Source: Thermococcus cleftensis (GTDB lineage: Archaea; Methanobacteriota_B; Thermococci; Thermococcales; Thermococcaceae). From it: 64,000 bases of DNA. The stretch is from positions 1,400,322-1,464,321 of the forward strand of contig NC_018015.1 in NCBI RefSeq assembly GCF_000265525.1. The letters run 5' to 3'. Under the pieces are notes generated by a model. The model saw only the letters and a program-made list of their open reading frames with translations, made no database searches and was not told where the DNA came from. Position numbers and translations under genes: made by a program. Numbering within the stretch: the stretch's first letter is position 1; each line of letters starts with the position of its first letter. Positions 1 through 64,000 of the stretch are shown here, piece by piece.

Positions 1-405
1 GACGTCACAGTCCAGGCCCAGATACTTGACCTCATGAACAAGCTCAAGGAGGAGTACAACACCACGGTCATACTCATCACCCACAACATGGGCGTCGTTG
101 CGGAGATGGCCGACCGCGTTGCGGTCATGTACGCGGGCAAAATAGTCGAGATAGGCTCCGTCGAGCAGATATTCAAGAACCCGCTCCACCCTTACACCCA
201 GGGCCTCCTCAGAGCTGTTCCAAACCCCCTCGGCAGAATAGACAGGCTGGAAACGATACCCGGAACGGTTCCGAACCTCATAGAGCCCCCAGGCGGCTGC
301 CGCTTCCACCCGAGGTGCCCGAAGGCGAGGGGGATATGCAGGGAGAAGGTTCCCGAGCTGAAGGAGATTGAACCCGGCCACTTCGTGGCCTGCCACCTGT
401 ACTGA
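1..405 (+). CDS. Peptide ABC transporter ATP-binding protein, C-terminal part (DppD/OppD-like)
   Basis: The reading frame is open from the first base, so the gene begins outside the window and only about 134 C-terminal residues are visible. They start just after the Walker B/D-loop ([12 protein letters not shown]) and include the switch histidine in LITHN. The C-terminal oligopeptide-transporter extension follows, with the Cys-containing GCRFHPRCP segment and a final ACHLY. This extension is typical of the OppD/DppD and OppF/DppF subfamily and binds a metal centre in studied members. The next gene encodes the partner ATPase and starts 9 bases downstream, so both are the end of a peptide or oligosaccharide import operon. 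The substrate cannot be told from this part. Confidence 0.93.
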
Positions 406-414
406 GGTGATAGC

Positions 415-1395
415 ATGAGCGAGCCGATACTCGAGGTTAAGAGCCTCAAGAAGTACTTCCCCATTAGGGGGCTCTTCAGAACAGAGGGCTACGTTAAAGC
501 GGTCGATGACGTCAGCTTCACGATAAACCGGGGCGAAACCTTCGGTCTCGTTGGGGAGAGCGGCTGTGGCAAAACCACCACGGGAAGAACAATCCTCCGC
601 CTCATAGAGCCGACCGACGGTCAAATCATCTTCCAGGGAAAGGACGTCACGAAGCTTAAGGGCGAGGAGATGAAGTGGTTCAGGCGAAAGGCCCAGATAA
701 TGTTCCAGGATCCGTACTCTTCGCTCAACCCCAGGCAGACCGTCTTTGAGGTCATCATGGAGCCCGTCAAGTTCCACGGCATAGAGGTCGATGACCCTGA
801 GGATTTCGTGATAAAACTCCTCGAGAGCGTCGGTCTCAACGAGATGCACCTCTACCGCTACCCCCACGAGTTCTCCGGCGGGCAGAGACAGCGCATAGCC
901 CTGGCGAGGCTCCTCGCGCTCAGGCCGGAGTTCATAGTCCTCGACGAGCCGACCTCAGCGCTCGACGTCTCGGTTCAGGCCAACATTCTCAACACGCTGA
1001 AGGACCTCCAGAGGCAGTACGGCTTCACCTACCTCTTCATAAGCCACGACCTTGGAGTCGTTAAGTACATGAGCCACAGAATGGGAGTGATGTACCTCGG
1101 AAAGCTCGTGGAGGTCGGTCCGGCGGAGAAGATATTCGAGAATCCCCTCCACCCCTACACCAAGTTCCTGCTGTCGGCCATTCCCGTTCCCGACCCTGAC
1201 CTGGCCAGGGAGCTCAAGGAGGAGCGCATGAAGGTTGAAGGAGAGCCGCCAAGCCCGATAAATCCGCCCAGGGGCTGCCGCTTCCACCCGAGGTGCCCCT
1301 TCGCCAAGGCCGGCCTCTGCGACGCGAAGGAGCCTCCTCTCGTCGAGGTGGAGAGGGACCACTACGTCGCCTGCTGGCTCTACGCTAAGGCCTGA
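415..1395 (+). CDS. Peptide ABC transporter ATP-binding protein (DppF/OppF-like)
   Basis: This 326-residue ABC ATPase is complete. It has Walker [10 protein letters not shown] (residues 47-55), the signature FSGGQRQR (153-160), Walker [13 protein letters not shown] (173-184) and the switch histidine in FISHD. The C-terminus carries the oligopeptide-family extension with clustered cysteines ([10 protein letters not shown] near residue 290, ending ACWLY). It would power import of peptides or, as is known for some Thermococcales members of this family, oligosaccharides, together with the upstream ATPase. The ATG follows the upstream stop by 9 bases with GGTGAT as ribosome binding site. Its 3' end overlaps the convergent next gene by 11 bases. 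Confidence 0.95.
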
Positions 1396-1960
1396 GCCCT
1401 TTTTTCTCCTCTATTATCAGCCGGGATAGGGCCATAGCCGCGCCATAATCAACGCGGAAGAGCTCCCTGTAAACCGGGTCGCCCACTTCCCCACCCTTCA
1501 CCTCGAGTTCGAAAACCGCATAGCCGAGGGGGACTATTTTCGCTCCCTCCAACTCGGAGGGACCCTTCACCCCGAGCACCTTCCGCAGTATCGAGAGTGC
1601 AAGCAGGGCTTCCCTGTTCCTCTTCGCCAGCCGTTCATCGCGCTCGATGTGCCGCTGATGGCCAGTGGGTATTCCGATTATCCTCCAGATGTTCCAGCGT
1701 CTCATGTGCCTGGCCCTCTTGTTGAAGCTCTCGCCGCTCAATGCATAGAGGGTCTCGAAGAGCGCTCTGAGGTAGCCTTCCAGGGAATCCGTTTCCAGGA
1801 GGGCCAGGGGTGGCCTTTCATCAACGGGGCTCAAATCCTCAGCCTTCCTTATCAGGGTAGCCCGTCTTTCAACCCTCTCGACCCTCATGGAAAAGTACGC
1901 ATCTACCCCGTACCTTCCCGCCCTGGTCTCGAATAGCACGTACGGAACCCCGACCTTCAT
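1385..1960 (-). CDS. Conserved hypothetical protein
   Basis: I do not recognise a family. The protein (191 residues from this start) is soluble, rich in Arg and Glu, and begins MKVGVPYVLFETRAGRYGVD. An upstream in-frame ATG at 1993 lies inside the probable TATA element (TTTATATGC on the minus strand, about 1990-2000), so it is unlikely to be transcribed. The ATG at 1960 sits about 30-35 bases downstream of that element and suits a leaderless or short-leader message. The gene is divergent from hel308, and the two promoters share about 40 bases. Its 3' end overlaps the peptide transporter gene tail to tail. Function unknown. Confidence 0.75.
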   Translation of the reverse strand: MKVGVPYVLFETRAGRYGVDAYFSMRVERVERRATLIRKAEDLSPVDERPPLALLETDSLEGYLRALFETLYALSGESFNKRARHMRRWNIWRIIGIPTGHQRHIERDERLAKRNREALLALSILRKVLGVKGPSELEGAKIVPLGYAVFELEVKGGEVGDPVYRELFRVDYGAAMALSRLIIEEKKGLRP

Positions 1961-2031
1961 AACCGACCCCAGGGTAGTTGGTGGGATAAGCATATAAAAC
2001 CGCCGGCCGAATAGTGGAGGAGCTGAGGAAC

Positions 2032-4212
2032 ATGAGGGTTGAGGAGCTTCCCGTCGATGAGAGGGTGAAGAAGGTAGTACTCGAGAGGGGCATCGAGGAG
2101 CTCTACCCGCCGCAGGCGGAAGCCTTGAAGAGCGGTGTTTTGAAAGGCAGGAACCTAGTCCTGGCGATCCCGACCGCGAGCGGGAAGACGCTGGTGAGCG
2201 AGATAGTCATGGTCAACAAGCTCCTCCGCGAGGGAGGTAAGGCGGTCTACCTCGTCCCGCTGAAGGCCTTAGCTGAGGAAAAGTACCGGGAATTTAAAGA
2301 GTGGGAAAAGCTGGGCCTCAGGGTTGCCGCGACCACGGGCGACTACGACTCCACCGACGAGTGGCTCGGGAGGTACGACATAATAGTCGCCACCGCCGAG
2401 AAGTTCGACTCCCTTTTGAGGCACGGGGCAAGGTGGATCGATGAGGTAAAGCTCGTCGTTGCAGATGAGGTTCACCTAATAGGCTCCTACGACAGAGGAG
2501 CTACGCTGGAGATGATTTTAACCCACATGCTTGGAAAGGCCCAGATTTTAGCTTTAAGCGCCACCGTCGGCAACGCGGAGGAGCTGGCGGAGTGGCTCGA
2601 TGCCGCACTGGTTATGAGCGACTGGCGTCCGGTTCAGCTCAGGAAGGGGATTTTTCACCTCGGGACGCTCGTCTGGGAGGACGGGAAGGTTGAGAGATAC
2701 CCCGAGAACTGGTACTCCCTGGTGACGGACGCGGTGAAGAGAGGCAAGGGCGCGCTGGTTTTCGTCAACACCAGAAGGAGTGCCGAGAAGGAGGCGCTGG
2801 CACTCTCAAAACTCGTCTCGGGCTATCTCACCAAACCCGAGAAGAGGGCCTTGGAGAGGCTGGCCTCCGAGCTGGAGGACAACCCCACGAGTGAAAAGCT
2901 TAAGAGGGCCTTGAAAGGAGGCGTCGCCTTCCACCACGCGGGATTAAGCCGAGCCGAGAGGACTTTGATAGAGGACGCCTTCCGCGAAGGGCTGATTAAG
3001 GTAATAACGGCGACGCCGACCTTGAGTGCGGGTGTGAATTTACCCTCATTCAGAGTAATAATCCGCGACACCAAGCGCTACTCCAACTTCGGCTGGGTAG
3101 ATATTCCGGTCCTCGAGATACAGCAGATGATGGGAAGGGCTGGAAGGCCAAGGTACGATAAATTTGGAGAGGCTATAATAGTTGCCAGAACCGAGGAACC
3201 TGGCAAGCTGATGGAGCGCTACATTCGCGGAAGGCCGGAGAAGCTCTTCTCGATGCTCGCCAACGAGCAGGCCTTCAGGAGTCAGGTTCTGGCTTTAATA
3301 ACGAACTTCGGTGTTTCAAGCTTCAGGGAGCTGATAAGCTTCCTCGAGAGGACCTTCTACGCCCACCAGAGGAAGGATTTAAGCTCCCTCGAATACAAGG
3401 CGAAAGAAGTTGTCTACTTCCTGATAGAGAACGAGTTCGTTGATCTGGACCTCGAAGACAACTTCATGCCGCTTCCCTTCGGCAAAAGAACCTCCCAGCT
3501 CTACATCGACCCGCTGACGGCCAAGAAGTTCAGGGACACCTTTCCGGCCATCGAGAGGAACCCCAACCCCTTCGGAATCTTCCAGCTGATAGCCTCAACC
3601 CCGGACATGGCCACGCTTACCGCCAGGAGGCGCGAGATGGAGGACTACCTCGACTTAGCTTACGAGCTTGAGGGGGAGCTCTACGCGAGCATACCCTACT
3701 ACGAGGACTCCCGCTTTCAGGGCTTTCTCGGGCAGGTGAAAACTGCCAAAGTCCTCCTCGACTGGATTAACGAGGTTCCTGAGGCGAGGATTTACGAGAC
3801 CTACTCCATAGACCCCGGCGACCTCTACAGAATTCTCGAGCTGGCTGACTGGCTGATGTACTCGCTCATAGAGCTCTACAGGCTCTTCGAGCCGAAGGCG
3901 GAGGTTCTCCAGTACCTCCGCGACCTCCACCTCCGCCTGCGCCACGGCGTTAGAGAAGAGCTCCTCGAGCTGGTTAAGCTCCCGAACATCGGGAGGAAGA
4001 GGGCCAGGGCGCTATACAACGCGGGCTTCAGGAGCCAGGAGGACATAATGCGCGCCAAGGTGAAGGATCTCCTCGAGGTGGAGGGCATAGGAATAAAAGT
4101 GGTGGAGGGACTTTTTAGGTATTTCGGAGTTGAGATGCCTGGGGAAATCAAGGGGGCCACCAAAAGGTCCGGGAGAAAGAAGAGGGGTACTTTAGATGCC
4201 TTCCTGAAGTGA
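2032..4212 (+). CDS. hel308: ATP-dependent DNA helicase Hel308
   Basis: This 726-residue superfamily 2 helicase is the archaeal relative of PolQ/HelQ. It acts at stalled replication forks, unwinding lagging strands 3' to 5'. Visible motifs: Walker A IPTASGKT (46-53), DEVH (145-148), the motif III region SATVGN, TATPTLSAG, and motif VI QMMGRAGRP. Near the C-terminus are a helix-hairpin-helix (LPNIGRKRARALYNAG) and a short tail GTLDAFLK that resembles a PCNA-interacting peptide. An in-frame GTG at 2014 would add six residues. I chose the ATG at 2032 because family members begin MRV-EL and GGAGGAG lies just upstream. A few bases separate it from the divergent gene's promoter. Confidence 0.96.
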   Translation: MRVEELPVDERVKKVVLERGIEELYPPQAEALKSGVLKGRNLVLAIPTASGKTLVSEIVMVNKLLREGGKAVYLVPLKALAEEKYREFKEWEKLGLRVAATTGDYDSTDEWLGRYDIIVATAEKFDSLLRHGARWIDEVKLVVADEVHLIGSYDRGATLEMILTHMLGKAQILALSATVGNAEELAEWLDAALVMSDWRPVQLRKGIFHLGTLVWEDGKVERYPENWYSLVTDAVKRGKGALVFVNTRRSAEKEALALSKLVSGYLTKPEKRALERLASELEDNPTSEKLKRALKGGVAFHHAGLSRAERTLIEDAFREGLIKVITATPTLSAGVNLPSFRVIIRDTKRYSNFGWVDIPVLEIQQMMGRAGRPRYDKFGEAIIVARTEEPGKLMERYIRGRPEKLFSMLANEQAFRSQVLALITNFGVSSFRELISFLERTFYAHQRKDLSSLEYKAKEVVYFLIENEFVDLDLEDNFMPLPFGKRTSQLYIDPLTAKKFRDTFPAIERNPNPFGIFQLIASTPDMATLTARRREMEDYLDLAYELEGELYASIPYYEDSRFQGFLGQVKTAKVLLDWINEVPEARIYETYSIDPGDLYRILELADWLMYSLIELYRLFEPKAEVLQYLRDLHLRLRHGVREELLELVKLPNIGRKRARALYNAGFRSQEDIMRAKVKDLLEVEGIGIKVVEGLFRYFGVEMPGEIKGATKRSGRKKRGTLDAFLK

Positions 4213-4257
4213 GGTCAATCTTTTTAAATCCCCCCATTTTACTCGGGCGTGGGCACT

Positions 4258-4815
4258 ATGATAATCATCGTGACAGGAATGCCCGGTTCAGGAAAGAGCA
4301 AGATTGTTCACGAGTTCGAGAGGAGAGGTTTTCCAAGCGTTTCTATGGGCGACGTCGTGAGGGAAGAGACCGTGAAGCGCGGCCTTGAGCTTACCAAGGA
4401 GAACGTGGCCAAGGTGAGCATAAGGCTTAGACAGGAGCTCGGTCAGAACGCCGTTGCAAAGCTTGCCGTCGAGAAGGTGAGGGAGCTGCTCAGGGAGAGT
4501 CCTATAGTGGTCATCGACGGCGTCCGCTCTCTGGACGAGGTTGGGACCTTCAGGGGCGCCTTCCCCGGGGAGAAGATATTGATAATTGCCGTCCACACTC
4601 CCCCTATGCTCCGCTTCGAGAGGCTCAGGGCTAGGGGAAGACACGACGACCCTCAAACTTGGGAGGACTTCGAGGAGCGCGACTGGAAGGAGCTGAAGTT
4701 CGGCATAGGGAACGTCATAGCGATGGCAGACCACATGGTGGTAAACGACTGCTCCCGGGAGGAGTACGAGAAGAGGGTGCGGGAGCTCGTTGACAAGATC
4801 CTAGCCGAGCATTGA
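4258..4815 (+). CDS. UPF0200 / archaeal dephospho-CoA kinase-like P-loop protein
   Basis: A 185-residue P-loop NTPase with Walker A GMPGSGKS (7-14) at the extreme N-terminus and an overall adenylate/dephospho-CoA kinase-like layout (VVIDGVRS, LRARGRHDD lid-like segment). It belongs to the archaeal UPF0200 family, annotated as AAA ATPase or CoaE-like. The substrate is not established, so a CoA role is only an inference. A GTG at 4249 would add MGT. The ATG at 4258 is preferred because the fold starts directly with the first beta strand. A TATA-like TTTTTAAAT at about 4220-4229 places the transcript start close to the ATG. The last 15 bases overlap the convergent ZIP transporter gene. Confidence 0.85.
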   Translation: MIIIVTGMPGSGKSKIVHEFERRGFPSVSMGDVVREETVKRGLELTKENVAKVSIRLRQELGQNAVAKLAVEKVRELLRESPIVVIDGVRSLDEVGTFRGAFPGEKILIIAVHTPPMLRFERLRARGRHDDPQTWEDFEERDWKELKFGIGNVIAMADHMVVNDCSREEYEKRVRELVDKILAEH

Positions 4816-5610
4816 GTCGAGGAAGAGCATAACGTAGAAACCCGCGAAGAAGCCCAGGCTTGCGAGGGTCTCGTTCTTTTCTCCCCTGTATATCTCAGGT
4901 ATCATCTCCTTGACCGTCACGTAGAGCATCGCTCCCCCTGCTAAACCGAGGCCGTAGGGGAGTAGCCAGCTGAAGAGAGTGAAGAAGTAGGCCCCGAGGA
5001 GTACCATGGCCATCTCAGCGAAGCCGCTCAGCACTCCCATCGCTATCGGCTGAAGGCGCTTCCTCTGGAGCGTTGCCAGGGGAAGGGAGACCACGGTGCC
5101 CTTCGGGAAGTCCTGGATCCCGATGGCTATGGTGGTAACGAGACCCACCTCCAGGTTGTAGACCAGGGACGTTCCGACGGCCATTCCCTCGGGAAGGTTG
5201 TGGATTATGACCGCTATGACCAGGAGCCAGACCTTCCTCAACCTGTCCTTCATCGACTTTGGCCCCTCGTAGCCCTTTACCAGATGCTCATGGGGGAGGA
5301 GACGGTCTATCAGGTAGATGAGGGCTATGCCGAGCGCTATACCCACTCCCGCAGGGGTGAACGAGCCGGTGCTTTCTATCGCCGGGAGAATCAGCGATGT
5401 GAAGGAAGCGACTATCATGACCCCCGCCGCGAAGGCGAGGGAGAAATCGACGCCGCCCTCGGGGAGACGCTTCGCGAATATGGCCACCATCGCGCCGAGG
5501 GAGGTCATCAGAGCAACGAACAGGCCGGCGTAGAAGGCCACCCACATTATTTCACCGTTCGAGACTTCGAGTATCCACTCCGCGAGACCGGTTATGAACC
5601 CATCTAACAT
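4801..5610 (-). CDS. ZIP-family divalent metal transporter
   Basis: A 269-residue integral membrane protein with eight predicted hydrophobic helices. The paired ZIP signature motifs are HNLPEG (137-142) in TM4 and GIQDFPKG (164-171) in TM5, which form the binuclear metal site in ZIP proteins. The cytoplasmic loop before TM4 holds a short His-containing segment (LLPHEH). The family imports Zn(II), Fe(II) or Mn(II) into the cytoplasm; the metal here is not determinable. The second motif carries Asp-Phe-Pro-Lys where many relatives have Asn-x-Pro-Glu, so the metal ligand set may differ. Transcribed away from the next gene, with a shared AT-rich promoter gap of about 70 bases. Confidence 0.92.
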   Translation of the reverse strand: MLDGFITGLAEWILEVSNGEIMWVAFYAGLFVALMTSLGAMVAIFAKRLPEGGVDFSLAFAAGVMIVASFTSLILPAIESTGSFTPAGVGIALGIALIYLIDRLLPHEHLVKGYEGPKSMKDRLRKVWLLVIAVIIHNLPEGMAVGTSLVYNLEVGLVTTIAIGIQDFPKGTVVSLPLATLQRKRLQPIAMGVLSGFAEMAMVLLGAYFFTLFSWLLPYGLGLAGGAMLYVTVKEMIPEIYRGEKNETLASLGFFAGFYVMLFLDSMLG

Positions 5611-5682
5611 CTTTAGGGCACCCTAACTAATTCTGTGGTTGGGTTTATAAGCTTTCTTTCGAGCTTATCCCGGGTGGGAAAA

Positions 5683-6102
5683 ATGACAGAGGAACTCTTT
5701 GAAGAGGTCGAGGTCGAGGCCCACGTTTACCCCACAGAGGACATCGAGAAGGTCAAGAAGGCCATGCTGAACCTCGTCCCCGATTTGGAGTTCGAGGCCT
5801 TTGATAGGGGCGACTACATTATTCTGACCGGAAAGACGGGGAGCAGAAAAGCGTTAAGCAGGCTCTACGAGCTCTTCCGCGGGCAGGCGATACTAGACAC
5901 TGCGCGCTCCTTCCTGGAGGAGGGCTACTTCGGCGAGGAAATAATCGTCAAGGTGAACAAGCAGGCGGCTTACGCGGGAGTTGTGAACTTCAACGAGGAA
6001 TCACCGCTTGGCCCGATAACGATAGTCATCAGAACCAAGAATCCCAAGAAGCTCATGAAATGGCTCGCACCGAGGACGAAGGACGGCGTGCCGATAGAAT
6101 AG
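5683..6102 (+). CDS. COG1325-family RNA-binding protein (predicted exosome-associated)
   Basis: A 139-residue acidic protein starting [20 protein letters not shown], which fits the archaeal RNA-binding domain family COG1325. That family was proposed as an exosome-associated factor from gene neighbourhood, not from a proven activity. A longer in-frame start at 5635 would place 16 hydrophobic residues ahead of the domain. That start overlaps the promoter TATA (GTTTATAAG, about 5643-5651), so the ATG at 5683 with GGGTGGG upstream is preferred. Apparently monocistronic, divergent from the ZIP transporter. Confidence 0.8.
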
Positions 6103-6243
6103 GACTGCCACATCTCTTTTGGTTCCCTTGGATTTGTGGGTTTTCAAATTTTCAACATGCAAAAACTTTTTATTTAACATTTAGTGGTAATCAATGGGCT
6201 ATTAATGGGGGTGTCCCGTACAAATGCTGAGGGGTGCGTTACT

Positions 6244-6471
6244 ATGAAAGACCTGGAAACCCTTAAAAAAATCGTGGAGCGCGGGGAAGAGCTCAACGGC
6301 CTCTACGGTGAGGGCAACTGGAAGGTGAGAACAGTAACAACCAGTAACGGGAGGACGTTCCTCGCCGTAACGAAAGAGCTGGAAGCAATCGGCGTCAAGG
6401 GTGGCGACAAGGTCATAGTAGCCTCAACCGTTCTTAACGGCCGTCCTGTCGTCGTGATTGAGAAGCTATAA
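6244..6471 (+). CDS. Small conserved hypothetical protein
   Basis: A 75-residue protein (MKDLETLKKIVERGEELNGL...). An N-terminal amphipathic helix is followed by a beta-rich part ending GVKGGDKVIVASTVLNGRPVVVIEKL-like strands. The last half vaguely recalls AbrB-type swapped-hairpin folds (GDKV-IV), but I cannot assign it. An alternative GTG start at 6184 lies on the AT-rich promoter element (TTTTTATTTAAC, about 6166-6177) and is unlikely. GAGGGGTG at 6231-6238 is a good ribosome binding site for the ATG at 6244. Monocistronic, convergent with the ABC exporter operon. Confidence 0.6.
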   Translation: MKDLETLKKIVERGEELNGLYGEGNWKVRTVTTSNGRTFLAVTKELEAIGVKGGDKVIVASTVLNGRPVVVIEKL

Positions 6472-6498
6472 CGGCGGTTCAATAAAAGGTAGAAGGGG

Positions 6499-7782
6499 TT
6501 ATCCCTGCTTTTTCTTCCTCCTTCCCCAGCTTATCTGGGCCGTCAGGATTCTCTCCGAGGAAAAGACTCTCGCGGTCGCGTAGAGTATTGCCGCCGCTAT
6601 GATGGTCAGGTAGAGCACGCTTGCCACCAGAGGCTTGTAGCTGCTCAGCAGGGCGTAGCGGTAGTCGATGACAGGGTGGGTGAAGGGTATTGCCAGCAGG
6701 GTGTACTTAACTAGAGTTGGCATGTCGTTGATGTCAGTGTACATCAGCAGGAACGCCGGGAAGGCCAGCGGAAGGATCACCGCGCTCACCAACGTGGTCG
6801 CGCTCTGAACGTCCTCCGCGAAGGTCGCCACTATCATCGCCAGGCTGAGGGCTATTATTATCGTCAGGAACACGACGAGTGCAAACATTGCCGCGCCCGT
6901 TGGAGTTACCACGAGGCCCAAATCCTCAAGGCTCACCCCGCTCGAACCTATACCGAAGGAGCCCATGTAGTACTTCATTCCGACCATATAAGCTACCGCC
7001 GCCGCGAGACCCATCATCGCGGTCCCGAAGATCTTGGCTGCCACGATGTGGGTTCTGGGAACCGGGAGGGTGAGCAGGGTTTCCAGTGTTTTGTTCTCCT
7101 TCTCACTCGCTATCGCTCCTGCCGCCATCTGAGAGGTTATCATGACCATCATGAAGACTATTAGCGGTATCGTGAAGGCCTGCGCCGCTATGACCCCCGA
7201 GACGACGGTGGGAGACACGTCCACTACGTTGCCGTTTATTACCGACCTGCTCTCGGTTCGTATCGGCTGGAGTATCGCGTCCGGATTGTTAGCGCCGAGG
7301 TTCTTCACCTTTATTTTGGCTATGCTCTCGCTGAGGACCTGCAGGACGGCGTTTATCCTTCCCTCGCTGACGCTTTCCTTTATGCCCGTGCTTATGCTCA
7401 TGAAGATTCCGTATATCTCCACCGTGGCCGTCTCGTTGGCCTGGAGCTTTGCCGTGAAGTCCGGAGGTATTACCACTAGGACGTTCTGCTCGTTCTGTAC
7501 CGCCTGTTGAATTGCCTCATCGAGGGAAGTGGCGTTCACCACCGTTACCGTCACGTTGGGGGCTATTTCCAGCGCCTTTATCAGGAGCGCACCGTACTTT
7601 CCGTCGTCGAAGTTCACTATAGCCACGTGAGTCTCGCCCTGGGCCTGCTCCATTCCCACACTGACGGCCTTTCCCATCACTGGAAGAAGGATAAGCGGGA
7701 CGACTACCAGGCCAAAGACGAGCTTCTTGTCCCTGAACAGGTTTTTGAGCTCCTTCATCGCCATTACCCAGAAGTCGCTCAA
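6499..7782 (-). CDS. ABC-2 type exporter permease (NatB-like)
   Basis: A 427-residue membrane protein with the ABC-2 permease architecture. TM1 (LVFGLVVVPLILLPVMG, about 22-38) is followed by a large extracytoplasmic region of about 150 residues. Five or six closely spaced helices fill the C-terminal half, with the cytoplasmic EKENKTLETLLTLPV coupling segment between them. That segment is characteristic of NatB/ABC-2 exporters. The start overlaps the stop of its ATPase gene by 4 bases (ATGA-type coupling). Last gene of the five-gene XRE-controlled operon. The family exports Na+, antibiotics or lipids, and no substrate can be inferred. Confidence 0.9.
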   Translation of the reverse strand: MSDFWVMAMKELKNLFRDKKLVFGLVVVPLILLPVMGKAVSVGMEQAQGETHVAIVNFDDGKYGALLIKALEIAPNVTVTVVNATSLDEAIQQAVQNEQNVLVVIPPDFTAKLQANETATVEIYGIFMSISTGIKESVSEGRINAVLQVLSESIAKIKVKNLGANNPDAILQPIRTESRSVINGNVVDVSPTVVSGVIAAQAFTIPLIVFMMVMITSQMAAGAIASEKENKTLETLLTLPVPRTHIVAAKIFGTAMMGLAAAVAYMVGMKYYMGSFGIGSSGVSLEDLGLVVTPTGAAMFALVVFLTIIIALSLAMIVATFAEDVQSATTLVSAVILPLAFPAFLLMYTDINDMPTLVKYTLLAIPFTHPVIDYRYALLSSYKPLVASVLYLTIIAAAILYATARVFSSERILTAQISWGRRKKKQG

Positions 7783-8537
7783 GCCCCCTCACCTCCTATG
7801 GGCTCACTGATTTTCTTCCCAACGGCAGTCATGAAGACCTCCTCGAGGTTCTCCGCTCCGTACTTGTCCTTCAGCTCTTTGGGGGTGCCTACATCAACTA
7901 TCTGTCCTTTGTTTATCAGCGCCACCCTGTGGCAGAGGTACTCAACCTCCAGCATGTTGTGGCTCGAGAGGAGAAACGTTACCCCTTCCTCGCGGGCGAA
8001 GCGCCTTATCATCTGACGTATCGAGTAGGCGTTCACTATGTCCAACCCGCTCGCTGGTTCGTCGAGTATCGCGAGTTTGGGCTTCACCATAAGTGCCCTG
8101 GCTATGAGCAGCTTCCTCGCCATTCCCTTGGAGTAAGTCGCCACCTTGTCGTGAAGCCTTTCCCCAAGTCCGCTAAGCTCGACGCCGAGCTCGAGCATCT
8201 TCTTTGCTTTTTCCTCGTCCTTCGCGTACAACTTCGCCATGAACTGAAGGTACTCGTAGCCGGTGAGGTTTTTGTATGCTCCGGCCTCTTCAGGCAGGTA
8301 GCTTATCAGTCCCCTTACCTTCTCCGCCTCTTTCACGACGTCGTGGCCGGCTATCCTCGCGGTTCCTCCCGTGGGTTTGAGGAGCGTCGAGAGTATCTTG
8401 AGCGTCGTGCTCTTTCCGGCCCCGTTCGGCCCGATCAGGCCGAATATTTCACCTTCATTGACGGAGAAGCTTATCCCTTTGAGGGCCTTTACCTTTCCGT
8501 AGTCCTTCTCGAGGTTCAGAACTTCAACCATGGGCAT
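7779..8537 (-). CDS. ABC exporter ATP-binding protein (NatA-like)
   Basis: A 252-residue ABC ATPase with Walker A GPNGAGKST, signature YSKGMARKLLIARAL, Walker B LAILDEPASGLD and switch His in LLSSHNM. The signature begins Y-S-K-G-M rather than LSGGQ, which is common in the NatA/ABC-2 subfamily. The ATG at 8537 has GGGGG seven bases upstream; a second ATG two codons later is also possible. It is coupled to the permease gene downstream and follows the XRE repressor gene by about 20 bases, so expression should follow the operator at 9445-9476. Confidence 0.93.
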   Translation of the reverse strand: MPMVEVLNLEKDYGKVKALKGISFSVNEGEIFGLIGPNGAGKSTTLKILSTLLKPTGGTARIAGHDVVKEAEKVRGLISYLPEEAGAYKNLTGYEYLQFMAKLYAKDEEKAKKMLELGVELSGLGERLHDKVATYSKGMARKLLIARALMVKPKLAILDEPASGLDIVNAYSIRQMIRRFAREEGVTFLLSSHNMLEVEYLCHRVALINKGQIVDVGTPKELKDKYGAENLEEVFMTAVGKKISEPIGGEGA

Positions 8538-8556
8538 TCAAGGTCCCCCATTATCC

Positions 8557-8754
8557 TTAATCTTCCTCGTAGATAAAGATTTCTTCAATCGGTTTGTTGA
8601 AAAATCGGGCGATTTTGAAGGCCAGCCTAAGCGACGGATCGTAGCGGCCCTTCTCGATGGCTATTATTGTCTGTCTGGTGACGCCCAAAGCCCTCGCCAG
8701 CTCCTCCTGGGTTATGCCCACCTCCTCCCTGAGCTCGCGGAGACGGTTTTTCAT
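8557..8754 (-). CDS. XRE-family transcriptional repressor (short HTH)
   Basis: A 65-residue single-domain Cro/CI helix-turn-helix protein. ITQEELARALGVTRQTIIAIEKG is the classic HTH_3 pattern, and a short C-terminal helix ends IEEIFIYEED. Proteins of this size and tail are frequent autorepressors of small membrane-protein and ABC operons. It is the third gene of the operon. The tandem GTAAAG-N4-CTTTAC palindromes in front of the first gene are its most likely target. No effector domain is present, so derepression would need a partner or a direct ion effect. Confidence 0.9.
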   Translation of the reverse strand: MKNRLRELREEVGITQEELARALGVTRQTIIAIEKGRYDPSLRLAFKIARFFNKPIEEIFIYEED

Positions 8755-8763
8755 TCGAATCCC

Positions 8764-9063
8764 TCACAGTTTCCTCGAGTAATAAGCCCTGAATGCCAAG
8801 TTGCCAAAAAATATTGTCGCGAATATCAATACCATGAAATTGGCGCACCTCTCGTCTCGGATAAAGAATGCGCAGTAGTACAGCGAAATCACGGTTACGA
8901 GCAGAACCAGCTCCAGCGTCCGCATGGCGGAGATTTTGGCTATCTCTTCGGCCCTCTCATCGAGGGGAAAGCCGATGTTGTTCACTGTCGTCCTGGTCAT
9001 GAAGTACCCGAAGAGCCCGCCTCCAATCAGGGCAATCAACGAGACCAAGGCGAGCTCGTTCAT
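8764..9063 (-). CDS. DUF2178-like small membrane protein (paralogue 2)
   Basis: A 99-residue protein with an N-terminal TM helix (LALVSLIALIGGGLFGYFMT), then the conserved loop DERAEEIAKISAMRT, then two more helices (LELVLLVTVISLYYC and FMVLIFATIFFGNLAFRAYY). The DER-x2-x-I/A-x-K loop and topology match the adjacent upstream gene, so the two arose by duplication. This arrangement fits the DUF2178 family. The gene starts directly after the upstream stop codon (no gap), with GGTGATG as ribosome binding site, so it is translationally coupled. Function unknown; position suggests an accessory to the ABC exporter. Confidence 0.8.
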   Translation of the reverse strand: MNELALVSLIALIGGGLFGYFMTRTTVNNIGFPLDERAEEIAKISAMRTLELVLLVTVISLYYCAFFIRDERCANFMVLIFATIFFGNLAFRAYYSRKL

Positions 9064-9432
9064 TCACATCACCCTTTCGTAGCGGTACTGTGATATTAGG
9101 AGGACAATTGCACCTAGCGCGAGTGGAATCAGGAGCTTCATGGCAATTTCGGTGTTCCCTTTGGAGTACTCCCAGAGGTACTCGGCAAAGAGGAGGATAC
9201 TCATCACGGCGAACGCGTTTCCTGTACTCTTGGTACTTATCAGCTCGGTTCTCTCGTCCTCTACCTTCTCCACCCTTGAGTTGTAGTACCAGTTCAGAGC
9301 GTATGCCAGCAGAACGCCTAGAAGGAATATTCCCACCGCTAGGGATGCCCTTCCAGATTTGGTGGAGTATGCAAGGCCGATAATTATCCCGGCTATTAAA
9401 CCTGCGCGCAGGCCTTCGTATTTCAGGCTCAT
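9064..9432 (-). CDS. DUF2178-family membrane protein (paralogue 1)
   Basis: A 122-residue protein with four hydrophobic stretches. A charged cytoplasmic loop (DERTELISTKSTGNAF) sits between helices 2 and 3, the hallmark of DUF2178. First gene of the operon that continues with its shorter paralogue, an XRE repressor and a NatAB-type exporter. The ATG lies 12 bases from the tandem operator and has GGTGATG as ribosome binding site. In other prokaryotes such genes are commonly paired with XRE regulators; the biochemical role is not known. Confidence 0.85.
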   Translation of the reverse strand: MSLKYEGLRAGLIAGIIIGLAYSTKSGRASLAVGIFLLGVLLAYALNWYYNSRVEKVEDERTELISTKSTGNAFAVMSILLFAEYLWEYSKGNTEIAMKLLIPLALGAIVLLISQYRYERVM

Positions 9433-9444
9433 TCACATCACCAT

Positions 9445-9476
9445 GTAAAGTTTCCTTTACGTAAAGCTTCCTTTAC
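9445..9476 (-). promoter_or_regulatory. Tandem palindromic operator of the XRE/ABC operon
   Basis: Two adjacent copies of GTAAAG-N4-CTTTAC (9445-9460 and 9461-9476) are each a perfect 6+6 inverted repeat with a 4-base centre, TTTC or CTTC. They abut without spacing, giving a 16-base repeat unit. The minus-strand TATA element GGCTTATAAGG lies at 9479-9489, so the operators cover the expected transcription start (about 9456) of the operon. Binding there would block RNA polymerase, consistent with repression by the XRE protein encoded in the operon. Confidence 0.8.
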
Positions 9477-9478
9477 AT

Positions 9479-9489
9479 CCTTATAAGCC
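9479..9489 (-). promoter_or_regulatory. TATA box of the XRE/ABC operon
   Basis: GGCTTATAAGG read on the minus strand, about 50 bases upstream of the first ATG at 9432 and directly next to the tandem operator. The core TTATAAG is itself nearly symmetric, so it could also be read on the plus strand, but the tRNA gene has its own better-spaced element at 9501-9511. Confidence 0.6.
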
Positions 9490-9534
9490 TTTCCCCTCAA
9501 AGTTTTTAAAGCGCCGGGGAGAAGTTCAATCCGC

Positions 9535-9622
9535 GCGGGGGTTGCCGAGCCTGGCCAAAGGCGCGGGATTTAGGGTCCCGTCCCGCAGGGGTTCCGGGGT
9601 TCAAATCCCCGCCCCCGCACCA
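9535..9622 (+). tRNA. tRNA-Leu (anticodon TAG)
   Basis: An 88-base class II tRNA with encoded CCA. The acceptor stem GCGGGGG (9535-9541) pairs with CCCCCGC (9612-9618), followed by the discriminator A and CCA at 9620-9622. The anticodon arm CGGGA-TTTAGGG-TCCCG gives anticodon TAG (reads CTA and other CTN codons). A long variable arm and the T arm CGGGG-TTCAAAT-CCCCG follow. No intron is seen. A TATA-like AGTTTTTAAAG lies at 9501-9511, about 28 bases upstream. Confidence 0.97.
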
Positions 9623-9734
9623 GAAACGTTTCTGAGCAAAGTTTCATCAAAGCTAGCATGCCTTGTCAGAACATGCAAGTTAGTTAGGGGTTTGTCATTA
9701 ACTCGCTTGTTTTGGTTGGGGTTTTCTTCTCCTT

Positions 9735-9751
9735 AGCGCCCTTCGGGCGCT
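9735..9751. other. Perfect hairpin in the gap after tRNA-Leu
   Basis: AGCGCCC-TTC-GGGCGCT forms a 7-base-pair stem with a 3-base loop. It lies in the 270-base gap between tRNA-Leu and the next gene. No T-tract follows closely, so a transcription terminator role is uncertain. A second inverted repeat, AAGCTTTG-N6-CAAAGCTT (9873-9894), flanks the 3' end of the leftward membrane-protein gene. The remaining sequence in the gap is T-rich and shows no gene. Confidence 0.4.
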
Positions 9752-9896
9752 GTCCTGAAGTAAACCTTGTTGAATTACTCCGTCGGGGGTACAAAACCCT
9801 CTTAAAATACACATTTTGAAGAAGCATGCTGACTTTTGACTTTCTATTTTGGACAGTTATACCTTTTTGGTCAAGCTTTGTGGGAGCAAAGCTTGC

Positions 9897-10226
9897 TCAC
9901 GGCATTTTGAGCTCGCTCCTCACGTCCTCGTCCATCAGTATGAAAAGCGCCAGTGCGGAGAGGAGGGTCAGCGTTGCCGCGGGGAAGGAAAGGCCTACCA
10001 TGATCCACAGCAGGCCGAAGAGCATATCGAGGAGCGCCAGATAAGCGGAGAGGTTCACGAAGATTTCCAAGCCCCTCCAGAGGCCGAGGGCAAAGGCCAG
10101 GTGTATCGTCCCGATTATCGAGTAGCCGATGAGGTTGGTGGTTTCCCCCCCACTAATGGCCGCTATGCCATAGAAAAAGAAGGCAAGGAGGGTAAAGAAG
10201 GAGACCACGATGGGTTTAGGCTGCAT
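9897..10226 (-). CDS. Small four-helix membrane protein
   Basis: A 109-residue protein made almost entirely of four hydrophobic helices (IVVSFFTLLAFFFYGIAA, YSIIGTIHLAFALGLW, AYLALLDMLFGLLWIMVGL, AATLTLLSALALFILM) and a short acidic tail. It belongs to no family I recognise. Its start overlaps the end of the upstream MFS gene by 11 bases, so the two are translationally coupled and the product may associate with or modulate that transporter. An inverted repeat at 9873-9894 just past the stop may end the message. Confidence 0.75.
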   Translation of the reverse strand: MQPKPIVVSFFTLLAFFFYGIAAISGGETTNLIGYSIIGTIHLAFALGLWRGLEIFVNLSAYLALLDMLFGLLWIMVGLSFPAATLTLLSALALFILMDEDVRSELKMP

Positions 10227-11421
10227 CGCCCAGCTCCTCCACGGGGAGCCTCATTCTGGAAACGGCCAGGAGGGTGAGGATTCCGAGGATCGGCATCAGG
10301 GCCAGTTCGGCCAGGGCCAGCCCGGTTCCCTGCCTGGCGAGAATCTCGGTGACGGTCGGGGCTATGGCGTTGGCGGAGTTGGAGATTAGGCCGAGGGCGA
10401 AGCTGGCCTTGGGAAAGATGCTCTTTGGATAGGTTGCCGGAGCGCTCGTCCAGAAGGCCGGTCCTGTTCCCTGGAGGGCGCCGATGAGGACGACCGAGGC
10501 GAGGGCAAGGGTGTAGTTCCCCGCCAGCATGGCCTTTCCGTATACCAGCAGTCCGATGAAGGCGACCGCGTAGGAAAATATCATCACCTGGACGATGGCC
10601 CTGAAGAGGCCCTTGGCGCTCGGGTTCTTCCTCGACAGCATGTAGCCGACGTAGCCCATTCCGATGCTCCAGAGGGCCTTAGAGACGTTTAAGCTGGTGC
10701 TCAGCGTTGCCACGTGCTCCTTGGTCCAGCCCATGCTGTAACCAAGGGACGCGGAGAATCCGATTATCGTGAAGATGACCCACAGGGCAGGGAAGAAGGT
10801 GAAGCCGAGAACCCAGGTGAAGGGCATTTTCCAGACGTTTATCCTCGCCTCGCCCTCGCTCCTGTGGATTATCTCGAAGTCCTCTGTAAGAACCCACCAG
10901 AGGGCGAGGACGGCGTACATTATGATGACGGTTACCCAGAAACCGCCCTTCCAGCCGAAGCTCGCCACCGCGTACTTGGCGCTCATGCTTCCGAAAACTC
11001 CCCCCCAGAAGATGCCCGAGAGGACTATTCCTTTAGCGAACGGTCTCTCAGCCACGAAGAAGTGAGCTATCTGAGTGCTGAAGAGCGGCACGAGCGTGAC
11101 CACGAAACCCTGAATGAACCTGAGGAACACCACGACGTACCAGTTGGGGGCAAGGGGAATGAGGGCCTGCGCTATCGCCGCCCAGCTGAGCGCTATGGCG
11201 ACGCTCCTCTTGAAGCTTCCCTCGTATATTCTGGTATGACCAAGGAGGAAGGCTATGAAAAGACCGAAGACGTAAGCGATGTGCTGCCACTCGTAGGCGT
11301 TATCGTCGATGCCGAAGTGCGCTATGACGTCCGGCTTGGCGACGGCCATCATGGTGAGCGTTCCGAAGCCGGCGGTCATCACGAGGGTGTCGAGCAGTAC
11401 CGACCTCCATCTCCTGTCCAT
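10216..11421 (-). CDS. Major facilitator superfamily transporter
   Basis: A 401-residue protein with about 12 transmembrane helices in two six-helix halves. MFS-like loop features are LGHTRIYEGSFKRS between TM2 and TM3, and YMLSRKNPSAKG at the equivalent position in the second half. A charged central loop (TEDFEIIHRSEGEARINVW) separates the halves. No substrate-specific motif is visible, so substrate and direction are unknown. Followed with overlap by a small membrane protein and preceded by a GDT1-like gene 12 bases upstream, suggesting one operon of membrane proteins. Confidence 0.88.
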   Translation of the reverse strand: MDRRWRSVLLDTLVMTAGFGTLTMMAVAKPDVIAHFGIDDNAYEWQHIAYVFGLFIAFLLGHTRIYEGSFKRSVAIALSWAAIAQALIPLAPNWYVVVFLRFIQGFVVTLVPLFSTQIAHFFVAERPFAKGIVLSGIFWGGVFGSMSAKYAVASFGWKGGFWVTVIIMYAVLALWWVLTEDFEIIHRSEGEARINVWKMPFTWVLGFTFFPALWVIFTIIGFSASLGYSMGWTKEHVATLSTSLNVSKALWSIGMGYVGYMLSRKNPSAKGLFRAIVQVMIFSYAVAFIGLLVYGKAMLAGNYTLALASVVLIGALQGTGPAFWTSAPATYPKSIFPKASFALGLISNSANAIAPTVTEILARQGTGLALAELALMPILGILTLLAVSRMRLPVEELGDAA

Positions 11422-11432
11422 CTCTATCCCTC

Positions 11433-11696
11433 CTAAAGCTTTCCGAATATCATGAGCACTCCGAAAACTATGAAGAGCGCCCCTGCGAACTTGTGAACGA
11501 GTTCGAGGGGAATGAAGTCCCCGAGCTTGTCGCCGAGAACCGCGCCGATGAGGTTCACGGCGGCCAAGCCCAGAACGGCACCTATGAAAGCCGTTTTCCA
11601 GCCGTACTTGGCCGCGAAGGCCATCGTTGCCAGCTGGGTTTTGTCACCGAGCTCCGCCAGAAAGATTGCGAAGAAGATGGCGAGAATTCCGTCCAT
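11433..11696 (-). CDS. GDT1/TMEM165 (UPF0016) family half-protein
   Basis: An 87-residue protein with three hydrophobic helices and the hallmark ELGDKTQLATM motif (residues 15-25) of the UPF0016/GDT1 cation transporter family. Full-length members carry two such repeats, the second with another E-x-G-D-K-T/S. Here only one is present, and no second half is adjacent, so the product must function as a homodimer if it is active. The family exchanges Ca2+/Mn2+ for H+. Start ATG at 11696; the upstream aminotransferase ends 10 bases away. Confidence 0.85.
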   Translation of the reverse strand: MDGILAIFFAIFLAELGDKTQLATMAFAAKYGWKTAFIGAVLGLAAVNLIGAVLGDKLGDFIPLELVHKFAGALFIVFGVLMIFGKL

Positions 11697-11706
11697 CGGA
11701 CCTCCC

Positions 11707-12885
11707 TCAGAGCTTTGAAAGGGCCTCGTGCATTCTCTCCATGGCCTCTTTAAGCTGGCTCTTCTTGGTGGCGTAGCTTATCCTTATCCAGCCCTCTCCG
11801 GCCTTTCCGAAAGCGGTTCCCGGGATCACCACCACCCTGGCGTTGTCGAGGAGCCACTCCGCGAAGTCTTCGCTGCTCATCTCAAGCTCGGGATCAATCT
11901 TGGCCCAGATGTAGAAGGCGCCCTTGGGTCTGAAGGGGGTTATGTGGGGCATCTTGTTGAGGTACTTGAGGACGAGCCGCCTCCTCTCGGCGTAGGTCTG
12001 GCGCATGGCCTCGACAGCTTCCCAGCTGCGCTTGTCGCGAAGGGCCGTAATTCCCGCTATCTGAATGAAGGACGTCACGTTGCCGATGACGTAGGCGTGG
12101 AGCTTTATCATGTCCCTTATGACCTGGGTCGGGGCGATGGTGAAGCCCAGTCTCCAGCCGGTCATGGCAAAGGTCTTGGAGAAGCTGTTCGCCAGAATCG
12201 TGTTGTGCGGGGCGTACTTTATCATCGGGTAGTGCTTAGCTCCTTCGTAGAGGAAGTGCTCGTAGGGCTCGTCGCTGAGAATGTAGAGGTTGTAGTCCTC
12301 GGCTATGTCAGCTATCGCCTTGACGGTCTTCTTCTTGAGGACGGCACCCGTCGGATTGTTGGGATAGTTTATGACGAGCATTCTGGTGCGCTTTGTAATG
12401 GCCTCGACCAGCTCGTCCGGATCGAGCTGGAACTCTCTTTCTTCACGGAGGGGGATCCTTATGATGCCCGCCTCAGATATCTTGGCGTCCTCGACATAGC
12501 AGACGAAAGCGGGGTCGGGAATGATTACATCATCGTCCTGCTCCAGGAGGGTCTGGAATGCGAGATAGGTTGCCTCGTAAGCGCCGGCGGTGACGATTAT
12601 ATCCTCGGGAGAAACATCAACCTTGTAGTGTGTCTTGTAGTACTCGGCTATGGCCTCGCGGAACTCGGGGATTCCGGCGTTGGGGGTGTAGTGCGTATAA
12701 CCCTCGTCGAGGGCCTGTTTGGCGGCTTCCTTTATGACCTGGGGGGTGTCAAAATCGGGTTCGCCTATCCCCAGGGATATTACGTTCTCCATCTTCTTGG
12801 CTTTTTCGAAGAGTTCCCTGATTTTCGAGCGCTGAATAAGGTTTATTCTGCCGGCGAGGAAGTATTTGCGCTTTTTGTATCTCAT
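11707..12885 (-). CDS. Class I/II PLP-dependent aminotransferase (aspartate/aromatic type)
   Basis: A 392-residue fold-type I aminotransferase. Key sites: the substrate-pocket ISLGIGEPDFDTP (36-48), NNPTG (176-180), SDEPYE (204-209), the Schiff-base Lys237 in SFSKTFAMTGWRLG, and the carboxylate-binding Arg in WIRISYA near the C-terminus. The length and the F-x-GEPDFDTP motif are typical of the Thermococcales aspartate/aromatic aminotransferase group. Exact amino-donor specificity (Asp, Ala or aromatic) cannot be read from the sequence. A promoter with TTTATAAACC is seen on the minus strand at about 12924-12935. Confidence 0.92.
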   Translation of the reverse strand: MRYKKRKYFLAGRINLIQRSKIRELFEKAKKMENVISLGIGEPDFDTPQVIKEAAKQALDEGYTHYTPNAGIPEFREAIAEYYKTHYKVDVSPEDIIVTAGAYEATYLAFQTLLEQDDDVIIPDPAFVCYVEDAKISEAGIIRIPLREEREFQLDPDELVEAITKRTRMLVINYPNNPTGAVLKKKTVKAIADIAEDYNLYILSDEPYEHFLYEGAKHYPMIKYAPHNTILANSFSKTFAMTGWRLGFTIAPTQVIRDMIKLHAYVIGNVTSFIQIAGITALRDKRSWEAVEAMRQTYAERRRLVLKYLNKMPHITPFRPKGAFYIWAKIDPELEMSSEDFAEWLLDNARVVVIPGTAFGKAGEGWIRISYATKKSQLKEAMERMHEALSKL

Positions 12886-12971
12886 GGGAGCATCACCTCA
12901 GGCAGTTCGAAAGTAATGGCGGGATTTTATAAACCTATCCGACACAAAGCACAGAAATGGCCATTGTTTGT

Positions 12972-13379
12972 CTATAAAACTTCAACGAGCGCGGCTTTTT
13001 CGAAAAATCTTTTCGATTTTTCCTTGTTGCAGTCGATGAGAGGCAGCTCCTCCAGACCCAGCTCCGCAAGAATTTCCTTGGCTCTCTCCCCGCTGCCGAA
13101 GACTACGAGGTAGTTCTCACCCTCCCCTGCCCCGTGGTTCTTTATCGCGTCCTTTATCTGGAGCGTTCCAGCCAGGCGGAGCAGCATCTCTCCTCCAAGG
13201 GTTTTGGCGTGGTTGGTGCCCCTTTCAAACGAGCGCATTGCCAGGAGTGCCGCGAAGGCCACTTGTTCCCAGCAGTCTGCCTTTACAACTTGAAAGTCGC
13301 CACCTATCTTTGGTATCAACTTCTCAACGTTTTTGACCAGTACCCGGGCGATGTGGAGATTGTCGGTTATCCCTCTCAT
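12972..13379 (-). CDS. cgi121: KEOPS complex subunit Cgi121
   Basis: A 135-residue protein whose central LAGTLQIKDAIKNHGAGEGENYLVVF matches the conserved core of archaeal Cgi121 (RASGQRQIHEAI-like). It is the KEOPS subunit that captures tRNA CCA ends during N6-threonylcarbamoyl-adenosine (t6A37) synthesis. Kae1, Bud32 and Pcc1 are not in this window, as is usual for scattered archaeal KEOPS genes. The N-terminal initial Met-Arg-Gly-Ile fits the family start. Transcribed divergently from the cell-division cluster. Confidence 0.82.
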   Translation of the reverse strand: MRGITDNLHIARVLVKNVEKLIPKIGGDFQVVKADCWEQVAFAALLAMRSFERGTNHAKTLGGEMLLRLAGTLQIKDAIKNHGAGEGENYLVVFGSGERAKEILAELGLEELPLIDCNKEKSKRFFEKAALVEVL

Positions 13380-13516
13380 CTGTTCACCCCGTGCCAGCTG
13401 GAAACTTTGGCGTTAAAACCCTTTCTGGGTCTCTCGGGCGTTTGAGTTGTTGTATTTTTTGCTACTTTAGATTCTTTCAAAAATTTTTTGAGAATCATAT
13501 TATTTTGATAATATCA

Positions 13517-13570
13517 AGCAAGCGCAAAGTATTTAACTAATTAAACCACTATTTATTTCAGCGGCTTGCT
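13517..13570. promoter_or_regulatory. Promoter with flanking inverted repeat ahead of the ftsZ cluster
   Basis: AGCAAGC (13517-13523) and its complement GCTTGCT (13564-13570) flank an AT-rich promoter that contains TATTTAACTAATT at about 13529-13542. The arms would bracket the basal promoter, a plausible arrangement for autoregulation by the ribbon-helix-helix protein encoded 19 bases downstream. The whole 13440-13560 gap is strikingly A+T rich compared with the surrounding sequence. Confidence 0.4.
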
Positions 13571-13588
13571 GAACTAGGTGGTGCAGAG

Positions 13589-13780
13589 ATGACCAAAATG
13601 CGTATCATCAGTGTACAGCTCCCTCAGGGACTGATAAACGCCATGGATCAGCTCGTCAGGAAGGGTGTATATCCCAACAGGAGCGAGATTATCAGGGAAG
13701 CTATACGCGAGCTTTTGAAGAAGGAACTCTATCAGCTTGAGATCGAGGAGCGTTCAACTCCAGATTACGTCCTGAAATAA
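13589..13780 (+). CDS. CdrS-like ribbon-helix-helix regulator upstream of ftsZ
   Basis: A 63-residue MetJ/Arc-type ribbon-helix-helix protein. The N-terminal strand is [19 protein letters not shown], and the second helix [16 protein letters not shown] follows the YPNRSE turn. It lies 65 bases upstream of ftsZ on the same strand. In haloarchaea the small RHH regulator CdrS is co-encoded with ftsZ2 and controls cell-division genes; this protein has the same fold, size and neighbour. Homology to CdrS itself is an inference. The ATG has AGGTGGTG upstream. It may repress its own promoter through the inverted repeat at 13517-13570. Confidence 0.85.
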
Positions 13781-13845
13781 GCCGCTTCAATCAACGGTTA
13801 AATCAAATTGCTGCTGATCAGTCCAAGTTTGGGGGGTTGGGGCAT

Positions 13846-15099
13846 ATGGTATTCAAGCTGTTGGAACAGGCCGGAATCAAGCTGGATCTCGATGAGGGAC
13901 CCAGGGCGCCTCAGATGGAGGGATTCTCCGACGAGAACCTTGAGGATCTCATAAAGATAGTCATAGTTGGCGTTGGCGGCTCTGGCAATAACACGATAAC
14001 CAGACTCTTTGAGCTCGGTGTTCAGGGTGCTGAGCTTATAGCAATGAACACTGACGCCCAGCACCTTGCCAGGACGAAAGCCCATAAAAAGCTTCTCCTC
14101 GGCAAGGAAATAACCCAGGGTAAGGGTTCCGGTGGAAACCCCGAGGTTGGCTACCGCGCCGCCGAGGCGAGCGCCCACGAGATTGCCGAGACCATCGGTG
14201 ACGCCGATCTTGTGTTCATAACCGCTGGTATGGGTAACGGCACCGGTACGGGCGCTGCTCCGGTTGTTGCGAAGGTCATAAAGGAGCGTGCCAGGCACAA
14301 CGGTCGCTTTAGGGAACCGCTCGTCGTCAGCGTTGTAACCTACCCGTTCAAGAACGAGGGCAAGATCAGGATCGAGAAGGCCAAGGCTGGTATAAAGGCC
14401 CTCATGTACTACTCGGACACGGTCATCATCATCGAGAACGACAAGCTCCTCAAGCTCGTCCCGAAGCTTCCAATAAACGCCGCCTTCCGCTTCGCCGACG
14501 AGATAATAGCCAGAATGGTCAAGGGCATCACCGAGACGATAAAGCTCCCGTCCATGGTTAACATCGACTTTGCCGACGTTTACAGCGTCATGCACAACGG
14601 CGGTGCGGCCTTGATAGGAATAGGCGAGAGCGACTCAAGCAACAGGGCGGTCGATGCGGTCAAGAACGCGCTCGAAAACAAGATGCTCGAGGTTGAGTAC
14701 GGAAGCGGCGACAGGGCCCTGGTTCACTTCACAGTCGGACCAGACGTGAGCCTCGGTGAGATAAACGACGCCATGAACATCGTCTACGAGAAGCTTGGCG
14801 AGAAGAGCGAAATCAAGTGGGGTGCAAGGATAGACGAGGATATGGGTAAAGTGGTAAGGGCAATGGTCATAATGACCGGCGTTAAGTCCCCCCACATACT
14901 CGGTGGCGAACACGCCCTCCAGGTTGGCTCGTCGATGAAGGACAACATAATAGCCCCCGAGCCGGTCAAGCCGTTCAAATCCAAGGACGGAGATTTTGAT
15001 AGAATCTTCAACGCGATATCCGGTAAACCCGAGAAGAAGGGAAGAGAACTCCCACCCTACGCGAAAAGGGTTCTCGAAGACTTCATTGACATCGCCTGA
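13846..15099 (+). CDS. ftsZ: Cell division GTPase FtsZ
   Basis: A 417-residue tubulin-like GTPase that forms the division ring. Visible: the nucleotide-binding loop [16 protein letters not shown] (39-54), the tubulin signature GMGNGTGTG (128-136) in which Asn131 stands where most FtsZ proteins have Gly, and the T7 synergy loop NIDFAD (239-244) that completes the neighbouring GTPase site. The C-terminal tail ends [17 protein letters not shown], probably the partner-binding peptide (SepF-type contact is an inference). A TTG at 13837 is in frame, but ATG 13846 with GGGGTTGGGG upstream is preferred. The ParA-type gene follows after 31 bases. Confidence 0.97.
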
Positions 15100-15130
15100 T
15101 TTTCCCCTTTACCATTTAGCGGGTGATTCT

Positions 15131-15901
15131 ATGGCAGTGGTTATTAGCGTAGCCAACCAGAAAGGCGGCGTTGGAAAGACCACCTTGACGATGAACCTTG
15201 CCTATGCCCTCTCGGCGATGGGCAGGAAGGTCCTGGTGGTGGACATTGACCCCCAGTTCAACCTCACGTTCGGTCTGATCGGAATGGACGTCCTTCAGTA
15301 CGGCAACAGCAACGTTGGAACCCTCATGACAAGGGAGAGCGACATCGAGGATACGATAGTTGAGGTCAGGGAGAATCTGCACCTGGTACCGAGCCATCTC
15401 AACCTTTCGGCCAAGGAAATAGAGATAATCAACGCCTACAACCGCGAGAGAAGGCTCGAAAAGGCCCTACTGCCCGTCCTTCCAGATTACGACTACGTTC
15501 TGATAGACAACCCTCCGAGCATGGGGATATTCCTTGTGAACTCACTGACTGCCTCAGATTACGTTCTCATTCCCCTAGAACTGAGCTACTTTGGCGTCAT
15601 AGGAATGCAGCTGATGTTCAATTTGATGCGTATGATACGTCAGGAAACTAACGAGAACCTTAAACTCCTTGGCCTGGTTCCCAACAAGTTCACCCGTCAG
15701 ACCAAGGTTCCGAAGATGCGCCTCAAGGAGCTCAGGGAGACCTACCCCGACGCGCCCATTCTGACGACGATTCCAAAGGCGATAGCTCTGGAGAAGGCCC
15801 AGAGCCAGGGCATGAGCATATTCGAGTTTGAGGGTGATGGACGGGCCGCCAGGGCCTTCAAAAAGCTCGCCCGCGAGGTGGTTGAGATTGTCGAAGGATA
15901 A
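15131..15901 (+). CDS. ParA/Soj-family partition ATPase (SegA-like)
   Basis: A 256-residue deviant Walker A ATPase with KGGVGKTT (11-18), DIDPQFNLT as Walker A', and Walker B YVLIDNPPSMG. These are the features of ParA/Soj proteins that segregate chromosomes or plasmids through ATP-dependent DNA binding. The ATG at 15131 follows GCGGGTGATTCT. The reading frame is open further upstream into ftsZ, but that extension lacks family resemblance. The next gene starts inside its last codons, as ParA and its small DNA-binding partner usually do. Cluster context suggests coordinated division and segregation. Confidence 0.9.
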   Translation: MAVVISVANQKGGVGKTTLTMNLAYALSAMGRKVLVVDIDPQFNLTFGLIGMDVLQYGNSNVGTLMTRESDIEDTIVEVRENLHLVPSHLNLSAKEIEIINAYNRERRLEKALLPVLPDYDYVLIDNPPSMGIFLVNSLTASDYVLIPLELSYFGVIGMQLMFNLMRMIRQETNENLKLLGLVPNKFTRQTKVPKMRLKELRETYPDAPILTTIPKAIALEKAQSQGMSIFEFEGDGRAARAFKKLAREVVEIVEG

Positions 15902-16232
15902 AATCCCAAAGCTCTTCGATGGTTCCGTCAATGAGCTCACCCGGCCGTCGAAGCCTCGAAAGAGGGAGGATAAGGCTCCTTCAAGATCGGCCGAGCTGAA
16001 GAAGGAGAAGATGCAGAAGACCCTTTACATAAGCAGGGACATGAACAGGAAGCTCATTGAGCTCTATGGGGAGGAGGGCAGGAGGCAGAGCGCTATCGTA
16101 GAGGACGCGGTCAATCTTTACTACTACCTCCGCCTTGCCCTGGGGGAGAAAAAGTTCGAGGAACTCCTCAGCGCCGTGAAGAGAGAAGACCCCGACTTCC
16201 TTAGGGACTACATAGAGAAGTTCAAGCTCTGA
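15888..16232 (+). CDS. Small ParA-partner protein with RHH-like DNA-binding domain
   Basis: A 114-residue basic protein. A disordered Lys/Arg/Ser-rich N-terminus (about 1-40) is followed by MQKTLYISRDMNRKLIELYGEEGRRQSAIVEDAVNLYYYL, a ribbon-helix-helix-type pattern (strand, two helices). Size, order and overlap with the ParA gene resemble the centromere-binding partners of ParA (archaeal SegB and CopG-like ParB substitutes). I set the start at TTG 15888 because GAGGTGG (15876-15882) is well spaced in front of it. An ATG at 15828 would bury 20 extra residues inside the ParA gene. TTG use would lower its output relative to ParA. Confidence 0.8.
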   Translation: MSKDKIPKLFDGSVNELTRPSKPRKREDKAPSRSAELKKEKMQKTLYISRDMNRKLIELYGEEGRRQSAIVEDAVNLYYYLRLALGEKKFEELLSAVKREDPDFLRDYIEKFKL

Positions 16233-16300
16233 TGTTGATTGGGACCCACGGTTGAAATAACCCGCTAAAATCACGCCCCAACTCCCGGCCCGGGTTGAGG

Positions 16301-16756
16301 CTAGTCGCAGTAGGCCTCGACTATTCTTCTTATTATCTTGCTCGTCTTCGCCCTGTCGCTCTTGTAGAGGTAGGGTATCCTTATTACCTCCGCGTCGATG
16401 CCGTGTTGTCTGAGTGCCTCCTTGAGCCTCTCGCAGTTGAAGTCTTGGTCGGGGCCTATGGCCACTATGTCGGGGTTTATCCTCCTCACCAGCTCGTAGT
16501 CTATCCCTCCGGGGGAGCCGATGTAGACCTCGTCCACGTACTTTATAGCCCTCAACAGCTCCGCCCTGTCCTCAGCGGGATTGACAGGTTCCCTCCCCTT
16601 CCTTCTCCTGACCGTGTCGTCGTGGGAGACTATCACTATAAGCTCGTCGCCCAGCTCCTTAGCCTGCCTCAAAAAGTGAATGTGACCGACATGGAGGAGG
16701 TCGAAGACGCCCCCCACCAGAACGCGGATTCTCCGCTCCACCCGCCCTTCTCCCAT
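16301..16756 (-). CDS. ribL: FAD synthase RibL-like nucleotidyltransferase
   Basis: A 151-residue cytidylyltransferase-fold enzyme with the HVGH motif (22-25) after GGVFDLL and the RAKTSKI signature near residue 138 that takes the place of ISSTKI. Archaeal proteins of this size and pattern include RibL, which adenylylates FMN to FAD using ATP and, unusually, needs reduced cysteines. Glycerol-3-phosphate cytidylyltransferase is the alternative assignment. It is the last gene of a leftward run (DUF4443, pyrF, PUA protein, this gene) with tight spacing of 1-5 bases. Confidence 0.8.
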
Positions 16757-16757
16757 C

Positions 16758-17282
16758 TCAGCCCACCGTCAGCTCCCAGATCCTGTCCTTTGCGTGGTGT
16801 ATGTTCTTCACAGCCTTTCCCTTGGGCTTCTCCTTCATCGCCTTTCCGTCCATGAGTGCTATGCCTATCGCCAGCGGTCTTCCGTAGTCCTCCTCAACCA
16901 CGAAGACGAAGTCGCCCTCCCTTATGCCATCATCGGCGTCGGTTATCCCCGCCGCCATGACGTCGGCGCCCTTTATTATGAAGGGCACCGCACCGGCATC
17001 GACCACCACCCTTCTCGGCCACTTCCTCAGGTCTTCCTCGTTGGAAAGCTCGTAGAGCGCTATGACGAGCGGGAAGATGAGGCCCTTCCTCCGTATGAAG
17101 AACGGCTTACCGTTCACGAGGAGTATCTCGGTTGTCTTATCGAACTCCGCCACCTCGACGCGGTCCTTCTTGTTCAGCATCTTCCCCGCTATCTCCTCGC
17201 CGAATATCTCACTCATCTCCCTTATTATCTCCTTCACTTCCTTCTTGCTGAGCGGGTGCTTGACCTTAAGCTCCATCTTCAC
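16758..17282 (-). CDS. PUA-domain RNA-binding protein (DUF1947)
   Basis: A 174-residue protein. The N-terminal half ([23 protein letters not shown]...) fits the DUF1947 pre-PUA domain. The C-terminal half (about 95-172) is a PUA domain: [22 protein letters not shown] followed by [22 protein letters not shown]. This is the archaeal COG2016 family related to eukaryotic MCT-1/DENR-associated factors, which act in translation re-initiation or ribosome recycling. The role in archaea is not proven. The gene overlaps pyrF by 4 bases. Confidence 0.85.
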
Positions 17283-17911
17283 ACCCCCGCTATCTCCCGG
17301 TGGAGATTTCTCGCGGCTTCCCTTGGATTCTCACTCGCATAGATAGAGCGGCCCACGATGACGTAATCGGCACCGGCCTTTAAAACTTCGCCTGCCTTTC
17401 CTCCCTGTGCCCCAACACCGGGGGTCAGGATTTTGATTCCGGGTTTCAGCTTCGAGCGTATGTATGCAACGCGCTCCGGCCTTGTGGCCGGCGCTATAAC
17501 GCCGAAGGGCTCAAGCTCGTTGGCGAGCTCGATCAGCTTATCCGTCGCCGGTTGGATAAATTCCTCTGCACCCGGGTGGCTCATCTCGACGACAATGATG
17601 GTCTCCCCAAGCTCCATGATGGCATTGACGCCCTCCCTTCCGACGAAGCCGTGGGCTATGATGTAGTCGGCCCCTGCGTCAAAAACTTTCCTCGCTATGA
17701 GCCTGTTGGTGTTCGGAATATCGGCCAGCTTAAGATCTGCTATCACCGGCAGTCCGGTCACCTGCCTGAGTTCGGTGATGATGCCCAAACCCGAGCCTAT
17801 TATCAGCGGCCAGTTCACCTTCACGGCCCACAGGTAGTCAGCGGTGCATTCCGCTATCTCCAGGGCCCTCTCACGTTCGTAGACGTCAAGGGCAAGTATG
17901 AGCCTCTTCAT
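17279..17911 (-). CDS. pyrF: Orotidine-5'-phosphate decarboxylase
   Basis: A 210-residue (beta/alpha)8 enzyme that performs the last step of UMP synthesis, decarboxylating OMP. The catalytic tetrad region DLKLADIPNT has Asp59, Lys61 and Asp64. LALDV near the N-terminus and the phosphate-binding GRSIYASENPREAARN at the C-terminus are also typical. The length matches archaeal PyrF. It lies between a DUF4443 regulator (5 bases upstream) and a PUA protein (4-base overlap), an arrangement without other pyrimidine genes. Confidence 0.96.
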   Translation of the reverse strand: MKRLILALDVYERERALEIAECTADYLWAVKVNWPLIIGSGLGIITELRQVTGLPVIADLKLADIPNTNRLIARKVFDAGADYIIAHGFVGREGVNAIMELGETIIVVEMSHPGAEEFIQPATDKLIELANELEPFGVIAPATRPERVAYIRSKLKPGIKILTPGVGAQGGKAGEVLKAGADYVIVGRSIYASENPREAARNLHREIAGV

Positions 17912-17915
17912 GGCT

Positions 17916-18518
17916 TCACCTCACGAGGGACCTTATCTCCTCCGGCAGTTCTCCCTCCTTCAGGGTGAGGGCGACGTGATATGCGCTCTTCATGGCGTCG
18001 GCTTCCTTCTCTGCCCACGTTACCACTACGAGGTCATTATCCTCCAGATTGAACGCCCCTTTAATTTCCCCCGCAAGCCCGGGCATCGTCTCGCTCAGCG
18101 GCCTTTCGTCCTCGGGGAAAACTGGCTCTCCGTTCTTCACAACGAGTATCATTGCTCCCTTTGCAAAGAACCTTACTGCCTCGTCCCTGAGCTCGATGCT
18201 CTTGAATTCGGGCGGGTTTTTCACGAGAATGGCGTGGGCTGGGTAACCATCGACCTCCCCAACCTTATGAACCTCTGAGAAGTGCTTCGAGAGCCTTTCA
18301 AGGAGCTTCATTCCGCTATCGTTGAGAGAGTGCCCGCGCTGGGTGGAGCTTATGACATCGAGGGCGGCAAGTTTCTTCAAAAGCGTCCTGACGCTCCCTT
18401 CGCCGAGGTCAAGAACCTCTGATATAGCCTTTCTTCCCGTCGGGTTCTGAAGCATGAAAAGAACCGCAACGGCATCTTCAAGAGTGAACTCAGGATAGGC
18501 TCCCCTCTTCCAGCTCAT
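17916..18518 (-). CDS. DUF4443-family winged-helix regulator
   Basis: A 200-residue protein. An N-terminal winged helix-turn-helix (EFTLEDAVAVLFMLQNPTGRKAISEVLDLGEGSVRTLLKKLAALDVI, about 10-57) is followed by a C-terminal alpha/beta ligand-like domain (about 85-190). This layout is the Thermococcales DUF4443 family. It is first in the operon with pyrF, 5 bases ahead, so it may control pyrimidine genes or itself. The effector is unknown. Confidence 0.8.
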   Translation of the reverse strand: MSWKRGAYPEFTLEDAVAVLFMLQNPTGRKAISEVLDLGEGSVRTLLKKLAALDVISSTQRGHSLNDSGMKLLERLSKHFSEVHKVGEVDGYPAHAILVKNPPEFKSIELRDEAVRFFAKGAMILVVKNGEPVFPEDERPLSETMPGLAGEIKGAFNLEDNDLVVVTWAEKEADAMKSAYHVALTLKEGELPEEIRSLVR

Positions 18519-18581
18519 CGGCTTCCCTCCGGAAGAAATAGGATTGATGGGATTAAAAGGTTTGTTGGAAGAAGAGGGGAA

Positions 18582-19730
18582 TCAGAGCCACCTGGGCTCG
18601 AGGCCGGCCCAGATGCGCATCTTCTCGTGGGCTATGATGCGCGGTATGTTGGGCCTGTCCTTCGGTCCCGGGTTCTTCATGTAAAAGGCGTTTACCTCGT
18701 AGACGGTTCCAAAGGCCTTCTTCTCAATCGCTATCTTTCCGAGCCTCGCGAGGTCGACGAGAAGGCCAGCTAAAGCCGGGCTGTCGTTTATCCTTCCGGT
18801 GATGACGAGCTCGTCGTGGGCGCCGTTGAAGCTGACGTACTCGATGTGCATCGCTATGAACTTCTTGTCGCCGAGGGGCTCGAGGAAGCCGGTGGGCTTG
18901 ATGTAGTGCGGAGCGTCGTAGCCGAGAAGCTCCTTGACAACCGAGCTCTTGGTGAACTCCTTGCTCTTGTTCCTCTCCTTGTCGGTGAGGGCCAGGAAGT
19001 CGTTGTTTCCGCCGATGTTGAACTGGGCTATGTCGAGGACGTAGCGGTTCCTCTGGGCGAGGTGGCTGAGTATGTCGGCGGTGAGCGGGGTTGCGCCGGT
19101 GGCACCGTCGTCGCCGAAGATAACGAGGTTGCTCTCCTTCGCGAGCTCGACGAACGCCGGGTCGTTGGCGATGAGCGTCGGAATCGCGTTGACGAAGGCA
19201 GCGCCGCCGACCTCCCTGGCGTACTGGGCTATCGCGTAGGCGTAAACCTGCGTTGCCGTGAGCCTGTCCCTGTTGTCCTCCTCGATGGCCTTCTCAAGCT
19301 CCTCCCTGCTCCCGAAGGGCACGAAGGCCTCGGTGGTGCAGACGTTAACGAAAACCTCGGCACCGAGCTCCTTCCACTCGTTCACGAGGTGCTCGACCGC
19401 CTCGCTGAGGGTCATCTCGTCTTCGAGGCCGGTAGCTTCAAGCGGGAGGTTCCTGAGGCTCCCGAGGTGTATTCCCTTCCTTATGGTTATCCCCCTGAGG
19501 CTCTCCGGTGCCTCCGGATCGTAGGCCTTGACGACATCGTAGAGGTCCTTTCCGACCTTGCCGGCATCAACGTCGTAGGAGCCGACTATCTCGATGTCCT
19601 TAATCTTGATTGGAAGCTCATCGGCAAGGGGGACGCCGTAGGGCTCCATCTTTCCTGCCTTTATCTTCTCAAGCCCGCTCGCGAAGATGCTGGCAACGTA
19701 GCCCTGTCCGAGTATGACAACCTTCACCAT
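18582..19730 (-). CDS. Myo-inositol-1-phosphate synthase
   Basis: A 382-residue NAD-dependent enzyme that converts glucose-6-phosphate to L-myo-inositol-1-phosphate. The Rossmann start VKVVILGQGYVASIFASGL and the family-specific DDGATGATPLTADILSHLAQRNR and FNIGGNNDFLAL stretches are clear. It supplies the substrate for the next gene upstream, a bifunctional IPCT/DIPPS, so together they make di-myo-inositol phosphate (DIP), a solute of hyperthermophiles that accumulates under heat stress. A GTG nine bases upstream is in frame. ATG 19730 has GAGGAGGTG six bases before it. Confidence 0.95.
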   Translation of the reverse strand: MVKVVILGQGYVASIFASGLEKIKAGKMEPYGVPLADELPIKIKDIEIVGSYDVDAGKVGKDLYDVVKAYDPEAPESLRGITIRKGIHLGSLRNLPLEATGLEDEMTLSEAVEHLVNEWKELGAEVFVNVCTTEAFVPFGSREELEKAIEEDNRDRLTATQVYAYAIAQYAREVGGAAFVNAIPTLIANDPAFVELAKESNLVIFGDDGATGATPLTADILSHLAQRNRYVLDIAQFNIGGNNDFLALTDKERNKSKEFTKSSVVKELLGYDAPHYIKPTGFLEPLGDKKFIAMHIEYVSFNGAHDELVITGRINDSPALAGLLVDLARLGKIAIEKKAFGTVYEVNAFYMKNPGPKDRPNIPRIIAHEKMRIWAGLEPRWL

Positions 19731-19771
19731 TTTCTCCACCTCCTCAGTTGCTCTAAGATATTTTACAACAG

Positions 19772-21070
19772 TTAAATAGTTTTCGGCTGCAAAACTTTTC
19801 GGGAAATTAAATACGCCGTCAGGATAACCCTCGGGTTTGTCAAGACGGCCATCAGGAGGAAGAGCGCCTTGACCGAGACGTTCGAAGGCCAGAGCAGGAA
19901 CAGCATGGTTATGAAGACCCTCTCGTCCCTCTTTCCGGGAAGCCTTCTCAGGGCGGGGACTTCCCTGTAGGCGTCCCTGCAGAAGGCGGCCTTGAACCTC
20001 TCGGTCGAGTAGCTGACCATGACAGAGCCAAGCAATGCCAGGAGGGCAACGAGGTACCAGAGGGGCTCCCTTAGGGTCGAATAGGCCAGCAGGGCTAAGA
20101 AAGCCCCGTCAACGTAGCGGTCGAGGAGGGAGTCGATGTAGCCGCCGAACCTGCTCGTCCTCAGCTGTGCCCTGGCAAGCTCGCCGTCAACGCCGTCGAG
20201 GATGGAGCTAAGCTGGTAGAGTATCCCGGCCAGAGGGAGGCTGACGAGGGTTAGAAAGGCCGAAAGGATTCCAAGGGCGAATGTAAGGGCTGTCATCTCG
20301 TTTGGGGTGGCCTTCTCCACCAGGAAGTAGCTGACCCTCGTCGAAATCTTCCTGTTGATGTGCCTGCTGATGAAGCCGTCGCCCGTTCCCTTCACCGCTG
20401 TGAAGACGAGCATCCTTCTGGCTCTCTTCAGCTCCTCAGGTGTGTCAACGTCGGTCCAGCCGAGACCGTCAACGAAAGTCACCCTAAGCCCAGCCCGCTC
20501 AACGACCTCACTCAGCGGGTAGTCACCGTCCCGCTCTTCTTCAAGCCGGGCTGTCACCTCAAAGATGCCCTCATCGAGGACGAAGAAGCCCGTGTCTATT
20601 GCGTCCCACTCTCTCAGCCCCTTTCCGATTCGCTCGACCCTGCCGTCCCTGATTTTGACCTTTGTGGCCTCTTCAACGTCAATCCACCCCGGTTTCCTGT
20701 CCGCTATCAGGCCGTCTCCCTTTACAGCGCGCTCGATGAAGGCCTCGCTGTAGACGTGGTCGCTCATCACCAGAACAAACCGCCCGGAGACGCGGTTTCT
20801 GGCCATGTGGAGCGAGTGGCCGTTGTCCCTCTCGGGCTCTGGGTTTACCACCAGCTCGGCGTTGAAGCCGTGCCTTTCAATGAACTCCTGGTAAAGCGGG
20901 GCGTAGCGCTCGTTGGTTACGATTACAAAGCGTTTGATGCCGTTTTTCTGGAGTAGTACTATCGTTCGATAGAGAATCTCCCTTCCCGCAACCTTGAGGA
21001 GGCCCTTGGGCCTGCCCCCGATCCTCGTGCCGAGGCCAGCCGCTAGAATCACCGCCGTCCCTGGGGTCAT
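19772..21070 (-). CDS. Bifunctional IPC transferase and DIPP synthase
   Basis: A 432-residue two-domain enzyme. The N-terminal cytidylyltransferase (LAAGLGTRIGGRPKGLLKVAG, from residue 9) makes CDP-L-myo-inositol from inositol-1-phosphate and CTP. The C-terminal integral membrane domain (about 230-430) has the CDP-alcohol phosphotransferase motif DGVDGELARAQ...GGYIDSLLD (D292 to D317). It joins CDP-inositol to inositol phosphate to give phospho-DIP. The pair with inositol-phosphate synthase just downstream is the standard DIP biosynthesis locus. I chose the fourth codon (ATG 21070) because GGTGATG sits just before it. Confidence 0.95.
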   Translation of the reverse strand: MTPGTAVILAAGLGTRIGGRPKGLLKVAGREILYRTIVLLQKNGIKRFVIVTNERYAPLYQEFIERHGFNAELVVNPEPERDNGHSLHMARNRVSGRFVLVMSDHVYSEAFIERAVKGDGLIADRKPGWIDVEEATKVKIRDGRVERIGKGLREWDAIDTGFFVLDEGIFEVTARLEEERDGDYPLSEVVERAGLRVTFVDGLGWTDVDTPEELKRARRMLVFTAVKGTGDGFISRHINRKISTRVSYFLVEKATPNEMTALTFALGILSAFLTLVSLPLAGILYQLSSILDGVDGELARAQLRTSRFGGYIDSLLDRYVDGAFLALLAYSTLREPLWYLVALLALLGSVMVSYSTERFKAAFCRDAYREVPALRRLPGKRDERVFITMLFLLWPSNVSVKALFLLMAVLTNPRVILTAYLISRKVLQPKTI

Positions 21071-21163
21071 TGACATCACCTTTTTAAGTCCCTCGATGTG
21101 GCATCAATCGGGAGAACCGAGATTAAATTAACCATAGGTGATTTAAAGTTTTCGGTGGTGAAA

Positions 21164-21841
21164 ATGCGTGTCGCGGTGCTCTATTCGGGCGGTAAAGATT
21201 CCAACTACGCCCTCCACTGGGCGCTGAGGCAGGGCTTTGAGGTGAAATACCTCGTCTCGATGGTCAGCGAGCGCGATGACAGCTACATGTACCACGTGCC
21301 GAACATACACCTCACCGAGCTCCAGGCGAGGGCCATAGGGATTCCCCTCGTCAAGGGCTTCACGAGCGGCGAGAAGGAGAGAGAGGTAGAGGACATGAAG
21401 GCCGTCCTTGAGGGGCTGAGGATAGATGGAGTCGTTGCCGGAGCTCTGGCGAGTGAGTACCAGAAGAAGAGAGTCGATAGGGTGGCGGAGGAGCTTGGAA
21501 TCGAGAGCTTCGCCCCGGCCTGGCACCGCGATCCAATAGATTATATGCGCGAGCTGGTGGGGATTTTCGACATTGTGATAGTCGGGGTTTCAGCATACGG
21601 TCTTGACGAGAGCTGGCTCGGACGGAGGATAGACGAGAAGGCCTTAGGTGAGCTGGTAAAGCTCCACGAGAAGTATAAAATCCACGTCGCAGGGGAAGGC
21701 GGTGAGTTCGAGACCTTCGTCAGGGATGCGCCGTTCTTCAGGGCGAGGATAGTTTTCGACGAGGTCGAGAAGAAGTGGAGCGAGTGGGAGTATTCGGGGG
21801 TTCTTGAGGTGAAGAGGGCGCACCTTGAAAGAAAAGGTTGA
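21164..21841 (+). CDS. dph6: Diphthine--ammonia ligase (Dph6 family)
   Basis: A 225-residue PP-loop ATPase with SGGKDS (8-13) at the N-terminus and the conserved [16 protein letters not shown] near residue 185, which defines the archaeal/eukaryotic Dph6 family. It amidates diphthine on elongation factor 2, the last step of diphthamide synthesis. The ATG at 21164 has GGTGGTG five bases upstream; the reading frame is open further 5' but those residues lack family similarity. Monocistronic, converging with the large lipoprotein gene. Confidence 0.92.
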
Positions 21842-21846
21842 GGGCC

Positions 21847-24420
21847 TCAGGGCCCTATGTAGGCGCTCATGTACACCGTGGAACAGCCGCCTGAGACGCC
21901 GCAGACGTCGAAGTCCTTCCCTCCCCAGGATCTTCTCGGGATTCCCGAGAACGGGTCCCAGTGGAAGTTCCCGCCGTCGAGGAGGAGCGTTATGCCGAAC
22001 GTCCCCATCGGGTCGTCGTCGTTGCCCCAGTTACCGGAATCCTCCTCCCAGCCGTCGTACTCGACGTAGACGAAGGGCGTCCTTATGCTGCTCAAATTGA
22101 CCAGGGTGAGCCCGAAGGGGATTATCTTGACGGTGTTCCCGTTTATGACCCCGTGGTCGAGCTTGCCGTCGGAGAAGTCCCCCACCGAGAAGCCCACCGT
22201 TCCGCTGCTCCTGTCGAGCTTTGGATAGGCGTAGGCCACTCCCTCTGGAACCATCGTCGTGATCTCCCCTATGAGGGCGTCATCGACCTCGGCATTTCCA
22301 GGAGTGAAACCGGTGGAGGCCCTGAAGAAGGCGTAGTACTCGTCGTCGCCCCACTCGGTGTCCTTCGTGAAGAGCAGTCCATCAACCGACAGCTCGAGCC
22401 TCGCGTAGCGCGCCGCCCTTGGAAGGTCGACCTCGTAGATGATGTAGGTGACCACCATGTTGCCGTCCTTCGAGACCGACCTGACGAGGTAGCCGTCGCT
22501 GTAGTCCCTCCTCGGGTCGAAGGATATCGTGTCGTAGCCCACCCTGTCCGGCGGTGCGCCGAAGAGGTTCGCTAAAGCCTCGCCCCAGAAGTAGCTGGCG
22601 CTCTCGCCGGTCTCCAGCTGGTGGAGGAGCATCGCCCCTGTGTAGCCGTGCTCGACGAGGCTCGATATCTCGCCCGTCGCGAGGCCTACCGCGGCATCGA
22701 GGAGGAAACCTGCACCGAGCTTGACGTACGTTCCGAGGTCGTCGTTGTCCCAGCCGGTCGTCTTGACGAATATCATCTGATACTTCTTGGCTTCGTCGAG
22801 GGGCATCGCCAGGACAGGGTAGCCGTTCGTGAAGGGCCAGTCCGGCCTTGCCGCGTTCCTGTCGTGGTATAGAAGCCTGCTGTGGTCATCAGCTTCGATC
22901 CAGAGCCTGAGCGGGTAGCCGAAGACGTAGATGGGGCTGTACTCGATTTTATTGAGGTTCTCGTAGTAGTTCGTGCCGTAGGCCCACGAGACGAGGCTTA
23001 TCTCCCCCTCGGCCTTGTCCTTGTTGCCCTTGATGTAGACGTCCTCGACCACCACAACGATGTACCTATCAACGTCCTCCTCTATGCTCAGCCCGCTGGT
23101 GGCGTTGAACCAGAGGTTCCCCTCGGCCGGGAAGCGGTTTTCTAGGACGGGGTTGGAGAACCAGAACCGGAACTCCCTCCACGGGATTATGGAGAAGAGG
23201 TTCTCGACCGTGAACTCCACGTAGGGGCCGAGCTCCGTTTCCCCGCGGATGACGTCCCCCTCGCGGTAAACGCTCCCGGAGCTGTCCTTGAGCTGGAAGT
23301 GGCTCGACCCTATCTCCGCGTACCAGTCAAACTCGCCGTTGTCGGTGCTGTCTATGAACATGTCGCCGGGTATGAAGTCCTCATACGTTTCCTCGTCCTT
23401 GAACTGGAGCCTGAACTTCACGTCATCGCCGAGAACCTCGGCGTACAAAGCTACGCCGCTCTTGGCGTCGCCGTAGTAGGCCGGGGCGTAGTAGTCAATC
23501 CTCCCCAGGGTTGCTTTTATGATGAACTTCCCGGTCTCGGGGTAGCTGAACCTCTGACCGGTCTTCGGATCCTCTGGGTTGCCCTCTATGCGCATGAAGA
23601 CTGTGTCGGGGAATATCTCCGAGAAGTTCTCGACGGTGAACCTCACAATTGAGCCATCTATCTCGACGCTCCCCTTTTGGACCTCGGTGAGGCCGCCTCC
23701 GGTAACGCTGTAGAGCGTGAAGCTTCCCAGGTAGAGGTGGAGCTCCCATCTCTCGCCAAACTCCTCGCCGGTGTCGAACTTAAGGATTGTAGGCCTGTAG
23801 GACGCTATCACCCTACCCTGGAGGTCCCTCAGCTCTTTGATATGAACGTATTCCCTTGCCAGCTCCTCGCTCTCGAACTTTATCGTGAGGGCAACGCTCT
23901 TCCCCGGCTCGCGGGACGAGGTCAGTATCGAGACCCACTCCACTATCTCGCCGTTGGGCTCGCTCGCCATGCCCGTCAGCGGGCCGGCGTAGGTCAGGTT
24001 GCTGTTAAGCCTGTAAATTGGGATTATCGCGGGCGTTAGGTTGACGTTGAGGATCGGGAAGCCAATACCCGTCCCGTTTTCGTTCCTCTCACCGGCCTCG
24101 CAGCCGAGGTCCGGATCCGAGTTCTCATCGCAGATGACGTTGCCGTCCTCGTCGAACTGGAGGCTTTCGTTGGCAGGCGTTTCCGTTGATGTCCCGGTCT
24201 CCGCTTGAGTTTGGGTTTCCGTCTGGGTTACGGTCTCGGTCACCGTCTCGGTTGTCCCCTGGGTCTCCGTTGTTGTGCTCTCGCTTATTCCTCCTTCCCA
24301 GCTGTTCTCGCCGGTTTGGGAACCGGTCTCTGTGGGTGAAGGGGTGTTTCCAATGCACCCCCCAATGATGACTAACGCGCTCAGTAAAACAAGAACCAAT
24401 ATCCTTGAGGTTTTTTTCAT
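21847..24420 (-). CDS. Large Thr-rich secreted lipoprotein, unknown function
   Basis: An 857-residue surface protein. The signal peptide MKKTSRILVLVLLSALVIIGGC has a lipobox with Cys22. A linker of about 60 residues (about 25-90), almost wholly Thr, Glu, Gln and Ser (TETVTETVTQTETQTQ), probably O-glycosylated, follows. Then comes a very large beta-rich ectodomain with many Asp/Tyr/Trp residues. No enzyme motif is recognised. A start 16 codons upstream would precede the signal with an unsuitable Phe/Arg segment. The neighbouring divergent ABC exporter may be functionally linked. TATA-like CCTTAAATAAAA lies on the minus strand at about 24504-24515. Confidence 0.85.
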   Translation of the reverse strand: MKKTSRILVLVLLSALVIIGGCIGNTPSPTETGSQTGENSWEGGISESTTTETQGTTETVTETVTQTETQTQAETGTSTETPANESLQFDEDGNVICDENSDPDLGCEAGERNENGTGIGFPILNVNLTPAIIPIYRLNSNLTYAGPLTGMASEPNGEIVEWVSILTSSREPGKSVALTIKFESEELAREYVHIKELRDLQGRVIASYRPTILKFDTGEEFGERWELHLYLGSFTLYSVTGGGLTEVQKGSVEIDGSIVRFTVENFSEIFPDTVFMRIEGNPEDPKTGQRFSYPETGKFIIKATLGRIDYYAPAYYGDAKSGVALYAEVLGDDVKFRLQFKDEETYEDFIPGDMFIDSTDNGEFDWYAEIGSSHFQLKDSSGSVYREGDVIRGETELGPYVEFTVENLFSIIPWREFRFWFSNPVLENRFPAEGNLWFNATSGLSIEEDVDRYIVVVVEDVYIKGNKDKAEGEISLVSWAYGTNYYENLNKIEYSPIYVFGYPLRLWIEADDHSRLLYHDRNAARPDWPFTNGYPVLAMPLDEAKKYQMIFVKTTGWDNDDLGTYVKLGAGFLLDAAVGLATGEISSLVEHGYTGAMLLHQLETGESASYFWGEALANLFGAPPDRVGYDTISFDPRRDYSDGYLVRSVSKDGNMVVTYIIYEVDLPRAARYARLELSVDGLLFTKDTEWGDDEYYAFFRASTGFTPGNAEVDDALIGEITTMVPEGVAYAYPKLDRSSGTVGFSVGDFSDGKLDHGVINGNTVKIIPFGLTLVNLSSIRTPFVYVEYDGWEEDSGNWGNDDDPMGTFGITLLLDGGNFHWDPFSGIPRRSWGGKDFDVCGVSGGCSTVYMSAYIGP

Positions 24421-24583
24421 ACACGCACCTCCAAGTCCAAACCCTGGCCTGAAAAAGAAACGCCACACACGGGTTTGGATTGGTACAACTCCGGCGCCAT
24501 TTTATTTAAGGATACCTCTGATGAATCACTCTTCAGAGGATAAACTTTATTAATCCGCCTGGATTATCACAATCGGTGGTAGA

Positions 24584-25345
24584 ATGATCGAGGTTGAGGA
24601 CCTCACCAAGGGCTTCGGCTCGACGATGGCCGTTAAAGGAATAACCTTCACCGTTGCCGACGGCGAGATTTATGGCCTCCTCGGCCCGAACGGGAGCGGT
24701 AAGAGCACGACGATGAAGATTCTGGCGGGCATACTGCAGCCTACCTCCGGGCGCGTCGTTGTTGGAGGCATTGATGTTGACAAGAACCCCATTGAGGTTA
24801 GAAGGATAACCGGCTACGTTCCGGAAACGCCGGTTCTTTACGAGAGCCTCACACCGGTTGAGTTCTTCAACTTCGTGGGGAGCGTGAGGGGTATCCCGAG
24901 GGAAGAACTCCAGGAGCGCGTTGAAACGCTCGTCAGGGCCTTTGGCATAGAGAGCTACCTCGGTGAGATGATAGGTTCGCTCAGCTTTGGAACGAGGCAG
25001 AAGGTGTCTCTCATAGCGGCCATGCTCCACGACCCGAGGGTTCTGATCCTTGACGAGGCCATGAACGGCCTTGATCCCAAGAGCGCGAGGATTCTGAGGG
25101 AGCTTCTGCTCCAATTCCGAGATGAGGGCAAGAGCATTGTCTTCTCCACTCACGTTCTTGCGCTGGCCGAGACGATATGCGACCGCGTTGGCGTCATCTA
25201 CAACGGCGAGATAATCGCCGAGGGCACGGTTGAACAGCTTAAGGAGTTTGCCCACGAGGAGAGCCTGGAGGACGTTTTCCTCAAGCTCACCGAGAGCCAG
25301 GACGAGGTTGCTGGAATAGTTCAGGTCCTGAAGGAGACCCTCTAA
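24584..25345 (+). CDS. ABC exporter ATP-binding protein
   Basis: A 253-residue ABC ATPase with Walker A GPNGSGKST (34-42), signature LSFGTRQKVSLIAAML, Walker B VLILDEAMNGLDP and switch His in FSTHV. The degenerate signature (SFGTR instead of SGGQ) and the acidic C-terminal tail SLEDVFLKLTES are typical for ABC-2 exporters. The permease follows after 9 bases. A TATA-like CTTTATTAAT at about 24545-24554 serves this two-gene operon. Function unknown; the divergent neighbour is a large lipoprotein. Confidence 0.92.
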   Translation: MIEVEDLTKGFGSTMAVKGITFTVADGEIYGLLGPNGSGKSTTMKILAGILQPTSGRVVVGGIDVDKNPIEVRRITGYVPETPVLYESLTPVEFFNFVGSVRGIPREELQERVETLVRAFGIESYLGEMIGSLSFGTRQKVSLIAAMLHDPRVLILDEAMNGLDPKSARILRELLLQFRDEGKSIVFSTHVLALAETICDRVGVIYNGEIIAEGTVEQLKEFAHEESLEDVFLKLTESQDEVAGIVQVLKETL

Positions 25346-25354
25346 GGTGGGAGT

Positions 25355-26818
25355 ATGTGGGAGATAGTCAGAATCCTCTACAAGGAACTCCACTACAGGC
25401 GTTTGAAGAGCAACCCTCAAGTGGCGGCCGACCCAGAGAGGTTCAGGAAGCAGCTCAAGAACGCCGGTGATATAAAGCGGGGTATAGCTCTCCAATCGGT
25501 CGCCTTCCTCTTCTTTGGGTTCATGATGGCGGGAGCGGTGCTTGGGGCGGAGGACGAAAAGAGGGCGGCGATCCTGTTCGCGACCTACGCGATGCTTCCG
25601 TTCATAATGGCTCTCTACGCAACGACGGTGAATGCCTCCTACGCGGTCTCGATGGGGATTTTCGAGCCCCTTAAGCCGCTCCCGGTTAAGACGGGCGCTA
25701 AGTACCTCAGCCTTCTCCTGGCGATAGACAACGTCCCCGCGGTCATAGCCCTCCTGCCTGTGGCGGCTGCGATGACCTTTAAGTACGGCGCCCCCGGCCT
25801 CGTTGGCCTGCTCTGGGTGCTCGTCGGCACTTTCCTCGGCCACGTTCTCGGCCTGGTGGTGTTCACCTTCTTTGGCTCCGCCAGCGTTGGTGGCAGGTTC
25901 TCGAAGCTCAGAACCCTCGCCAGAACCCTCGGCGTTCTGCTCTTCATAAGCATGTTCTACGCCCTCAACTATCTCCAGGAGTACGTGAACGAGCACTACG
26001 AGGAGATCCTGCCCTTCTTTGCCCGGTACTCCATAGCCTACCCCTTCTCGGTCGCCTCGATAACCGAGCCACTCCACTCACTCCTGATTCTCCTCTGCTA
26101 CCTTGCGGTTCTCGTTCCGCTCTACTGGCTCGTTCTCGGGAGGCTCTGGAGTGGACTGGAGGAGGGGGTGAGGGTTTCCCACGCAAGAATCGTCCGCTTC
26201 AAGGCCGAAACTCACCACCCTGTTCTGGCCCTCGCGCTCAAGGATTTGAGAATAGTCTTCCGAAAGAGCGCCCTGTTAGTGGGTTTGATATTCCCCCTCT
26301 TCATAATCCTTCCGAGTGCGGTGGGGATCCTTACCTCGGGAAAGATTGGAGATTGGGCGCTCGCCTCGGTTCTCCTAATGATAGCCTGGGTGGCCTCGGT
26401 CGGGGTCGATACGGTCCTCAAGATAGATGGAAAGGAGTTCGAGTTCCTGAGGAGCCTTCCGATAACGGTCGGCCAGTTCGTGAGGGCAAAGCTCCTCGTC
26501 ATGAACGCCGTCCCCGTCACCGCTGGAGTGGGACTTGTCTTGGTGGCTTCCTACATGGACCTGGGAGCGCTCCGGTTTCTCCCAGCGGCTCTCGTGTTGC
26601 CCCTTCTCACCTCCTCTGTGGCGATGGCCTTCTTTTACTGGGGCGAGCGGGAGCTTTCAGTGCCGGAAACCAACTTCGGCCACGTGCTGGCGCTGATGAT
26701 ACTTAACGGAATCGCCCTCGGAACCGTTGCCGGAACCTGGTACTTCATTGGCTACCCCTACGCGCTGGCGGTGGCGGCCCTGGGGGTTCTCCTCGTTCAG
26801 AGGGCCATCAGCAGGTGA
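25355..26818 (+). CDS. ABC exporter permease, multi-helix
   Basis: A 487-residue protein with about 10-12 transmembrane helices arranged in two similar halves. Each half begins with a cytoplasmic charged part (LYKELHYRRLKSNP at the N-terminus; RIVRFKAETHHPVLALALKDLRIVFRKS at about 285-310). It fits permeases of the ABC-2 type fused as a tandem, but I see no narrower family. Paired with the ATPase 9 bases upstream. Its 3' end overlaps the convergent Mth938-like gene by 11 bases. Confidence 0.88.
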   Translation: MWEIVRILYKELHYRRLKSNPQVAADPERFRKQLKNAGDIKRGIALQSVAFLFFGFMMAGAVLGAEDEKRAAILFATYAMLPFIMALYATTVNASYAVSMGIFEPLKPLPVKTGAKYLSLLLAIDNVPAVIALLPVAAAMTFKYGAPGLVGLLWVLVGTFLGHVLGLVVFTFFGSASVGGRFSKLRTLARTLGVLLFISMFYALNYLQEYVNEHYEEILPFFARYSIAYPFSVASITEPLHSLLILLCYLAVLVPLYWLVLGRLWSGLEEGVRVSHARIVRFKAETHHPVLALALKDLRIVFRKSALLVGLIFPLFIILPSAVGILTSGKIGDWALASVLLMIAWVASVGVDTVLKIDGKEFEFLRSLPITVGQFVRAKLLVMNAVPVTAGVGLVLVASYMDLGALRFLPAALVLPLLTSSVAMAFFYWGERELSVPETNFGHVLALMILNGIALGTVAGTWYFIGYPYALAVAALGVLLVQRAISR

Positions 26819-27164
26819 CGTGAAAGATTCCAAGGGTCTTTTTCCTTTCCCACAGCTCGTTGAAGAGCTTCACGGCCTCGCCGGTCGGCTTTTCGATGAC
26901 CTCTTTGCCCTTCACCAGCTCCCTGCTCTCCGGAAGAAGCGACAGGTAGCCGTAGAAGCCTGTACCAACTACCAGGACGTCGAAATTCTCCTCAAGGTAC
27001 TCCCTCAGCTCGTCGGGGTCGAGCTTATGACTCGTCCCGTGCTTGTCCTTGCTCAGCCACTTTTTGCGCCTCTCGATTTTTCCGCTGGGATAGATTACGA
27101 TGTCGTGCTCGTAGACCTTTCCATCGACGACTATCTTCCCGAAGGCGGGATATTCAAGCTGCAT
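26808..27164 (-). CDS. Mth938 / DUF498 domain protein
   Basis: A 118-residue single-domain alpha/beta protein: FGKIVVDGKVYEHDIVIYPSGKIERRKKW at the start, FDVLVVGTGFYGYLSLLPE in the middle, and KPTGEAVKLFNELWERKK at the end. This is the Mth938-like fold (DUF498), found alone in archaea and in the mitochondrial complex I assembly factor NDUFAF3. Its molecular activity is unknown. It follows the Nudix gene by 4 bases in the same direction. Confidence 0.88.
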   Translation of the reverse strand: MQLEYPAFGKIVVDGKVYEHDIVIYPSGKIERRKKWLSKDKHGTSHKLDPDELREYLEENFDVLVVGTGFYGYLSLLPESRELVKGKEVIEKPTGEAVKLFNELWERKKTLGIFHVTC

Positions 27165-27168
27165 AACG

Positions 27169-27678
27169 TCACCTCACGCCCAGTGCGTCCTTCAGGATCT
27201 TTTCGTGGTCGAACGCTAGTGGTAACTTAAGCGCCTCGTCTATTGGGACAACGTGCACTTCCTTGGCATCGTCCCCCGCCTTCAGCGTTCCCGAGCCAAC
27301 CGCCAGAAAGGCCGCCGTCACTGTATGTCCCCTGGGGTCTCTGTTGGGGTCTGAGTAAATCCCCACCAACCTGATGAGCCTTACGTCGAGGCCGGTCTCC
27401 TCCCTCGCCTCTCTGACTGCTGCCTCTTCAACGGTCTCACCGTACTCCACGAACCCACCGGGTAAAGCAAAGCTGTCCTTGAAGGGCTCGTGCTTCCGCT
27501 TTATGAGGACGACACCGTTGTTGTAGAGTAGCACAACGTCCGCGGTCAGACCTATGCAGCGGTGCATCTCCACCTCCAGCTCCGGGTGCTTCCTTGATAA
27601 AAACTCCATCAGCTCTCTCTTAACCGGTTCAACGTTGTAGTCCTTTGGTGTCTTTACGAGAAGGACGTAGCGGTCCAT
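27169..27678 (-). CDS. Nudix hydrolase
   Basis: A 169-residue pyrophosphohydrolase with the Nudix box beginning at Gly75: G-x5-E81-x7-R89-E90-x2-E93-E94-x-G96. The N-terminal about 40 residues are an extra small domain (MDRYVLLVKTPKDYNVEPVKREL). The box is closest to ADP-ribose or nucleoside-diphosphate-sugar type enzymes. GGTGAT just upstream of ATG 27678 is the ribosome binding site, and it also forms the 3' terminal stem of the predicted C/D box RNA in front of the gene. Confidence 0.9.
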   Translation of the reverse strand: MDRYVLLVKTPKDYNVEPVKRELMEFLSRKHPELEVEMHRCIGLTADVVLLYNNGVVLIKRKHEPFKDSFALPGGFVEYGETVEEAAVREAREETGLDVRLIRLVGIYSDPNRDPRGHTVTAAFLAVGSGTLKAGDDAKEVHVVPIDEALKLPLAFDHEKILKDALGVR

Positions 27679-27681
27679 GGG

Positions 27682-27741
27682 ATCACCTCAGCCCCCGCTT
27701 TTCATCACGACTCAGCATGCTGACGTTTCATCATCGGTGAT
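27682..27741 (-). ncRNA. Predicted C/D box guide sRNA
   Basis: Read on the minus strand, this 60-base segment contains in order: terminal stem ATCACC (27741-27736), box C ATGATGA (27734-27728), a 12-base guide (27727-27716), box D' CTGA (27715-27712), a 3-base spacer, box C' GTGATGA (27708-27702), a 10-base guide (27701-27692), box D CTGA (27691-27688), and GGTGAT (27687-27682), which pairs perfectly with the 5' stem. All four boxes match consensus with the spacing usual for Thermococcales 2'-O-methylation guides. The targets are not determined. It sits between pfkB and the Nudix gene. Confidence 0.8.
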
Positions 27742-27760
27742 TAAACTCCGTGGAGTTCCC

Positions 27761-28606
27761 TTATATTCCTGATGCTTGGCGAGCGGGCTTAACATCAACC
27801 TCCCTCGCCAGTTCGTTCACTTCCTCCAACGGGAACGAGAAGTGACGGTGCTTCAGAAAGAGCGCGGTGAATGCGGCGGCCCTCTTGAGGGCCTGCACGA
27901 AGGGACACTCGCGGTAGAAGTACGAGAAGGAAGCCAGGAAAACGTCACCGGCACCGGTGGACTCGTCCACTGCGACCTTGACGGGACGGTAAACGTGCTT
28001 CCTGCCCCTCAAGTATGCTGTTCCCTCGTCTCCACCCTGTGAAACTAAGAGAACCTCCACGTCGCCGGGTTCAATTCCCTTCACTAGCGTCATTTCCGAA
28101 GCTTCCCCGTGGAGAACCTTTACCCCCCTGAAAACAGAGCCGTCAATGTCCTTCAGCTTCACTCTTCCAGGTTCTGGGGGCCTTATGAAGCCCTGGACGT
28201 CCGCCCCGACGAAGCTGCTCCTCTCTCTAGCGAGTTCTATGCTTTCCGGTGGTATCTCCCCCGCCACCGGGTTGAGCAGTATCATGTCGTATCCCTTCTT
28301 TGGGAAGTCCGTTATTCTCTCCGCAACGGAGAGGAGGGTCAGCTCCCGGTTATCCCTGTCGAGATAGCGGAGCCGGTAAGAGGTGCTGTTTCGCGAGGGG
28401 ATTACATGGAGCCTTATCCCCGAAGCCTCGAGCTCCTCAAGCCATTTTCCTGGGAAGTCCTCCCCAACGCTCGTCAGAACCTCAACATCACAGAACCGTG
28501 ACAGTGCCAGGGCGGAGTAGTAGGCTCCTCCACCGATGCGGTATTCGATTCCCGAACCCTTGACGAGGACGTCCTTCACGAGGTGGCCGACGACCAGACA
28601 CTTCAT
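27761..28606 (-). CDS. PfkB-family carbohydrate/nucleoside kinase
   Basis: A 281-residue ribokinase-fold protein. The N-terminal glycine pair IGGGAYYSALALSRF (about 25-40) and the C-terminal anion-hole signature ESTGAGDVFLASF (about 220) with the catalytic Asp are present. The protein is shorter than ribokinase and lacks a clear lid, as do many archaeal PfkB members. The sugar or nucleoside substrate is unknown. An upstream in-frame start at 28645 is less likely because the fold starts directly at MKCLVVGHLV. Confidence 0.87.
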   Translation of the reverse strand: MKCLVVGHLVKDVLVKGSGIEYRIGGGAYYSALALSRFCDVEVLTSVGEDFPGKWLEELEASGIRLHVIPSRNSTSYRLRYLDRDNRELTLLSVAERITDFPKKGYDMILLNPVAGEIPPESIELARERSSFVGADVQGFIRPPEPGRVKLKDIDGSVFRGVKVLHGEASEMTLVKGIEPGDVEVLLVSQGGDEGTAYLRGRKHVYRPVKVAVDESTGAGDVFLASFSYFYRECPFVQALKRAAAFTALFLKHRHFSFPLEEVNELAREVDVKPARQASGI

Positions 28607-28728
28607 TTTGTCCGTCCCAATCTTTGATATTAGCGGGCGCACCAATAAAAACCTTTTGGAAATTTCCGAAAAACTTATAAGGGCAAAAACGAAAAGCTTA
28701 AAAGGATATGTCCTTTTGGGGTGGGGCT

Positions 28729-29046
28729 ATGAAGCGCCTGGGCAAAGTTTCTCACTACGCGAAGCAGGGGTTCTTGATTCTGCGCACCGACTGGGTACCT
28801 TCGCTCAACGACCCGGTGGTGGACAAGAAGCTCACCGTGGTCGGTGTAGTGAAGGACGTCTTTGGGCCAGTTAAGAGGCCCTACGTAGCTGTCAAGCCGC
28901 GCGTCAGAAATCCCGAGAACTACGTTGGTGCTCTGCTCTACGTTGATTCATCGAGGAAGAAGTCCGGGCACGCCAGGAAGGGCAGGCCCGGGAGGAAGGG
29001 TTCCAAGGGCCGCGGAAAGCGCCCTGCCCCCAGAAAGAGGGGGTGA
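28729..29046 (+). CDS. gar1: H/ACA ribonucleoprotein subunit Gar1
   Basis: A 105-residue protein with the Gar1 beta-barrel core MKRLGKVSHYAKQGFLILRTD...VGVVKDVFGPVKRPYVAVKP, followed by a basic Gly/Lys/Arg tail (RKGRPGRKGSKGRGKR) replacing the eukaryotic RGG region. With Cbf5, Nop10 and L7Ae it forms H/ACA particles that convert uridine to pseudouridine in rRNA, and it controls substrate turnover. The ATG follows GGGGTGGGG. It lies 6 bases upstream of the TFB gene, a conserved Thermococcales pair. Confidence 0.95.
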   Translation: MKRLGKVSHYAKQGFLILRTDWVPSLNDPVVDKKLTVVGVVKDVFGPVKRPYVAVKPRVRNPENYVGALLYVDSSRKKSGHARKGRPGRKGSKGRGKRPAPRKRG

Positions 29047-29052
29047 GAGCTT

Positions 29053-29964
29053 TTGGCTGATAAGAACGTGTGTCCGATTTGTGGCTCCGATAAGCTGTTC
29101 TACGACCCGCGGAGGGGCGAGATTGTCTGTTCTGTCTGCGGTTACGTTGTTCAGCAGAATGTCGTCGATGAAGGTCCAGAGTGGCGCGCCTTCGACCCTG
29201 ACCAGAGGGCCAAGCGCGCCAGGACCGGTGCGCCCATGACGTTGATGATACACGATAAGGGCCTCTCCACGGACATTGACTGGCGCGACAAGGACATACA
29301 CGGCAACCAGATAACCGGAATGTACCGAACGAAGATGAGACGGCTTAGAATGTGGCAGAGGAGAATGCGCATAAACGACGCGGCCGAGCGTAACCTGGCC
29401 TTCGCCCTGAGCGAGCTGGACAGAATGGCGGCCCAGATGCGCCTTCCCCGGCGCGTCAAGGAGGTTGCGGCCTCGCTTTACCGCAAGGCCGTCATGAAGA
29501 AGCTCATAAGGGGCCGCTCCATTGAGGGAATGGTTTCTGCCGCCCTTTACGCCGCCTGCAGAATGGAGGGCATTCCCAGGACTCTCGACGAGATAGCTGC
29601 CGTTTCCAAGGTTACCAAGAAGGAGATAGGCAGGAGCTACCGCTTCCTTGCCAGGGGGCTGAACCTCAACCTCCGCCCCACCAGCCCGATAGAGTACGTG
29701 GACCGCTTTGGTGATGCGCTCAACGTCAGCGCGAGGACAAAGAAGAGGGCCAAGGAGATACTCCGCGAGGCCATAAAGAGGGGCATAACGAGCGGCAAGG
29801 GGCCGACCGGACTGGCGGCCGCGGCCCTGTATGTCGCCTCCCTCCTGGAGGGCGAGAAGAAGACCCAGCGTGAGGTGGCGGAGGTTGCACACGTCACCGA
29901 AGTGACTGTAAGAAACAGGTACAAGGAGCTGGTGGAAAAGCTCAACATAAACGTCCCGATCTGA
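29053..29964 (+). CDS. tfb: Transcription initiation factor TFB
   Basis: A 303-residue archaeal TFIIB homologue. The N-terminal zinc ribbon has Cys7, Cys10, Cys26 and Cys29. The B-reader/linker region ends near [19 protein letters not shown]. Two cyclin-like repeats follow (about 110-200 and 205-300); the second carries the BRE-binding helix-turn-helix [22 protein letters not shown]. It recruits RNA polymerase to TATA-TBP. The start is TTG 29053, 6 bases after the gar1 stop, preceded by GGGTGAGAG. Thermococcales usually have two TFBs and this is the one next to gar1. Confidence 0.96.
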
Positions 29965-29973
29965 GGGATAGCC

Positions 29974-30468
29974 TTGCTCATAGCGGTGACGAGCGACACC
30001 CACCACGGAGACAAGACGGGAAACGTTCCTTCTCTTCTTTTTCAAGCACTGGGTGAGCGGGGGCCGGATTTGATACTCCACGCCGGCGACGTCACCTCTC
30101 ACGAGCTTCTGGAGAGACTGGAGGAGTTCGCTCCGGTTGTAGCGGTTCGCGGCAACGCCGACCGCCTCAGCCTGCCCGAGGAAAAGGTCGTCGAAGCCGG
30201 TGACGTCAGGATAGGCCTCCTCCACGGGCACCAGTTCTTCTCGCTCAACGCCCAGTTCCTGACGCTCAAGGCCCTGGACATGGGGGTCGATGTTCTCGTA
30301 TTCGGCCACACGCACCGCTTCTACCACGATACCTATTCGGTTCATGGAAGAAGGGTGGTCCTCCTAAACCCCGGCTCGCCGACGTTTCCCAGAATGGACT
30401 CCGCGGGCTTTGCGTTTCTTGAAATCAACGGAGAAAACGTCAGGGTTGAGAGGGTGCGCTTCTGGTGA
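29974..30468 (+). CDS. YfcE/MJ0936-family metallophosphoesterase
   Basis: A 164-residue calcineurin-fold phosphodiesterase with the metal-ligand series SDTHH (Asp8, His10), HAGDVT, RGNAD, LLHGH and FGHTHR. The family needs two divalent metals (often Mn or Ni) and hydrolyses phosphodiesters such as bis-p-nitrophenyl phosphate in vitro. The natural substrate is unknown. TTG start, 9 bases after tfb, so probably the third gene of the gar1-tfb operon. Confidence 0.92.
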   Translation: MLIAVTSDTHHGDKTGNVPSLLFQALGERGPDLILHAGDVTSHELLERLEEFAPVVAVRGNADRLSLPEEKVVEAGDVRIGLLHGHQFFSLNAQFLTLKALDMGVDVLVFGHTHRFYHDTYSVHGRRVVLLNPGSPTFPRMDSAGFAFLEINGENVRVERVRFW

Positions 30469-30507
30469 GAAGAGCTGGAAAAGCGTAAAAGTAGTGGAAA
30501 AGGGCCA

Positions 30508-30711
30508 TCAGCTCTTGATGGCGAGCTTGATGTCCTCGGCCTTGACGGTCTTCCTGCCGGCGTGGTGAGCGAGATCAACGGCCTTCCTGGCGATCTCCAT
30601 GGCCTTCTCCTCGAGGTGCTCGGCGAGGAGCTTCGCGGCGTCCTCGCTAACGCGGGCGGCGCCGGCCTTCCTTATAAGCCTGTCAACCGGGGCAATCGGC
30701 AACTCAGCCAT
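30508..30711 (-). CDS. Archaeal histone
   Basis: A 67-residue histone-fold protein without tails: [56 protein letters not shown], then EDIKLAIKS. It forms dimers and extended superhelical hypernucleosomes around DNA (established for Thermococcus and Methanothermus histones). Strongly expressed genes of this kind have good promoters; here the minus-strand TTTATATA with an upstream purine-rich BRE lies at about 30771-30785. Confidence 0.97.
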
Positions 30712-30770
30712 TTTCCCAACCTCCTAAACGTTGTTTTGCAGGTATCTGCGTTCTATTCTAGGAAGGAAGG

Positions 30771-30790
30771 CCTATATAAACTTTTCGGCA
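30771..30790 (-). promoter_or_regulatory. Histone gene promoter (BRE/TATA)
   Basis: On the minus strand, CCGAAAAGTTTATATAGG reads as a purine-rich BRE followed by an excellent TATA box. It is about 60 bases upstream of the histone ATG, implying a leader of about 35 bases. Confidence 0.75.
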
Positions 30791-31045
30791 ACCGGGCGCT
30801 CTGGGGGGAATAATTGTCCTTTTTTGGTCTGCCAGTGGAGAAATCCCCCATCATCGGGTTGCCAACTTACTCAAGCGTCAATGCCAGCCTGAGGACGAAG
30901 TTTTGAAAACCTCCATCTAGCCTCCAATCGCTGATTATTACCATATGTGGCCCGGGATTTCCCAAACAGGTGCGGCGGTTTGGAACGCGGAGGAAGAGAA
31001 AACATCTCAGATGTTCTTAAGGAAGCATCGATGTCCCAAGAATGA
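30791..31045. other. Intergenic region between histone and RuBisCO genes
   Basis: This divergent gap is unusually long for the genome. Apart from the two promoters at its ends I see no coding region and no RNA gene. It contains a near-perfect palindrome AACATCT-C-AGATGTT at 31001-31015, about 40 bases upstream of the RuBisCO TATA box. That palindrome resembles ACATCTTAAGATGT in front of the MoxR operon (55768-55781). Confidence 0.5.
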
Positions 31046-31054
31046 ACCACAGCA

Positions 31055-31062
31055 TTTTTATA
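31055..31062 (+). promoter_or_regulatory. RuBisCO gene TATA box
   Basis: TTTTTATA at 31055-31062, about 45 bases before the ATG at 31103. It gives a short leader containing the strong ribosome binding site AGGAGGTGG. Confidence 0.65.
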
Positions 31063-31102
31063 GGGATTGATGCAATCCAAAATTTACCCAGGAGGTGGAA
31101 GC

Positions 31103-32437
31103 ATGGTGGAGAAGTTCGACAGGATATACGACTACTATGTGGACAAGGACTACGAGCCCAACAGGAAGAGGGACATAATAGCCGTCTTCCGCATAACCCC
31201 CGCTGAGGGATACTCTATAGAGGCAGTTGCCGGTGGTGTCGCCGCCGAGAGCTCGACCGGAACCTGGACGACCCTCTACAACTGGTACGAAGAGGAGCGC
31301 TGGGCGGACCTCTCGGCTAAAGCCTTCGACTTCCACGACATGGGCGACGGAAGCTGGATAGTCAAGATCGCCTATCCCTTCCACGCCTTCGAGGAGGCCA
31401 ACCTTCCCGGACTTCTCGCGAGCATAGCGGGGAACGTCTTCGGAATGAAGCGCGCCAAGGCCCTGCGCCTTGAGGACCTCTACTTCCCGGAGAAGCTCAT
31501 CAGGGAGTTTGACGGGCCGGCCTTCGGTATCGAGGGCGTCAGGAAGATGCTCGACATCAAGGACAGGCCCATCTACGGCGTTGTTCCAAAGCCCAAGGTC
31601 GGCTATTCGCCCGAGGAGTTCGAGAAGCTCGCCTACGACCTGCTCTCCAACGGTGCCGACTACATGAAGGACGACGAGAACCTCACCAGCCCCTGGTACA
31701 ACCGCTTTGAGGAGAGGGCCGAGATCATCGCGAGGATAATTGACAGGGTTGAGAACGAGACCGGTGAGAAGAAGACCTGGTTCGCGAACATAACCGCCAA
31801 CCTCCCCGAGATGGAAGAGAGGATCGAGATTCTAGCGGACCTTGGCCTCAAGCACGCCATGGTTGACGTCGTCATAACCGGCTGGGGAGCGCTGCAGTAC
31901 ATCAGGGACCTCGCGGCCGACTACGGGCTGGCCATTCACGGCCACAGGGCGATGCACGCGGCCTTCACGAGGAACCCCTACCACGGCATCTCGATGTTCG
32001 TCCTGGCGAAGCTTTACAGGCTCATAGGCATTGACCAGCTCCACGTCGGAACCGCCGGAGCCGGCAAGCTCGAGGGCGGAAAGTGGGACGTCATCCAGAA
32101 CGCGAGGGTCCTCAGGGAGGAAACCTACAGGCCGGACGAGGGCGATGTCTTCCACCTCGAGCAGAAGTTCTACGGCATAAAGGCGGCGTTCCCGACCAGC
32201 TCCGGTGGACTCCACCCCGGCAACCTGCCGCCCGTCATAGAGGCCCTTGGAACCGACATAGTGCTTCAGCTCGGCGGTGGAACACTCGGCCACCCGGACG
32301 GACCTGCCGCGGGGGCAAGGGCCGTCAGGCAGGCCATAGACGCCATAATGCAGGGAATCCCGCTCGACGAGTACGCCAAGACCCACAAGGAGCTCGCCAG
32401 GGCTCTGGAGAAGTGGGGCCACGTTACCCCGGTCTGA
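31103..32437 (+). CDS. rbcL: Ribulose-bisphosphate carboxylase, form III
   Basis: A 444-residue archaeal RuBisCO. Catalytic residues are visible: Lys163 in VVPKPKVG, the carbamylated Lys189 with Asp191 and Glu192 in YMKDDENL, and loop 6 GTAGAGKLEGGKWD. The length and residue numbers are those of the decameric Thermococcus enzyme. It works in the AMP/nucleoside salvage pathway, turning ribulose-1,5-bisphosphate made from nucleosides into 3-phosphoglycerate, not in a Calvin cycle. AMP phosphorylase and ribose-1,5-bisphosphate isomerase are not in the window. ATG 31103 follows AGGAGGTGG. Confidence 0.98.
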   Translation: MVEKFDRIYDYYVDKDYEPNRKRDIIAVFRITPAEGYSIEAVAGGVAAESSTGTWTTLYNWYEEERWADLSAKAFDFHDMGDGSWIVKIAYPFHAFEEANLPGLLASIAGNVFGMKRAKALRLEDLYFPEKLIREFDGPAFGIEGVRKMLDIKDRPIYGVVPKPKVGYSPEEFEKLAYDLLSNGADYMKDDENLTSPWYNRFEERAEIIARIIDRVENETGEKKTWFANITANLPEMEERIEILADLGLKHAMVDVVITGWGALQYIRDLAADYGLAIHGHRAMHAAFTRNPYHGISMFVLAKLYRLIGIDQLHVGTAGAGKLEGGKWDVIQNARVLREETYRPDEGDVFHLEQKFYGIKAAFPTSSGGLHPGNLPPVIEALGTDIVLQLGGGTLGHPDGPAAGARAVRQAIDAIMQGIPLDEYAKTHKELARALEKWGHVTPV

Positions 32438-32535
32438 CAGCTTTGACGGCTTTTCTTCCCCATTTTTGTCTTCCGTTCAACTTTTCGGCCGGAGGAGATT
32501 TAACGCCAGGGGGCGTTCTTTTCTTGGTGAGAATC

Positions 32536-33117
32536 ATGGTTCACCCAGGGGGATTCTTGGAGGTAATCACCGGTCCAATGTTCGCTGGAAAAACAACCGA
32601 GCTGATAAAGCGCATCGAGAGGCAGACCTTTGCGAAGAGAAAGGCGGCACTCTTCAAGCCGGCAATCGACAACAGGTATTCCGAAGACGAGGTCGTTGCC
32701 CACAACGGTCTGCGCTACGAGGCTTTCGTGGTTTCGACAGATGAGGACGGAGTGAGGAGGATAGTCGAGATTACGAGGAAAGGAAACTACGATGTCATAG
32801 GAATCGATGAAGTTCAGTTCTTCCCGATGGATATAGTTGGTGCCCTCGAAGAGCTGGCCGATGAAGGTGTCTACGTCATCGCCAGCGGCCTTAACCTGGA
32901 CTTCAAGGCTGAGCCTTTCCCGGTCACGAAGGAGCTCCTCGTGAGGGCCGATAACATAGTCTACCTCACCGCCGTCTGCACCGTCTGTGGGAAGCCGGCG
33001 ACGAGGAGTCAGCGCCTCATAGACGGTAAGCCTGCCCCGAGGGACTCGCCGGTAATACTCGTCGGCGGGAGCGAGAGCTACGAAGCCAGATGCAGGGGGC
33101 ATCACTTCGTTCCCTAA
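32536..33117 (+). CDS. tdk: Thymidine kinase (type II)
   Basis: A 193-residue TK1-like enzyme that phosphorylates thymidine with ATP. It has P-loop GPMFAGKTTE (about 13-22), the DEVQFF motif (Walker B with catalytic Glu), the lasso-domain zinc ligands in CTVCGKPATRSQR and a C-terminal CRGHH. ATG 32536 is preceded by GGTGAGAATC. The reading frame is open back into rbcL, but those residues are not conserved. About 100 bases separate it from rbcL. Confidence 0.95.
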   Translation: MVHPGGFLEVITGPMFAGKTTELIKRIERQTFAKRKAALFKPAIDNRYSEDEVVAHNGLRYEAFVVSTDEDGVRRIVEITRKGNYDVIGIDEVQFFPMDIVGALEELADEGVYVIASGLNLDFKAEPFPVTKELLVRADNIVYLTAVCTVCGKPATRSQRLIDGKPAPRDSPVILVGGSESYEARCRGHHFVP

Positions 33118-33195
33118 TTTCTTCCAGCTTTCCAACTCACCGAAAAGCTTAAAGTAATCTTTTCTTACATCAGGTTAGGGAAAGGGGGTGAGAGC

Positions 33196-33792
33196 ATGGA
33201 GTCAAATAAGAACATGGGAAAGCTACTCGACATACTCGGGAACGAGACGCGGAGAAGGATACTTATCCTGCTCACCAAGAGGCCCTACTTCGTGAGTGAG
33301 CTCAGCCAAGAGCTGGGAGTGGGTCAAAAGGCCGTTCTGGAACACCTCAGGATACTTGAGAGCGCAGGCCTCATCGAGGGCAGGACCGAGAAGATACCCC
33401 GCGGCAGGCCAAGGAAGTACTACACCATAAAGCGCGGTTTCAGAATGGAGGTTCTCTTAACCCCGTACACCTTTGGCACGGAGATGTACGAGCCAAAGGC
33501 CCCCCGCCAGACCAGGGAGTACGCCCAGGCGAGGGCGCTTATAAAGTCCACCGAGCCTGCAGAGTCAAAGATAGACGAGCTTTTGACGTTTCTGGCCGAG
33601 ATACAGGGCAGGATAGAGGAGATAATCAGAATGAAGCAGGAGCTAGAGGAGGTTCGCCTCCTTACTGAGACCTACATCGAGAACCTCCTTCGCAGGATAG
33701 CGCAGGAGAACGAGAGGGAGTTTGAGAGGCTCATGAAGCAGTTCGGCCCGAGACTGCCGAGGAAGATACTGGAAGACCTCAACGACTTTTAG
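33196..33792 (+). CDS. ArsR-like winged-helix transcriptional regulator
   Basis: A 198-residue protein. The N-terminal wHTH (about 10-75) reads LGNETRRRILILLTKRPYFVSELSQELGVGQKAVLEHLRILESAGLIEG with a basic wing RGRPRKYYTIK. A linker leads to a long C-terminal helical coiled coil (about 120-185) likely for dimerisation. It fits the large ArsR-type family of Thermococcales regulators. No cysteines are present, so it is not a thiol sensor such as SurR. Targets unknown. Promoter GAAAAGCTTAAAG at about 33141-33153; GGGGGTGAGAGC is the ribosome binding site. Confidence 0.88.
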   Translation: MESNKNMGKLLDILGNETRRRILILLTKRPYFVSELSQELGVGQKAVLEHLRILESAGLIEGRTEKIPRGRPRKYYTIKRGFRMEVLLTPYTFGTEMYEPKAPRQTREYAQARALIKSTEPAESKIDELLTFLAEIQGRIEEIIRMKQELEEVRLLTETYIENLLRRIAQENEREFERLMKQFGPRLPRKILEDLNDF

Positions 33793-33828
33793 GAGGAGGC
33801 GAGAGAATAAAACCCGGGAAAAGGGCGA

Positions 33829-34032
33829 TTAAAGCATCTTGCCCTCTTCCTTCATTCTCACGAGCCTGGTTATGTAGCCCGCTATCCTGTTCCTGATGGT
33901 CTTGCTGGTGACGTTGGTGAGCTCCTCCACCTTCTTCTTGTTGTGCTCGAAGTCCCTGGTGAACTCGTTCGGGTAGCGGTCGAACAGTTCACGGGCGGTT
34001 CTCTTGATGAAAGTCTGCTTGATGTTTCCCAT
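33829..34032 (-). CDS. rps17e: 30S ribosomal protein eS17
   Basis: A 67-residue archaeal/eukaryotic ribosomal protein: [41 protein letters not shown], then [17 protein letters not shown]. The start at ATG 34032 follows GGGGGATTGATG. An open extension to 34080 is not conserved. It is the last core gene before the accessory island that begins about 100 bases upstream of its promoter. Confidence 0.97.
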
Positions 34033-34138
34033 CATCAATCCCCCCATTAGCCTGACTCTGACAACCGTAACCCAAATCATAAGAGGCCTTTTAAAAGTTT
34101 TCTATATGGAAGAAAAAGAGGGTTATTGGAATATGATA

Positions 34139-35368
34139 TCATCTTCCCTTGAGGAACTGTGTCAACTTGAGCTGGCCCTTTGAGGAGTTGGATGCTTGAA
34201 GAGTTGTTATGTCCTTTCCACTTATCGAGTTTCTCAATTTTTCCTCTTTAATTTCAATCTCGACTTTTTCGTGCATAATGGTCATCACGTGTCTTGCAAT
34301 GAAGTATGCCAATATCGGAGGGACAGCATTTCCAATCTGCTTTAAAATCGAGCTCTTAGTTCCTAGAAACCTGAATGCATCAGGAAAGCTCTGCAACCTT
34401 GCCATTTCACGGGGGGTGATGACACGGTGTTCTTCCGGGTGCACCGCGGGAGCGTTATGATTCTCTTTCATAACGGGAGCTGGCTCGTTCCACTTGAGGC
34501 GATACCAGCTATGCTTGAACTTGGGATACACTGACTGGCCCGGAGGAGTGTTCTTTATTTTTTCTATCATCTCTGGAGAATGCCTGGTGGGGATATGGTT
34601 GTAAATGAATCTAGAGCCAACTCTCATAACTTCTTGATACGGCCGTTCGGGCGGATGAGCGTATGATTGAGGATCAGCCGGAGTTGGGGTTGGGAGATCA
34701 CTTATCCCATCCCTCACTGTGAGCGGAATCTTGGTAAGGGGCTTCAGGTGAGATGGGGCCTTCAATGAGGAGCCGAGAATTATGACACGCCTGCGGTGTT
34801 GAGGCACCCAAAAGTTGACTGCATTGAGAAGCTTTATGTTCGTCTTGTACCCGTATTCCTCGGCTCTCTCCAGAACCTTCTCAGGCACTGAATCTCCTTC
34901 GGGGGTCTTCATCGTAAGCAACCCTGAAACGTTTTCCATAACAAAGTAATCCACATCTAGCTCGTGCACCAAGCGCAGGAAGTGCCAGACCAAGTTGTTC
35001 CTCTCATCATTGGGATCCCTCTTTCCAGCGTACGAGAAGCCTTGGCAGGGGGGCCCTCCGATCACAAGCACGGGATCGTCAAATCCCTTCTCTCGTAGCT
35101 TGTTCTTTATGTCCCTTCCAGTTATCTTCCTGGCATCTGCTAGGAGAGGAATCGATGATGGGTGATTCATCCTGTAAGTTTTCAAGGCATCTTCCCAGGC
35201 ATCTAGCCCCAATGCAACGTCAAACCCCGCCATATCGAACCCAAGACTCAGCCCACCAGCACCACTGAACAGGTCAACAGTGACGGGCCTCTCGCCCCTC
35301 TTTGTTTCTCGAAGCGTCAACCACGTGGAAACTGCTTTCATTAGTTCATCCCTTGGGAATTTATTCAA
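34139..35368 (-). CDS. DNA (cytosine-5)-methyltransferase
   Basis: A 409-residue m5C methyltransferase of the Dcm/M.HhaI class. Motifs: I DLFSGAGGLSLGF (32-44, AdoMet), IV GGPPCQGFS with catalytic Cys108, VI MENVSG (144-149), VIII QHRRR (190-194), then a target-recognition region of about 90 residues, motif IX (PREMARLQSFPD) and X (QIGNAVPP). The C-terminus ends GQLKLTQFLKGR, which fits a PCNA-interacting peptide Q-x2-L-x2-F-L. I prefer TTG 35368 because GGGGGGTG lies just upstream; GTG 35383 is an alternative. Divergent from the 349-residue gene; AT-richer than the core genome. Confidence 0.93.
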   Translation of the reverse strand: MNKFPRDELMKAVSTWLTLRETKRGERPVTVDLFSGAGGLSLGFDMAGFDVALGLDAWEDALKTYRMNHPSSIPLLADARKITGRDIKNKLREKGFDDPVLVIGGPPCQGFSYAGKRDPNDERNNLVWHFLRLVHELDVDYFVMENVSGLLTMKTPEGDSVPEKVLERAEEYGYKTNIKLLNAVNFWVPQHRRRVIILGSSLKAPSHLKPLTKIPLTVRDGISDLPTPTPADPQSYAHPPERPYQEVMRVGSRFIYNHIPTRHSPEMIEKIKNTPPGQSVYPKFKHSWYRLKWNEPAPVMKENHNAPAVHPEEHRVITPREMARLQSFPDAFRFLGTKSSILKQIGNAVPPILAYFIARHVMTIMHEKVEIEIKEEKLRNSISGKDITTLQASNSSKGQLKLTQFLKGR

Positions 35369-35486
35369 TTCAACACCCCCCACTTACGTGCGATGACTCT
35401 CCTTAAAAATTTTCTGGTAATTGTTTGTTAATCATATGTTAAGCATTTTCTTAAATATCATCATCGATACTTGACGGGGATGAGAA

Positions 35487-36536
35487 ATGACGATCCCGCG
35501 GGTGGAGGAAATAGCTCAGAACTTGAGAGAATGCGCGCGTGACTTGAAAGCGCAGGGACTTTCTCTTAGCTGGGAGGGTCTTGATGAAACTGCCTTGAAG
35601 GGGGGACGGAACCTCTTCACCGCCCCAACGTGGCGGCAGTTCCACCTAGAATTCTTCAAGTTTAAGACGAACCAGAGGTTGAAAGGAAAAACGGTTGGAA
35701 GGAGAGAGTTCCAGGCTGCTACCATTCGGTGGGTACGGAACCAACAAGAGATGCTACTAAAAGCTGTCCTGAACCAGGAGTTCTATGGAAGAGGGAACAT
35801 CTTGAAAGTAGTCACTGATGATGAGGAAATGAGGAATTTCTTCGTCGATGCCTGGATATCCAAGGAGTACCTTCCACTTACAAGAGAGGATTTCGTGAAA
35901 TTCGTGAAAAGCGTGACTACTGGGCAAGAAGTTTTCCTTCAGGGAGCTCCAATTCAGTGGAAGAATCCCGAAGCGGTTACCAGGTCCTTTGGTCAAGCGG
36001 CTCTTGCGGCCTGGGAAAACGTTGAAGTCATCGGTTTTGACTTCAAGAACACCGTGGCCAACTTCTTCTCGATGACGAAGGGTCGTTCCAGGGACCTCGT
36101 TGATAGCACGCGAAGGCTCCTCGATGAGGATGATCCGGAGCTGGAGGTTGGCCTGCTGGAGGCATTGACGAGAGGCTTCTACGAAAATCAAAGCAGGACG
36201 CGCCAGCAGGTGACTCCACGCGTGTTCTTCACAATCTTCGTGTATTCCCCTGAGCTTGAGGGTGTTAGTAGAAAGGGGGACCTCTCAGCAATCGAGAAAA
36301 GGCTAGTTGACGAGTTCCTTCTCGAGGAAATGGAGAGTGGTATGAAGTCCATAACCTGGATGTATCGCGAGTTCGCCTGGGGAATAATCAATCGTAGCGT
36401 GGTCTTTCACAAGTTGCTTCCCGTGAAACTACACTTTCCCGCGGTGGAATCAGTGGTCTTGATAGCCTCGTCGATCGTGCTGGTTGTCGAGAAGACGAGT
36501 GACGGGTTCCGACCAGTCAAGGTGCTGGGCGTGTAG
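35487..36536 (+). CDS. Unrecognised protein of the m5C island
   Basis: A 349-residue soluble protein with no family or catalytic motif that I recognise. It is rich in Phe, Glu, Arg and Trp, alternates helices and strands, and ends with a hydrophobic VESVVLIASSIVLVVEKT stretch too short of charge contrast to call a membrane anchor. It is the first of three closely spaced rightward genes (this, wHTH, glycosylase), divergent from the methyltransferase. A role as specificity, restriction or control subunit is possible but unproven. The ATG follows GGGGATGAGAA, and the promoter lies in the AT-rich 35400-35465 stretch. Confidence 0.8.
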   Translation: MTIPRVEEIAQNLRECARDLKAQGLSLSWEGLDETALKGGRNLFTAPTWRQFHLEFFKFKTNQRLKGKTVGRREFQAATIRWVRNQQEMLLKAVLNQEFYGRGNILKVVTDDEEMRNFFVDAWISKEYLPLTREDFVKFVKSVTTGQEVFLQGAPIQWKNPEAVTRSFGQAALAAWENVEVIGFDFKNTVANFFSMTKGRSRDLVDSTRRLLDEDDPELEVGLLEALTRGFYENQSRTRQQVTPRVFFTIFVYSPELEGVSRKGDLSAIEKRLVDEFLLEEMESGMKSITWMYREFAWGIINRSVVFHKLLPVKLHFPAVESVVLIASSIVLVVEKTSDGFRPVKVLGV

Positions 36537-36548
36537 AGAGGTGCTGTT

Positions 36549-36842
36549 ATGGATCAAGCAATACTCAAAAAGGCATCATTCGTCAAGTCCTCTGGCGTTA
36601 GATATGGCATCATCCTTGAATTATCCCGGAGGGGCTACGCGACTCCCAAGGAAATGGCGATCGCGCTCAACAAGCACTTGCCCACGGTTAGCCGGGCGCT
36701 CAGGGAACTTCGGACTGAAGGCATCGTCGAGTTCGTCGAGCACGAGCACTCCAAGAGCAGGTTGTACTACCTGACCAAGGAGGGAAGGAGAATAGTCAAG
36801 ATGCTCTCAAGTTGCGAGGAGGCATCGTCCAATGGATCTTGA
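36549..36842 (+). CDS. Small winged-helix regulator of the m5C island
   Basis: A 97-residue MarR/ArsR-like DNA-binding protein: IILELSRRGYATPKEMAIALNKHLPTVSRALRELRTEGIVEFVEHE, followed by a wing SRLYYLTKEGRRIVKML. It starts 12 bases after the 349-residue gene (GAGGTGC ribosome binding site) and overlaps the glycosylase start by 11 bases. In restriction-modification loci small regulators (C proteins) delay nuclease expression. Those are usually XRE-type, so a comparable role here is only an inference. Confidence 0.85.
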   Translation: MDQAILKKASFVKSSGVRYGIILELSRRGYATPKEMAIALNKHLPTVSRALRELRTEGIVEFVEHEHSKSRLYYLTKEGRRIVKMLSSCEEASSNGS

Positions 36843-37446
36843 CCTCTCCACCCTTGGCGTCACCTGTGAGAATTACTACAAAAAATATGGTAGAAGATTT
36901 TTTTGGAGAGTTATGGATCTAACTCCCTTTCAAGTTCTGACGACCGAGTTTCTACTGTGGAAGACGCGCGCGGAGAACGTTGACAAGTACGGCCGTGACT
37001 TGATACTGAAGGCGTCGACGCCGGAGGTTCTTCTCGAGATTCCAGTCGAGAAGATTCAAGAGAGCATTCGACCCCTGGGGCTTTACAGGAGGCGCACTCG
37101 CTTGCTAGTTAGAATTGCGGAAACGTTGGTCAGCGAGTACGATGGGATAGTTCCAAAAGATGCCCACGAGCTTCTCTCCATTCCGGGCGTTGGTTCTTAC
37201 GTGACGGCTGCTACGTTGTTGTTTGCCCATGACTTACCATACATCCCCCTGGATTCCAACGTTGAAACGTACTTGTCCAGCGTCGCCGAGAACCTTGGAT
37301 TCTCAGTGGAGGATAGGAGGTATCCACTCCGGGATGAATACATTGAATTTTCAAGGAAGTTCTTTAACAAAGTGAGGAGTAGAAAATACGCTGGTTGGGG
37401 CTTATTGGACTTGGCTTCCCTTCATCGAAGAGAGAATAAAAAGTAG
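36832..37446 (+). CDS. Mig-like T/G (U/G) mismatch DNA glycosylase, lacking Fe-S cluster
   Basis: A 204-residue HhH-GPD glycosylase. The N-terminal RRFFWRVMDLTPFQVLTTEFLLWKTRAENV, RPLGLYRRRTRLL, the helix-hairpin-helix SIPGVGSYVTAATLL (116-130) and catalytic Asp141 in PLDSNVETYL follow the pattern of Mig from Methanothermobacter. Tyr123 occupies the position of Mig's Tyr and Endonuclease III's lyase Lys, so a monofunctional glycosylase is expected. The protein stops at GLLDLASLHRRENKK, where Mig and EndoIII continue into the four-cysteine 4Fe-4S loop; only one Cys (Cys12) exists. It probably excises thymine formed by deamination of 5-methylcytosine made by the neighbouring enzyme. Confidence 0.85.
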   Translation: MDLDLSTLGVTCENYYKKYGRRFFWRVMDLTPFQVLTTEFLLWKTRAENVDKYGRDLILKASTPEVLLEIPVEKIQESIRPLGLYRRRTRLLVRIAETLVSEYDGIVPKDAHELLSIPGVGSYVTAATLLFAHDLPYIPLDSNVETYLSSVAENLGFSVEDRRYPLRDEYIEFSRKFFNKVRSRKYAGWGLLDLASLHRRENKK

Positions 37447-37461
37447 TAACGTCACGTGATG

Positions 37462-38667
37462 CTAGACCAAGTCGAAGCTCACCGGAGGATTCCCGCTCGG
37501 GCCAATGTTGTACCCGAACACCACGTGGTTCTTGTATCTTGGATGATTCTTGATTTCTTGTTTACTGCCATTCTTCCTCCCGTCTTTTGGGTATCCACCA
37601 ACGATTACTGTGTGGAATTCTAGGTCATTACAATTCTTCAGGAGCAGTGGAGTGAACAAGTTCCTTGCTATTCTCTCGTACGTCTCGACTTCCTGCGAAG
37701 CCTGTTCAAAGATGGATCTTGTTAAGTGCTCTCTCTTCAACTCTACCAAAACTAGGTGACAGTGATTGTTTTTCTTAAACAACACGATGAAGTCCACGTT
37801 CTTCCCAGTTATCGTGAGAGGATGGTAATTGGAGAACCATAGGATGTTATTCTTGTTGAAGTTGATTCCAATTCTCTGGCTTAGTTGATTCCAGAAGTGA
37901 TCCATCTCCGGCTTGTCGATGAACATCGAGAACCAAGCCTCAAGAGCTTTCTCCACTACGAACAAGTTGGGATCCTTTGAACTCATCACTGGTAACTGGC
38001 TGATGTTTATGGAACTAATTGATTGACCTCGTAATGATGAGGCACTCCCAGTGTTATTGTTCTGAAACAGCCCATAGAACCAGGTCTTGTCCAATTTGAC
38101 GGCATTGTTTCCTGGAGCGTAATTGTTCTGACACGCTTGGGTGTTGTAGCCACGCGTGTTCCACGTTGAGCTTACCTTTTGAAACGTACTATAAATCCCA
38201 TTGAGTATCGAGTCTCCATACGGAGGAAGGGAAGTAAGGCTCTTGCCGCGATTCAGGGATTTCTTTCCGATAATGGGCCACAAGAACCCAATGTGCTGGG
38301 GTTGGGAATAAACGTAATCACCCGGCAATGGATCTTTCCATAGACCCTGGGGATTTAACTGGACTCGGAATGGATAGTTACCAGGAACGCAATGAGAAGA
38401 GGAGCCACAACACTTGGCCACGGTATCGAAATACGGCTCTCCTTCAACTTTCCACGTTCCCAGAAAGTCTTCTTCTTCACCCTGCTCATATACCCAGAAG
38501 TATATCAAATCACCTTCCCGAAGGGAAAACACATCGGACAATAGATCCCATACGGTTTTCACCGCTTTATCCTTTAACTTATCTTTTATGCCAGTAGCTA
38601 GGAAGTTCATTCCCGCGTGGACTTCCAGGGTCCCGGGAGTCACCATTGATAGGTACGCCTTCTCCAT
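37462..38667 (-). CDS. Putative restriction endonuclease: EVE/PUA-like domain plus PD-(D/E)xK
   Basis: A 401-residue protein. The C-terminal domain has a nuclease core: Asp292 in KNVDFIVLF and Glu309-x-Lys311 in LVLVELKRE, separated by 16 residues as in PD-(D/E)xK enzymes. The N-terminal domain (GDLIYFW 52-58, FLGTWKVEGEPYFD 68-81, YPFRVQL 98-104) has the strand pattern of EVE/PUA-like readers of modified bases. The middle is rich in Asn, Ser and Gln (CQNNYAPGNN, FQNNNTGSASS), unlike thermophile core proteins, and suggests recent transfer. ATG 38667 follows GGTGAT by six bases. Convergent with the glycosylase gene, 15 bases apart. Confidence 0.75.
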   Translation of the reverse strand: MEKAYLSMVTPGTLEVHAGMNFLATGIKDKLKDKAVKTVWDLLSDVFSLREGDLIYFWVYEQGEEEDFLGTWKVEGEPYFDTVAKCCGSSSHCVPGNYPFRVQLNPQGLWKDPLPGDYVYSQPQHIGFLWPIIGKKSLNRGKSLTSLPPYGDSILNGIYSTFQKVSSTWNTRGYNTQACQNNYAPGNNAVKLDKTWFYGLFQNNNTGSASSLRGQSISSINISQLPVMSSKDPNLFVVEKALEAWFSMFIDKPEMDHFWNQLSQRIGINFNKNNILWFSNYHPLTITGKNVDFIVLFKKNNHCHLVLVELKREHLTRSIFEQASQEVETYERIARNLFTPLLLKNCNDLEFHTVIVGGYPKDGRKNGSKQEIKNHPRYKNHVVFGYNIGPSGNPPVSFDLV

Positions 38668-38820
38668 CGGCAAATCACCAAGCCTTGAAGAATCAATGAT
38701 TACTTATTTTAGTTGTTAACACTTGATTATCACTTGCTTACATAGCCGAATTGTTGTCATCCACAACGTAACTCGAGCAATTTGACAATAGTTTATAAGG
38801 CCTCTCGAAAACCCCTTTCC

Positions 38821-39246
38821 ATGCTGAGAGAAGTAATCAGATGCCGCGGTCACGAGAACGTTAAAGCCACCCACAGATCGACACTGGAGTTCACCAAGGA
38901 GGACTACCTCACGCCGAGGGGTGACTGCATACTCTGTATCGAAGCTGATAAGGGGATAAACGACCTAAGAGAGGAGTTCAAGGCTGCCCTGAGGACGGGG
39001 AGGAGGCTTCGTATAAGGATAAAGGTCGGTGGTCTGGTAGATGAAGTGCTGGCCGAGGGGAGTCCGCGACTTATCCTCGACCACGGGTACTCAATGGTTA
39101 TTCGGAAAAGCGACTACGTGGACGCCAGAACCCTGGCTATAAGGGCCAACAAGGCCGCCAGGGACATCGACAGGCGTATCGTTGAGCTTCTCAAGAACCC
39201 CGAGACGATCGCCGAGATCGAGCTGGTCATAGATGAAAAAGCTTAA
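38821..39246 (+). CDS. DUF371 family protein
   Basis: A 141-residue archaeal conserved protein: MLREVIRCRGHENVKATHRSTLEFTKEDYLTPRGDCILCIEADKG at the N-terminus (the RCRGH-NV-ATH-STLE-T block is the DUF371 hallmark), basic middle, and a helical C-terminus. Function unknown, archaeal-wide distribution suggests a basic role. TATA GTTTATAAGG at about 38789-38798, so the ATG at 38821 is close to the transcript start. An open extension to 38782 overlaps that box and is rejected. First core gene after the accessory island. Confidence 0.85.
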   Translation: MLREVIRCRGHENVKATHRSTLEFTKEDYLTPRGDCILCIEADKGINDLREEFKAALRTGRRLRIRIKVGGLVDEVLAEGSPRLILDHGYSMVIRKSDYVDARTLAIRANKAARDIDRRIVELLKNPETIAEIELVIDEKA

Positions 39247-39282
39247 AAGGCCCGACTCTTTTTATTTACTTGAGGTGAAAAA

Positions 39283-39951
39283 ATGCTTGAGGGATACTAC
39301 ATAGTTGAGAACACCGGGATTGTCCCCGCTGAGAGGCGCTTCAGGTTCAAGGACCTCAAGGCCTGGGGCTACGACCTGCACCTGGGAACGATAGACGGAG
39401 AGGAGGCCTACTTCGTATCGAGGGCCGGAACGAGGGAGGAGGGAGAGACCTACACCGAGAACGGCAGGGAGTACCACATCAGCGAGACCAAGAGGGAGAT
39501 ACCGAGGAACGCCCAGCTGCTCGCCAGGATAGTCATCGAACGCGGTCAGCCCTACCTGGAGTTCTGGCTCGAGGCGGAAGAGACCAGCTACCCGCTGGCA
39601 AAGGAGGATCCAAGGTTAATACTCCACCGCTTCTGGAGCGAGAAGAAGTTCAACCAGCTCGAGAAGCACGTGGTCAGCGTCGGCCTGACGACCGACTTCT
39701 ACAAGAACCGCGTTGAGACACTGAGCGTTCCCCTGCCGTTCGAGGAGTACCCGCCGAAGGTCAGGAGGGTCCTAAGGGAGGTCAGGGACGTTCACCGCGA
39801 TCTCACAGGCTTCGGGAGGTTCATCTTCCAGTACTACGGCCAGGAAAAGAAGACCCACAACTACCGCCTCTGGTGGCTCCTCCCGACGATACACCTATTC
39901 GACGTTGAGGTCTCGAACGAGGTGGACAAGATCCTCGCTATGCTCGACTGA
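39283..39951 (+). CDS. Conserved hypothetical protein
   Basis: A 222-residue acidic and aromatic soluble protein (MLEGYYIVENTGIVPAERRFRFKDLKAWGYDLHLGTIDGEEAYFV...). It shows beta-rich N-terminal and helical C-terminal halves, and no motif I can name. The TATA-like TTTTTATTTAC at about 39258-39268 and the ribosome binding site GAGGTGA give it its own promoter. Probably restricted to Thermococcales. Confidence 0.75.
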   Translation: MLEGYYIVENTGIVPAERRFRFKDLKAWGYDLHLGTIDGEEAYFVSRAGTREEGETYTENGREYHISETKREIPRNAQLLARIVIERGQPYLEFWLEAEETSYPLAKEDPRLILHRFWSEKKFNQLEKHVVSVGLTTDFYKNRVETLSVPLPFEEYPPKVRRVLREVRDVHRDLTGFGRFIFQYYGQEKKTHNYRLWWLLPTIHLFDVEVSNEVDKILAMLD

Positions 39952-40104
39952 TTTTTAAGCCCTTTTTCCAATTCTTGCGCATGAATCCCTGGAAGTTGCC
40001 CTCGAACTAATGCGAACTGTCGGAATCCCCTCCGTGATGGTCGAGGCTTTCAAAAGAAAAATGTACTGTCCCACGCGAGCAGGAAACCTATCTGGTGTGC
40101 CCTT

Positions 40105-40403
40105 TTGCTTCTCCTGAAAATCACTACCCTCTTTCCGTGGTGCCTAATGGCCACTTTGGTGTCCCGGGCATCGATCCCAGGACGTCAAGCAGAAGTACCT
40201 GTTTTGGTCTCGCTGATTGCGCTCTGGGCGAGCCACGCCGTTCTTACACCTGGGGTCTCACCGGCCATCTTGGCTGGAATTGCACTGGTTGCCACTCTCC
40301 TCGAAAGTCTACCGCTCCTTCAGCCTACGATGAGTTCACGGTACCCTTCTCCACGGCATTCCTGCTCCAGCCTACGGAGGAACTCTGCTCTCCCACCTGG
40401 TAG
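40105..40403 (+). pseudogene. Decayed membrane-enzyme fragment (possible dolichol kinase/CTP transferase remnant)
   Basis: The 520-base gap 39952-40475 has no intact gene, but two overlapping frames share one recognisable ending. One reads ILAGIALVATLLESLPL (to about 40318). The frame offset by one base then reads YDEFTVPFSTAFLLQ (about 40331-40375). Joined, ALVATLLESLP...YDEFTVPFSTAFLL resembles the C-terminal end of dolichol kinase or phosphatidate cytidylyltransferase-like membrane enzymes (ALVATLVE-LP-DDN-TVPL). This suggests a frameshifted, truncated gene. The 5' part cannot be aligned by eye, so family and extent are tentative. Confidence 0.45.
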
Positions 40404-40475
40404 GTCATGATACAAGGCTTTTTGACCCGAAGGTTCATAAAGACCTTTTCGGTTTCTCAATCTAAGGTGAACCGG

Positions 40476-41144
40476 GTGAACCTGGAAGTTCTCCGCCGGC
40501 CGGTCAGGTACGCCAGGCTCGAGGTTAGGCCGGACGGAACGGTTGTGGTTACCGCCCCGGAGGGCTTCGACGTTGATGGCTTCGTCGAGCGGCACCGGAG
40601 CTGGCTCGAGGGCAAGCTGGCCGAGATCGAGGGCCTCAGGAAGGTAGCTCGGTCAGGCTTTCCAATCAACGGCGAGTTTTACCGGGTCATTCACGGGAGA
40701 AGGCCGAAGGTTCACGGGCAGTTCGGGACGGTGGTTCTCTCCCCGAACCCCTACGACGTGGTGGATTATCTCCGGAGACTCCTGCGGAGGGAGCTTCTGC
40801 CCATTGTGGATTTCTACGCCGGCAGAATGGGCGTCGAGCCGGGGAAGGTTTATATCAGGCACCAGAAGAGCAGGTGGGGGAGCTGCTCCCCTCGGGGAAA
40901 CCTCAGCTTCAACGTCCGTCTCGCCGCGGTTCCACCGGAGCTCAGGGAGTACGTTGTGGTTCACGAGCTCGCCCACATGAGACATATGAACCACTCGAAG
41001 GCCTTTTGGGAGCTTGTTGGAGAGTTTTACCCGGAGTACCGGGCTGCGAGAAAGGAACTGAAGCGCTGGTGGACGATTCTTGAGCTGAACCCCTACTGGA
41101 AGTGGCTGACAGGTGCCGCGTATGAAAGCCGAAAGGGGTCTTAA
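40476..41144 (+). CDS. YgjP/DUF45-type zinc metallopeptidase-like protein
   Basis: A 222-residue protein with the WLM-type zinc motif HELAHMRHMNHSKAFW (HExxH plus downstream His) and the family stretch RHQKSRWGSCSPRGNLSFNVRL just before it. DUF45/YgjP members are predicted metallohydrolases related to SprT proteases. GTG 40476 has GGTGA ten bases upstream; GTG 40467 is also possible. TATA TTCATAAAG at about 40433-40441. The NfeD-like gene overlaps its 3' end by 23 bases. Confidence 0.88.
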   Translation: MNLEVLRRPVRYARLEVRPDGTVVVTAPEGFDVDGFVERHRSWLEGKLAEIEGLRKVARSGFPINGEFYRVIHGRRPKVHGQFGTVVLSPNPYDVVDYLRRLLRRELLPIVDFYAGRMGVEPGKVYIRHQKSRWGSCSPRGNLSFNVRLAAVPPELREYVVVHELAHMRHMNHSKAFWELVGEFYPEYRAARKELKRWWTILELNPYWKWLTGAAYESRKGS

Positions 41145-41508
41145 GCTGATCGCACTGATGGCCGATGAGATAATAGTCGGCGTCTTCCTCTTTTTGGTGC
41201 TTCCTCAGGCGGGGGTGGAAATTCCCCTTTGGATAAGCGCCCCCCTGATGGTCGTTCTCCTGGTTAAAGACTTCCTCATAGCGCCTTACGTCCTCGGGGG
41301 AGGGCTTGAGAAGAAGCCTTCAACCGGGCCGGAAGCGCTGGTGGGGAGGAAAGCCCTCGTCGTTGAGGAACTGGACCCTAAGGGGATCGTCAAGCTCGAC
41401 GGTGAGCTGTGGAGGGCCGAATGCGTGAACGGGAAAGCCAGAACCGGCGAGAAAGTTGTGGTCGTGGAGGTGAGGGGCACTAAGGTTCTCGTGGAACGCC
41501 AAGGGTAG
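41122..41508 (+). CDS. NfeD-like OB-fold membrane protein
   Basis: A 128-residue protein with two adjacent TM helices (LIALMADEIIVGVFLFLVLP and PLWISAPLMVVLLVKDFLIAPYVL) followed by a C-terminal OB-fold (about 65-128): LVGRKALVVEELDPKGIVKLDGELWRAECV...TGEKVVVVEVRGTKVLVER. This is the short NfeD-1b type that usually pairs with stomatins, but no stomatin is near. It overlaps the DUF45 gene upstream and the convergent PH-like membrane protein gene by 29 bases. Confidence 0.85.
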   Translation: MKAERGLKLIALMADEIIVGVFLFLVLPQAGVEIPLWISAPLMVVLLVKDFLIAPYVLGGGLEKKPSTGPEALVGRKALVVEELDPKGIVKLDGELWRAECVNGKARTGEKVVVVEVRGTKVLVERQG

Positions 41509-41923
41509 CGAGAACCCTCGCGACTTCCTCTGGATTGTTGGTGGTGAACGAGACCGTCCAGCCCCTTTTCTGATGTATTGTCACGCAGCCTTTGGCCGGA
41601 AGGTTGAAGTGTATCCTCCCGTAGCAGGAGGCCCAGCCCTCACCTGCCTTGAAGCTCGCCATGTTCTCGATGGGAACCGTTTTTCTCACCAGGAGTCCCA
41701 GGACTCCTCTTATCCTCAGCTCGCGCTCGTCTATCTCGATTCTAATCGCCATAGCATCGAGGAGTATGATCAGGGTTCCGGCGGTCGCGGCTGCCATTAT
41801 CCAGAGTCCCTCCCCGGCCCGATACGTCGCGTAGAGGCCGGCGAGCATAGAGACTATCGGAACGAGCATGAAAACCTGAAGCCCTCTGCTCGTCAGGGTC
41901 TCCTCGTAAAGCAACCTTCCCAC
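41480..41923 (-). CDS. Membrane protein with PH-like domain
   Basis: A 147-residue protein. Two N-terminal hydrophobic helices (LQVFMLVPIVSMLAGLYATY and LWIMAAATAGTLIILLDAMA) precede a beta-rich domain (IRIEIDERELRIRGVLGLLVRKTVPIENMASFKAG...VSFTTNNPEEVARVL). That order resembles bacterial PH-type (bPH) membrane proteins. Function unknown. It overlaps the convergent NfeD gene by 29 bases. Confidence 0.75.
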   Translation of the reverse strand: MGRLLYEETLTSRGLQVFMLVPIVSMLAGLYATYRAGEGLWIMAAATAGTLIILLDAMAIRIEIDERELRIRGVLGLLVRKTVPIENMASFKAGEGWASCYGRIHFNLPAKGCVTIHQKRGWTVSFTTNNPEEVARVLATLGVPREP

Positions 41924-41982
41924 CGATGGAACTTCTCCGCTATCCCTTTAAAGCTTGGCTCAGAACCTTTTTCGGTGGTACC

Positions 41983-42408
41983 ATGGTCAGGATAATGCCG
42001 GTTGATAGGTTGAGCGATGAGGAAATCCGCGAGATTCTGACGAAGTATCGGAAGATCGCCCTTGTTGGTGCTTCACCGAAGGTCGAGCGCGATTCCAACG
42101 AAGTGATGCGTTATCTTCTTGAACACGGCTACGAAGTCTATCCGGTTAATCCCCGCTACTCGGAGGTTCTTGGCCGGAAGTGCTACCCGAGCGTTCTGGA
42201 TATCCCCGATGACGTTGAGATAGTGGACCTCTTCGTGAGGCCCGAGTTTACAATGGACTACGTGGAGCAGGCAATAAAGAAGGGGGCGAAGGTGGTGTGG
42301 TTCCAGTTTGGGACGTACGACCGGGAAGCGTTCAAAAAGGCCAAGGAAGCCGGATTAAGGGCTGTGGCCCACCGCTGCATAAAGCAGGAGCACGCGAGAC
42401 TCCTTTAG
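41983..42408 (+). CDS. CoA-binding domain protein
   Basis: A 141-residue Rossmann-type protein of the YccU/CoA-binding family: KIALVGASPKVERDSNEVMRYLLEHGYEVYPVNPRYSEVLGRKCYPSVLDIPDDVEIVDLFV. The late HRCIKQEHARL replaces the usual NRCM-x-EH motif with conserved Cys and Glu-His. Ligand presumably CoA or a related dinucleotide; role unknown. ATG 41983 with TTCGGTGGT upstream; the longer start at 41926 overlaps the TATA (CCTTTAAAGC). Convergent with the methyltransferase gene (4-base overlap). Confidence 0.87.
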   Translation: MVRIMPVDRLSDEEIREILTKYRKIALVGASPKVERDSNEVMRYLLEHGYEVYPVNPRYSEVLGRKCYPSVLDIPDDVEIVDLFVRPEFTMDYVEQAIKKGAKVVWFQFGTYDREAFKKAKEAGLRAVAHRCIKQEHARLL

Positions 42409-43505
42409 CCCCTGTACCTCAGCACGTGAATGTCCCTGATTACACGGTGCCTCTCCTCGTAGTCGGTGTACCTTCCAATGACTTCGAAGCCAAGCTTGCC
42501 CAGCCATTTTCTCTCCTTTCTGTACATTCCCCCGTCCTTCAGCCGGTATGCTGGGAAGACGAAGACTACTTTTCCGTTCCTTTTGAGGACCTCGCCAAAG
42601 CTCTCGAAAACCGAGAAGTAGAGCCTGTCCAGCTCGTTGGCGAGCCTTATCGCCTCCCCCCTGCTCGGGTTCACCTTTAGTGGCTTCCCGAGGTACGGCT
42701 CCGTAACTATCGTGTCGAACCTCTGCCTGAAACAGCGCTTTAGCTTCCTCGCGTCGCAGACCTCAATGTGGGCCGAATTTTTGAGCCGGAACTCCTTCCT
42801 CAGCCAGGCGAGGTTTCTCTTTGCTTCGCGTATCCTCTCGGGGTCGCGGTCGCTCCCGTAAGCTGAAAGCCCCTGGAGGACGAACTCCTGGAGAATCGTC
42901 CCTATCCCACAGAAGGGGTCGAGGAACGAACCTTTTCTCACCTCGGTCAGGTTCACCATTATCCTCGCGAGCCTTGGAGGAATCGAAAGGATAGGCCTCT
43001 GGACGGGCCTCTCAACGTCGAGCTTCTTCAGCTCAAACGGGTTGGTGACCTTGACCGTCTCGCCCACTAGGAAGCTCCCATCTTCTCTAAAGATGAAGAC
43101 GAAGTCCTTTGTCTCGGGAAAACCCTTGAGGATAAGCTCTGCGGGCATGGAGTAAACCTTGGCAGGCTTGAAGAACTTGGAGGGACCCTCAACCTTGAAT
43201 TCTCTTTTTATCTCACTTCCCAGCTTCCTCCAGAGCTTCCAGTCGTTTTTCCCGTAGAGGCTGACCGTGAAGAGTTTGGTGTATTCGAGATTCTTGATCG
43301 CTTCATCTCCCTCGCCGACTATTCTCACGAGCTTGAGGGAGCCGCCGAGCCGGTTGAAGTATCTTTCAACTCCACTTGGTGACTCGAATAACAACCAGTA
43401 ACGACTGGATTCAATTGGCCTAACCTTAATGTCAAATCTCCTGGCGAATGAATAAAATTCTGCCTCGCTGAGGGCCGGATTCTTACCGAATATGACCGCG
43501 TACAT
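42405..43505 (-). CDS. Trm11/TrmG10-family RNA methyltransferase (COG1041)
   Basis: A 366-residue protein. The N-terminal half is THUMP/ferredoxin-like (about 1-165). The C-terminal Rossmann methyltransferase (about 185-366) has AdoMet motif FLDPFCGIGTILQEFVLQG. The catalytic motif IV is TEPYLGKPL, where tRNA (guanine-10,N2) methyltransferases have DPPYG. The rest of the domain (SDRDPERIREAKRNL) fits COG1041. The altered motif IV (Glu-Pro-Tyr) suggests a paralogue with a different target or base. Own promoter, divergent from the helical-repeat gene. Confidence 0.85.
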   Translation of the reverse strand: MYAVIFGKNPALSEAEFYSFARRFDIKVRPIESSRYWLLFESPSGVERYFNRLGGSLKLVRIVGEGDEAIKNLEYTKLFTVSLYGKNDWKLWRKLGSEIKREFKVEGPSKFFKPAKVYSMPAELILKGFPETKDFVFIFREDGSFLVGETVKVTNPFELKKLDVERPVQRPILSIPPRLARIMVNLTEVRKGSFLDPFCGIGTILQEFVLQGLSAYGSDRDPERIREAKRNLAWLRKEFRLKNSAHIEVCDARKLKRCFRQRFDTIVTEPYLGKPLKVNPSRGEAIRLANELDRLYFSVFESFGEVLKRNGKVVFVFPAYRLKDGGMYRKERKWLGKLGFEVIGRYTDYEERHRVIRDIHVLRYRG

Positions 43506-43620
43506 ACTGCGCTCTTCGAGGGAACCCTTAAAAAAGTTCCGAGGGTTAGGTTAATAAGAGCTGGTAACGTAATATATGGTAAGGTGTGTAAAATCCACAA
43601 TCCTGCGGGGGATATGCAGT

Positions 43621-44904
43621 ATGATTGTCAAGGAAGTCCTCGCTTCCGTTGAGGTGATTCCTGATCCTTACATAAAATCCGTGACCTACGCTAAAATAGG
43701 CGAGCGGCTGGTGAAGGCGAGGGATAGAAACTACAAGACAGCTTTTCTCAAGGCCCTTGAGACGGCCAAGGAAATAGAGGATCCGGTCAAGATGTTCCGC
43801 GCCCTCCTTTCGGTTGGATACTCCCTTCACAGGGCGGGACTTAAGTCCTCCAAGAGGATATATCAGGGGGTTCTCGAGGACTCCCGCATTCTTCCGCCTC
43901 CCCAGCGCGACGTTATAATGGCGACCGCCGCGCGCTACATGCTGGCCCTTGGGGAGATAGGCGAGGCCATAACCTACGCCCTGGAGATAGAGGATGTAAA
44001 GCTCCGCGATGACGTTCTTCTCGAGATAATCCGTGCAAACACGCGCATGATAGAGAAGGAGCAGCTCAAGGTTGCTTATCGCCTGAGGAAGAGCAAGCTT
44101 GCCCTTGAGTACATAGAGGAGGAGCCCCACCGCTCAAAGGCGCTCCTTGAGATCATAAAAGCCTACATAGCACTGGGGAGCTACGAGAACGGCATATCTC
44201 TGATAAGGTCAATAGGTGTCAAGGAGTGGGCCAGACAGGCCTTCAAGGAGGTGTCCTTCTACCTAAAGGAGAGGGACGTTCTCGGCCACTACATAGATTC
44301 CTTGGAGGCCGTCGCTCAGGAACTGATCGAAAAGTTTGGGGAGGAGTTCACCGAGGACTTGGCCCTGGCCTTTGCCCTCAGCGGAGAGGGAGTTCCGGCG
44401 ATCGAGCTGATACGGGGCCGTGAGAACGGCGAGGAAGTAATGACCAGGATAGCCCTTGAGCTCCTCGAGAGGGACCACGATGTCCTGCCGGCGTTTATAG
44501 CGGCCCTCAACGAGCGCGAGGCCGAGATAGTTGGAAGGGCCGTGATGAACAGGATCCTCGAGAAGCCCGAGCTGGGCAACTGGGAGATAATCAAGGCCAT
44601 AGGCAAGAGCACCCCCAGCGAGGAGATATGGGCCAAGATAGCCAGGTACTACGTCATAATGGGTGAGCTTGAGGGGGCTATGAAGATAGGTAGCATTCTT
44701 CGCGACACCCGCCTCCATTCGGTCGTGATGGCTGACGTTGCCCACCACTTCCTCAAGAAGGGCGACGTTGAAAGGGCCATCGATGCTGCTCTCGAGGTTA
44801 GGGAGCCGAAGTTCTCATCGCTCCTGATATCCGAAATACTCGTCAAGGCCCTTGAGCAGGAGCTTCCAAGGAGGGTTGAGCAGTGGAAAGGCTCAAGGCG
44901 CTGA
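43621..44904 (+). CDS. Helical-repeat (TPR/HEAT-like) protein
   Basis: A 427-residue protein built of about ten helix pairs of 30-40 residues, for example VTYAKIGERLVKARDRNYKTAFLKALETAKEI and VMADVAHHFLKKGDVERAIDAALEVREPKF. The recurring A-x-G-x3-A-I pattern suggests a TPR-like scaffold. Probably an interaction protein found in Thermococcales; no partner known. ATG 43621 follows GCGGGGGATATGCAGT. A TATA-like TAATATATGG lies at about 43570-43579. The next gene overlaps its end by 22 bases. Confidence 0.85.
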   Translation: MIVKEVLASVEVIPDPYIKSVTYAKIGERLVKARDRNYKTAFLKALETAKEIEDPVKMFRALLSVGYSLHRAGLKSSKRIYQGVLEDSRILPPPQRDVIMATAARYMLALGEIGEAITYALEIEDVKLRDDVLLEIIRANTRMIEKEQLKVAYRLRKSKLALEYIEEEPHRSKALLEIIKAYIALGSYENGISLIRSIGVKEWARQAFKEVSFYLKERDVLGHYIDSLEAVAQELIEKFGEEFTEDLALAFALSGEGVPAIELIRGRENGEEVMTRIALELLERDHDVLPAFIAALNEREAEIVGRAVMNRILEKPELGNWEIIKAIGKSTPSEEIWAKIARYYVIMGELEGAMKIGSILRDTRLHSVVMADVAHHFLKKGDVERAIDAALEVREPKFSSLLISEILVKALEQELPRRVEQWKGSRR

Positions 44905-45170
44905 GGAAGAGGAACGGCAGTCGGGTGGATTTCATAGCCGATATGGTATCCCTTCTCCTCACGGACAAGGAGCTTTACTCCGACGAGGTGCTCTTCAGGG
45001 ACGCCGTTGAGGAGATCTACTCCACCCTCCGCGAGGAGATAGTGAAGAGCAACCGCAAGGATCTGATGGACGCCTACGAGGCGGCCGTGCTGTTGAAGGC
45101 TGTCGTTTCGGGCAGGGTCAAGGGTGCAGAGGAGCTGCTGATGGAGATACGGAAGAACCTTCCCGGGTGA
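44883..45170 (+). CDS. Small helical hypothetical protein
   Basis: A 95-residue all-helical acidic protein (GTG start; MERLKALRKRNGSRVDFIADMVSLLLTDKELYSDEVLFRDAVEEIY...). It overlaps the end of the helical-repeat gene by 22 bases and its stop TGA shares its A with the ATG of the next gene, so all three are translationally coupled. I recognise no family; it may be a subunit of the repeat protein. Confidence 0.75.
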   Translation: MERLKALRKRNGSRVDFIADMVSLLLTDKELYSDEVLFRDAVEEIYSTLREEIVKSNRKDLMDAYEAAVLLKAVVSGRVKGAEELLMEIRKNLPG

Positions 45171-45598
45171 TGTGGGTGCTCTTTGAGGTTGATGTTCCGA
45201 CGAAGGAGCGGTTCGAGATAATCGACATAACCGATGAGGTTCAGCGCATCGTGTACCGCTCCCGCGTTAAGCATGGCATCGTCGTTGTGTTTACCGGGCA
45301 TACCACAACGGGCCTGCTCATAAACGAGGCTGAGAAAGGCCTCCTCGGGGACATCAAGGCCAAGATGGAGGATCTCGTCCCCAAAGGCGCCGGCTACGCC
45401 CACGACACCATTGACCGCAACGCCCACTCCCACCTGAGGGCTGGCCTCTTCCTCAATCCTGAGGTTGTGGTTCCCGTAGATCAGGCCGAGCTCCAGCTTG
45501 GGACGTGGCAGAGGATACTCTTCGTCGAGCTCGACGGTCCAAGGCACAGAAAGGTTCGGGTCATGGTATGCCCGTGCCCCAAGTTCCTGGAGGAGTAG
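45170..45598 (+). CDS. UPF0047 / YjbQ family protein
   Basis: A 142-residue single-domain protein of the YjbQ/UPF0047 family. The conserved blocks are HGIVVVFTGHTTTGLLINE, DTIDRNAHSHLRAGLF and ELQLGTWQRILFVELDGPR, which hold the clustered His residues. E. coli YjbQ has weak thiamine-phosphate synthase activity, and the natural role is unclear. The ATG overlaps the preceding stop (TGATG). Confidence 0.93.
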   Translation: MWVLFEVDVPTKERFEIIDITDEVQRIVYRSRVKHGIVVVFTGHTTTGLLINEAEKGLLGDIKAKMEDLVPKGAGYAHDTIDRNAHSHLRAGLFLNPEVVVPVDQAELQLGTWQRILFVELDGPRHRKVRVMVCPCPKFLEE

Positions 45599-46156
45599 TC
45601 AGACGTACTGGGCGTAATAGGCCAGCCTCTCGAGCAGGTCGTTGAACCCCTCGTATGTGACCAGCGATAGCGGTATCGCTTCTTGTTCGAGGCGCTTCTT
45701 TATGACCTCCCTGATTTCTTCGACCCGCTCCCTGGGGACGAGGTCTATCTTGTTGATGACGACTATTATGGGCTTATCATACCGGAACTTGAGCATGTGA
45801 TGGAGCTTTTCCATTCCCCTGTGGAGGCCAACGGTGGCATCGACCATATGAATGATCACGTCCGCGGAGACTATCTCGTTCAGGATTTCTCTGAACCTCT
45901 CTTCGCTCAGCACCTTTCCCCTTAGCTCCCTCTGCGGGTCGAAGAGGCCCGCGGTGTCTATGAGGACGAACTCGTCGGCGCCGCCGAGCGGGTTCTTCAT
46001 GCTCTTCGGTATCTTGAGCTTGCCGAAGCGCCTCCTTATGATCCCCTTCGTGGTTCCCGGCAGGTTCTCCACCTCTGAAACTTTGCCACCTATGAGGGCG
46101 TTCATGAGCGTTGATTTGCCGACGTTCTCGGCACCGATAATCGCAACCTTTATCAT
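45599..46156 (-). CDS. Era-like small GTPase
   Basis: A 185-residue TRAFAC GTPase: G1 IIGAENVGKST, G2 Thr in LPGTTKGI, G3 LIDTAGL, G4 NKIDL, and G5 near SLVTYEG. There is no additional domain such as KH. This is a stand-alone archaeal Era/EngB-like GTPase, possibly acting on ribosomes. ATG 46156 follows GGGGTGAGGGT. Divergent from the OB-fold gene with a 50-base shared promoter region. Confidence 0.88.
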   Translation of the reverse strand: MIKVAIIGAENVGKSTLMNALIGGKVSEVENLPGTTKGIIRRRFGKLKIPKSMKNPLGGADEFVLIDTAGLFDPQRELRGKVLSEERFREILNEIVSADVIIHMVDATVGLHRGMEKLHHMLKFRYDKPIIVVINKIDLVPRERVEEIREVIKKRLEQEAIPLSLVTYEGFNDLLERLAYYAQYV

Positions 46157-46205
46157 ACCCTCACCCCACACCTACTTTCAGGGTCGGTCTATAAAGGTGA
46201 TGAGC

Positions 46206-46520
46206 ATGCCCAAGAGGGTCAAACTCGGTCACCATTACTATTACATCGTCACGGTCGATGAGCTGAATTCCGGGGCCTTCAGGGGCAAGAACATCGTCAT
46301 TGAGGGAGAGATAGAGGACAAGCCCCTGGTCGAGTTCCTCCCCATGGAGCTTCCTGGTTACAGGACAACCTTTAAGGTTTCCGGTATACGGGTTGAGTTC
46401 TCTGGGAGTCCATGCATTGGGGCCGGCGACAGGGTGAAGGTCTACGGCAGGTTTCTCGGTGACTGCATAATGGCGAGCGCCATCGAGACCGAGAGGGCGG
46501 TGTTCACGACGGAGGAATGA
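46206..46520 (+). CDS. Small OB-fold-like protein
   Basis: A 104-residue beta-rich protein: NIVIEGEIEDKPLVEFLPMELPGYRTTFKVSGIRVEFSGSPCIGAGDRVKVYGRF resembles an OB-fold nucleic-acid binding domain (the GDRV-VYGRF ending is typical). Function not known. ATG 46206 follows GGTGAT; ATG 46200 is also in frame. The HD-domain gene follows after 3 bases, so both form an operon. Confidence 0.72.
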   Translation: MPKRVKLGHHYYYIVTVDELNSGAFRGKNIVIEGEIEDKPLVEFLPMELPGYRTTFKVSGIRVEFSGSPCIGAGDRVKVYGRFLGDCIMASAIETERAVFTTEE

Positions 46521-46523
46521 AAA

Positions 46524-47078
46524 ATGCCGCTCTTGGACCTCCTTCTTGAAGCGGGCAATCTGAAGAGACTGCCGAGAACCGGCTGGCTCCTCAGGGGAGT
46601 CCCGAATCCCGAGAGCATAGCCGACCACAGCTACCGCGTTGCCCTTATCACGCTCTTCCTGGCCGACGAGCTTAAGGTGAAGGGCGTCGATGTGAACGTT
46701 GAGAGGGCCCTGAAAATGGCCCTCCTCCACGACCTGGCCGAGGCCAGGATTACGGATATACCCCTGACGGCGCAGTACTATATCGACAAGGGAAAAGCCG
46801 AGAAGAAGGCTGCGATGGAGCTGTTCATAAAGACGCCGAAGCCGGAGGAGTACTTCAGGCTCTGGAGGGAGTACGAGGAAGAACTCAGCCTCGAGGGCCG
46901 GCTCGTCAAGTTCGCCGATAAGCTGGAGATGCTGATCCAGGCCTGTGAGTACGAGAGGGCCGGCTTCTCTAATCTAGACGAGTTCTGGGGTGCCCTTGAT
47001 TCCCTCCGCGAGAGCGAGTTTTATGAGCATTTTCGGGAGCTGGTCGATGGACTGGCGGAGAGGAGAAAGGGCAGATAG
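46524..47078 (+). CDS. HD-domain phosphohydrolase (YfbR-like)
   Basis: A 184-residue HD-domain protein. His in DHSYRVALI, the HD pair in LLHDLAEA and a late Asp in KFADKLEML form the metal site. Closest in layout to the YfbR/HDDC2 5'-deoxynucleotidases that hydrolyse dNMPs. Starts 3 bases after the OB-fold gene. Convergent with the DUF234 ATPase gene downstream. Confidence 0.9.
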   Translation: MPLLDLLLEAGNLKRLPRTGWLLRGVPNPESIADHSYRVALITLFLADELKVKGVDVNVERALKMALLHDLAEARITDIPLTAQYYIDKGKAEKKAAMELFIKTPKPEEYFRLWREYEEELSLEGRLVKFADKLEMLIQACEYERAGFSNLDEFWGALDSLRESEFYEHFRELVDGLAERRKGR

Positions 47079-47097
47079 CCGGCTTTTTGCCGGCCGT

Positions 47098-48486
47098 TTA
47101 AGCCCCGTTAAGCCCTTCTTCGAAATCTTCAAGGTCCCAGGCAAGGTAGCCCTCTTCCTTAAGCCCCTCCTTACCTTCCACTTCCCTGGCAACCAGACCG
47201 TAATAACGCCCCCAGCTTTCAAGTCCCACCAGCTCGCTCTTCCTCTCCAGATCTCTAAGTATTCCGCGGGCCTCTTTCTCCCTCAGGCTTTTCCACTTGG
47301 CCTCGACGAACAGCGCTTTTTTCTCCCGCTCGTTCAGGGCGAGCAGGTCAATCTCCTCGCTCTTATGCCACCACCTGCCGATTTTCGTGAAGCGGAAGGG
47401 AAGCTCCTTGGCTTTGTTGAGCTTCCCCAGGAACTGCCTCGCGATTTCCTCGAAGACCCCGCCCAGGTAAGCGGGGAGATCGTTCATCACGAGCTCCACC
47501 AGGGCATCGCCCTGGCCGCTCTCCACCAGGTCGGCGTTCGGGTAGACGTAGCGGAACCAGAAGGTGAAGTAGGGGTCCGTTATGTGGTAGCGCCCCTTCC
47601 TGCTCTTCCAGCTGGCCGTTACAGGGACTTCCCTCCTCACGAGGTCAAGCTCAATGAGAACGCCCAGGTACTTCCCCACGGTTCCCCTCTCGAGCCCGGT
47701 CTCGCTGGTTATCTCGCCGAGCGTTGTCTTGCCCCTCGCTATGGCCTCCATTATCGCGAAGTAGTTCCTCGGTTCATCAAGTTCTTCCCTCAGTATGAAG
47801 AGGGCATCGCCGTAGAGGAACGAATCGGGCCGGAAGTAGTCGAGCAGGTTCTCCTCAAGGCCCCTCCCGTCGCTGAACTCAAGGAGGTAGGCCGGCGTCC
47901 CCCCGAGGATGCCGTAGACCTTCACGAAGTCCTCCAGCGTGTACCCCGGAAGGAAGGCCCTCGCCTCGAAGAAGTTCAGGGGCCTGAGCCTCAGCTGAGC
48001 CGTCCTCCTCCCGTAGAGCGGACTCCTGTAGCCGAGGAGCCTCTCCATCATCCCCACCGAGGAGCCGCTGATCATCAGGAAAATCTTCCCGCGGGAGAGC
48101 TTTAGGTCCCAGTACTCCTGGAGGATGGAAGGTAAGGCCCCGTTTCCCTTCACGAGGTAGGGGAACTCATCGATGGCAACTATGAGCCTCTCCCCCATTG
48201 CTTTACCGTGCAGGTACTCGAAGAAGGCGTCCCAGCTCCGGAGGGGGTTTTTCCTCAAGAACTCGTCGTTGAAGTGGGCCGCGAGCCTCTCCGAGAAGCG
48301 CCTGAGGTTCTCGGCCTCGCTCGTCTCCCTCGCGAGGAGGTAGAGGCCGCCATGCCTCCCTATGAACTCAAGGAGCAGGGCGGTCTTTCCGATCCTCCTC
48401 CTGCCGTAGAGGACGACGAATTCGGCTCTCCCCCTCTTCAGACGCTCTTCAAGCAGTCCGAGCTCAGCCTTTCGGTCGATGAACAT
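47098..48486 (-). CDS. Archaeal AAA ATPase with DUF234 nuclease-like domain (copy A)
   Basis: A 462-residue protein of the archaeal ATPase group (MJ-type, Pfam ATPase_2 plus DUF234). N-terminal P-loop LYGRRRIGKTALL, Walker B LIVAIDEFPYLV, a sensor region MISGSSVGMMERLLGYRSPLYGRR, then a winged helix (LGEITSETGLERGTVGKYLGVLIELDLV). The C-terminal DUF234 has EIDLLALNEREKKALFVEAKWK, a PD-(D/E)xK-like core. Its C-terminal segment is nearly identical to copy B. ATG 48486 with GGTGA upstream; GTG 48498 possible. Such genes are abundant in Thermococcales and have been linked to mobile or defence-like functions, unproven. Confidence 0.88.
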   Translation of the reverse strand: MFIDRKAELGLLEERLKRGRAEFVVLYGRRRIGKTALLLEFIGRHGGLYLLARETSEAENLRRFSERLAAHFNDEFLRKNPLRSWDAFFEYLHGKAMGERLIVAIDEFPYLVKGNGALPSILQEYWDLKLSRGKIFLMISGSSVGMMERLLGYRSPLYGRRTAQLRLRPLNFFEARAFLPGYTLEDFVKVYGILGGTPAYLLEFSDGRGLEENLLDYFRPDSFLYGDALFILREELDEPRNYFAIMEAIARGKTTLGEITSETGLERGTVGKYLGVLIELDLVRREVPVTASWKSRKGRYHITDPYFTFWFRYVYPNADLVESGQGDALVELVMNDLPAYLGGVFEEIARQFLGKLNKAKELPFRFTKIGRWWHKSEEIDLLALNEREKKALFVEAKWKSLREKEARGILRDLERKSELVGLESWGRYYGLVAREVEGKEGLKEEGYLAWDLEDFEEGLNGA

Positions 48487-48487
48487 T

Positions 48488-48522
48488 AGTTTACTCACCG
48501 GTAAATTACTTGCGAGTAAACT
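48488..48522. promoter_or_regulatory. Inverted repeat at the start of DUF234 ATPase copy A
   Basis: AGTTTACTC (48488-48496) and GAGTAAACT (48514-48522) form 9-base arms around a 17-base centre. The minus-strand TATA CCTTAAATAG lies at about 48521-48530, so the repeat covers the expected transcription start and the start codon region. This is a candidate operator for autoregulation through the wHTH domain of the product. Confidence 0.5.
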
Positions 48523-48524
48523 AT

Positions 48525-49925
48525 TTAAGGGTTTCGCGGTTCAGTCTTCGGAGCCAAGAACCTTTCGAAGTCCTTCAAATCCCAGACAAGGTAACCGTTT
48601 TCCTTGAGGTTGTTTTTGTTCTCAATCGTCTTTGCCACCAGCCCGTAGATCTTCCCCCACCCTTCAAGACCCACCAGCTCAGCCTTCCGCTCCAGGTCTT
48701 TGAGAACTCCGCGCGCCTCTTTCTCCCTCAGCCCCTTCCACTTCACCTCCACAAACAAAGCTTTTTTCTCCCGCTCGTTCAGGGCGAGCAGGTCAATCTC
48801 CTCGCTCTTATGCCACCACCTTCCGACCTTGGTGAACCTGAACGGCAGCTTTCCGGCCCTGTTGAGCTCGATTAAAAACTGCCTCCCCACCTCTTCAAAG
48901 GCGAAGCCGAGGTAACGGTTGAAGCCGGTGTTGAAGTCCTCAAGCGCCCCCTCCGGAAATCCGCTCTCGATCTCCTCGAAGTGCGGGGCCACGAAGCGGA
49001 ACCAGAAGGCGAAGTAGAGATCCCTGAAGCGATAGGCCCCGCGCTTCGCCCTCCTCCCAACCGGCAGCTCGCGCTTTAGAATCCCGATGTCCTCAAGGAT
49101 CCTGAGGTACCTGGCGGTGTTCTTAGGCTCGATGAAGGAGTACTGGGCGATCTCATTGACCCTCGTCTTTCCCCGCGCCACAGCCTCAAGCACCGTGTAG
49201 TATGTTTCAGGCTCCCTCAGCTCCTCCTCAAGCAGCGCCTTGGCCTCGCGGAAGAGGAAGGCGTTCGGGTCAAAGAAGTTCCCCCTTATCTCATCCTCGA
49301 CGTCCCTTCCGCTGAAGAGCTCAAGGTACCTGGGGACGCCGGAGGTCACGGCGTAGAGCTTCACGGCATCGTCGGGGCTTAGGCGTGGGAACCACTCGAA
49401 GAGGTGCCTGAACCCCAGGGGCTGGAGGTTCAGCGTCGCGTCGCTCCTGCCGTAGAGCGGGCTCGAGTAGTCGAAGAAGCTTCTCTTGAGCAGGCCGACC
49501 GAGGAGGCCGAGAGTATGAGCATCACGTCGCTCCCGCCGAGGACCTCATCGACCACGCTCTGGAACTCAGCCTCCACCTCCGAGTACCTGAGGAGGTAGG
49601 AGAACTCGTCGAGGAAGACCACGAGCCTTCCCTTTCCCTGGGAGGCTATGAAGCGGAAGGCGTCCGTGAAGGTCCGGAAGTTTGGAACCGGGATCCCGAA
49701 GTACCGCCCGATCTCCCCGTTGAGCTTGGCGAGGTTGTACTCCCAGACCCGCTTCTCAAACTGCACCGCGATGGCCTCTTTGTCCTTCAAGAACTCCCTG
49801 ACGAGCCTGCTCTTCCCGATTCTCCTCCTCCCCGTGACGAGGACGAGGGTGAAGCCTTCCCGCCGGTAAAGCCTCTCGAGGGTCCTGAGCTCCTCCTCCC
49901 TGTCCACAAATTTTCGACTTCTCAT
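48525..49925 (-). CDS. Archaeal AAA ATPase with DUF234 nuclease-like domain (copy B)
   Basis: A 466-residue paralogue of copy A with the same order: P-loop VTGRRRIGKSRLV, Walker B RLVVFLDEFSYLL, LSASSVGLLKRSFFDYSSPLYGR sensor, winged helix, and DUF234 with EIDLLALNEREKKALFVEVKWK. The ATPase halves differ greatly between copies but the C-terminal segment from LPFRFTK onward is almost identical, including a 62-base exact DNA match. The start region has its own inverted repeat TTTTCGA-N22-TCGAAAA (49911-49946) over the promoter. Possibly a toxin/defence-like locus; not certain. Confidence 0.88.
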   Translation of the reverse strand: MRSRKFVDREEELRTLERLYRREGFTLVLVTGRRRIGKSRLVREFLKDKEAIAVQFEKRVWEYNLAKLNGEIGRYFGIPVPNFRTFTDAFRFIASQGKGRLVVFLDEFSYLLRYSEVEAEFQSVVDEVLGGSDVMLILSASSVGLLKRSFFDYSSPLYGRSDATLNLQPLGFRHLFEWFPRLSPDDAVKLYAVTSGVPRYLELFSGRDVEDEIRGNFFDPNAFLFREAKALLEEELREPETYYTVLEAVARGKTRVNEIAQYSFIEPKNTARYLRILEDIGILKRELPVGRRAKRGAYRFRDLYFAFWFRFVAPHFEEIESGFPEGALEDFNTGFNRYLGFAFEEVGRQFLIELNRAGKLPFRFTKVGRWWHKSEEIDLLALNEREKKALFVEVKWKGLREKEARGVLKDLERKAELVGLEGWGKIYGLVAKTIENKNNLKENGYLVWDLKDFERFLAPKTEPRNP

Positions 49926-49946
49926 AATATAATCGTGAATCGAAAA
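49911..49946. promoter_or_regulatory. Inverted repeat over the copy B start and promoter
   Basis: TTTTCGA (49911-49917) and TCGAAAA (49940-49946) are separated by 22 bases and include the ATG of copy B. Just beyond lies the minus-strand TATA CTTTTATACT (49946-49955). The position matches the longer repeat in front of copy A, which suggests parallel autoregulation with a different sequence. Confidence 0.4.
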
Positions 49947-49966
49947 GTATAAAAGGGTTTCGCGCC

Positions 49967-50989
49967 TCAGCCCCCGAAGTTCCTTATCCCCTCGACGTCC
50001 CTCCGCTGGACGAGCCGGAGGAGCTTAACGGCGTAGGCTATCTCGATGGCGTTCTCCTCGGGGTCCTCAAGGAGCCCGTCTATGAGCTTCCAGAGCTCCT
50101 CCTCTGCCCTCTTCATCGCCTCCTCAGAATAGCCCGCAAATTCCAGCCCCTTCGCTATCGCGAGGAGCTCTGGAGCGATTAAACTTTTGCTCGATGCTCT
50201 GCTGGTTTCCTCCACCTCGGGGAATTTCTTTGGTGCAACCTTCTTCCCGCTGATCTCCGCCAGGAACTGCCGGAATTCTTCAAGTTCCGGCTCTATGTCG
50301 ATGCCTGCGTTTCGGAGGATCTGGAAGGGGTCTTCAGCGTCGTTGGCAATTGCTCTAGATGTTGCATCGAGATGTTTGACGCTCGATACGTCTGGAATGA
50401 GTTTATCTGCTATTTTTGTTGATTTTTCGAGCGCTTCTCGAATTGTTCTCTTCACGTTTTCGTCAACATACATTCCTCTTCTCTGTAGGATCGTTGCCAA
50501 TAAGTCCACAAATTGATCTGGATTCTTCTTGATGTCAGGGTATCCGCCCCGTGATAGCCACATGCTCAGTGCTTCTCCAACGGCGTGTCCAATTATTCCG
50601 CTTGTGTTGCCCAGCTTTCTTGCGATCGCCAGCGTCAAGAACCCATGGATTATCGGGTAATGCACGCCGTGTGGCGCTTTTTCTCTGCCTGCCTTTTCCC
50701 TGTATTCTGAGTCTTCGATGCTCCGTATGTATATGTAATCTCCCCGATCATCTACGTCAAGGGCATTCCACGCATACTTTTCTGAGTTCTCCGGATCCAC
50801 ACTCTTTAGTATTTTGATAAGTCCCCGCCCCGGGCTTCCATACACGTATCCGATGTTCTTTACCACCTCTTTTGGCAATCCCCATTTCTTTGAGAGTTCT
50901 TCGTATATATCCCTTCGGGGCTTCTCCTTCTTTCCCCCGAATATGAACATCCCAGTCAAAGCTAGAAGCGACACAGTACCACCTATCAA
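49967..50989 (-). CDS. Membrane-anchored hypothetical protein with foreign-like composition
   Basis: A 340-residue protein. One N-terminal TM segment (MIGGTVSLLALTGMFIFGG) is followed by a soluble part, mostly helical, with HGVHYPIIHGFLTLAIARKLGNTSGIIGHAVGEALSMWLSRG (His-rich helical region, about 107-148) and DVSSVKHLDATSRAIANDAEDP. No family recognised. The central part (about 50180-50950) is clearly less GC-rich and uses more AT-ended codons than neighbours, while the last 60 codons look native. This mixed composition may mark transfer or recombination. It lies between the ATPase pair and WtpABC. Confidence 0.75.
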   Translation of the reverse strand: MIGGTVSLLALTGMFIFGGKKEKPRRDIYEELSKKWGLPKEVVKNIGYVYGSPGRGLIKILKSVDPENSEKYAWNALDVDDRGDYIYIRSIEDSEYREKAGREKAPHGVHYPIIHGFLTLAIARKLGNTSGIIGHAVGEALSMWLSRGGYPDIKKNPDQFVDLLATILQRRGMYVDENVKRTIREALEKSTKIADKLIPDVSSVKHLDATSRAIANDAEDPFQILRNAGIDIEPELEEFRQFLAEISGKKVAPKKFPEVEETSRASSKSLIAPELLAIAKGLEFAGYSEEAMKRAEEELWKLIDGLLEDPEENAIEIAYAVKLLRLVQRRDVEGIRNFGG

Positions 50990-51060
50990 ACTTCGCCGGC
51001 AAAAGAGAAAAGGTTTTCGAACCGGGCCGGAGCCCCGGAAAACACATCCATTTACGTTAA

Positions 51061-52158
<1,098 letters not shown>

Positions 52159-52196
52159 GGTTTTTATCTCCTCCCCTCAAATTTTAGGGGATGGCC

Positions 52197-52943
52197 ATGA
52201 AACGGGACTACACCCTCTACTTCTTCGCCGCGCTGGGAAGCTTCCTCGTCGTCTACATAGCCCTCCCGCTGGTCGTCATACTGGTCAAGCAGGCCGCTGA
52301 CCTGGAGATGCTCGTCAAGACCCTCCACGACTCCTACGTAATCGAGGCCCTCATCAACTCCCTCACAACAGCGACTGCAACCGCGCTTATAGCACTCCTC
52401 TTCGGCGTTCCCCTCGGCTACGTTCTGGCGAGGAAGGAGTTCCCGGGAAAAAGCCTCGTGCAGGCCATCGTGGACGTGCCCATAGTCATTCCCCATTCCG
52501 TCGTTGGAATAATGCTCCTCGTTACCTTTTCGAGCGCGATTCTCGACAGCTACACCGGCATAATAGCCGCGATGCTCTTCGTCTCGGCACCCTTTGCCAT
52601 AAACGCCGCGCGCGACGGTTTTCTGGCGGTCGATGAGGAGCTGGAATACGTAGCCAGAACCCTGGGCGCCTCGAGGCTAAGGGCCTTCTTCTCAGTGGCC
52701 CTTCGGATAGCTTTCCCTTCGATAGCGAGCGGTGCGATAATGACGTGGGCGAGAGCCATAAGCGAGGTCGGTGCCATACTCATAATCGCCTACTACCCCA
52801 AAACGGCCCAGGTTCTCGTCATGGAGTACTTCAACAACTACGGCCTGAGGGCGTCGAGGCCGATTTCCGTGATTCTAATCGTGATGAGCCTCACAGTTTT
52901 CGTTATCCTGCGCTGGCTCGTGGGGAGGAAGGCCAATGCTTGA
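52197..52943 (+). CDS. wtpB: Tungstate ABC transporter permease WtpB
   Basis: A 248-residue inner-membrane permease with about six TM helices and the EAA-type coupling loop [29 protein letters not shown] that docks onto the ATPase. Similar to CysT/ModB permeases, but the operon context identifies WtpB. Two ATGs are possible (52191 and 52197); the second has GGGGATGG in front and fits family starts. The stop overlaps the wtpC start by 8 bases. Confidence 0.94.
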
Positions 52944-53970
52944 GGTTAAGGGAGTCTCCAAGGACTGGAAGGAGTTCCGGCTGAGGGAGATAAGCTTTGA
53001 CGTGAGCGAGGGAGAGCACTTCATAATCCTCGGCCCGAGCGGAGCAGGGAAGACGGTGCTCCTTGAGATAATAGCGGGCATAATCGAGCCCGACTCGGGC
53101 AGGGTTTTCTTGGACGGTGAGGACATAACCGACCTGCCTCCCGAGAGAAGGGGCCTGGCCTACATTCCCCAGAACTACGCGCTGTTTCCTCACATGAGCG
53201 TCTTTGACAACATAGCCTTCGGGCTTAAACTCCGGGGCGTCCCGAGGCCTCAGATTGAGAGGAAGGTCAGGGAAATCGCGGACGTGCTTGGAATAGATCA
53301 CCTCCTCCACCGCAGGCCAAAAACACTGAGCGGTGGGGAGCAGCAGCGCGTGGCGATAGCGAGGGCCCTCGTCATCGAACCGCCGCTCGTTCTGATGGAC
53401 GAGCCCTTCGCCAACCTCGACGTCCAGACGAGGGCCAAGCTTATGGGCGAGATGAAGCGCTGGAGGAAGGAGCTGGGCTTCACCGCTCTGCACGTCACCC
53501 ACTCCTTCGAGGAGGCCATAAGCCTGGGTGACCGCGTTGGCGTGATGCTCGATGGAAGGCTCGTCCAGGTCGGCCCGGTCAGGGAGGTCTTCTCAAGGCC
53601 GGCGAGCGAAGAAGTTGCACGCTTCCTCGGCTTCGAGAACATCATCGAGGGAACCGCGGAGGGGAGGATTCTCAAAACAAACGGTGTTGAGATAGAGCTC
53701 CCGGTTGAGGCAAGTGGAAGGGTCCGCGTTGGTTTGAGGCCCGAGGATATAATCCTGTCCCTTGGGCCCATAAAAACCTCCGCGAGAAATGAATTCGCGG
53801 CCGTGGTTGAGTCGGTTGAGGAGCTCGGCCCCCTGGTCAGGGTTCACCTGGCGGTGGGCGGGCTTTACCTCAGAGCCTTCATAACTCGCTCCTCGATGCT
53901 TGAGATGGGAATAACCAAGGGAAAGAAGGTTTACGTCAGCTTTAAAGCCAGCGCCCTCCATGTATTTTAG
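52936..53970 (+). CDS. wtpC: Tungstate ABC transporter ATP-binding protein WtpC
   Basis: A 344-residue ATPase with Walker [13 protein letters not shown] (about 34), signature [15 protein letters not shown], Walker [13 protein letters not shown] and switch His in [10 protein letters not shown]-terminal regulatory domain (about 240-344; [11 protein letters not shown]) follows, as in ModC where it binds the oxyanion and inhibits transport. Coupled to wtpB. A 38-residue Cys-rich gene follows after 10 bases. Confidence 0.95.
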
Positions 53971-53980
53971 GGGTGAAAAT

Positions 53981-54097
53981 ATGGTACCGAATCCACCTGA
54001 GGGCTGCGATTGCTACAGTTGCATAGTGCTCGACCGCTGTGCGAGTAGGGAGTGCCTGCTCTGGTGCATGGAGTTCTGGGACGGCGATGACCTCTGA
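53981..54097 (+). CDS. 38-residue six-cysteine protein
   Basis: A short open frame just after wtpC with ATG 53981 and a good ribosome binding site GGGGTGAAAAT. The product starts MVPNPPEGCDCYSC and ends LWCMEFWDGDDL. Cysteines at residues 9, 11, 14, 20, 25 and 29 (C-x-C-x2-C-x5-C-x4-C-x3-C) suggest a small metal- or cluster-binding peptide. Coding-like base use, a proper stop and the 10-base spacing support a real gene co-transcribed with wtpABC. No family recognised; a link to tungsten or molybdenum handling is only suggested by position. Confidence 0.65.
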   Translation: MVPNPPEGCDCYSCIVLDRCASRECLLWCMEFWDGDDL

Positions 54098-54112
54098 TTA
54101 GTCTGGGCAGGT

Positions 54113-54287
54113 CTTGGAGGCTTCAGCTTGTCACTTATCTCAGCGGGTAGGTTTCCGTATACTTCGTTAAGGGCTTCCTCCTCCAGCTCGTCGAGGTGCT
54201 CGTCCCTCCTCGGTATCAGGTTTACCTCTCTAATCTGCCATGATGCTTCGATGTCAAGCTCTTCCTCCGGGATCTGCCTCTCCCCGG
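54113..54287 (-). pseudogene. Detached C-terminal tail of the TsaA-like gene (frame -1)
   Basis: Reading one base out of frame from the G4 run near 54285, this stretch encodes about 58 residues with strong Thermococcus-like composition: IEASWQIREVNLIPRRDEHLDELEEEALNEVY and ISDKLKPPRPAQ. It has no start codon of its own. It is the probable original end of the gene at 54222-54665. Beyond about 54113 the frame stays open into the region antisense to the Cys-rich gene and loses this character. Confidence 0.6.
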
Positions 54288-54665
54288 ACAGTCGAGCCTC
54301 TCCACGAGTATCTTTATGTCCACGACCGGCGTTCCGTTGTGGGCGTCTATCCAGTCGATATAGAGCCTGTTCCCCTCGATACGGTTTATTCTAACGGCGT
54401 AGATGGCCAGGGGGTTGGGTCTGACCGGTGAGCGTGTTGCAAAGACTCCCCTGAGGGGGTTCTCAGGATTGTTGTACGGGTGAACCTTCAGAACGCTCCG
54501 TTTTTCAGGGTTGTCACTCTTGTGAAACCAGAGGATCAGCTTTATCCAGTCCCCCTCGTTGAGGCCGTCTATGGCTTCGTGGAACTTCTGTAGAATCTCT
54601 ATGAAAGTCTCGCCGTTTTTCCTGACGTATCCGACAGGGATAATCTTGAAGGGCTCAACGTCCAT
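54222..54665 (-). CDS. TsaA/TrmO-like tRNA methyltransferase domain, C-terminus frameshifted
   Basis: A 147-residue protein with the TsaA beta-barrel core (FKIIPVGYVRKNGETFIEILQKFHEAIDGLNEGDWIKLILWFHKSD) and the hallmark ATRSPVRPNPLAIYAVRI. TrmO uses AdoMet to N6-methylate t6A in tRNA. After RLDCPG (about 54285) the frame runs into the basic tail RGRSRRKSLTSKHHGRLER and stops at 54222. The frame shifted by one base continues coherently for about 60 residues (ERQIPEEELDIEASWQI, later DEHLDELEEEALNEVYGNLP), ending near 54113. One base seems lost in a run of four Gs (54284-54287 region), so the native C-terminal tail is detached. Confidence 0.82.
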   Translation of the reverse strand: MDVEPFKIIPVGYVRKNGETFIEILQKFHEAIDGLNEGDWIKLILWFHKSDNPEKRSVLKVHPYNNPENPLRGVFATRSPVRPNPLAIYAVRINRIEGNRLYIDWIDAHNGTPVVDIKILVERLDCPGRGRSRRKSLTSKHHGRLER

Positions 54666-54706
54666 AACATCACCAGAAGAAGAAAGGGAGAGGGAGCTAA
54701 AACGCT

Positions 54707-55645
54707 TTATGGAAGGAGGTCGTTGGTGAAACCATCTGCTATAACGGGTGTTTGCTGCTCGCAGTTGGCGAAGGTGTAGTCAAATGCCTCCTCGACAGTG
54801 ACGTCTGGAGTGGCGGGGTCTCCATCGTGGTCGTAGACATCGGCGTAGCCCTCGTTGATGCCCTCAAGGAAGAAGTAGTACGTGAACTGACCGTGTCCCC
54901 ACTCGGCGCTCTCAAGTGAGAACTCCCTTTCCCCAGAGGCCATGACGACTATCCTGCCGTCTGCAGCTAAATCGGTCATTCCACCAGAGTAGCAGCTGTC
55001 GAAGATGAATATTATCCTGTCGGTCGGGAAGTCCTCGAACCAGGCCCTTAGCTGTCCGTCCCATATAAGGATGAAGCTTCCGTCCGGGTTCCCGTCGTGA
55101 GTGACTATCGCTTCGTCAATTACCTCGTCGTCCCCATCATCGGCCCTTCCGGTTGAACCGTGACCGCTGAAGTAGAACACAACCTCATCTCCCGGCTGGA
55201 CCTTCGACTTGAGCTCCATAACCGCGTTGTATATGTTGTAGAAGCTCGCGTCCATGTTGAGGAGGAGGATTACGTTCTCTGGCTTGAAGCCGTAGACGTT
55301 AATCAGCGTATCGTAGACCAGCTGAGCATCATCGTCCGTGTACTGGAGGTCGCTTGATGTGCCCGGATAGTCGGCTATGCCTATGACTATCGCATACTTT
55401 TCACCCTCAACTGGGGCTCCGAGGATACCTGTTGCTGCGGTTGTGGTGCTTGTTCCTCCACCTCTTCCGCCGCGGAATCCTCCGGCCTTTGGAATGTAGT
55501 CTACAGTTATCTTGTGCCCTATCGTCACGTCCTCTGCGTACAGGGGTTTGGAGTAGTCTATCCCGTGCCTCTGCTGGACAGAGGCGACCATTGGTAGACT
55601 TAGCAGAACTACTAACACCACAACTATGGCTGAAAGCTTCTTCAT
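54707..55645 (-). CDS. Secreted caspase-like cysteine peptidase (C14/gingipain-like clan)
   Basis: A 312-residue exported protein. The signal peptide MKKLSAIVVVLVVLLSLPMVAS is followed by a Gly/Thr-rich linker (GGFRGGRGGGTSTTT, about 55-70) and a caspase-hemoglobinase fold. YAIVIGIADYPG opens the domain (84-95); catalytic His162 is in FYFSGHGS and Cys218 in FIFDSCYSGG. It may cleave after basic or acidic residues, unknown. The unusually acidic surface and the leader suggest extracellular action. Divergent from the MoxR operon with 205 bases between start codons. A longer start at 55714 would precede the TATA and is rejected. Confidence 0.88.
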   Translation of the reverse strand: MKKLSAIVVVLVVLLSLPMVASVQQRHGIDYSKPLYAEDVTIGHKITVDYIPKAGGFRGGRGGGTSTTTAATGILGAPVEGEKYAIVIGIADYPGTSSDLQYTDDDAQLVYDTLINVYGFKPENVILLLNMDASFYNIYNAVMELKSKVQPGDEVVFYFSGHGSTGRADDGDDEVIDEAIVTHDGNPDGSFILIWDGQLRAWFEDFPTDRIIFIFDSCYSGGMTDLAADGRIVVMASGEREFSLESAEWGHGQFTYYFFLEGINEGYADVYDHDGDPATPDVTVEEAFDYTFANCEQQTPVIADGFTNDLLP

Positions 55646-55743
55646 GTGGACCACCGATGTTAAATATAGACTAATGTATAAAAATTTTCCTCTGACGAGG
55701 ACAACCATTTGCAAATCTTCGCGGGAGCGTTACCTCTCCCAAA

Positions 55744-55781
55744 GGTTTAAATACTCACGGCATTTTCACATCTTAAGATGT
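55744..55781 (+). promoter_or_regulatory. MoxR operon promoter with palindromic operator
   Basis: The TATA-like GGTTTAAATACTC (55744-55756) is followed by the perfect 14-base palindrome ACATCTTAAGATGT (55768-55781) at the expected transcription start. That location suits a repressor site. A related 15-base palindrome AACATCTCAGATGTT occurs upstream of RuBisCO (31001-31015). A leader of about 70 bases precedes the TTG start at 55851. Confidence 0.5.
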
Positions 55782-55850
55782 TAAGGAGTATCTAACTTAT
55801 GCTGCTAATTTGAAAACAATCCCCATATTAATTCGGTGGGGGGATAGAAA

Positions 55851-56822
55851 TTGCTCGGGATTGAACAGGCTCGTGAGATTTCCAGGGAGATAGTTGAAAC
55901 GATCTCGGAGGTTTTTATTGGTAACGAGGTCGTCGTCAGGAAGACTCTGGCTGCCGCGCTTGTGAATGGGAATGTCCTCTTCGAGGATTACCCCGGACTG
56001 GGGAAGACGCTTTTAGCCAAAGCCTTCGCCAAGACTCTGGGATTGAACTACAAGCGCGTCCAATTCACTCCAGACTTACTCCCGGCCGACATTCTCGGAA
56101 CCAAAGTCTGGCGCCAAAACCAGGGAACCTTTGAACTCATTAAAGGCCCAATCTTCACGAACGTCCTTCTCGCAGACGAGATAAACCGCGCACCTCCAAA
56201 AACCCAATCCGCCCTCCTGGAAGCCATGGAGGAGCGACAGGTGACGATTGAGGGTGAAACCTTCCCGCTTGAGAAGCCCTTCTTCGTCATTGCAACCCAG
56301 AATCCGATTGAGTTTGAGGGGACTTACCCATTGCCCGAGGCTCAGTTGGATCGTTTTCTGCTCCGCTTGCGTGTGGGTTATCCGAAGCGTTTGGAGGACG
56401 AGGTGGCGATCCTTGAGGCGAGGCTGGAGTGGGGCAAGGACGATCCGACGGTTGATTTGAAGCCAGTCATCGATCGGGAAACCTTCCTTGAGATGCAGGG
56501 GCTGGTTGAAAGAAAAATCTTCATCAGCGGTGACTTGTTGAGGTACATAGTCGAACTCGTCAGGAATGCCCGTGCCGACGGTCGTGTGGAGGCCGGCCCG
56601 AGTCCCAGGGGCGCGATAGCGCTGATGAAAGTCGCCAAGGCGAATGCTTTACTTGAGGGCAGGGACTTCGTGCTCCCCGACGACATCAAGGACTTCGCCC
56701 TAGACGTTCTGGCGCATAGGATTGTCATCAAGCCTGAGTACGCCTTTGAGGGGGTGAGTGGAGAGGAGGTCGTCAGGGAGGCCCTCAAGAAAACCCCCGT
56801 GCCCAAGGGCGAGGAAAAATGA
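55851..56822 (+). CDS. MoxR-family AAA+ ATPase
   Basis: A 323-residue AAA+ chaperone-like ATPase: Walker A DYPGLGKTLLAKAF, Walker B VLLADEINRAPPKTQSALLEAMEERQVTIEG, sensor 1 FVIATQNPIEFEGTYPLPEAQLDRF, and sensor 2 region SPRGAIALM. MoxR proteins act on partners carrying VWA/DUF58 domains in complex maturation. TTG start with GGGGGGATAGAAA upstream. First gene of a five-gene operon in which each gene overlaps the next or nearly so. Confidence 0.95.
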   Translation: MLGIEQAREISREIVETISEVFIGNEVVVRKTLAAALVNGNVLFEDYPGLGKTLLAKAFAKTLGLNYKRVQFTPDLLPADILGTKVWRQNQGTFELIKGPIFTNVLLADEINRAPPKTQSALLEAMEERQVTIEGETFPLEKPFFVIATQNPIEFEGTYPLPEAQLDRFLLRLRVGYPKRLEDEVAILEARLEWGKDDPTVDLKPVIDRETFLEMQGLVERKIFISGDLLRYIVELVRNARADGRVEAGPSPRGAIALMKVAKANALLEGRDFVLPDDIKDFALDVLAHRIVIKPEYAFEGVSGEEVVREALKKTPVPKGEEK

Positions 56823-58720
56823 AGGGGGAACGCGCCGCGCTTCTCCTCCTCACAATGGTGTTTCTGGCTACCCTCACGCTCGGCTACTCCACGCTCCCCT
56901 ATGCGGGCCCAGAGGGAGGCCTGACTAGGAGTCTGTTAGATGCACTGTTCTCAGACAGGCCGGGTGAGGAGGGCCGTCCCTCCTCTGGGGGCGTCTTCTC
57001 TTTCAGGGCCGGCTTTCCGAACTCGGACTTTACCTTTAAGCCCTCCAACATACACGTCGATTGCCCTGTGGCGGTTCTCCCGGACGACCCGATGCTAGTC
57101 TGCACAGATGGGCCTGCCAAGAGTCTGCCGGTCCTTCCGAACCGCGAGCCTGAAAACATGGTGGTCTGGTACGACGGCGTCTACTACGTGCCCAGGGTGT
57201 ACTCTCAGAGGGGAGTTACCATGCTCAAGGGGATCAACCCCGCTCCCTTTACCGTTGATACTGACAGGCCCCTCGTCCTGATGACCTACCTGCGGAGCGC
57301 AAGTCTGGAGTTCAGGGAAAACTCCCCCGGCGGGACAGTTAGCGTTTTCAGTGCACTCCCGGTCGAGGAGGAGTCAGTGGAGGAGGAAAATGGGTACAGG
57401 ATTCACAGGTACAGGCTGGGTCCAGTGAACAGGTCGATGAGGCCAGGATATTACCCCTTTTTCGTCACGGTCAATTCCACGAACGGGACGGTGGCGCTCC
57501 TGATGTGGGTGGCACTGCTCGAAAAACCCATCGTTGAGATAACGGACTATCCCGCGGTTGTGGGGGGAGACGGTTCGATCTGGGTCACCGTCAGGGGGAC
57601 CGTCCGGTATCCCGATGGAAGCCCCGTTGATGGTGGGGTCGTCTGGATAACCCTGAACGAGACCAAGGGAAAAGCGGGAATTTTCCTGGGCCAGAGCACC
57701 GTCAGGAACGGCAGGTTCGAGGTCAAGGGCTTCATAGGGCCGGGACAGCCGCCGGGCAGCTATCACGTCATCGCCTACTACCGGGGTTACATGGCTTACC
57801 CCTCGAACAGCGATCCCCTTATGGTGATCAGGCGAAAACCTGAGGTGTCGGCGAGGCTTGAAAACGGAACTCTGAGGCTCAGTCTCTACTGGAGGGACGT
57901 CCCCCTCGCCAACGAGGCCGTAACCCTGTCCGTGGGTTCCGAGGTTCTCACGCTGAAAACCGACGACGAGGGCTACGTGACCCTCAACCTGACCCAGGAG
58001 AACGTAACCTCCATCAGAGTTATGTACGGGGGAAGCACCTACTACCTCCCAATCAACGAGACCGTTCAGCTCGCTGTTGGGGACGGGCCCTCTACCAGGG
58101 CGGAAGGTCCATCTCTCCTCGAAAGGCTCCTTGGACTTTTGAAGGCCTTCGCCGGAATCTTTAGGGTCCTGTTCCCGCTGTTGGCAGTCATCGCTATCGC
58201 CGGTGCAGGATACAGCGTCTACTCGAAGAAACGGGCCGAGCTGAGGCTCGTTCCACAGTTTAAGCTGTCAATGGAGAGAGTGGGGTTCTTGAAGCCCTCG
58301 CGCAGGGTGTTTCTTCCGGGTGAGGCGGTTAAGGTTTCCCTCTCTGACGAGGCGGAGCTGTTCCTCGACGGCGAATCGCTGGGATTCGGAAGGGAGTTCA
58401 CGCTGGAGCTTGGAGAGGGCTGCCACGTCCTTTCCGCTGGAGGTCAGGAGATCGAGCTGTACGTCCTTCCCCCGAGGGAGGCGGTGATTAAGGCCTACGA
58501 GCTTCACTTCCTCCCGTTCGCTTCCTCCAACGGCGTTCCGGAGAGACCTATGACGCCCCTTGAGATCGAGCACCTGCTTGAGGAGAAGGGTCTCGACGGA
58601 AAACCTCTGCGCGGGATCACCCGGGTCTTCGTCAGGGCAAAGTACTCGGAACACCCGGTTGGGAAGGACGATTTCATCGCTCTCCTCGAGGGGTTGAGGG
58701 AACTGGGGGTGGTTGAATGA
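56819..58720 (+). CDS. Membrane-anchored ectodomain protein with DUF4129-like tail
   Basis: A 633-residue type I membrane protein. The signal peptide is MKGERAALLLLTMVFLATLTLGYS. The ectodomain (about 30-440) includes a transglutaminase-linked-type beta region and Ig-like repeats (VEITDYPAVVGGDGSIWVTVRGTVRYPDGSPVDGG). One TM helix FRVLFPLLAVIAIAGAGYSVY lies at about 448-468. The cytosolic region ends with a DUF4129-like helical segment (LEIEHLLEEKGLDGKPLRGITRVFVRAKYSEHPVGKDDF). Overlaps moxR by 4 bases (ATGA). Not matched to a known Bat protein; likely part of an envelope complex. Confidence 0.82.
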   Translation: MKGERAALLLLTMVFLATLTLGYSTLPYAGPEGGLTRSLLDALFSDRPGEEGRPSSGGVFSFRAGFPNSDFTFKPSNIHVDCPVAVLPDDPMLVCTDGPAKSLPVLPNREPENMVVWYDGVYYVPRVYSQRGVTMLKGINPAPFTVDTDRPLVLMTYLRSASLEFRENSPGGTVSVFSALPVEEESVEEENGYRIHRYRLGPVNRSMRPGYYPFFVTVNSTNGTVALLMWVALLEKPIVEITDYPAVVGGDGSIWVTVRGTVRYPDGSPVDGGVVWITLNETKGKAGIFLGQSTVRNGRFEVKGFIGPGQPPGSYHVIAYYRGYMAYPSNSDPLMVIRRKPEVSARLENGTLRLSLYWRDVPLANEAVTLSVGSEVLTLKTDDEGYVTLNLTQENVTSIRVMYGGSTYYLPINETVQLAVGDGPSTRAEGPSLLERLLGLLKAFAGIFRVLFPLLAVIAIAGAGYSVYSKKRAELRLVPQFKLSMERVGFLKPSRRVFLPGEAVKVSLSDEAELFLDGESLGFGREFTLELGEGCHVLSAGGQEIELYVLPPREAVIKAYELHFLPFASSNGVPERPMTPLEIEHLLEEKGLDGKPLRGITRVFVRAKYSEHPVGKDDFIALLEGLRELGVVE

Positions 58721-59550
58721 CTAAACTTAGAATAAGCGACGAACTCAGGAGCTTCGCGAGTAACATGTTCACCTGGAGCGTCTTGGGGTTCATGTCCATG
58801 GACTTTCATACTGGCCTGCTCTTCGGTGCCGGTGCGGCAGTTGCCGGAACGGCAAAATACGTCGAGAGGTACAGGGATCTACTGGCCAGGAGTCTTGGTT
58901 TTGCCATAATGTCGCTTGCGATTTTCCTGTTCCGCTCCGACTCGTGGTTCCGGCTCTTTGCGGTGTCGTTCCTTGCCTGGGTGGCCATCGTTTACCTCAT
59001 CGCCTACGTTCTCCGCGTCCGGTACGAAAACGACTTTCTCGAGAGGAACTTCCTTGGGGTTGCGGCCGTTGGGGCGATATCATCGTTTATGCTCGCCTAT
59101 CCCTCCAGAGGTTCCTCGTTCGTGCTCGTTTCATACCTCTTCACCTCCCTGGCCGTGCTTTATCTGGTATACCTTGTCTCGAGCTACGTCTCCTCGAAGA
59201 GAACTGGCAGAAGGAAGATGGGCCTCCTGCCCCTACCCGACCTGGAGCCAAGGAAGGACACCTACTCCAGGGACCTGGGGCGGGTAGTGAGGGCGTTCGT
59301 CGAGAAGGGTGACCGGGCGCCTCTGCTGGTGTTCATCATAAGGAACTCCCCGAAGAGACTTTACGATTCCCACCTTGAGGAGATAATACGGCCCGTTGCC
59401 AATTACCGGGAATCCCCCGTTTCCCCTCTGGCACCTCCCTGGCTGGTTGAAAAGAAGGCAGAGGAAGAGAAGGAAAGGAGGGCCCTGCTGGTTCAGGAGC
59501 TGGTCAAGAGGCTCGAAACCCACGGGGGGATCGGGAAATGGAACGGCTGA
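58717..59550 (+). CDS. Polytopic membrane protein of the MoxR operon
   Basis: A 277-residue protein with about five TM helices in the first 160 residues (SVLGFMSMDFHTGLLFGAGAAVAG, LGFAIMSLAIFLF, LFAVSFLAWVAIVYLIAYVL, LGVAAVGAISSFMLAY, LVSYLFTSLAVLYLVYLV). The cytosolic tail has KKAEEEKERRALLVQELVKRLE, a likely coiled coil. Overlaps the upstream stop by 4 bases and the DUF58 gene by 13. No family recognised. Confidence 0.8.
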   Translation: MTKLRISDELRSFASNMFTWSVLGFMSMDFHTGLLFGAGAAVAGTAKYVERYRDLLARSLGFAIMSLAIFLFRSDSWFRLFAVSFLAWVAIVYLIAYVLRVRYENDFLERNFLGVAAVGAISSFMLAYPSRGSSFVLVSYLFTSLAVLYLVYLVSSYVSSKRTGRRKMGLLPLPDLEPRKDTYSRDLGRVVRAFVEKGDRAPLLVFIIRNSPKRLYDSHLEEIIRPVANYRESPVSPLAPPWLVEKKAEEEKERRALLVQELVKRLETHGGIGKWNG

Positions 59551-60794
59551 CGTGGCTGGTTCTGCTCACCCTGGCCCCGTTCTCGCTGGCAATCCTAACG
59601 GGCGTCGTCGGGCTGGCCTACGCCAGCTTTATCCCAGCGTCGGTTCTTGTTTACGGCATTCTCTCGGAACCTCCCTCCGGCATCGTCGTCGAGAGGGACG
59701 TTGGGAGCAGAAAGCTGGCTGTGGGGGGGACGGCGGAAGTTAGGGTTCGCCTGGTGGTCGAGGGAGGTTCCGGCTTCGTGTTCATTGGAGACGTCACCTC
59801 GCCCGGGCTGGAGGTGGTGGGAAAGAACAGGCACGTCTTCTTCAAGAAGCCCGGGAAAAGGCTGGTCGTGGAGTACAGCTATAAGATCCACCCCCTAAAA
59901 AAGGGTTCCCACTCCCTTTCGCCGGTTGAGGTAATAGGGCGGGACTTTCTGGGGATAAAGGACGGAACCTACGTTCTGGCCGGGGAGGAGGTGGAGATCG
60001 AGGCTTATCCCAGGGTTGGCGGGATTCGGAGGCTGATTCTTTCAAAGCTCCGGACCAGGGAGAGGAGGGCCTCGAACCACGTGGCACCTCTGGGGCCGAC
60101 TTCGACGGACTTCAGGGAGATAAGGGAGTACCGGCCTGGGGATTCTCTCAGGACGATAAACTGGAAAGCAACCGCGCGGCTTGGGAAGGTTCTCGTCAAT
60201 GAGTACGAGCCCGAAGGACGCGCCACCGTGATGGTTTACCTGGACACGACGGAGAGTACGGCGGTTGGAAGCGCTTTCCATGGCTCTCTTGAAAGCTCCT
60301 TGGGTCTCGTTATGTCCCTCGTGAGCCTTCTCCTCAGAAACGACTTCAAGGTGGGCCTCTATCTCGTGGGCTCCCGGAGAATTATCACGCCGAGAAGCGG
60401 GGTTCAGGCGGTATCAACGTTCGCCCGGGCCGTGCTGTCCGCTGGCCCGTCGGTCCACCACGAGGAATCGCTTCCCCTTGCGGTTGAGCGCTCCAGAACC
60501 TCGGTGAGGGGAGGGGTGGCGGTGGCTGTTCTCGTGACCAATCTGACCCCCTACAACCTTGATGATGTCAAAAACGCCATCGAGAGGCTCAGGGCCGCGT
60601 TCGACTGTAGGGTAGTGGTGGTGGACGTTAATCCGTACGGGCAGTTTGGAGACGTTCCGCTCGCGCTCTCTGCCCTCCACAAGGAAGGACTCTCCGAGGA
60701 CCTAAAGGCATCGGTGGTTCACTGGAATCCACTGGAGGAGGACGTTGGAGTGGCTGTGAAAAAGGTCGTGGGGGGTGTTTTCAGTGCGCTTTGA
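59538..60794 (+). CDS. DUF58-domain membrane protein
   Basis: A 418-residue protein. Two N-terminal TM helices (LTWLVLLTLAPFSLAILTGVVG and ASFIPASVLVYGILSE) precede an extracytoplasmic beta region. The DUF58 signature YRPGDSLRTINWKATARLGKVLVNEYE is near residue 195-222, followed by a von Willebrand-like segment (MVYLDTTESTAVGS). DUF58 proteins are the usual partners of MoxR ATPases. The next gene starts inside its end. Confidence 0.92.
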   Translation: MERLTWLVLLTLAPFSLAILTGVVGLAYASFIPASVLVYGILSEPPSGIVVERDVGSRKLAVGGTAEVRVRLVVEGGSGFVFIGDVTSPGLEVVGKNRHVFFKKPGKRLVVEYSYKIHPLKKGSHSLSPVEVIGRDFLGIKDGTYVLAGEEVEIEAYPRVGGIRRLILSKLRTRERRASNHVAPLGPTSTDFREIREYRPGDSLRTINWKATARLGKVLVNEYEPEGRATVMVYLDTTESTAVGSAFHGSLESSLGLVMSLVSLLLRNDFKVGLYLVGSRRIITPRSGVQAVSTFARAVLSAGPSVHHEESLPLAVERSRTSVRGGVAVAVLVTNLTPYNLDDVKNAIERLRAAFDCRVVVVDVNPYGQFGDVPLALSALHKEGLSEDLKASVVHWNPLEEDVGVAVKKVVGGVFSAL

Positions 60795-61659
60795 GCTTTC
60801 GCTCCGCCGTGTTGAGTACCTCCTGGTGGCGGTCTCTTCCCTTCCCTTGGCGTGGCTGTTCTCCCACCGAACGGGGGGTTTCCTGGTATCTGCTTACCTT
60901 CACGAGCTCATCGGGGTTTGGATTTCCCCGTTTCCTCTCCTGCTTCTGGTCTCTGCTCTTCTTTCCCTGGGCCTTTACCTGTTCGCGGAGAGCGCTCTGA
61001 AGACCGTTGGAATTCAGTTCGCCCTGTACCTCCTCCCCTCCCTCTACGGACTTCCAGTGGGACTGCTCACAGGGTACACGCTGGGAGGAGTTCTCTACAT
61101 CACCGTCCTGCTGATTGTCAGTCACATTGACTGGATAACTCAGGAAAGCGAGACGGCATTACGCGCCGGAATATCTCGGGAAGAGCTTGAATCCTCCGCG
61201 TTATCTGCCATTAAGGAAGCTCTCTTTCCGGTTCCCCTCGGCGCGGGCTACCTTTTCCTGGTCCTCCGCTGGAGCTCCTGGGCAGAATCGCCCGAAAGGG
61301 CCTTCCCTTTCTATCTCCTCACACCGTTCCTGCTGGGTGCGGCGGTTGCGGTGGCCTCTTCGTTCTCCCGGGCCAAGGGAGAGAAGCTGGAAGATGCCTC
61401 CGAAACGTTTCTCGTGCTGAGGACGTACATGACGGCGGGCGATTCTTTCACCGTCGAGTACCTCGGCAGGGACGAGAGGGGGATTACGCTTGGTTTGATG
61501 GGTGGTTCACCGGTAAAAAGGCCTGTTCTGCTCAGGCTTGGCTGGGAGGAGGGCGTTCCTGCGGTGGTGGTGCTTAGATCCCCCTGGGAGACTCGGATTC
61601 TCACGAAGGAAAAAGAGTGGGTGGAGGGGGGCAAGAGATACGTTCTCTTTATGGCCTAA
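60784..61659 (+). CDS. Polytopic membrane protein, last gene of the MoxR operon
   Basis: A 291-residue protein with about six TM helices (for example SLPLAWLFSHRTGGFLVSAYL, FPLLLLVSALLSLGLYLFA, YTLGGVLYITVLLIVSHI, FYLLTPFLLGAAVAVASSF) and a small C-terminal beta domain (about 210-291). Start at GTG 60784 is preferred because GGGGGGTG lies six bases upstream; GTG 60775 is alternative. The gene overlaps the DUF58 gene. Function unknown; it converges with S-adenosylhomocysteine hydrolase. Confidence 0.78.
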   Translation: MRFELSLRRVEYLLVAVSSLPLAWLFSHRTGGFLVSAYLHELIGVWISPFPLLLLVSALLSLGLYLFAESALKTVGIQFALYLLPSLYGLPVGLLTGYTLGGVLYITVLLIVSHIDWITQESETALRAGISREELESSALSAIKEALFPVPLGAGYLFLVLRWSSWAESPERAFPFYLLTPFLLGAAVAVASSFSRAKGEKLEDASETFLVLRTYMTAGDSFTVEYLGRDERGITLGLMGGSPVKRPVLLRLGWEEGVPAVVVLRSPWETRILTKEKEWVEGGKRYVLFMA

Positions 61660-61661
61660 GA

Positions 61662-62933
61662 TCAAGTTCCGTGCTCCCAGCTCTCAAGGTATTTTCTCTG
61701 CTCCTCCGTGAGCTCCTCAATCCTTATTCCCATCGCTCTCAGCTTGATTCTCGCCACCATCTCGTCGATCTCCCTTGGAAGGACGTAGACCTTTGGCTCA
61801 AGCCTCTCGTGGTTTTCCTTTATGTACTCGGCGGCCTTAGCCTGCAGGGCGAAGCTCATATCCATTATCTCCGCCGGGTGGCCGTCGGCCGCGGCGAGGT
61901 TCACCAGCCTGCCCTCCGCTAGGAGGTACAGCCTCCTTCCATCTGCCAGCTTGTACTCGGTGATGTTGGGCCTCGGCTCGCTTATCTCAACGGCCAGCTC
62001 CTCCAGGTCCGGCTTCCATATCTCCACGTCGAAGTGGCCCGCGTTAGCCATTATAACGCCGTCCTTCATCAGCTCGAAGTGCTCCCTGCGAATACACTTT
62101 ATGTTGCCCGTTGATGTAACGAAGATGTCGCCTACCTTCGCCGCCTCATTCATGTCCATGACCAGGAACCCGTCCATTCTCGCTTCTAACGCTCTAATCG
62201 GGTCGACCTCCACAACTATGACCGTCGCTCCCAGTCCCCGGGCGCGCATCGCTATGCCCCTTCCGCACCAGCCGTAGCCGACAACGACGACGTTCTTGCC
62301 TGCCACCAAAAGGTTGGTGGTTCTTATTATCCCGTCCCAGGTCGATTGTCCCGTCCCGTAGCGGTTGTCGAAGAGGTATTTCGTGTAGCTGTCGTTCACC
62401 GCTATTATCGGGAACTTCAGCACGCCGTCCCTCTCCATCGCGCGGAGCCTTATAACGCCCGTTGTTGTCTCCTCGCTCGCGCCCCAGATTTCGTCGATAA
62501 GCTCTCCCCTCTCTCGGTGAACAACGCTTATCATGTCTGCCCCGTCGTCGATGATGATGTTGGGCCTTATGTCCAGAGCGCGGTGCATGTTCTCGTAGTA
62601 CTCCTCCCGGCTCTCTCCCCGAATCGCGTAGACCTTCACCCCTGCCTTCGCCAGAGCCGCGACGACGTCGTCCTGCGTTGACAGCGGATTGCTCGCGGCG
62701 GCGGAAACCTCTGCACCGCCCGCCTTCAGGGTTAGGAGCAGAAAAGCGGTCTTCATCTCAAGGTGTAGCGTGGTCGCTATCCTTATCCCTTTGAATGGCT
62801 TTCTCTTTTCGAAATCGGCCCTTATATGCTGAAGGACCGGCATGAACCTTGACACCCAGTCAATTTTTTTCTCCCCGCTCGGGGCGAGGGAGATGTCCTT
62901 GACGCAGTAGTCCTTCGTGCATTCCACGGCCAT
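61662..62933 (-). CDS. ahcY: S-adenosyl-L-homocysteine hydrolase
   Basis: A 423-residue NAD-dependent enzyme cleaving S-adenosylhomocysteine to adenosine and homocysteine, relieving product inhibition of methyltransferases. Conserved: [33 protein letters not shown] (catalytic region), the NAD site [21 protein letters not shown], and VTSTGN. The archaeal form is shorter than the eukaryotic and ends with a Tyr-containing tail. TATA TTTAAAAACC at about 62944-62950 on the minus strand places transcription start near the ATG. Divergent from the cyclase-family gene by 48 bases. Confidence 0.97.
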
Positions 62934-62980
62934 CACCGCAGGGTTTTTAATCTGGAGGGTTAAAAAGGGTTGGTGTGGCT

Positions 62981-63556
62981 ATGATAGTTGACCTCTCCGT
63001 CCCAATCTCAGAGGACACGTCCGTCTATCCAGACGACCCGCCGGTGAGCGTCAGGCTCTGGGCGGTCATCGACAGGGACGGTTACTACATGAACGTTCTG
63101 AAGATGGGCGAGCACACCGGAACCCACGTCGATGCTCCGGCCCACTTTGTTCCCGACGGCAAAACCATCGACGAGATGCCACTCGAACGCTTCATGGGGG
63201 AGGGCCTCGTTCTGGACGTCAGGAACGGCGATGGAAAGATCAGGCTCGATGAGATACCAGACTCTGGCTACTATGACAGGATCGTCCTGTTCCTGACGGG
63301 CGGGCGGGAGCTTTCGCCCGAGGTGGCGCTCTTCCTAGTGGCAGAAGGTGTCAAAGCCGTCGGTACCGATGCGATGAGCATCGGCGATGAGGCCGTCCAC
63401 AGGATACTCCTGAGTGAAGAGGTCCCCATCTTCGAGAACCTCGTCAACCTTGATTCCCTCATCGGCAGGAGGTTCACCTTTGTGGGTCTTCCCCTGAGAA
63501 TAGAGGGCGGCTCGGGAAGTCCCGTCCGGGCCGTGGCCATTATAGGACGGGATTGA
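62981..63556 (+). CDS. Cyclase-family metal hydrolase (kynurenine formamidase-like)
   Basis: A 191-residue protein with the cyclase family motif HTGTHVDAPAHF (His45, His49, Asp51, His55 as metal ligands) and the start IVDLSVPISEDTSVYPDDPP. Family members include KynB (N-formylkynurenine hydrolase), isatin hydrolase and polyketide-cyclase-like enzymes. No tryptophan-degradation genes are nearby, so substrate is open. ATG 62981 is preferred over GTG 62975 because GGTTGGTGTGG precedes it. Confidence 0.88.
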   Translation: MIVDLSVPISEDTSVYPDDPPVSVRLWAVIDRDGYYMNVLKMGEHTGTHVDAPAHFVPDGKTIDEMPLERFMGEGLVLDVRNGDGKIRLDEIPDSGYYDRIVLFLTGGRELSPEVALFLVAEGVKAVGTDAMSIGDEAVHRILLSEEVPIFENLVNLDSLIGRRFTFVGLPLRIEGGSGSPVRAVAIIGRD

Positions 63557-63779
63557 ACGGGGTTTGATGAACTGCCACAGATTCTTCTTTCTTTCCGCGT
63601 TTTAACCTCGACGGGCTTTCGTTAAACGCAATTAAACGTTGTGAAACCTTCATTAACGGTTAAAAAATGGAAACCGATTTTCAGAGCTTTTTTCTAAACA
63701 ATCGCCAACGTAAATTGACGATTTCCTGAAAAAAGCTTAAATAGACCTTTTTTCATAGGGAGGGCTGAGGTGAAGAGCT

Positions 63780-64000
63780 ATGATGGGTAAGAAAGTGGTG
63801 GCGGTCCTGTTCGGACTGCTGATGTTGGCGATGCCGTTCACGATCAGCAGCGTCAGTGCTGAGACGAGCGTGACAGTCATACTCGTGAGCGACAACGCGG
63901 CCGATAAGGCCATTGCGGAGTACCTCGCCAACGAGACGGGGGCTGTGGTTGTCACGACGACGTGGGGAACTTACGACCCGAACGTTACGGCTGAGATCAT
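63780..64000 (+). CDS. Secreted protein, N-terminal part (cell-wall-binding repeat 2-like)
   Basis: The gene runs off the window; 73 residues are visible. MMGKKVVAVLFGLLMLAMPFTISSVSAE is a clear signal peptide. The mature part starts TSVTVILVSDNAADKAIAEYLANE and resembles the start of CWB2-type surface proteins common in Thermococcales, with alternating VILVS/VVVTT strands. AAAAGCTTAAATAGACC (about 63731-63747) is the promoter, GAGGTGAAGAG the ribosome binding site. Confidence 0.8.
   Translation, partial: MMGKKVVAVLFGLLMLAMPFTISSVSAETSVTVILVSDNAADKAIAEYLANETGAVVVTTTWGTYDPNVTAEI

What the first reader, a model, noticed from the sequence alone, without database searches (positions are those of the whole stretch)
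34100..38780. Accessory island coupling an m5C methyltransferase, a nuclease, a regulator, an unknown protein and a dedicated deamination-repair glycosylase
Seen: divergent/convergent genes for a Dcm-type m5C methyltransferase (34139-35368), an unrecognised 349-residue protein (35487-36536), a small wHTH regulator, a Mig-like mismatch glycosylase (36832-37446) and a PD-(D/E)xK protein (37462-38667), bordered by eS17 and DUF371 core genes. The island is AT-richer than its surroundings. Established: 5-methylcytosine deaminates fast at high temperature to thymine, and a Methanothermobacter plasmid pairs Mig with an m5C restriction-modification system. Inference: this locus is a self-contained restriction-modification unit with its own repair arm, and the 349-residue protein is a new component.
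Basis: partly seen in the sequence, partly recalled or inferred. Interest (0 to 1): 0.88.

Follow-up and report, generated by a model that had tools for sequence, protein, structure and literature searches.

The report
DNA-methylation defence island carrying repair gene
A heat-loving archaeon has picked up a 4.7-kb gene cluster that appears to tag its DNA with a heat-unstable methyl mark, attack other DNA, and carry its own enzyme for the mutations the mark causes; the tag-plus-repair pairing recurs in other heat- and salt-loving microbes, but this exact cluster was found nowhere else.

Summary
The five genes are real and in place. They form one foreign insertion (34103-38790): 70 bp of left flank matches relatives up to exactly 34102, the right match starts at 38791, and 25 of 29 relatives have only 111-723 bp between eS17 and DUF371. 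Gene identities hold, with corrections. The methyltransferase has all its C5 motifs. The glycosylase keeps the Mig active-site residues but lacks the whole [4Fe-4S] tail. The nuclease is an EVE-like (PUA) sensor fused to a NucS-like PD-(D/E)xK domain, the architecture of modification-sensing restriction enzymes. The 349-residue protein is a real coding gene without detectable relatives.

The five-gene set was found nowhere else. The methyltransferase + Mig-like glycosylase core recurs: all four non-Nth Mig-like genes in 94 Thermococcaceae genomes adjoin a C5 methyltransferase. One is inside a complete DISARM operon of this same genome. The same pairing occurs on Thermus, Caldicellulosiruptor, Methanothermobacter and haloarchaeal plasmids.

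So "m5C system with its own deamination-repair arm" is well supported. "Self-contained five-part unit with a new component" is not shown: the nuclease may be an independent type IV-like enzyme, and the orphan may be the cognate restriction enzyme. New variant of a known kind (pFV1 Mig).

The parts
34103..38790 (.). the inserted island (4688 bp)
   Evidence: left flank homologous to relatives up to 34102, right flank from 38791; no direct repeat of 8 bp or more at the junctions; eS17-DUF371 only 111-723 bp apart in 25 of 29 relatives
34139..35368 (-). P0001, DNA cytosine-C5 methyltransferase, 409 aa
   Evidence: PF00145 E=2.7e-62, TIGR00675 dcm; six catalytic motifs intact; nearest in the plasmid set: Thermus plasmid MTase, 40.6% identity, itself followed by a Mig-like gene
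35487..36536 (+). P0002, 349-aa orphan protein, divergent from the MTase (118 bp between them): the position of a restriction-enzyme gene
   Evidence: coding by codon usage; no match in Pfam, NCBIfam, PADLOC, PHROGs, PDB, 115 genomes of the phylum, GTDB contigs, viral contigs, plasmids or phages
36549..36842 (+). P0003, winged-HTH regulator, 97 aa
   Evidence: HTH_24 above its Pfam cut-off, other wHTH families and Csa3-type wHTH
36832..37446 (+). P0004, Mig-like HhH-GPD DNA glycosylase, 204 aa, no Fe-S cluster
   Evidence: PF00730 E=3.9e-8; matches Mig 1kea E=4e-15; W29, R30, E42, T48, A50, Y126, D144, N146 of Mig kept, all four cluster Cys absent
37462..38667 (-). P0005, two-domain nuclease, 401 aa
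   Evidence: relative on Halobaculum limi plasmid, tblastn E=2e-13; domains by profile comparison
38155..38667 (-). P0005 N-terminal EVE-like (PUA superfamily) domain, about residues 1-171
   Evidence: hhalign to an EVE family alignment: probability 91%, score 45.2 against a maximum of 19.9 in 100 column-permuted controls
37465..37956 (-). P0005 C-terminal PD-(D/E)xK nuclease domain (about residues 238-401; D292, E309, K311, Q322)
   Evidence: hhalign to NucS: score 36.6 against a maximum of 24.9 in 100 permuted controls; invariant residues; model pLDDT mostly 60-83 beyond residue 290 and Foldseek neighbours PaqCI, FokI, EcoO109I, XisH, BamHI, all at weak E-values
33829..34032 (-). eS17, core flank (not part of the island)
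   Evidence: NF002242 E=2.8e-33
38824..39246 (+). DUF371 gene, core flank (not part of the island)
   Evidence: PF04027 E=9e-50

Best explanation
A horizontally acquired DNA-defence island built around 5-methylcytosine. P0001 methylates C5 in a short motif of the host genome as a self mark. At the growth temperature of a Thermococcales host, m5C deaminates to thymine and leaves T:G mispairs. P0004, a stripped-down Mig-type glycosylase without the Fe-S cluster, excises that thymine so that host base-excision repair restores C:G. P0003 controls the divergent 35.4-kb promoter region and so the M/P0002 balance. Restriction comes from P0005, a sensor-plus-nuclease protein (EVE-like domain flips and reads a cytosine, PD-(D/E)xK domain cuts), either as the cognate enzyme kept off by the mark or as a type IV-like partner cutting foreign modification patterns; P0002, in the restriction-gene position, is the alternative cognate nuclease. 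SHOWN by sequence: single insertion, MTase motifs, glycosylase fold and active-site residues, loss of the cluster, two-domain nuclease, and recurrence of MTase+glycosylase pairs elsewhere. INFERRED: m5C in the genome, T:G activity, regulation, restriction, and that all five genes act together.
For: One clean insertion, absent from relatives. MTase motifs complete. The glycosylase keeps Mig-type and not MutY-type (V/Q) or Nth-type (K) residues: Ala at Mig A50, Tyr at Y126, Asp at D144, Trp (not Gln) at L187 (read with PMC2714593). All four non-Nth Mig-like genes in 94 Thermococcaceae genomes lie within 1.5 kb of one of 25 C5 MTases, and in the window's own genus (61 genomes incl. own) all three C5 MTases have one. 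Same pairing with MTases only 23-41% identical to P0001 on Thermus, Caldicellulosiruptor, haloarchaeal and Mth plasmids and a viral contig. The literature treats m5C in hyperthermophiles as a puzzle because of deamination (PMC10609329; PMC8557920). Nuclease domains.
Against: No methylome, activity or expression data. The five-gene set is unique. P0004 is the most divergent glycosylase of its set (tree end branch 2.47, position unresolved) and its Fe-S tail, kept by the other Mig-like homologues compared, is gone, so it may be inactive. The only P0005 relative stands without an MTase nearby, and EVE+PD-(D/E)xK proteins are predicted to cut modified DNA (PMC7641849), which would endanger an m5C-marked host. 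P0005 has lower GC (0.459) than the P0002 gene (0.514), so the island may be composite.
Confidence: 0.62

Rival explanations
1. Two stacked systems: a type II unit (P0001 MTase, P0002 as the fast-evolving cognate restriction enzyme, P0003 as its control protein, P0004 as repair arm) plus P0005, an independent type IV, modification-dependent nuclease that reads a foreign cytosine modification not made by P0001.
For: P0002 is divergent from the MTase and co-oriented with the wHTH and glycosylase genes. In other MTase-glycosylase loci the MTase also neighbours unrecognised ORFs (Thermus 381 aa, G044 258 aa). EVE+PD-(D/E)xK architecture is listed as putative type IV (PMC7641849). The relative of P0005 is solitary. 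GC differs between P0005 and the P0002 operon.
Against: P0002 shows no nuclease motif by eye and is predicted mainly helical, though from a model of no confidence (pLDDT 35). P0005 lies inside the same clean insertion.
Confidence: 0.4
2. The glycosylase is a decaying remnant: after its 3' end was lost where it meets the nuclease gene, P0004 no longer repairs T:G and the island works, if at all, without a repair arm.
For: C-terminus ends just before the first cluster cysteine, 15 bp from the convergent nuclease gene; longest branch in the tree.
Against: Open reading frame, native-like codon usage and every active-site residue retained; a second, intact Mig-like enzyme elsewhere in the genome could in part cover for it.
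Confidence: 0.2
3. P0005 is not a restriction enzyme but a second repair arm, a Vsr-like or NucS-like nuclease that cuts at T:G mispairs in the methylated motif.
For: Its nuclease domain is related to NucS/EndoMS, the T:G-cutting enzyme of these archaea, which this genome also has; Vsr accompanies Dcm-type MTases in mesophiles.
Against: The NucS N-terminal domain is not detected (hhalign probability 0.3%); the N-terminus is EVE-like; the solitary Halobaculum relative has no MTase nearby.
Confidence: 0.1
4. The island is an accretion of unrelated defence genes with no functional coupling.
For: The five-gene combination was found nowhere else; P0002 and P0005 are orphans in the phylum.
Against: MTase-glycosylase adjacency recurs repeatedly beyond chance.
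Confidence: 0.15

Closest known systems
pFV1 of Methanothermobacter thermautotrophicus: m5C MTase + NgoPII-like restriction enzyme + Mig T/G glycosylase
   Same: C5 MTase with an HhH-GPD glycosylase close by and a nuclease candidate; same glycosylase active-site residues
   Different: Restriction enzyme unrelated; Mig has a [4Fe-4S] cluster, P0004 does not; no P0002, wHTH or EVE-like nuclease in pFV1
Own-genome DISARM (DrmA, DrmB, DrmC, DrmMII) with an overlapping Mig-like gene (G000:C1:1045008-1053547)
   Same: C5 MTase with its own Mig-like glycosylase
   Different: DISARM effectors; glycosylase has the four cluster cysteines; MTase only 30% identical to P0001
Thermus thermophilus plasmid pTthSNM7-6d
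   Same: Closest plasmid MTase (40.6%) followed directly by an unannotated Mig-like ORF
   Different: Glycosylase keeps the cluster; no relative of P0002 or P0005
EVE-HNH enzyme VcaM4I, and MspJI-type sensor + PD-(D/E)xK modification-dependent enzymes (MspJI from my own knowledge)
   Same: PUA-superfamily base reader fused to a nuclease domain (PMC7897488)
   Different: P0005 uses a NucS-like PD-(D/E)xK domain; its modification dependence is untested
Dcm-Vsr very-short-patch repair
   Same: C5 MTase paired with dedicated T:G repair
   Different: Vsr is a nicking endonuclease; here the repair enzyme is a base-removing glycosylase
NucS/EndoMS
   Same: Related nuclease domain
   Different: Different N-terminal domain; the genome's own EndoMS is separate

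Membership tests
Type II m5C restriction-modification system | Complete C5 MTase with catalytic motifs | tested here: met
   motifs I, IV, VI, VIII, IX, X found; PF00145 2.7e-62
Type II m5C restriction-modification system | Adjacent restriction nuclease | tested here: inconclusive
   P0005 has a PD-(D/E)xK domain but its EVE-like domain suggests a modification-dependent enzyme; P0002 has no motif
Type II m5C restriction-modification system | Same specificity for methylation and cleavage, cleavage blocked by methylation | not testable with these tools
   needs methylome and enzyme assay
Mig-type T/G mismatch DNA glycosylase | HhH-GPD fold with catalytic Tyr and Asp | tested here: met
   Y126, D144, E42 equivalents present; PF00730; 1kea E=4e-15
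Mig-type T/G mismatch DNA glycosylase | Non-MutY pocket (Ala at 50, not Gln at 187) | tested here: met
   Ala and Trp at these positions; criterion from PMC2714593
Mig-type T/G mismatch DNA glycosylase | C-terminal [4Fe-4S] cysteines | tested here: not met
   none of the four Cys; only C12 in the whole protein. So filed as Mig-like, not as a Mig member
Mig-type T/G mismatch DNA glycosylase | Phylogenetic placement with Mig | tested here: inconclusive
   long branch, unresolved
Mig-type T/G mismatch DNA glycosylase | T:G excision activity | not testable with these tools
   needs assay
EVE-type modification-dependent nuclease (type IV) | EVE/PUA-superfamily sensor domain | tested here: met
   hhalign 91%, score 45.2 against permuted maximum 19.9; below Pfam thresholds, so remote
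EVE-type modification-dependent nuclease (type IV) | Nuclease domain with catalytic residues | tested here: met
   D292, E309, K311 invariant with relative; NucS-like
EVE-type modification-dependent nuclease (type IV) | Cleavage only of modified DNA | not testable with these tools
   needs assay
NucS/EndoMS | NucS N-terminal dimerisation/DNA-binding domain | tested here: not met
   hhalign of P0005 N-terminus with NucS 0.3%
R.PabI-type restriction glycosylase system | HALFPIPE-fold glycosylase of the PabI family | tested here: not met
   P0004 is HhH-GPD; contrasted with PMC10273834
DISARM | DrmA helicase and DrmB present | tested here: not met
   absent from the island; present elsewhere in the genome

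The most novel reading that the evidence does not exclude
Methylation, modification sensing and base excision form one mechanism: the cluster-free glycosylase P0004 and the EVE-NucS nuclease P0005 act in sequence on the same sites (base excision or T:G sensing followed by strand cutting), so that defence works by base excision plus nuclease rather than by ordinary restriction, with P0002 as an added specificity or scaffold subunit.
Probability: 0.07. Interest if true: 0.85.

Novelty: new variant of a known kind. Interest (0 to 1): 0.52.

Why it matters
m5C is thought to be badly suited to life near 80-100 C; a recent survey of archaeal restriction systems calls its presence in hyperthermophiles a conundrum and suggests silencing as the answer for the persistent CCWGG methyltransferase (PMC10609329). 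Here mobile m5C systems in Thermococcales, including a DISARM operon, travel with their own Mig-like glycosylase, a second and directly testable answer. If P0004 is active it is a T:G glycosylase without the iron-sulphur cluster. P0005 adds a NucS-like version of the sensor-nuclease architecture.

Tried and rejected
(1) P0002 relatives: Pfam, NCBIfam, PADLOC, PHROGs, PDB, 94 then 115 genomes of the phylum, GTDB and viral contigs, plasmids, phages: nothing; the weak hits at residues 243-284 are PstB-type ABC ATPases, rejected as chance. (2) P0002 structure: pLDDT 35, not used further. (3) P0005 relatives by pattern scans of GTDB and viral contigs with the two-row alignment: none. The A1 profile against PDB gave only a sugar kinase at E=0.8, rejected. 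(4) Foldseek of P0005: no hit below 0.001; weak PD-(D/E)xK neighbours used only as support. (5) Junction repeats or a tRNA at the site: none. (6) Tree placement of P0004: long branch, inconclusive. (7) P0003 against wHTH proteins of paired loci: no similarity.
Full report
OBSERVATION. Hidden Markov searches name the MTase (PF00145, E=2.7e-62), the wHTH and the HhH-GPD glycosylase, and give nothing for the 349-aa protein and the 401-aa nuclease. Codon usage shows the 349-aa gene to be coding. Flanks are eS17 and DUF371. GC falls to about 0.44-0.53 in the island from 0.54-0.62 in most of the flanking sequence.

INSERTION. DUF371 was located in 88 of 94 family genomes. In 25 of the 29 relatives fetched, eS17 lies 111-723 bp away (12 at 111-136 bp, 11 at 329-342, one each at 209 and 723), against 4.8 kb here. 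Local alignment places the left break at 34102/34103, shared by 13 or so relatives at the same base, and the right break at 38790/38791; no junction repeat of 8 bp or more and no tRNA. In the longer intergenic type of relative the insertion takes the place of about 225 bp.

HOST. The genome (1.95 Mb, one contig) is a Thermococcales: its EndoMS matches the solved 5gke and 2vld enzymes, which I know to be from Thermococcus kodakarensis and Pyrococcus abyssi, at E=6e-120 and 6e-103. That it grows near 80-90 C is inference from this kinship.

GLYCOSYLASE. P0004 aligns with Mig (1kea, E=4e-15). Against Mig numbering it keeps W29, R30, E42, T48, A50, Y126, D144 and N146 and has W, not Q, at 187. The A50/L187 pair separates Mig (T/G) from MutY (A/G), and Y126 is needed for T/G activity of Mig (PMC2714593). 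The other Mig-like homologues compared carry the four [4Fe-4S] cysteines; P0004 has none and stops where the first would be. It is also the most diverged member and a tree does not place it. So it is Mig-like, not a proven Mig, and could be a working cluster-free form or a remnant.

NUCLEASE. The only relative found is WP_277556200.1 on a Halobaculum limi plasmid (26.7% over 79%, E=2e-13), with no DNA MTase within about 7 kb. Their alignment shows invariant D292, E309-x-K311 and Q322. Profile comparison with families taken from the host's relatives gives the N-terminal part as EVE-like (probability 91%, score 45.2; maximum of 100 column-permuted controls 19.9) and the C-terminal part as NucS-like (score 36.6; permuted maximum 24.9). 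The single-sequence model is confident only in parts of the C-terminal domain, whose weak structural neighbours are mostly PD-(D/E)xK or related nucleases. EVE+PD-(D/E)xK proteins have been predicted to be modification-dependent restriction enzymes (PMC7641849), and the EVE-HNH enzyme VcaM4I flips m5C (PMC7897488).

ORPHAN. P0002 has no relatives in any collection searched. It stands divergent from the MTase, the usual place of a restriction gene, and restriction enzymes are known for having no detectable relatives (general knowledge), so it is a candidate cognate enzyme; nothing shows this.

CO-OCCURRENCE. No other genome searched has P0002 or P0005 within the phylum. But the MTase-glycosylase pair recurs. 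Among 94 Thermococcaceae, the Mig-like genes other than Nth are four: P0004; one overlapping DrmMII in this genome; one overlapping DrmMII in G081; one overlapping the MTase in G044 beside a 258-aa unrecognised protein. All four adjoin a C5 MTase; 21 further C5 MTases in other genera have none within about 1.5 kb. In the window's genus (61 genomes incl. own) there are only three C5 MTases, all three paired. The two DISARM cases are homologous, so these are three independent pairs. On plasmids the same pair occurs in Thermus, Caldicellulosiruptor, Methanothermobacter pFV1, Halorubrum, Halobaculum, Haloplanus and Halomicrobium, and a viral contig has a Mig-like gene 2.5 kb from an MTase. The MTases concerned are only 23-41% identical to P0001, so the partnership follows m5C chemistry rather than one lineage. 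The haloarchaeal cases show that it is not confined to hot environments.

MECHANISM. Most likely: self-marking by m5C, thymine removal from T:G by P0004, regulation by P0003, and restriction by P0005 and/or P0002. The first two rest on family knowledge and recurrence; the rest is inference. An m5C-reading P0005 would be dangerous to an m5C-marked host, so it either reads another modification or sequence context, or is the cognate enzyme with altered reading; this is the main open point.

COMPARISON AND NOVELTY. The pairing as such is known: Mig on pFV1 has been linked to m5C deamination since 1996 (Horst and Fritz, cited in PMC2714593). I found no held paper that reports Mig-like genes in DISARM or as a recurrent companion of m5C MTases in thermophiles, but subscription papers and REBASE are not covered. 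PADLOC files this glycosylase family as a type II nicking endonuclease, which suggests REBASE already lists some as V genes. Hence 'new variant of a known kind'.

Noticed in passing
L094:6870-7547 (G000:C1:1052869-1053546); DISARM in L166:9009-13166 and L094:3169-6918: The same genome holds a complete DISARM operon (DrmA, DrmB, DrmC, DrmMII) whose MTase gene overlaps a Mig-like T:G glycosylase gene by 49 bp, followed by a tyrosine recombinase; G081 has the same arrangement (L097). I found no report of a glycosylase in DISARM.
   Followed up: partly
L166:4958-5389 and L166:1067-4453: Upstream of the DISARM genes lie a stand-alone EVE-domain protein and a 1128-aa helicase with a PLD-like N-terminal part, suggesting a larger defence island.
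   Followed up: no
L095:4821-8080 (G044): Another Thermococcales system: 258-aa unrecognised protein divergent from a C5 MTase that overlaps a Mig-like glycosylase gene.
   Followed up: partly
L099:5014-5712 (Thermus plasmid pTthSNM7-6d): Unannotated Mig-like ORF overlapping the end of the MTase gene, with an IS1634-type transposase gene just downstream.
   Followed up: partly
L101:4989-9244 (IMG/VR contig): Viral contig with a Mig-like glycosylase, a Dam-like MTase, a C5 MTase and several unknown ORFs between them.
   Followed up: no
L004, L007, L008, L009: Haloarchaeal plasmids also pair Mig-like glycosylases with C5 MTases, so heat is not the only condition that favours the pair.
   Followed up: no
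eS17-DUF371 gap in relatives (L065, L066, L068, L071 and others): About half of the relatives carry about 225 extra bp between eS17 and DUF371, perhaps a small conserved ORF on the minus strand; absent in the others and in the window.
   Followed up: no
L162, L163: In two genomes (G020, G019) eS17 is not within roughly 17 kb upstream of DUF371, so this junction is rearranged in some lineages.
   Followed up: no
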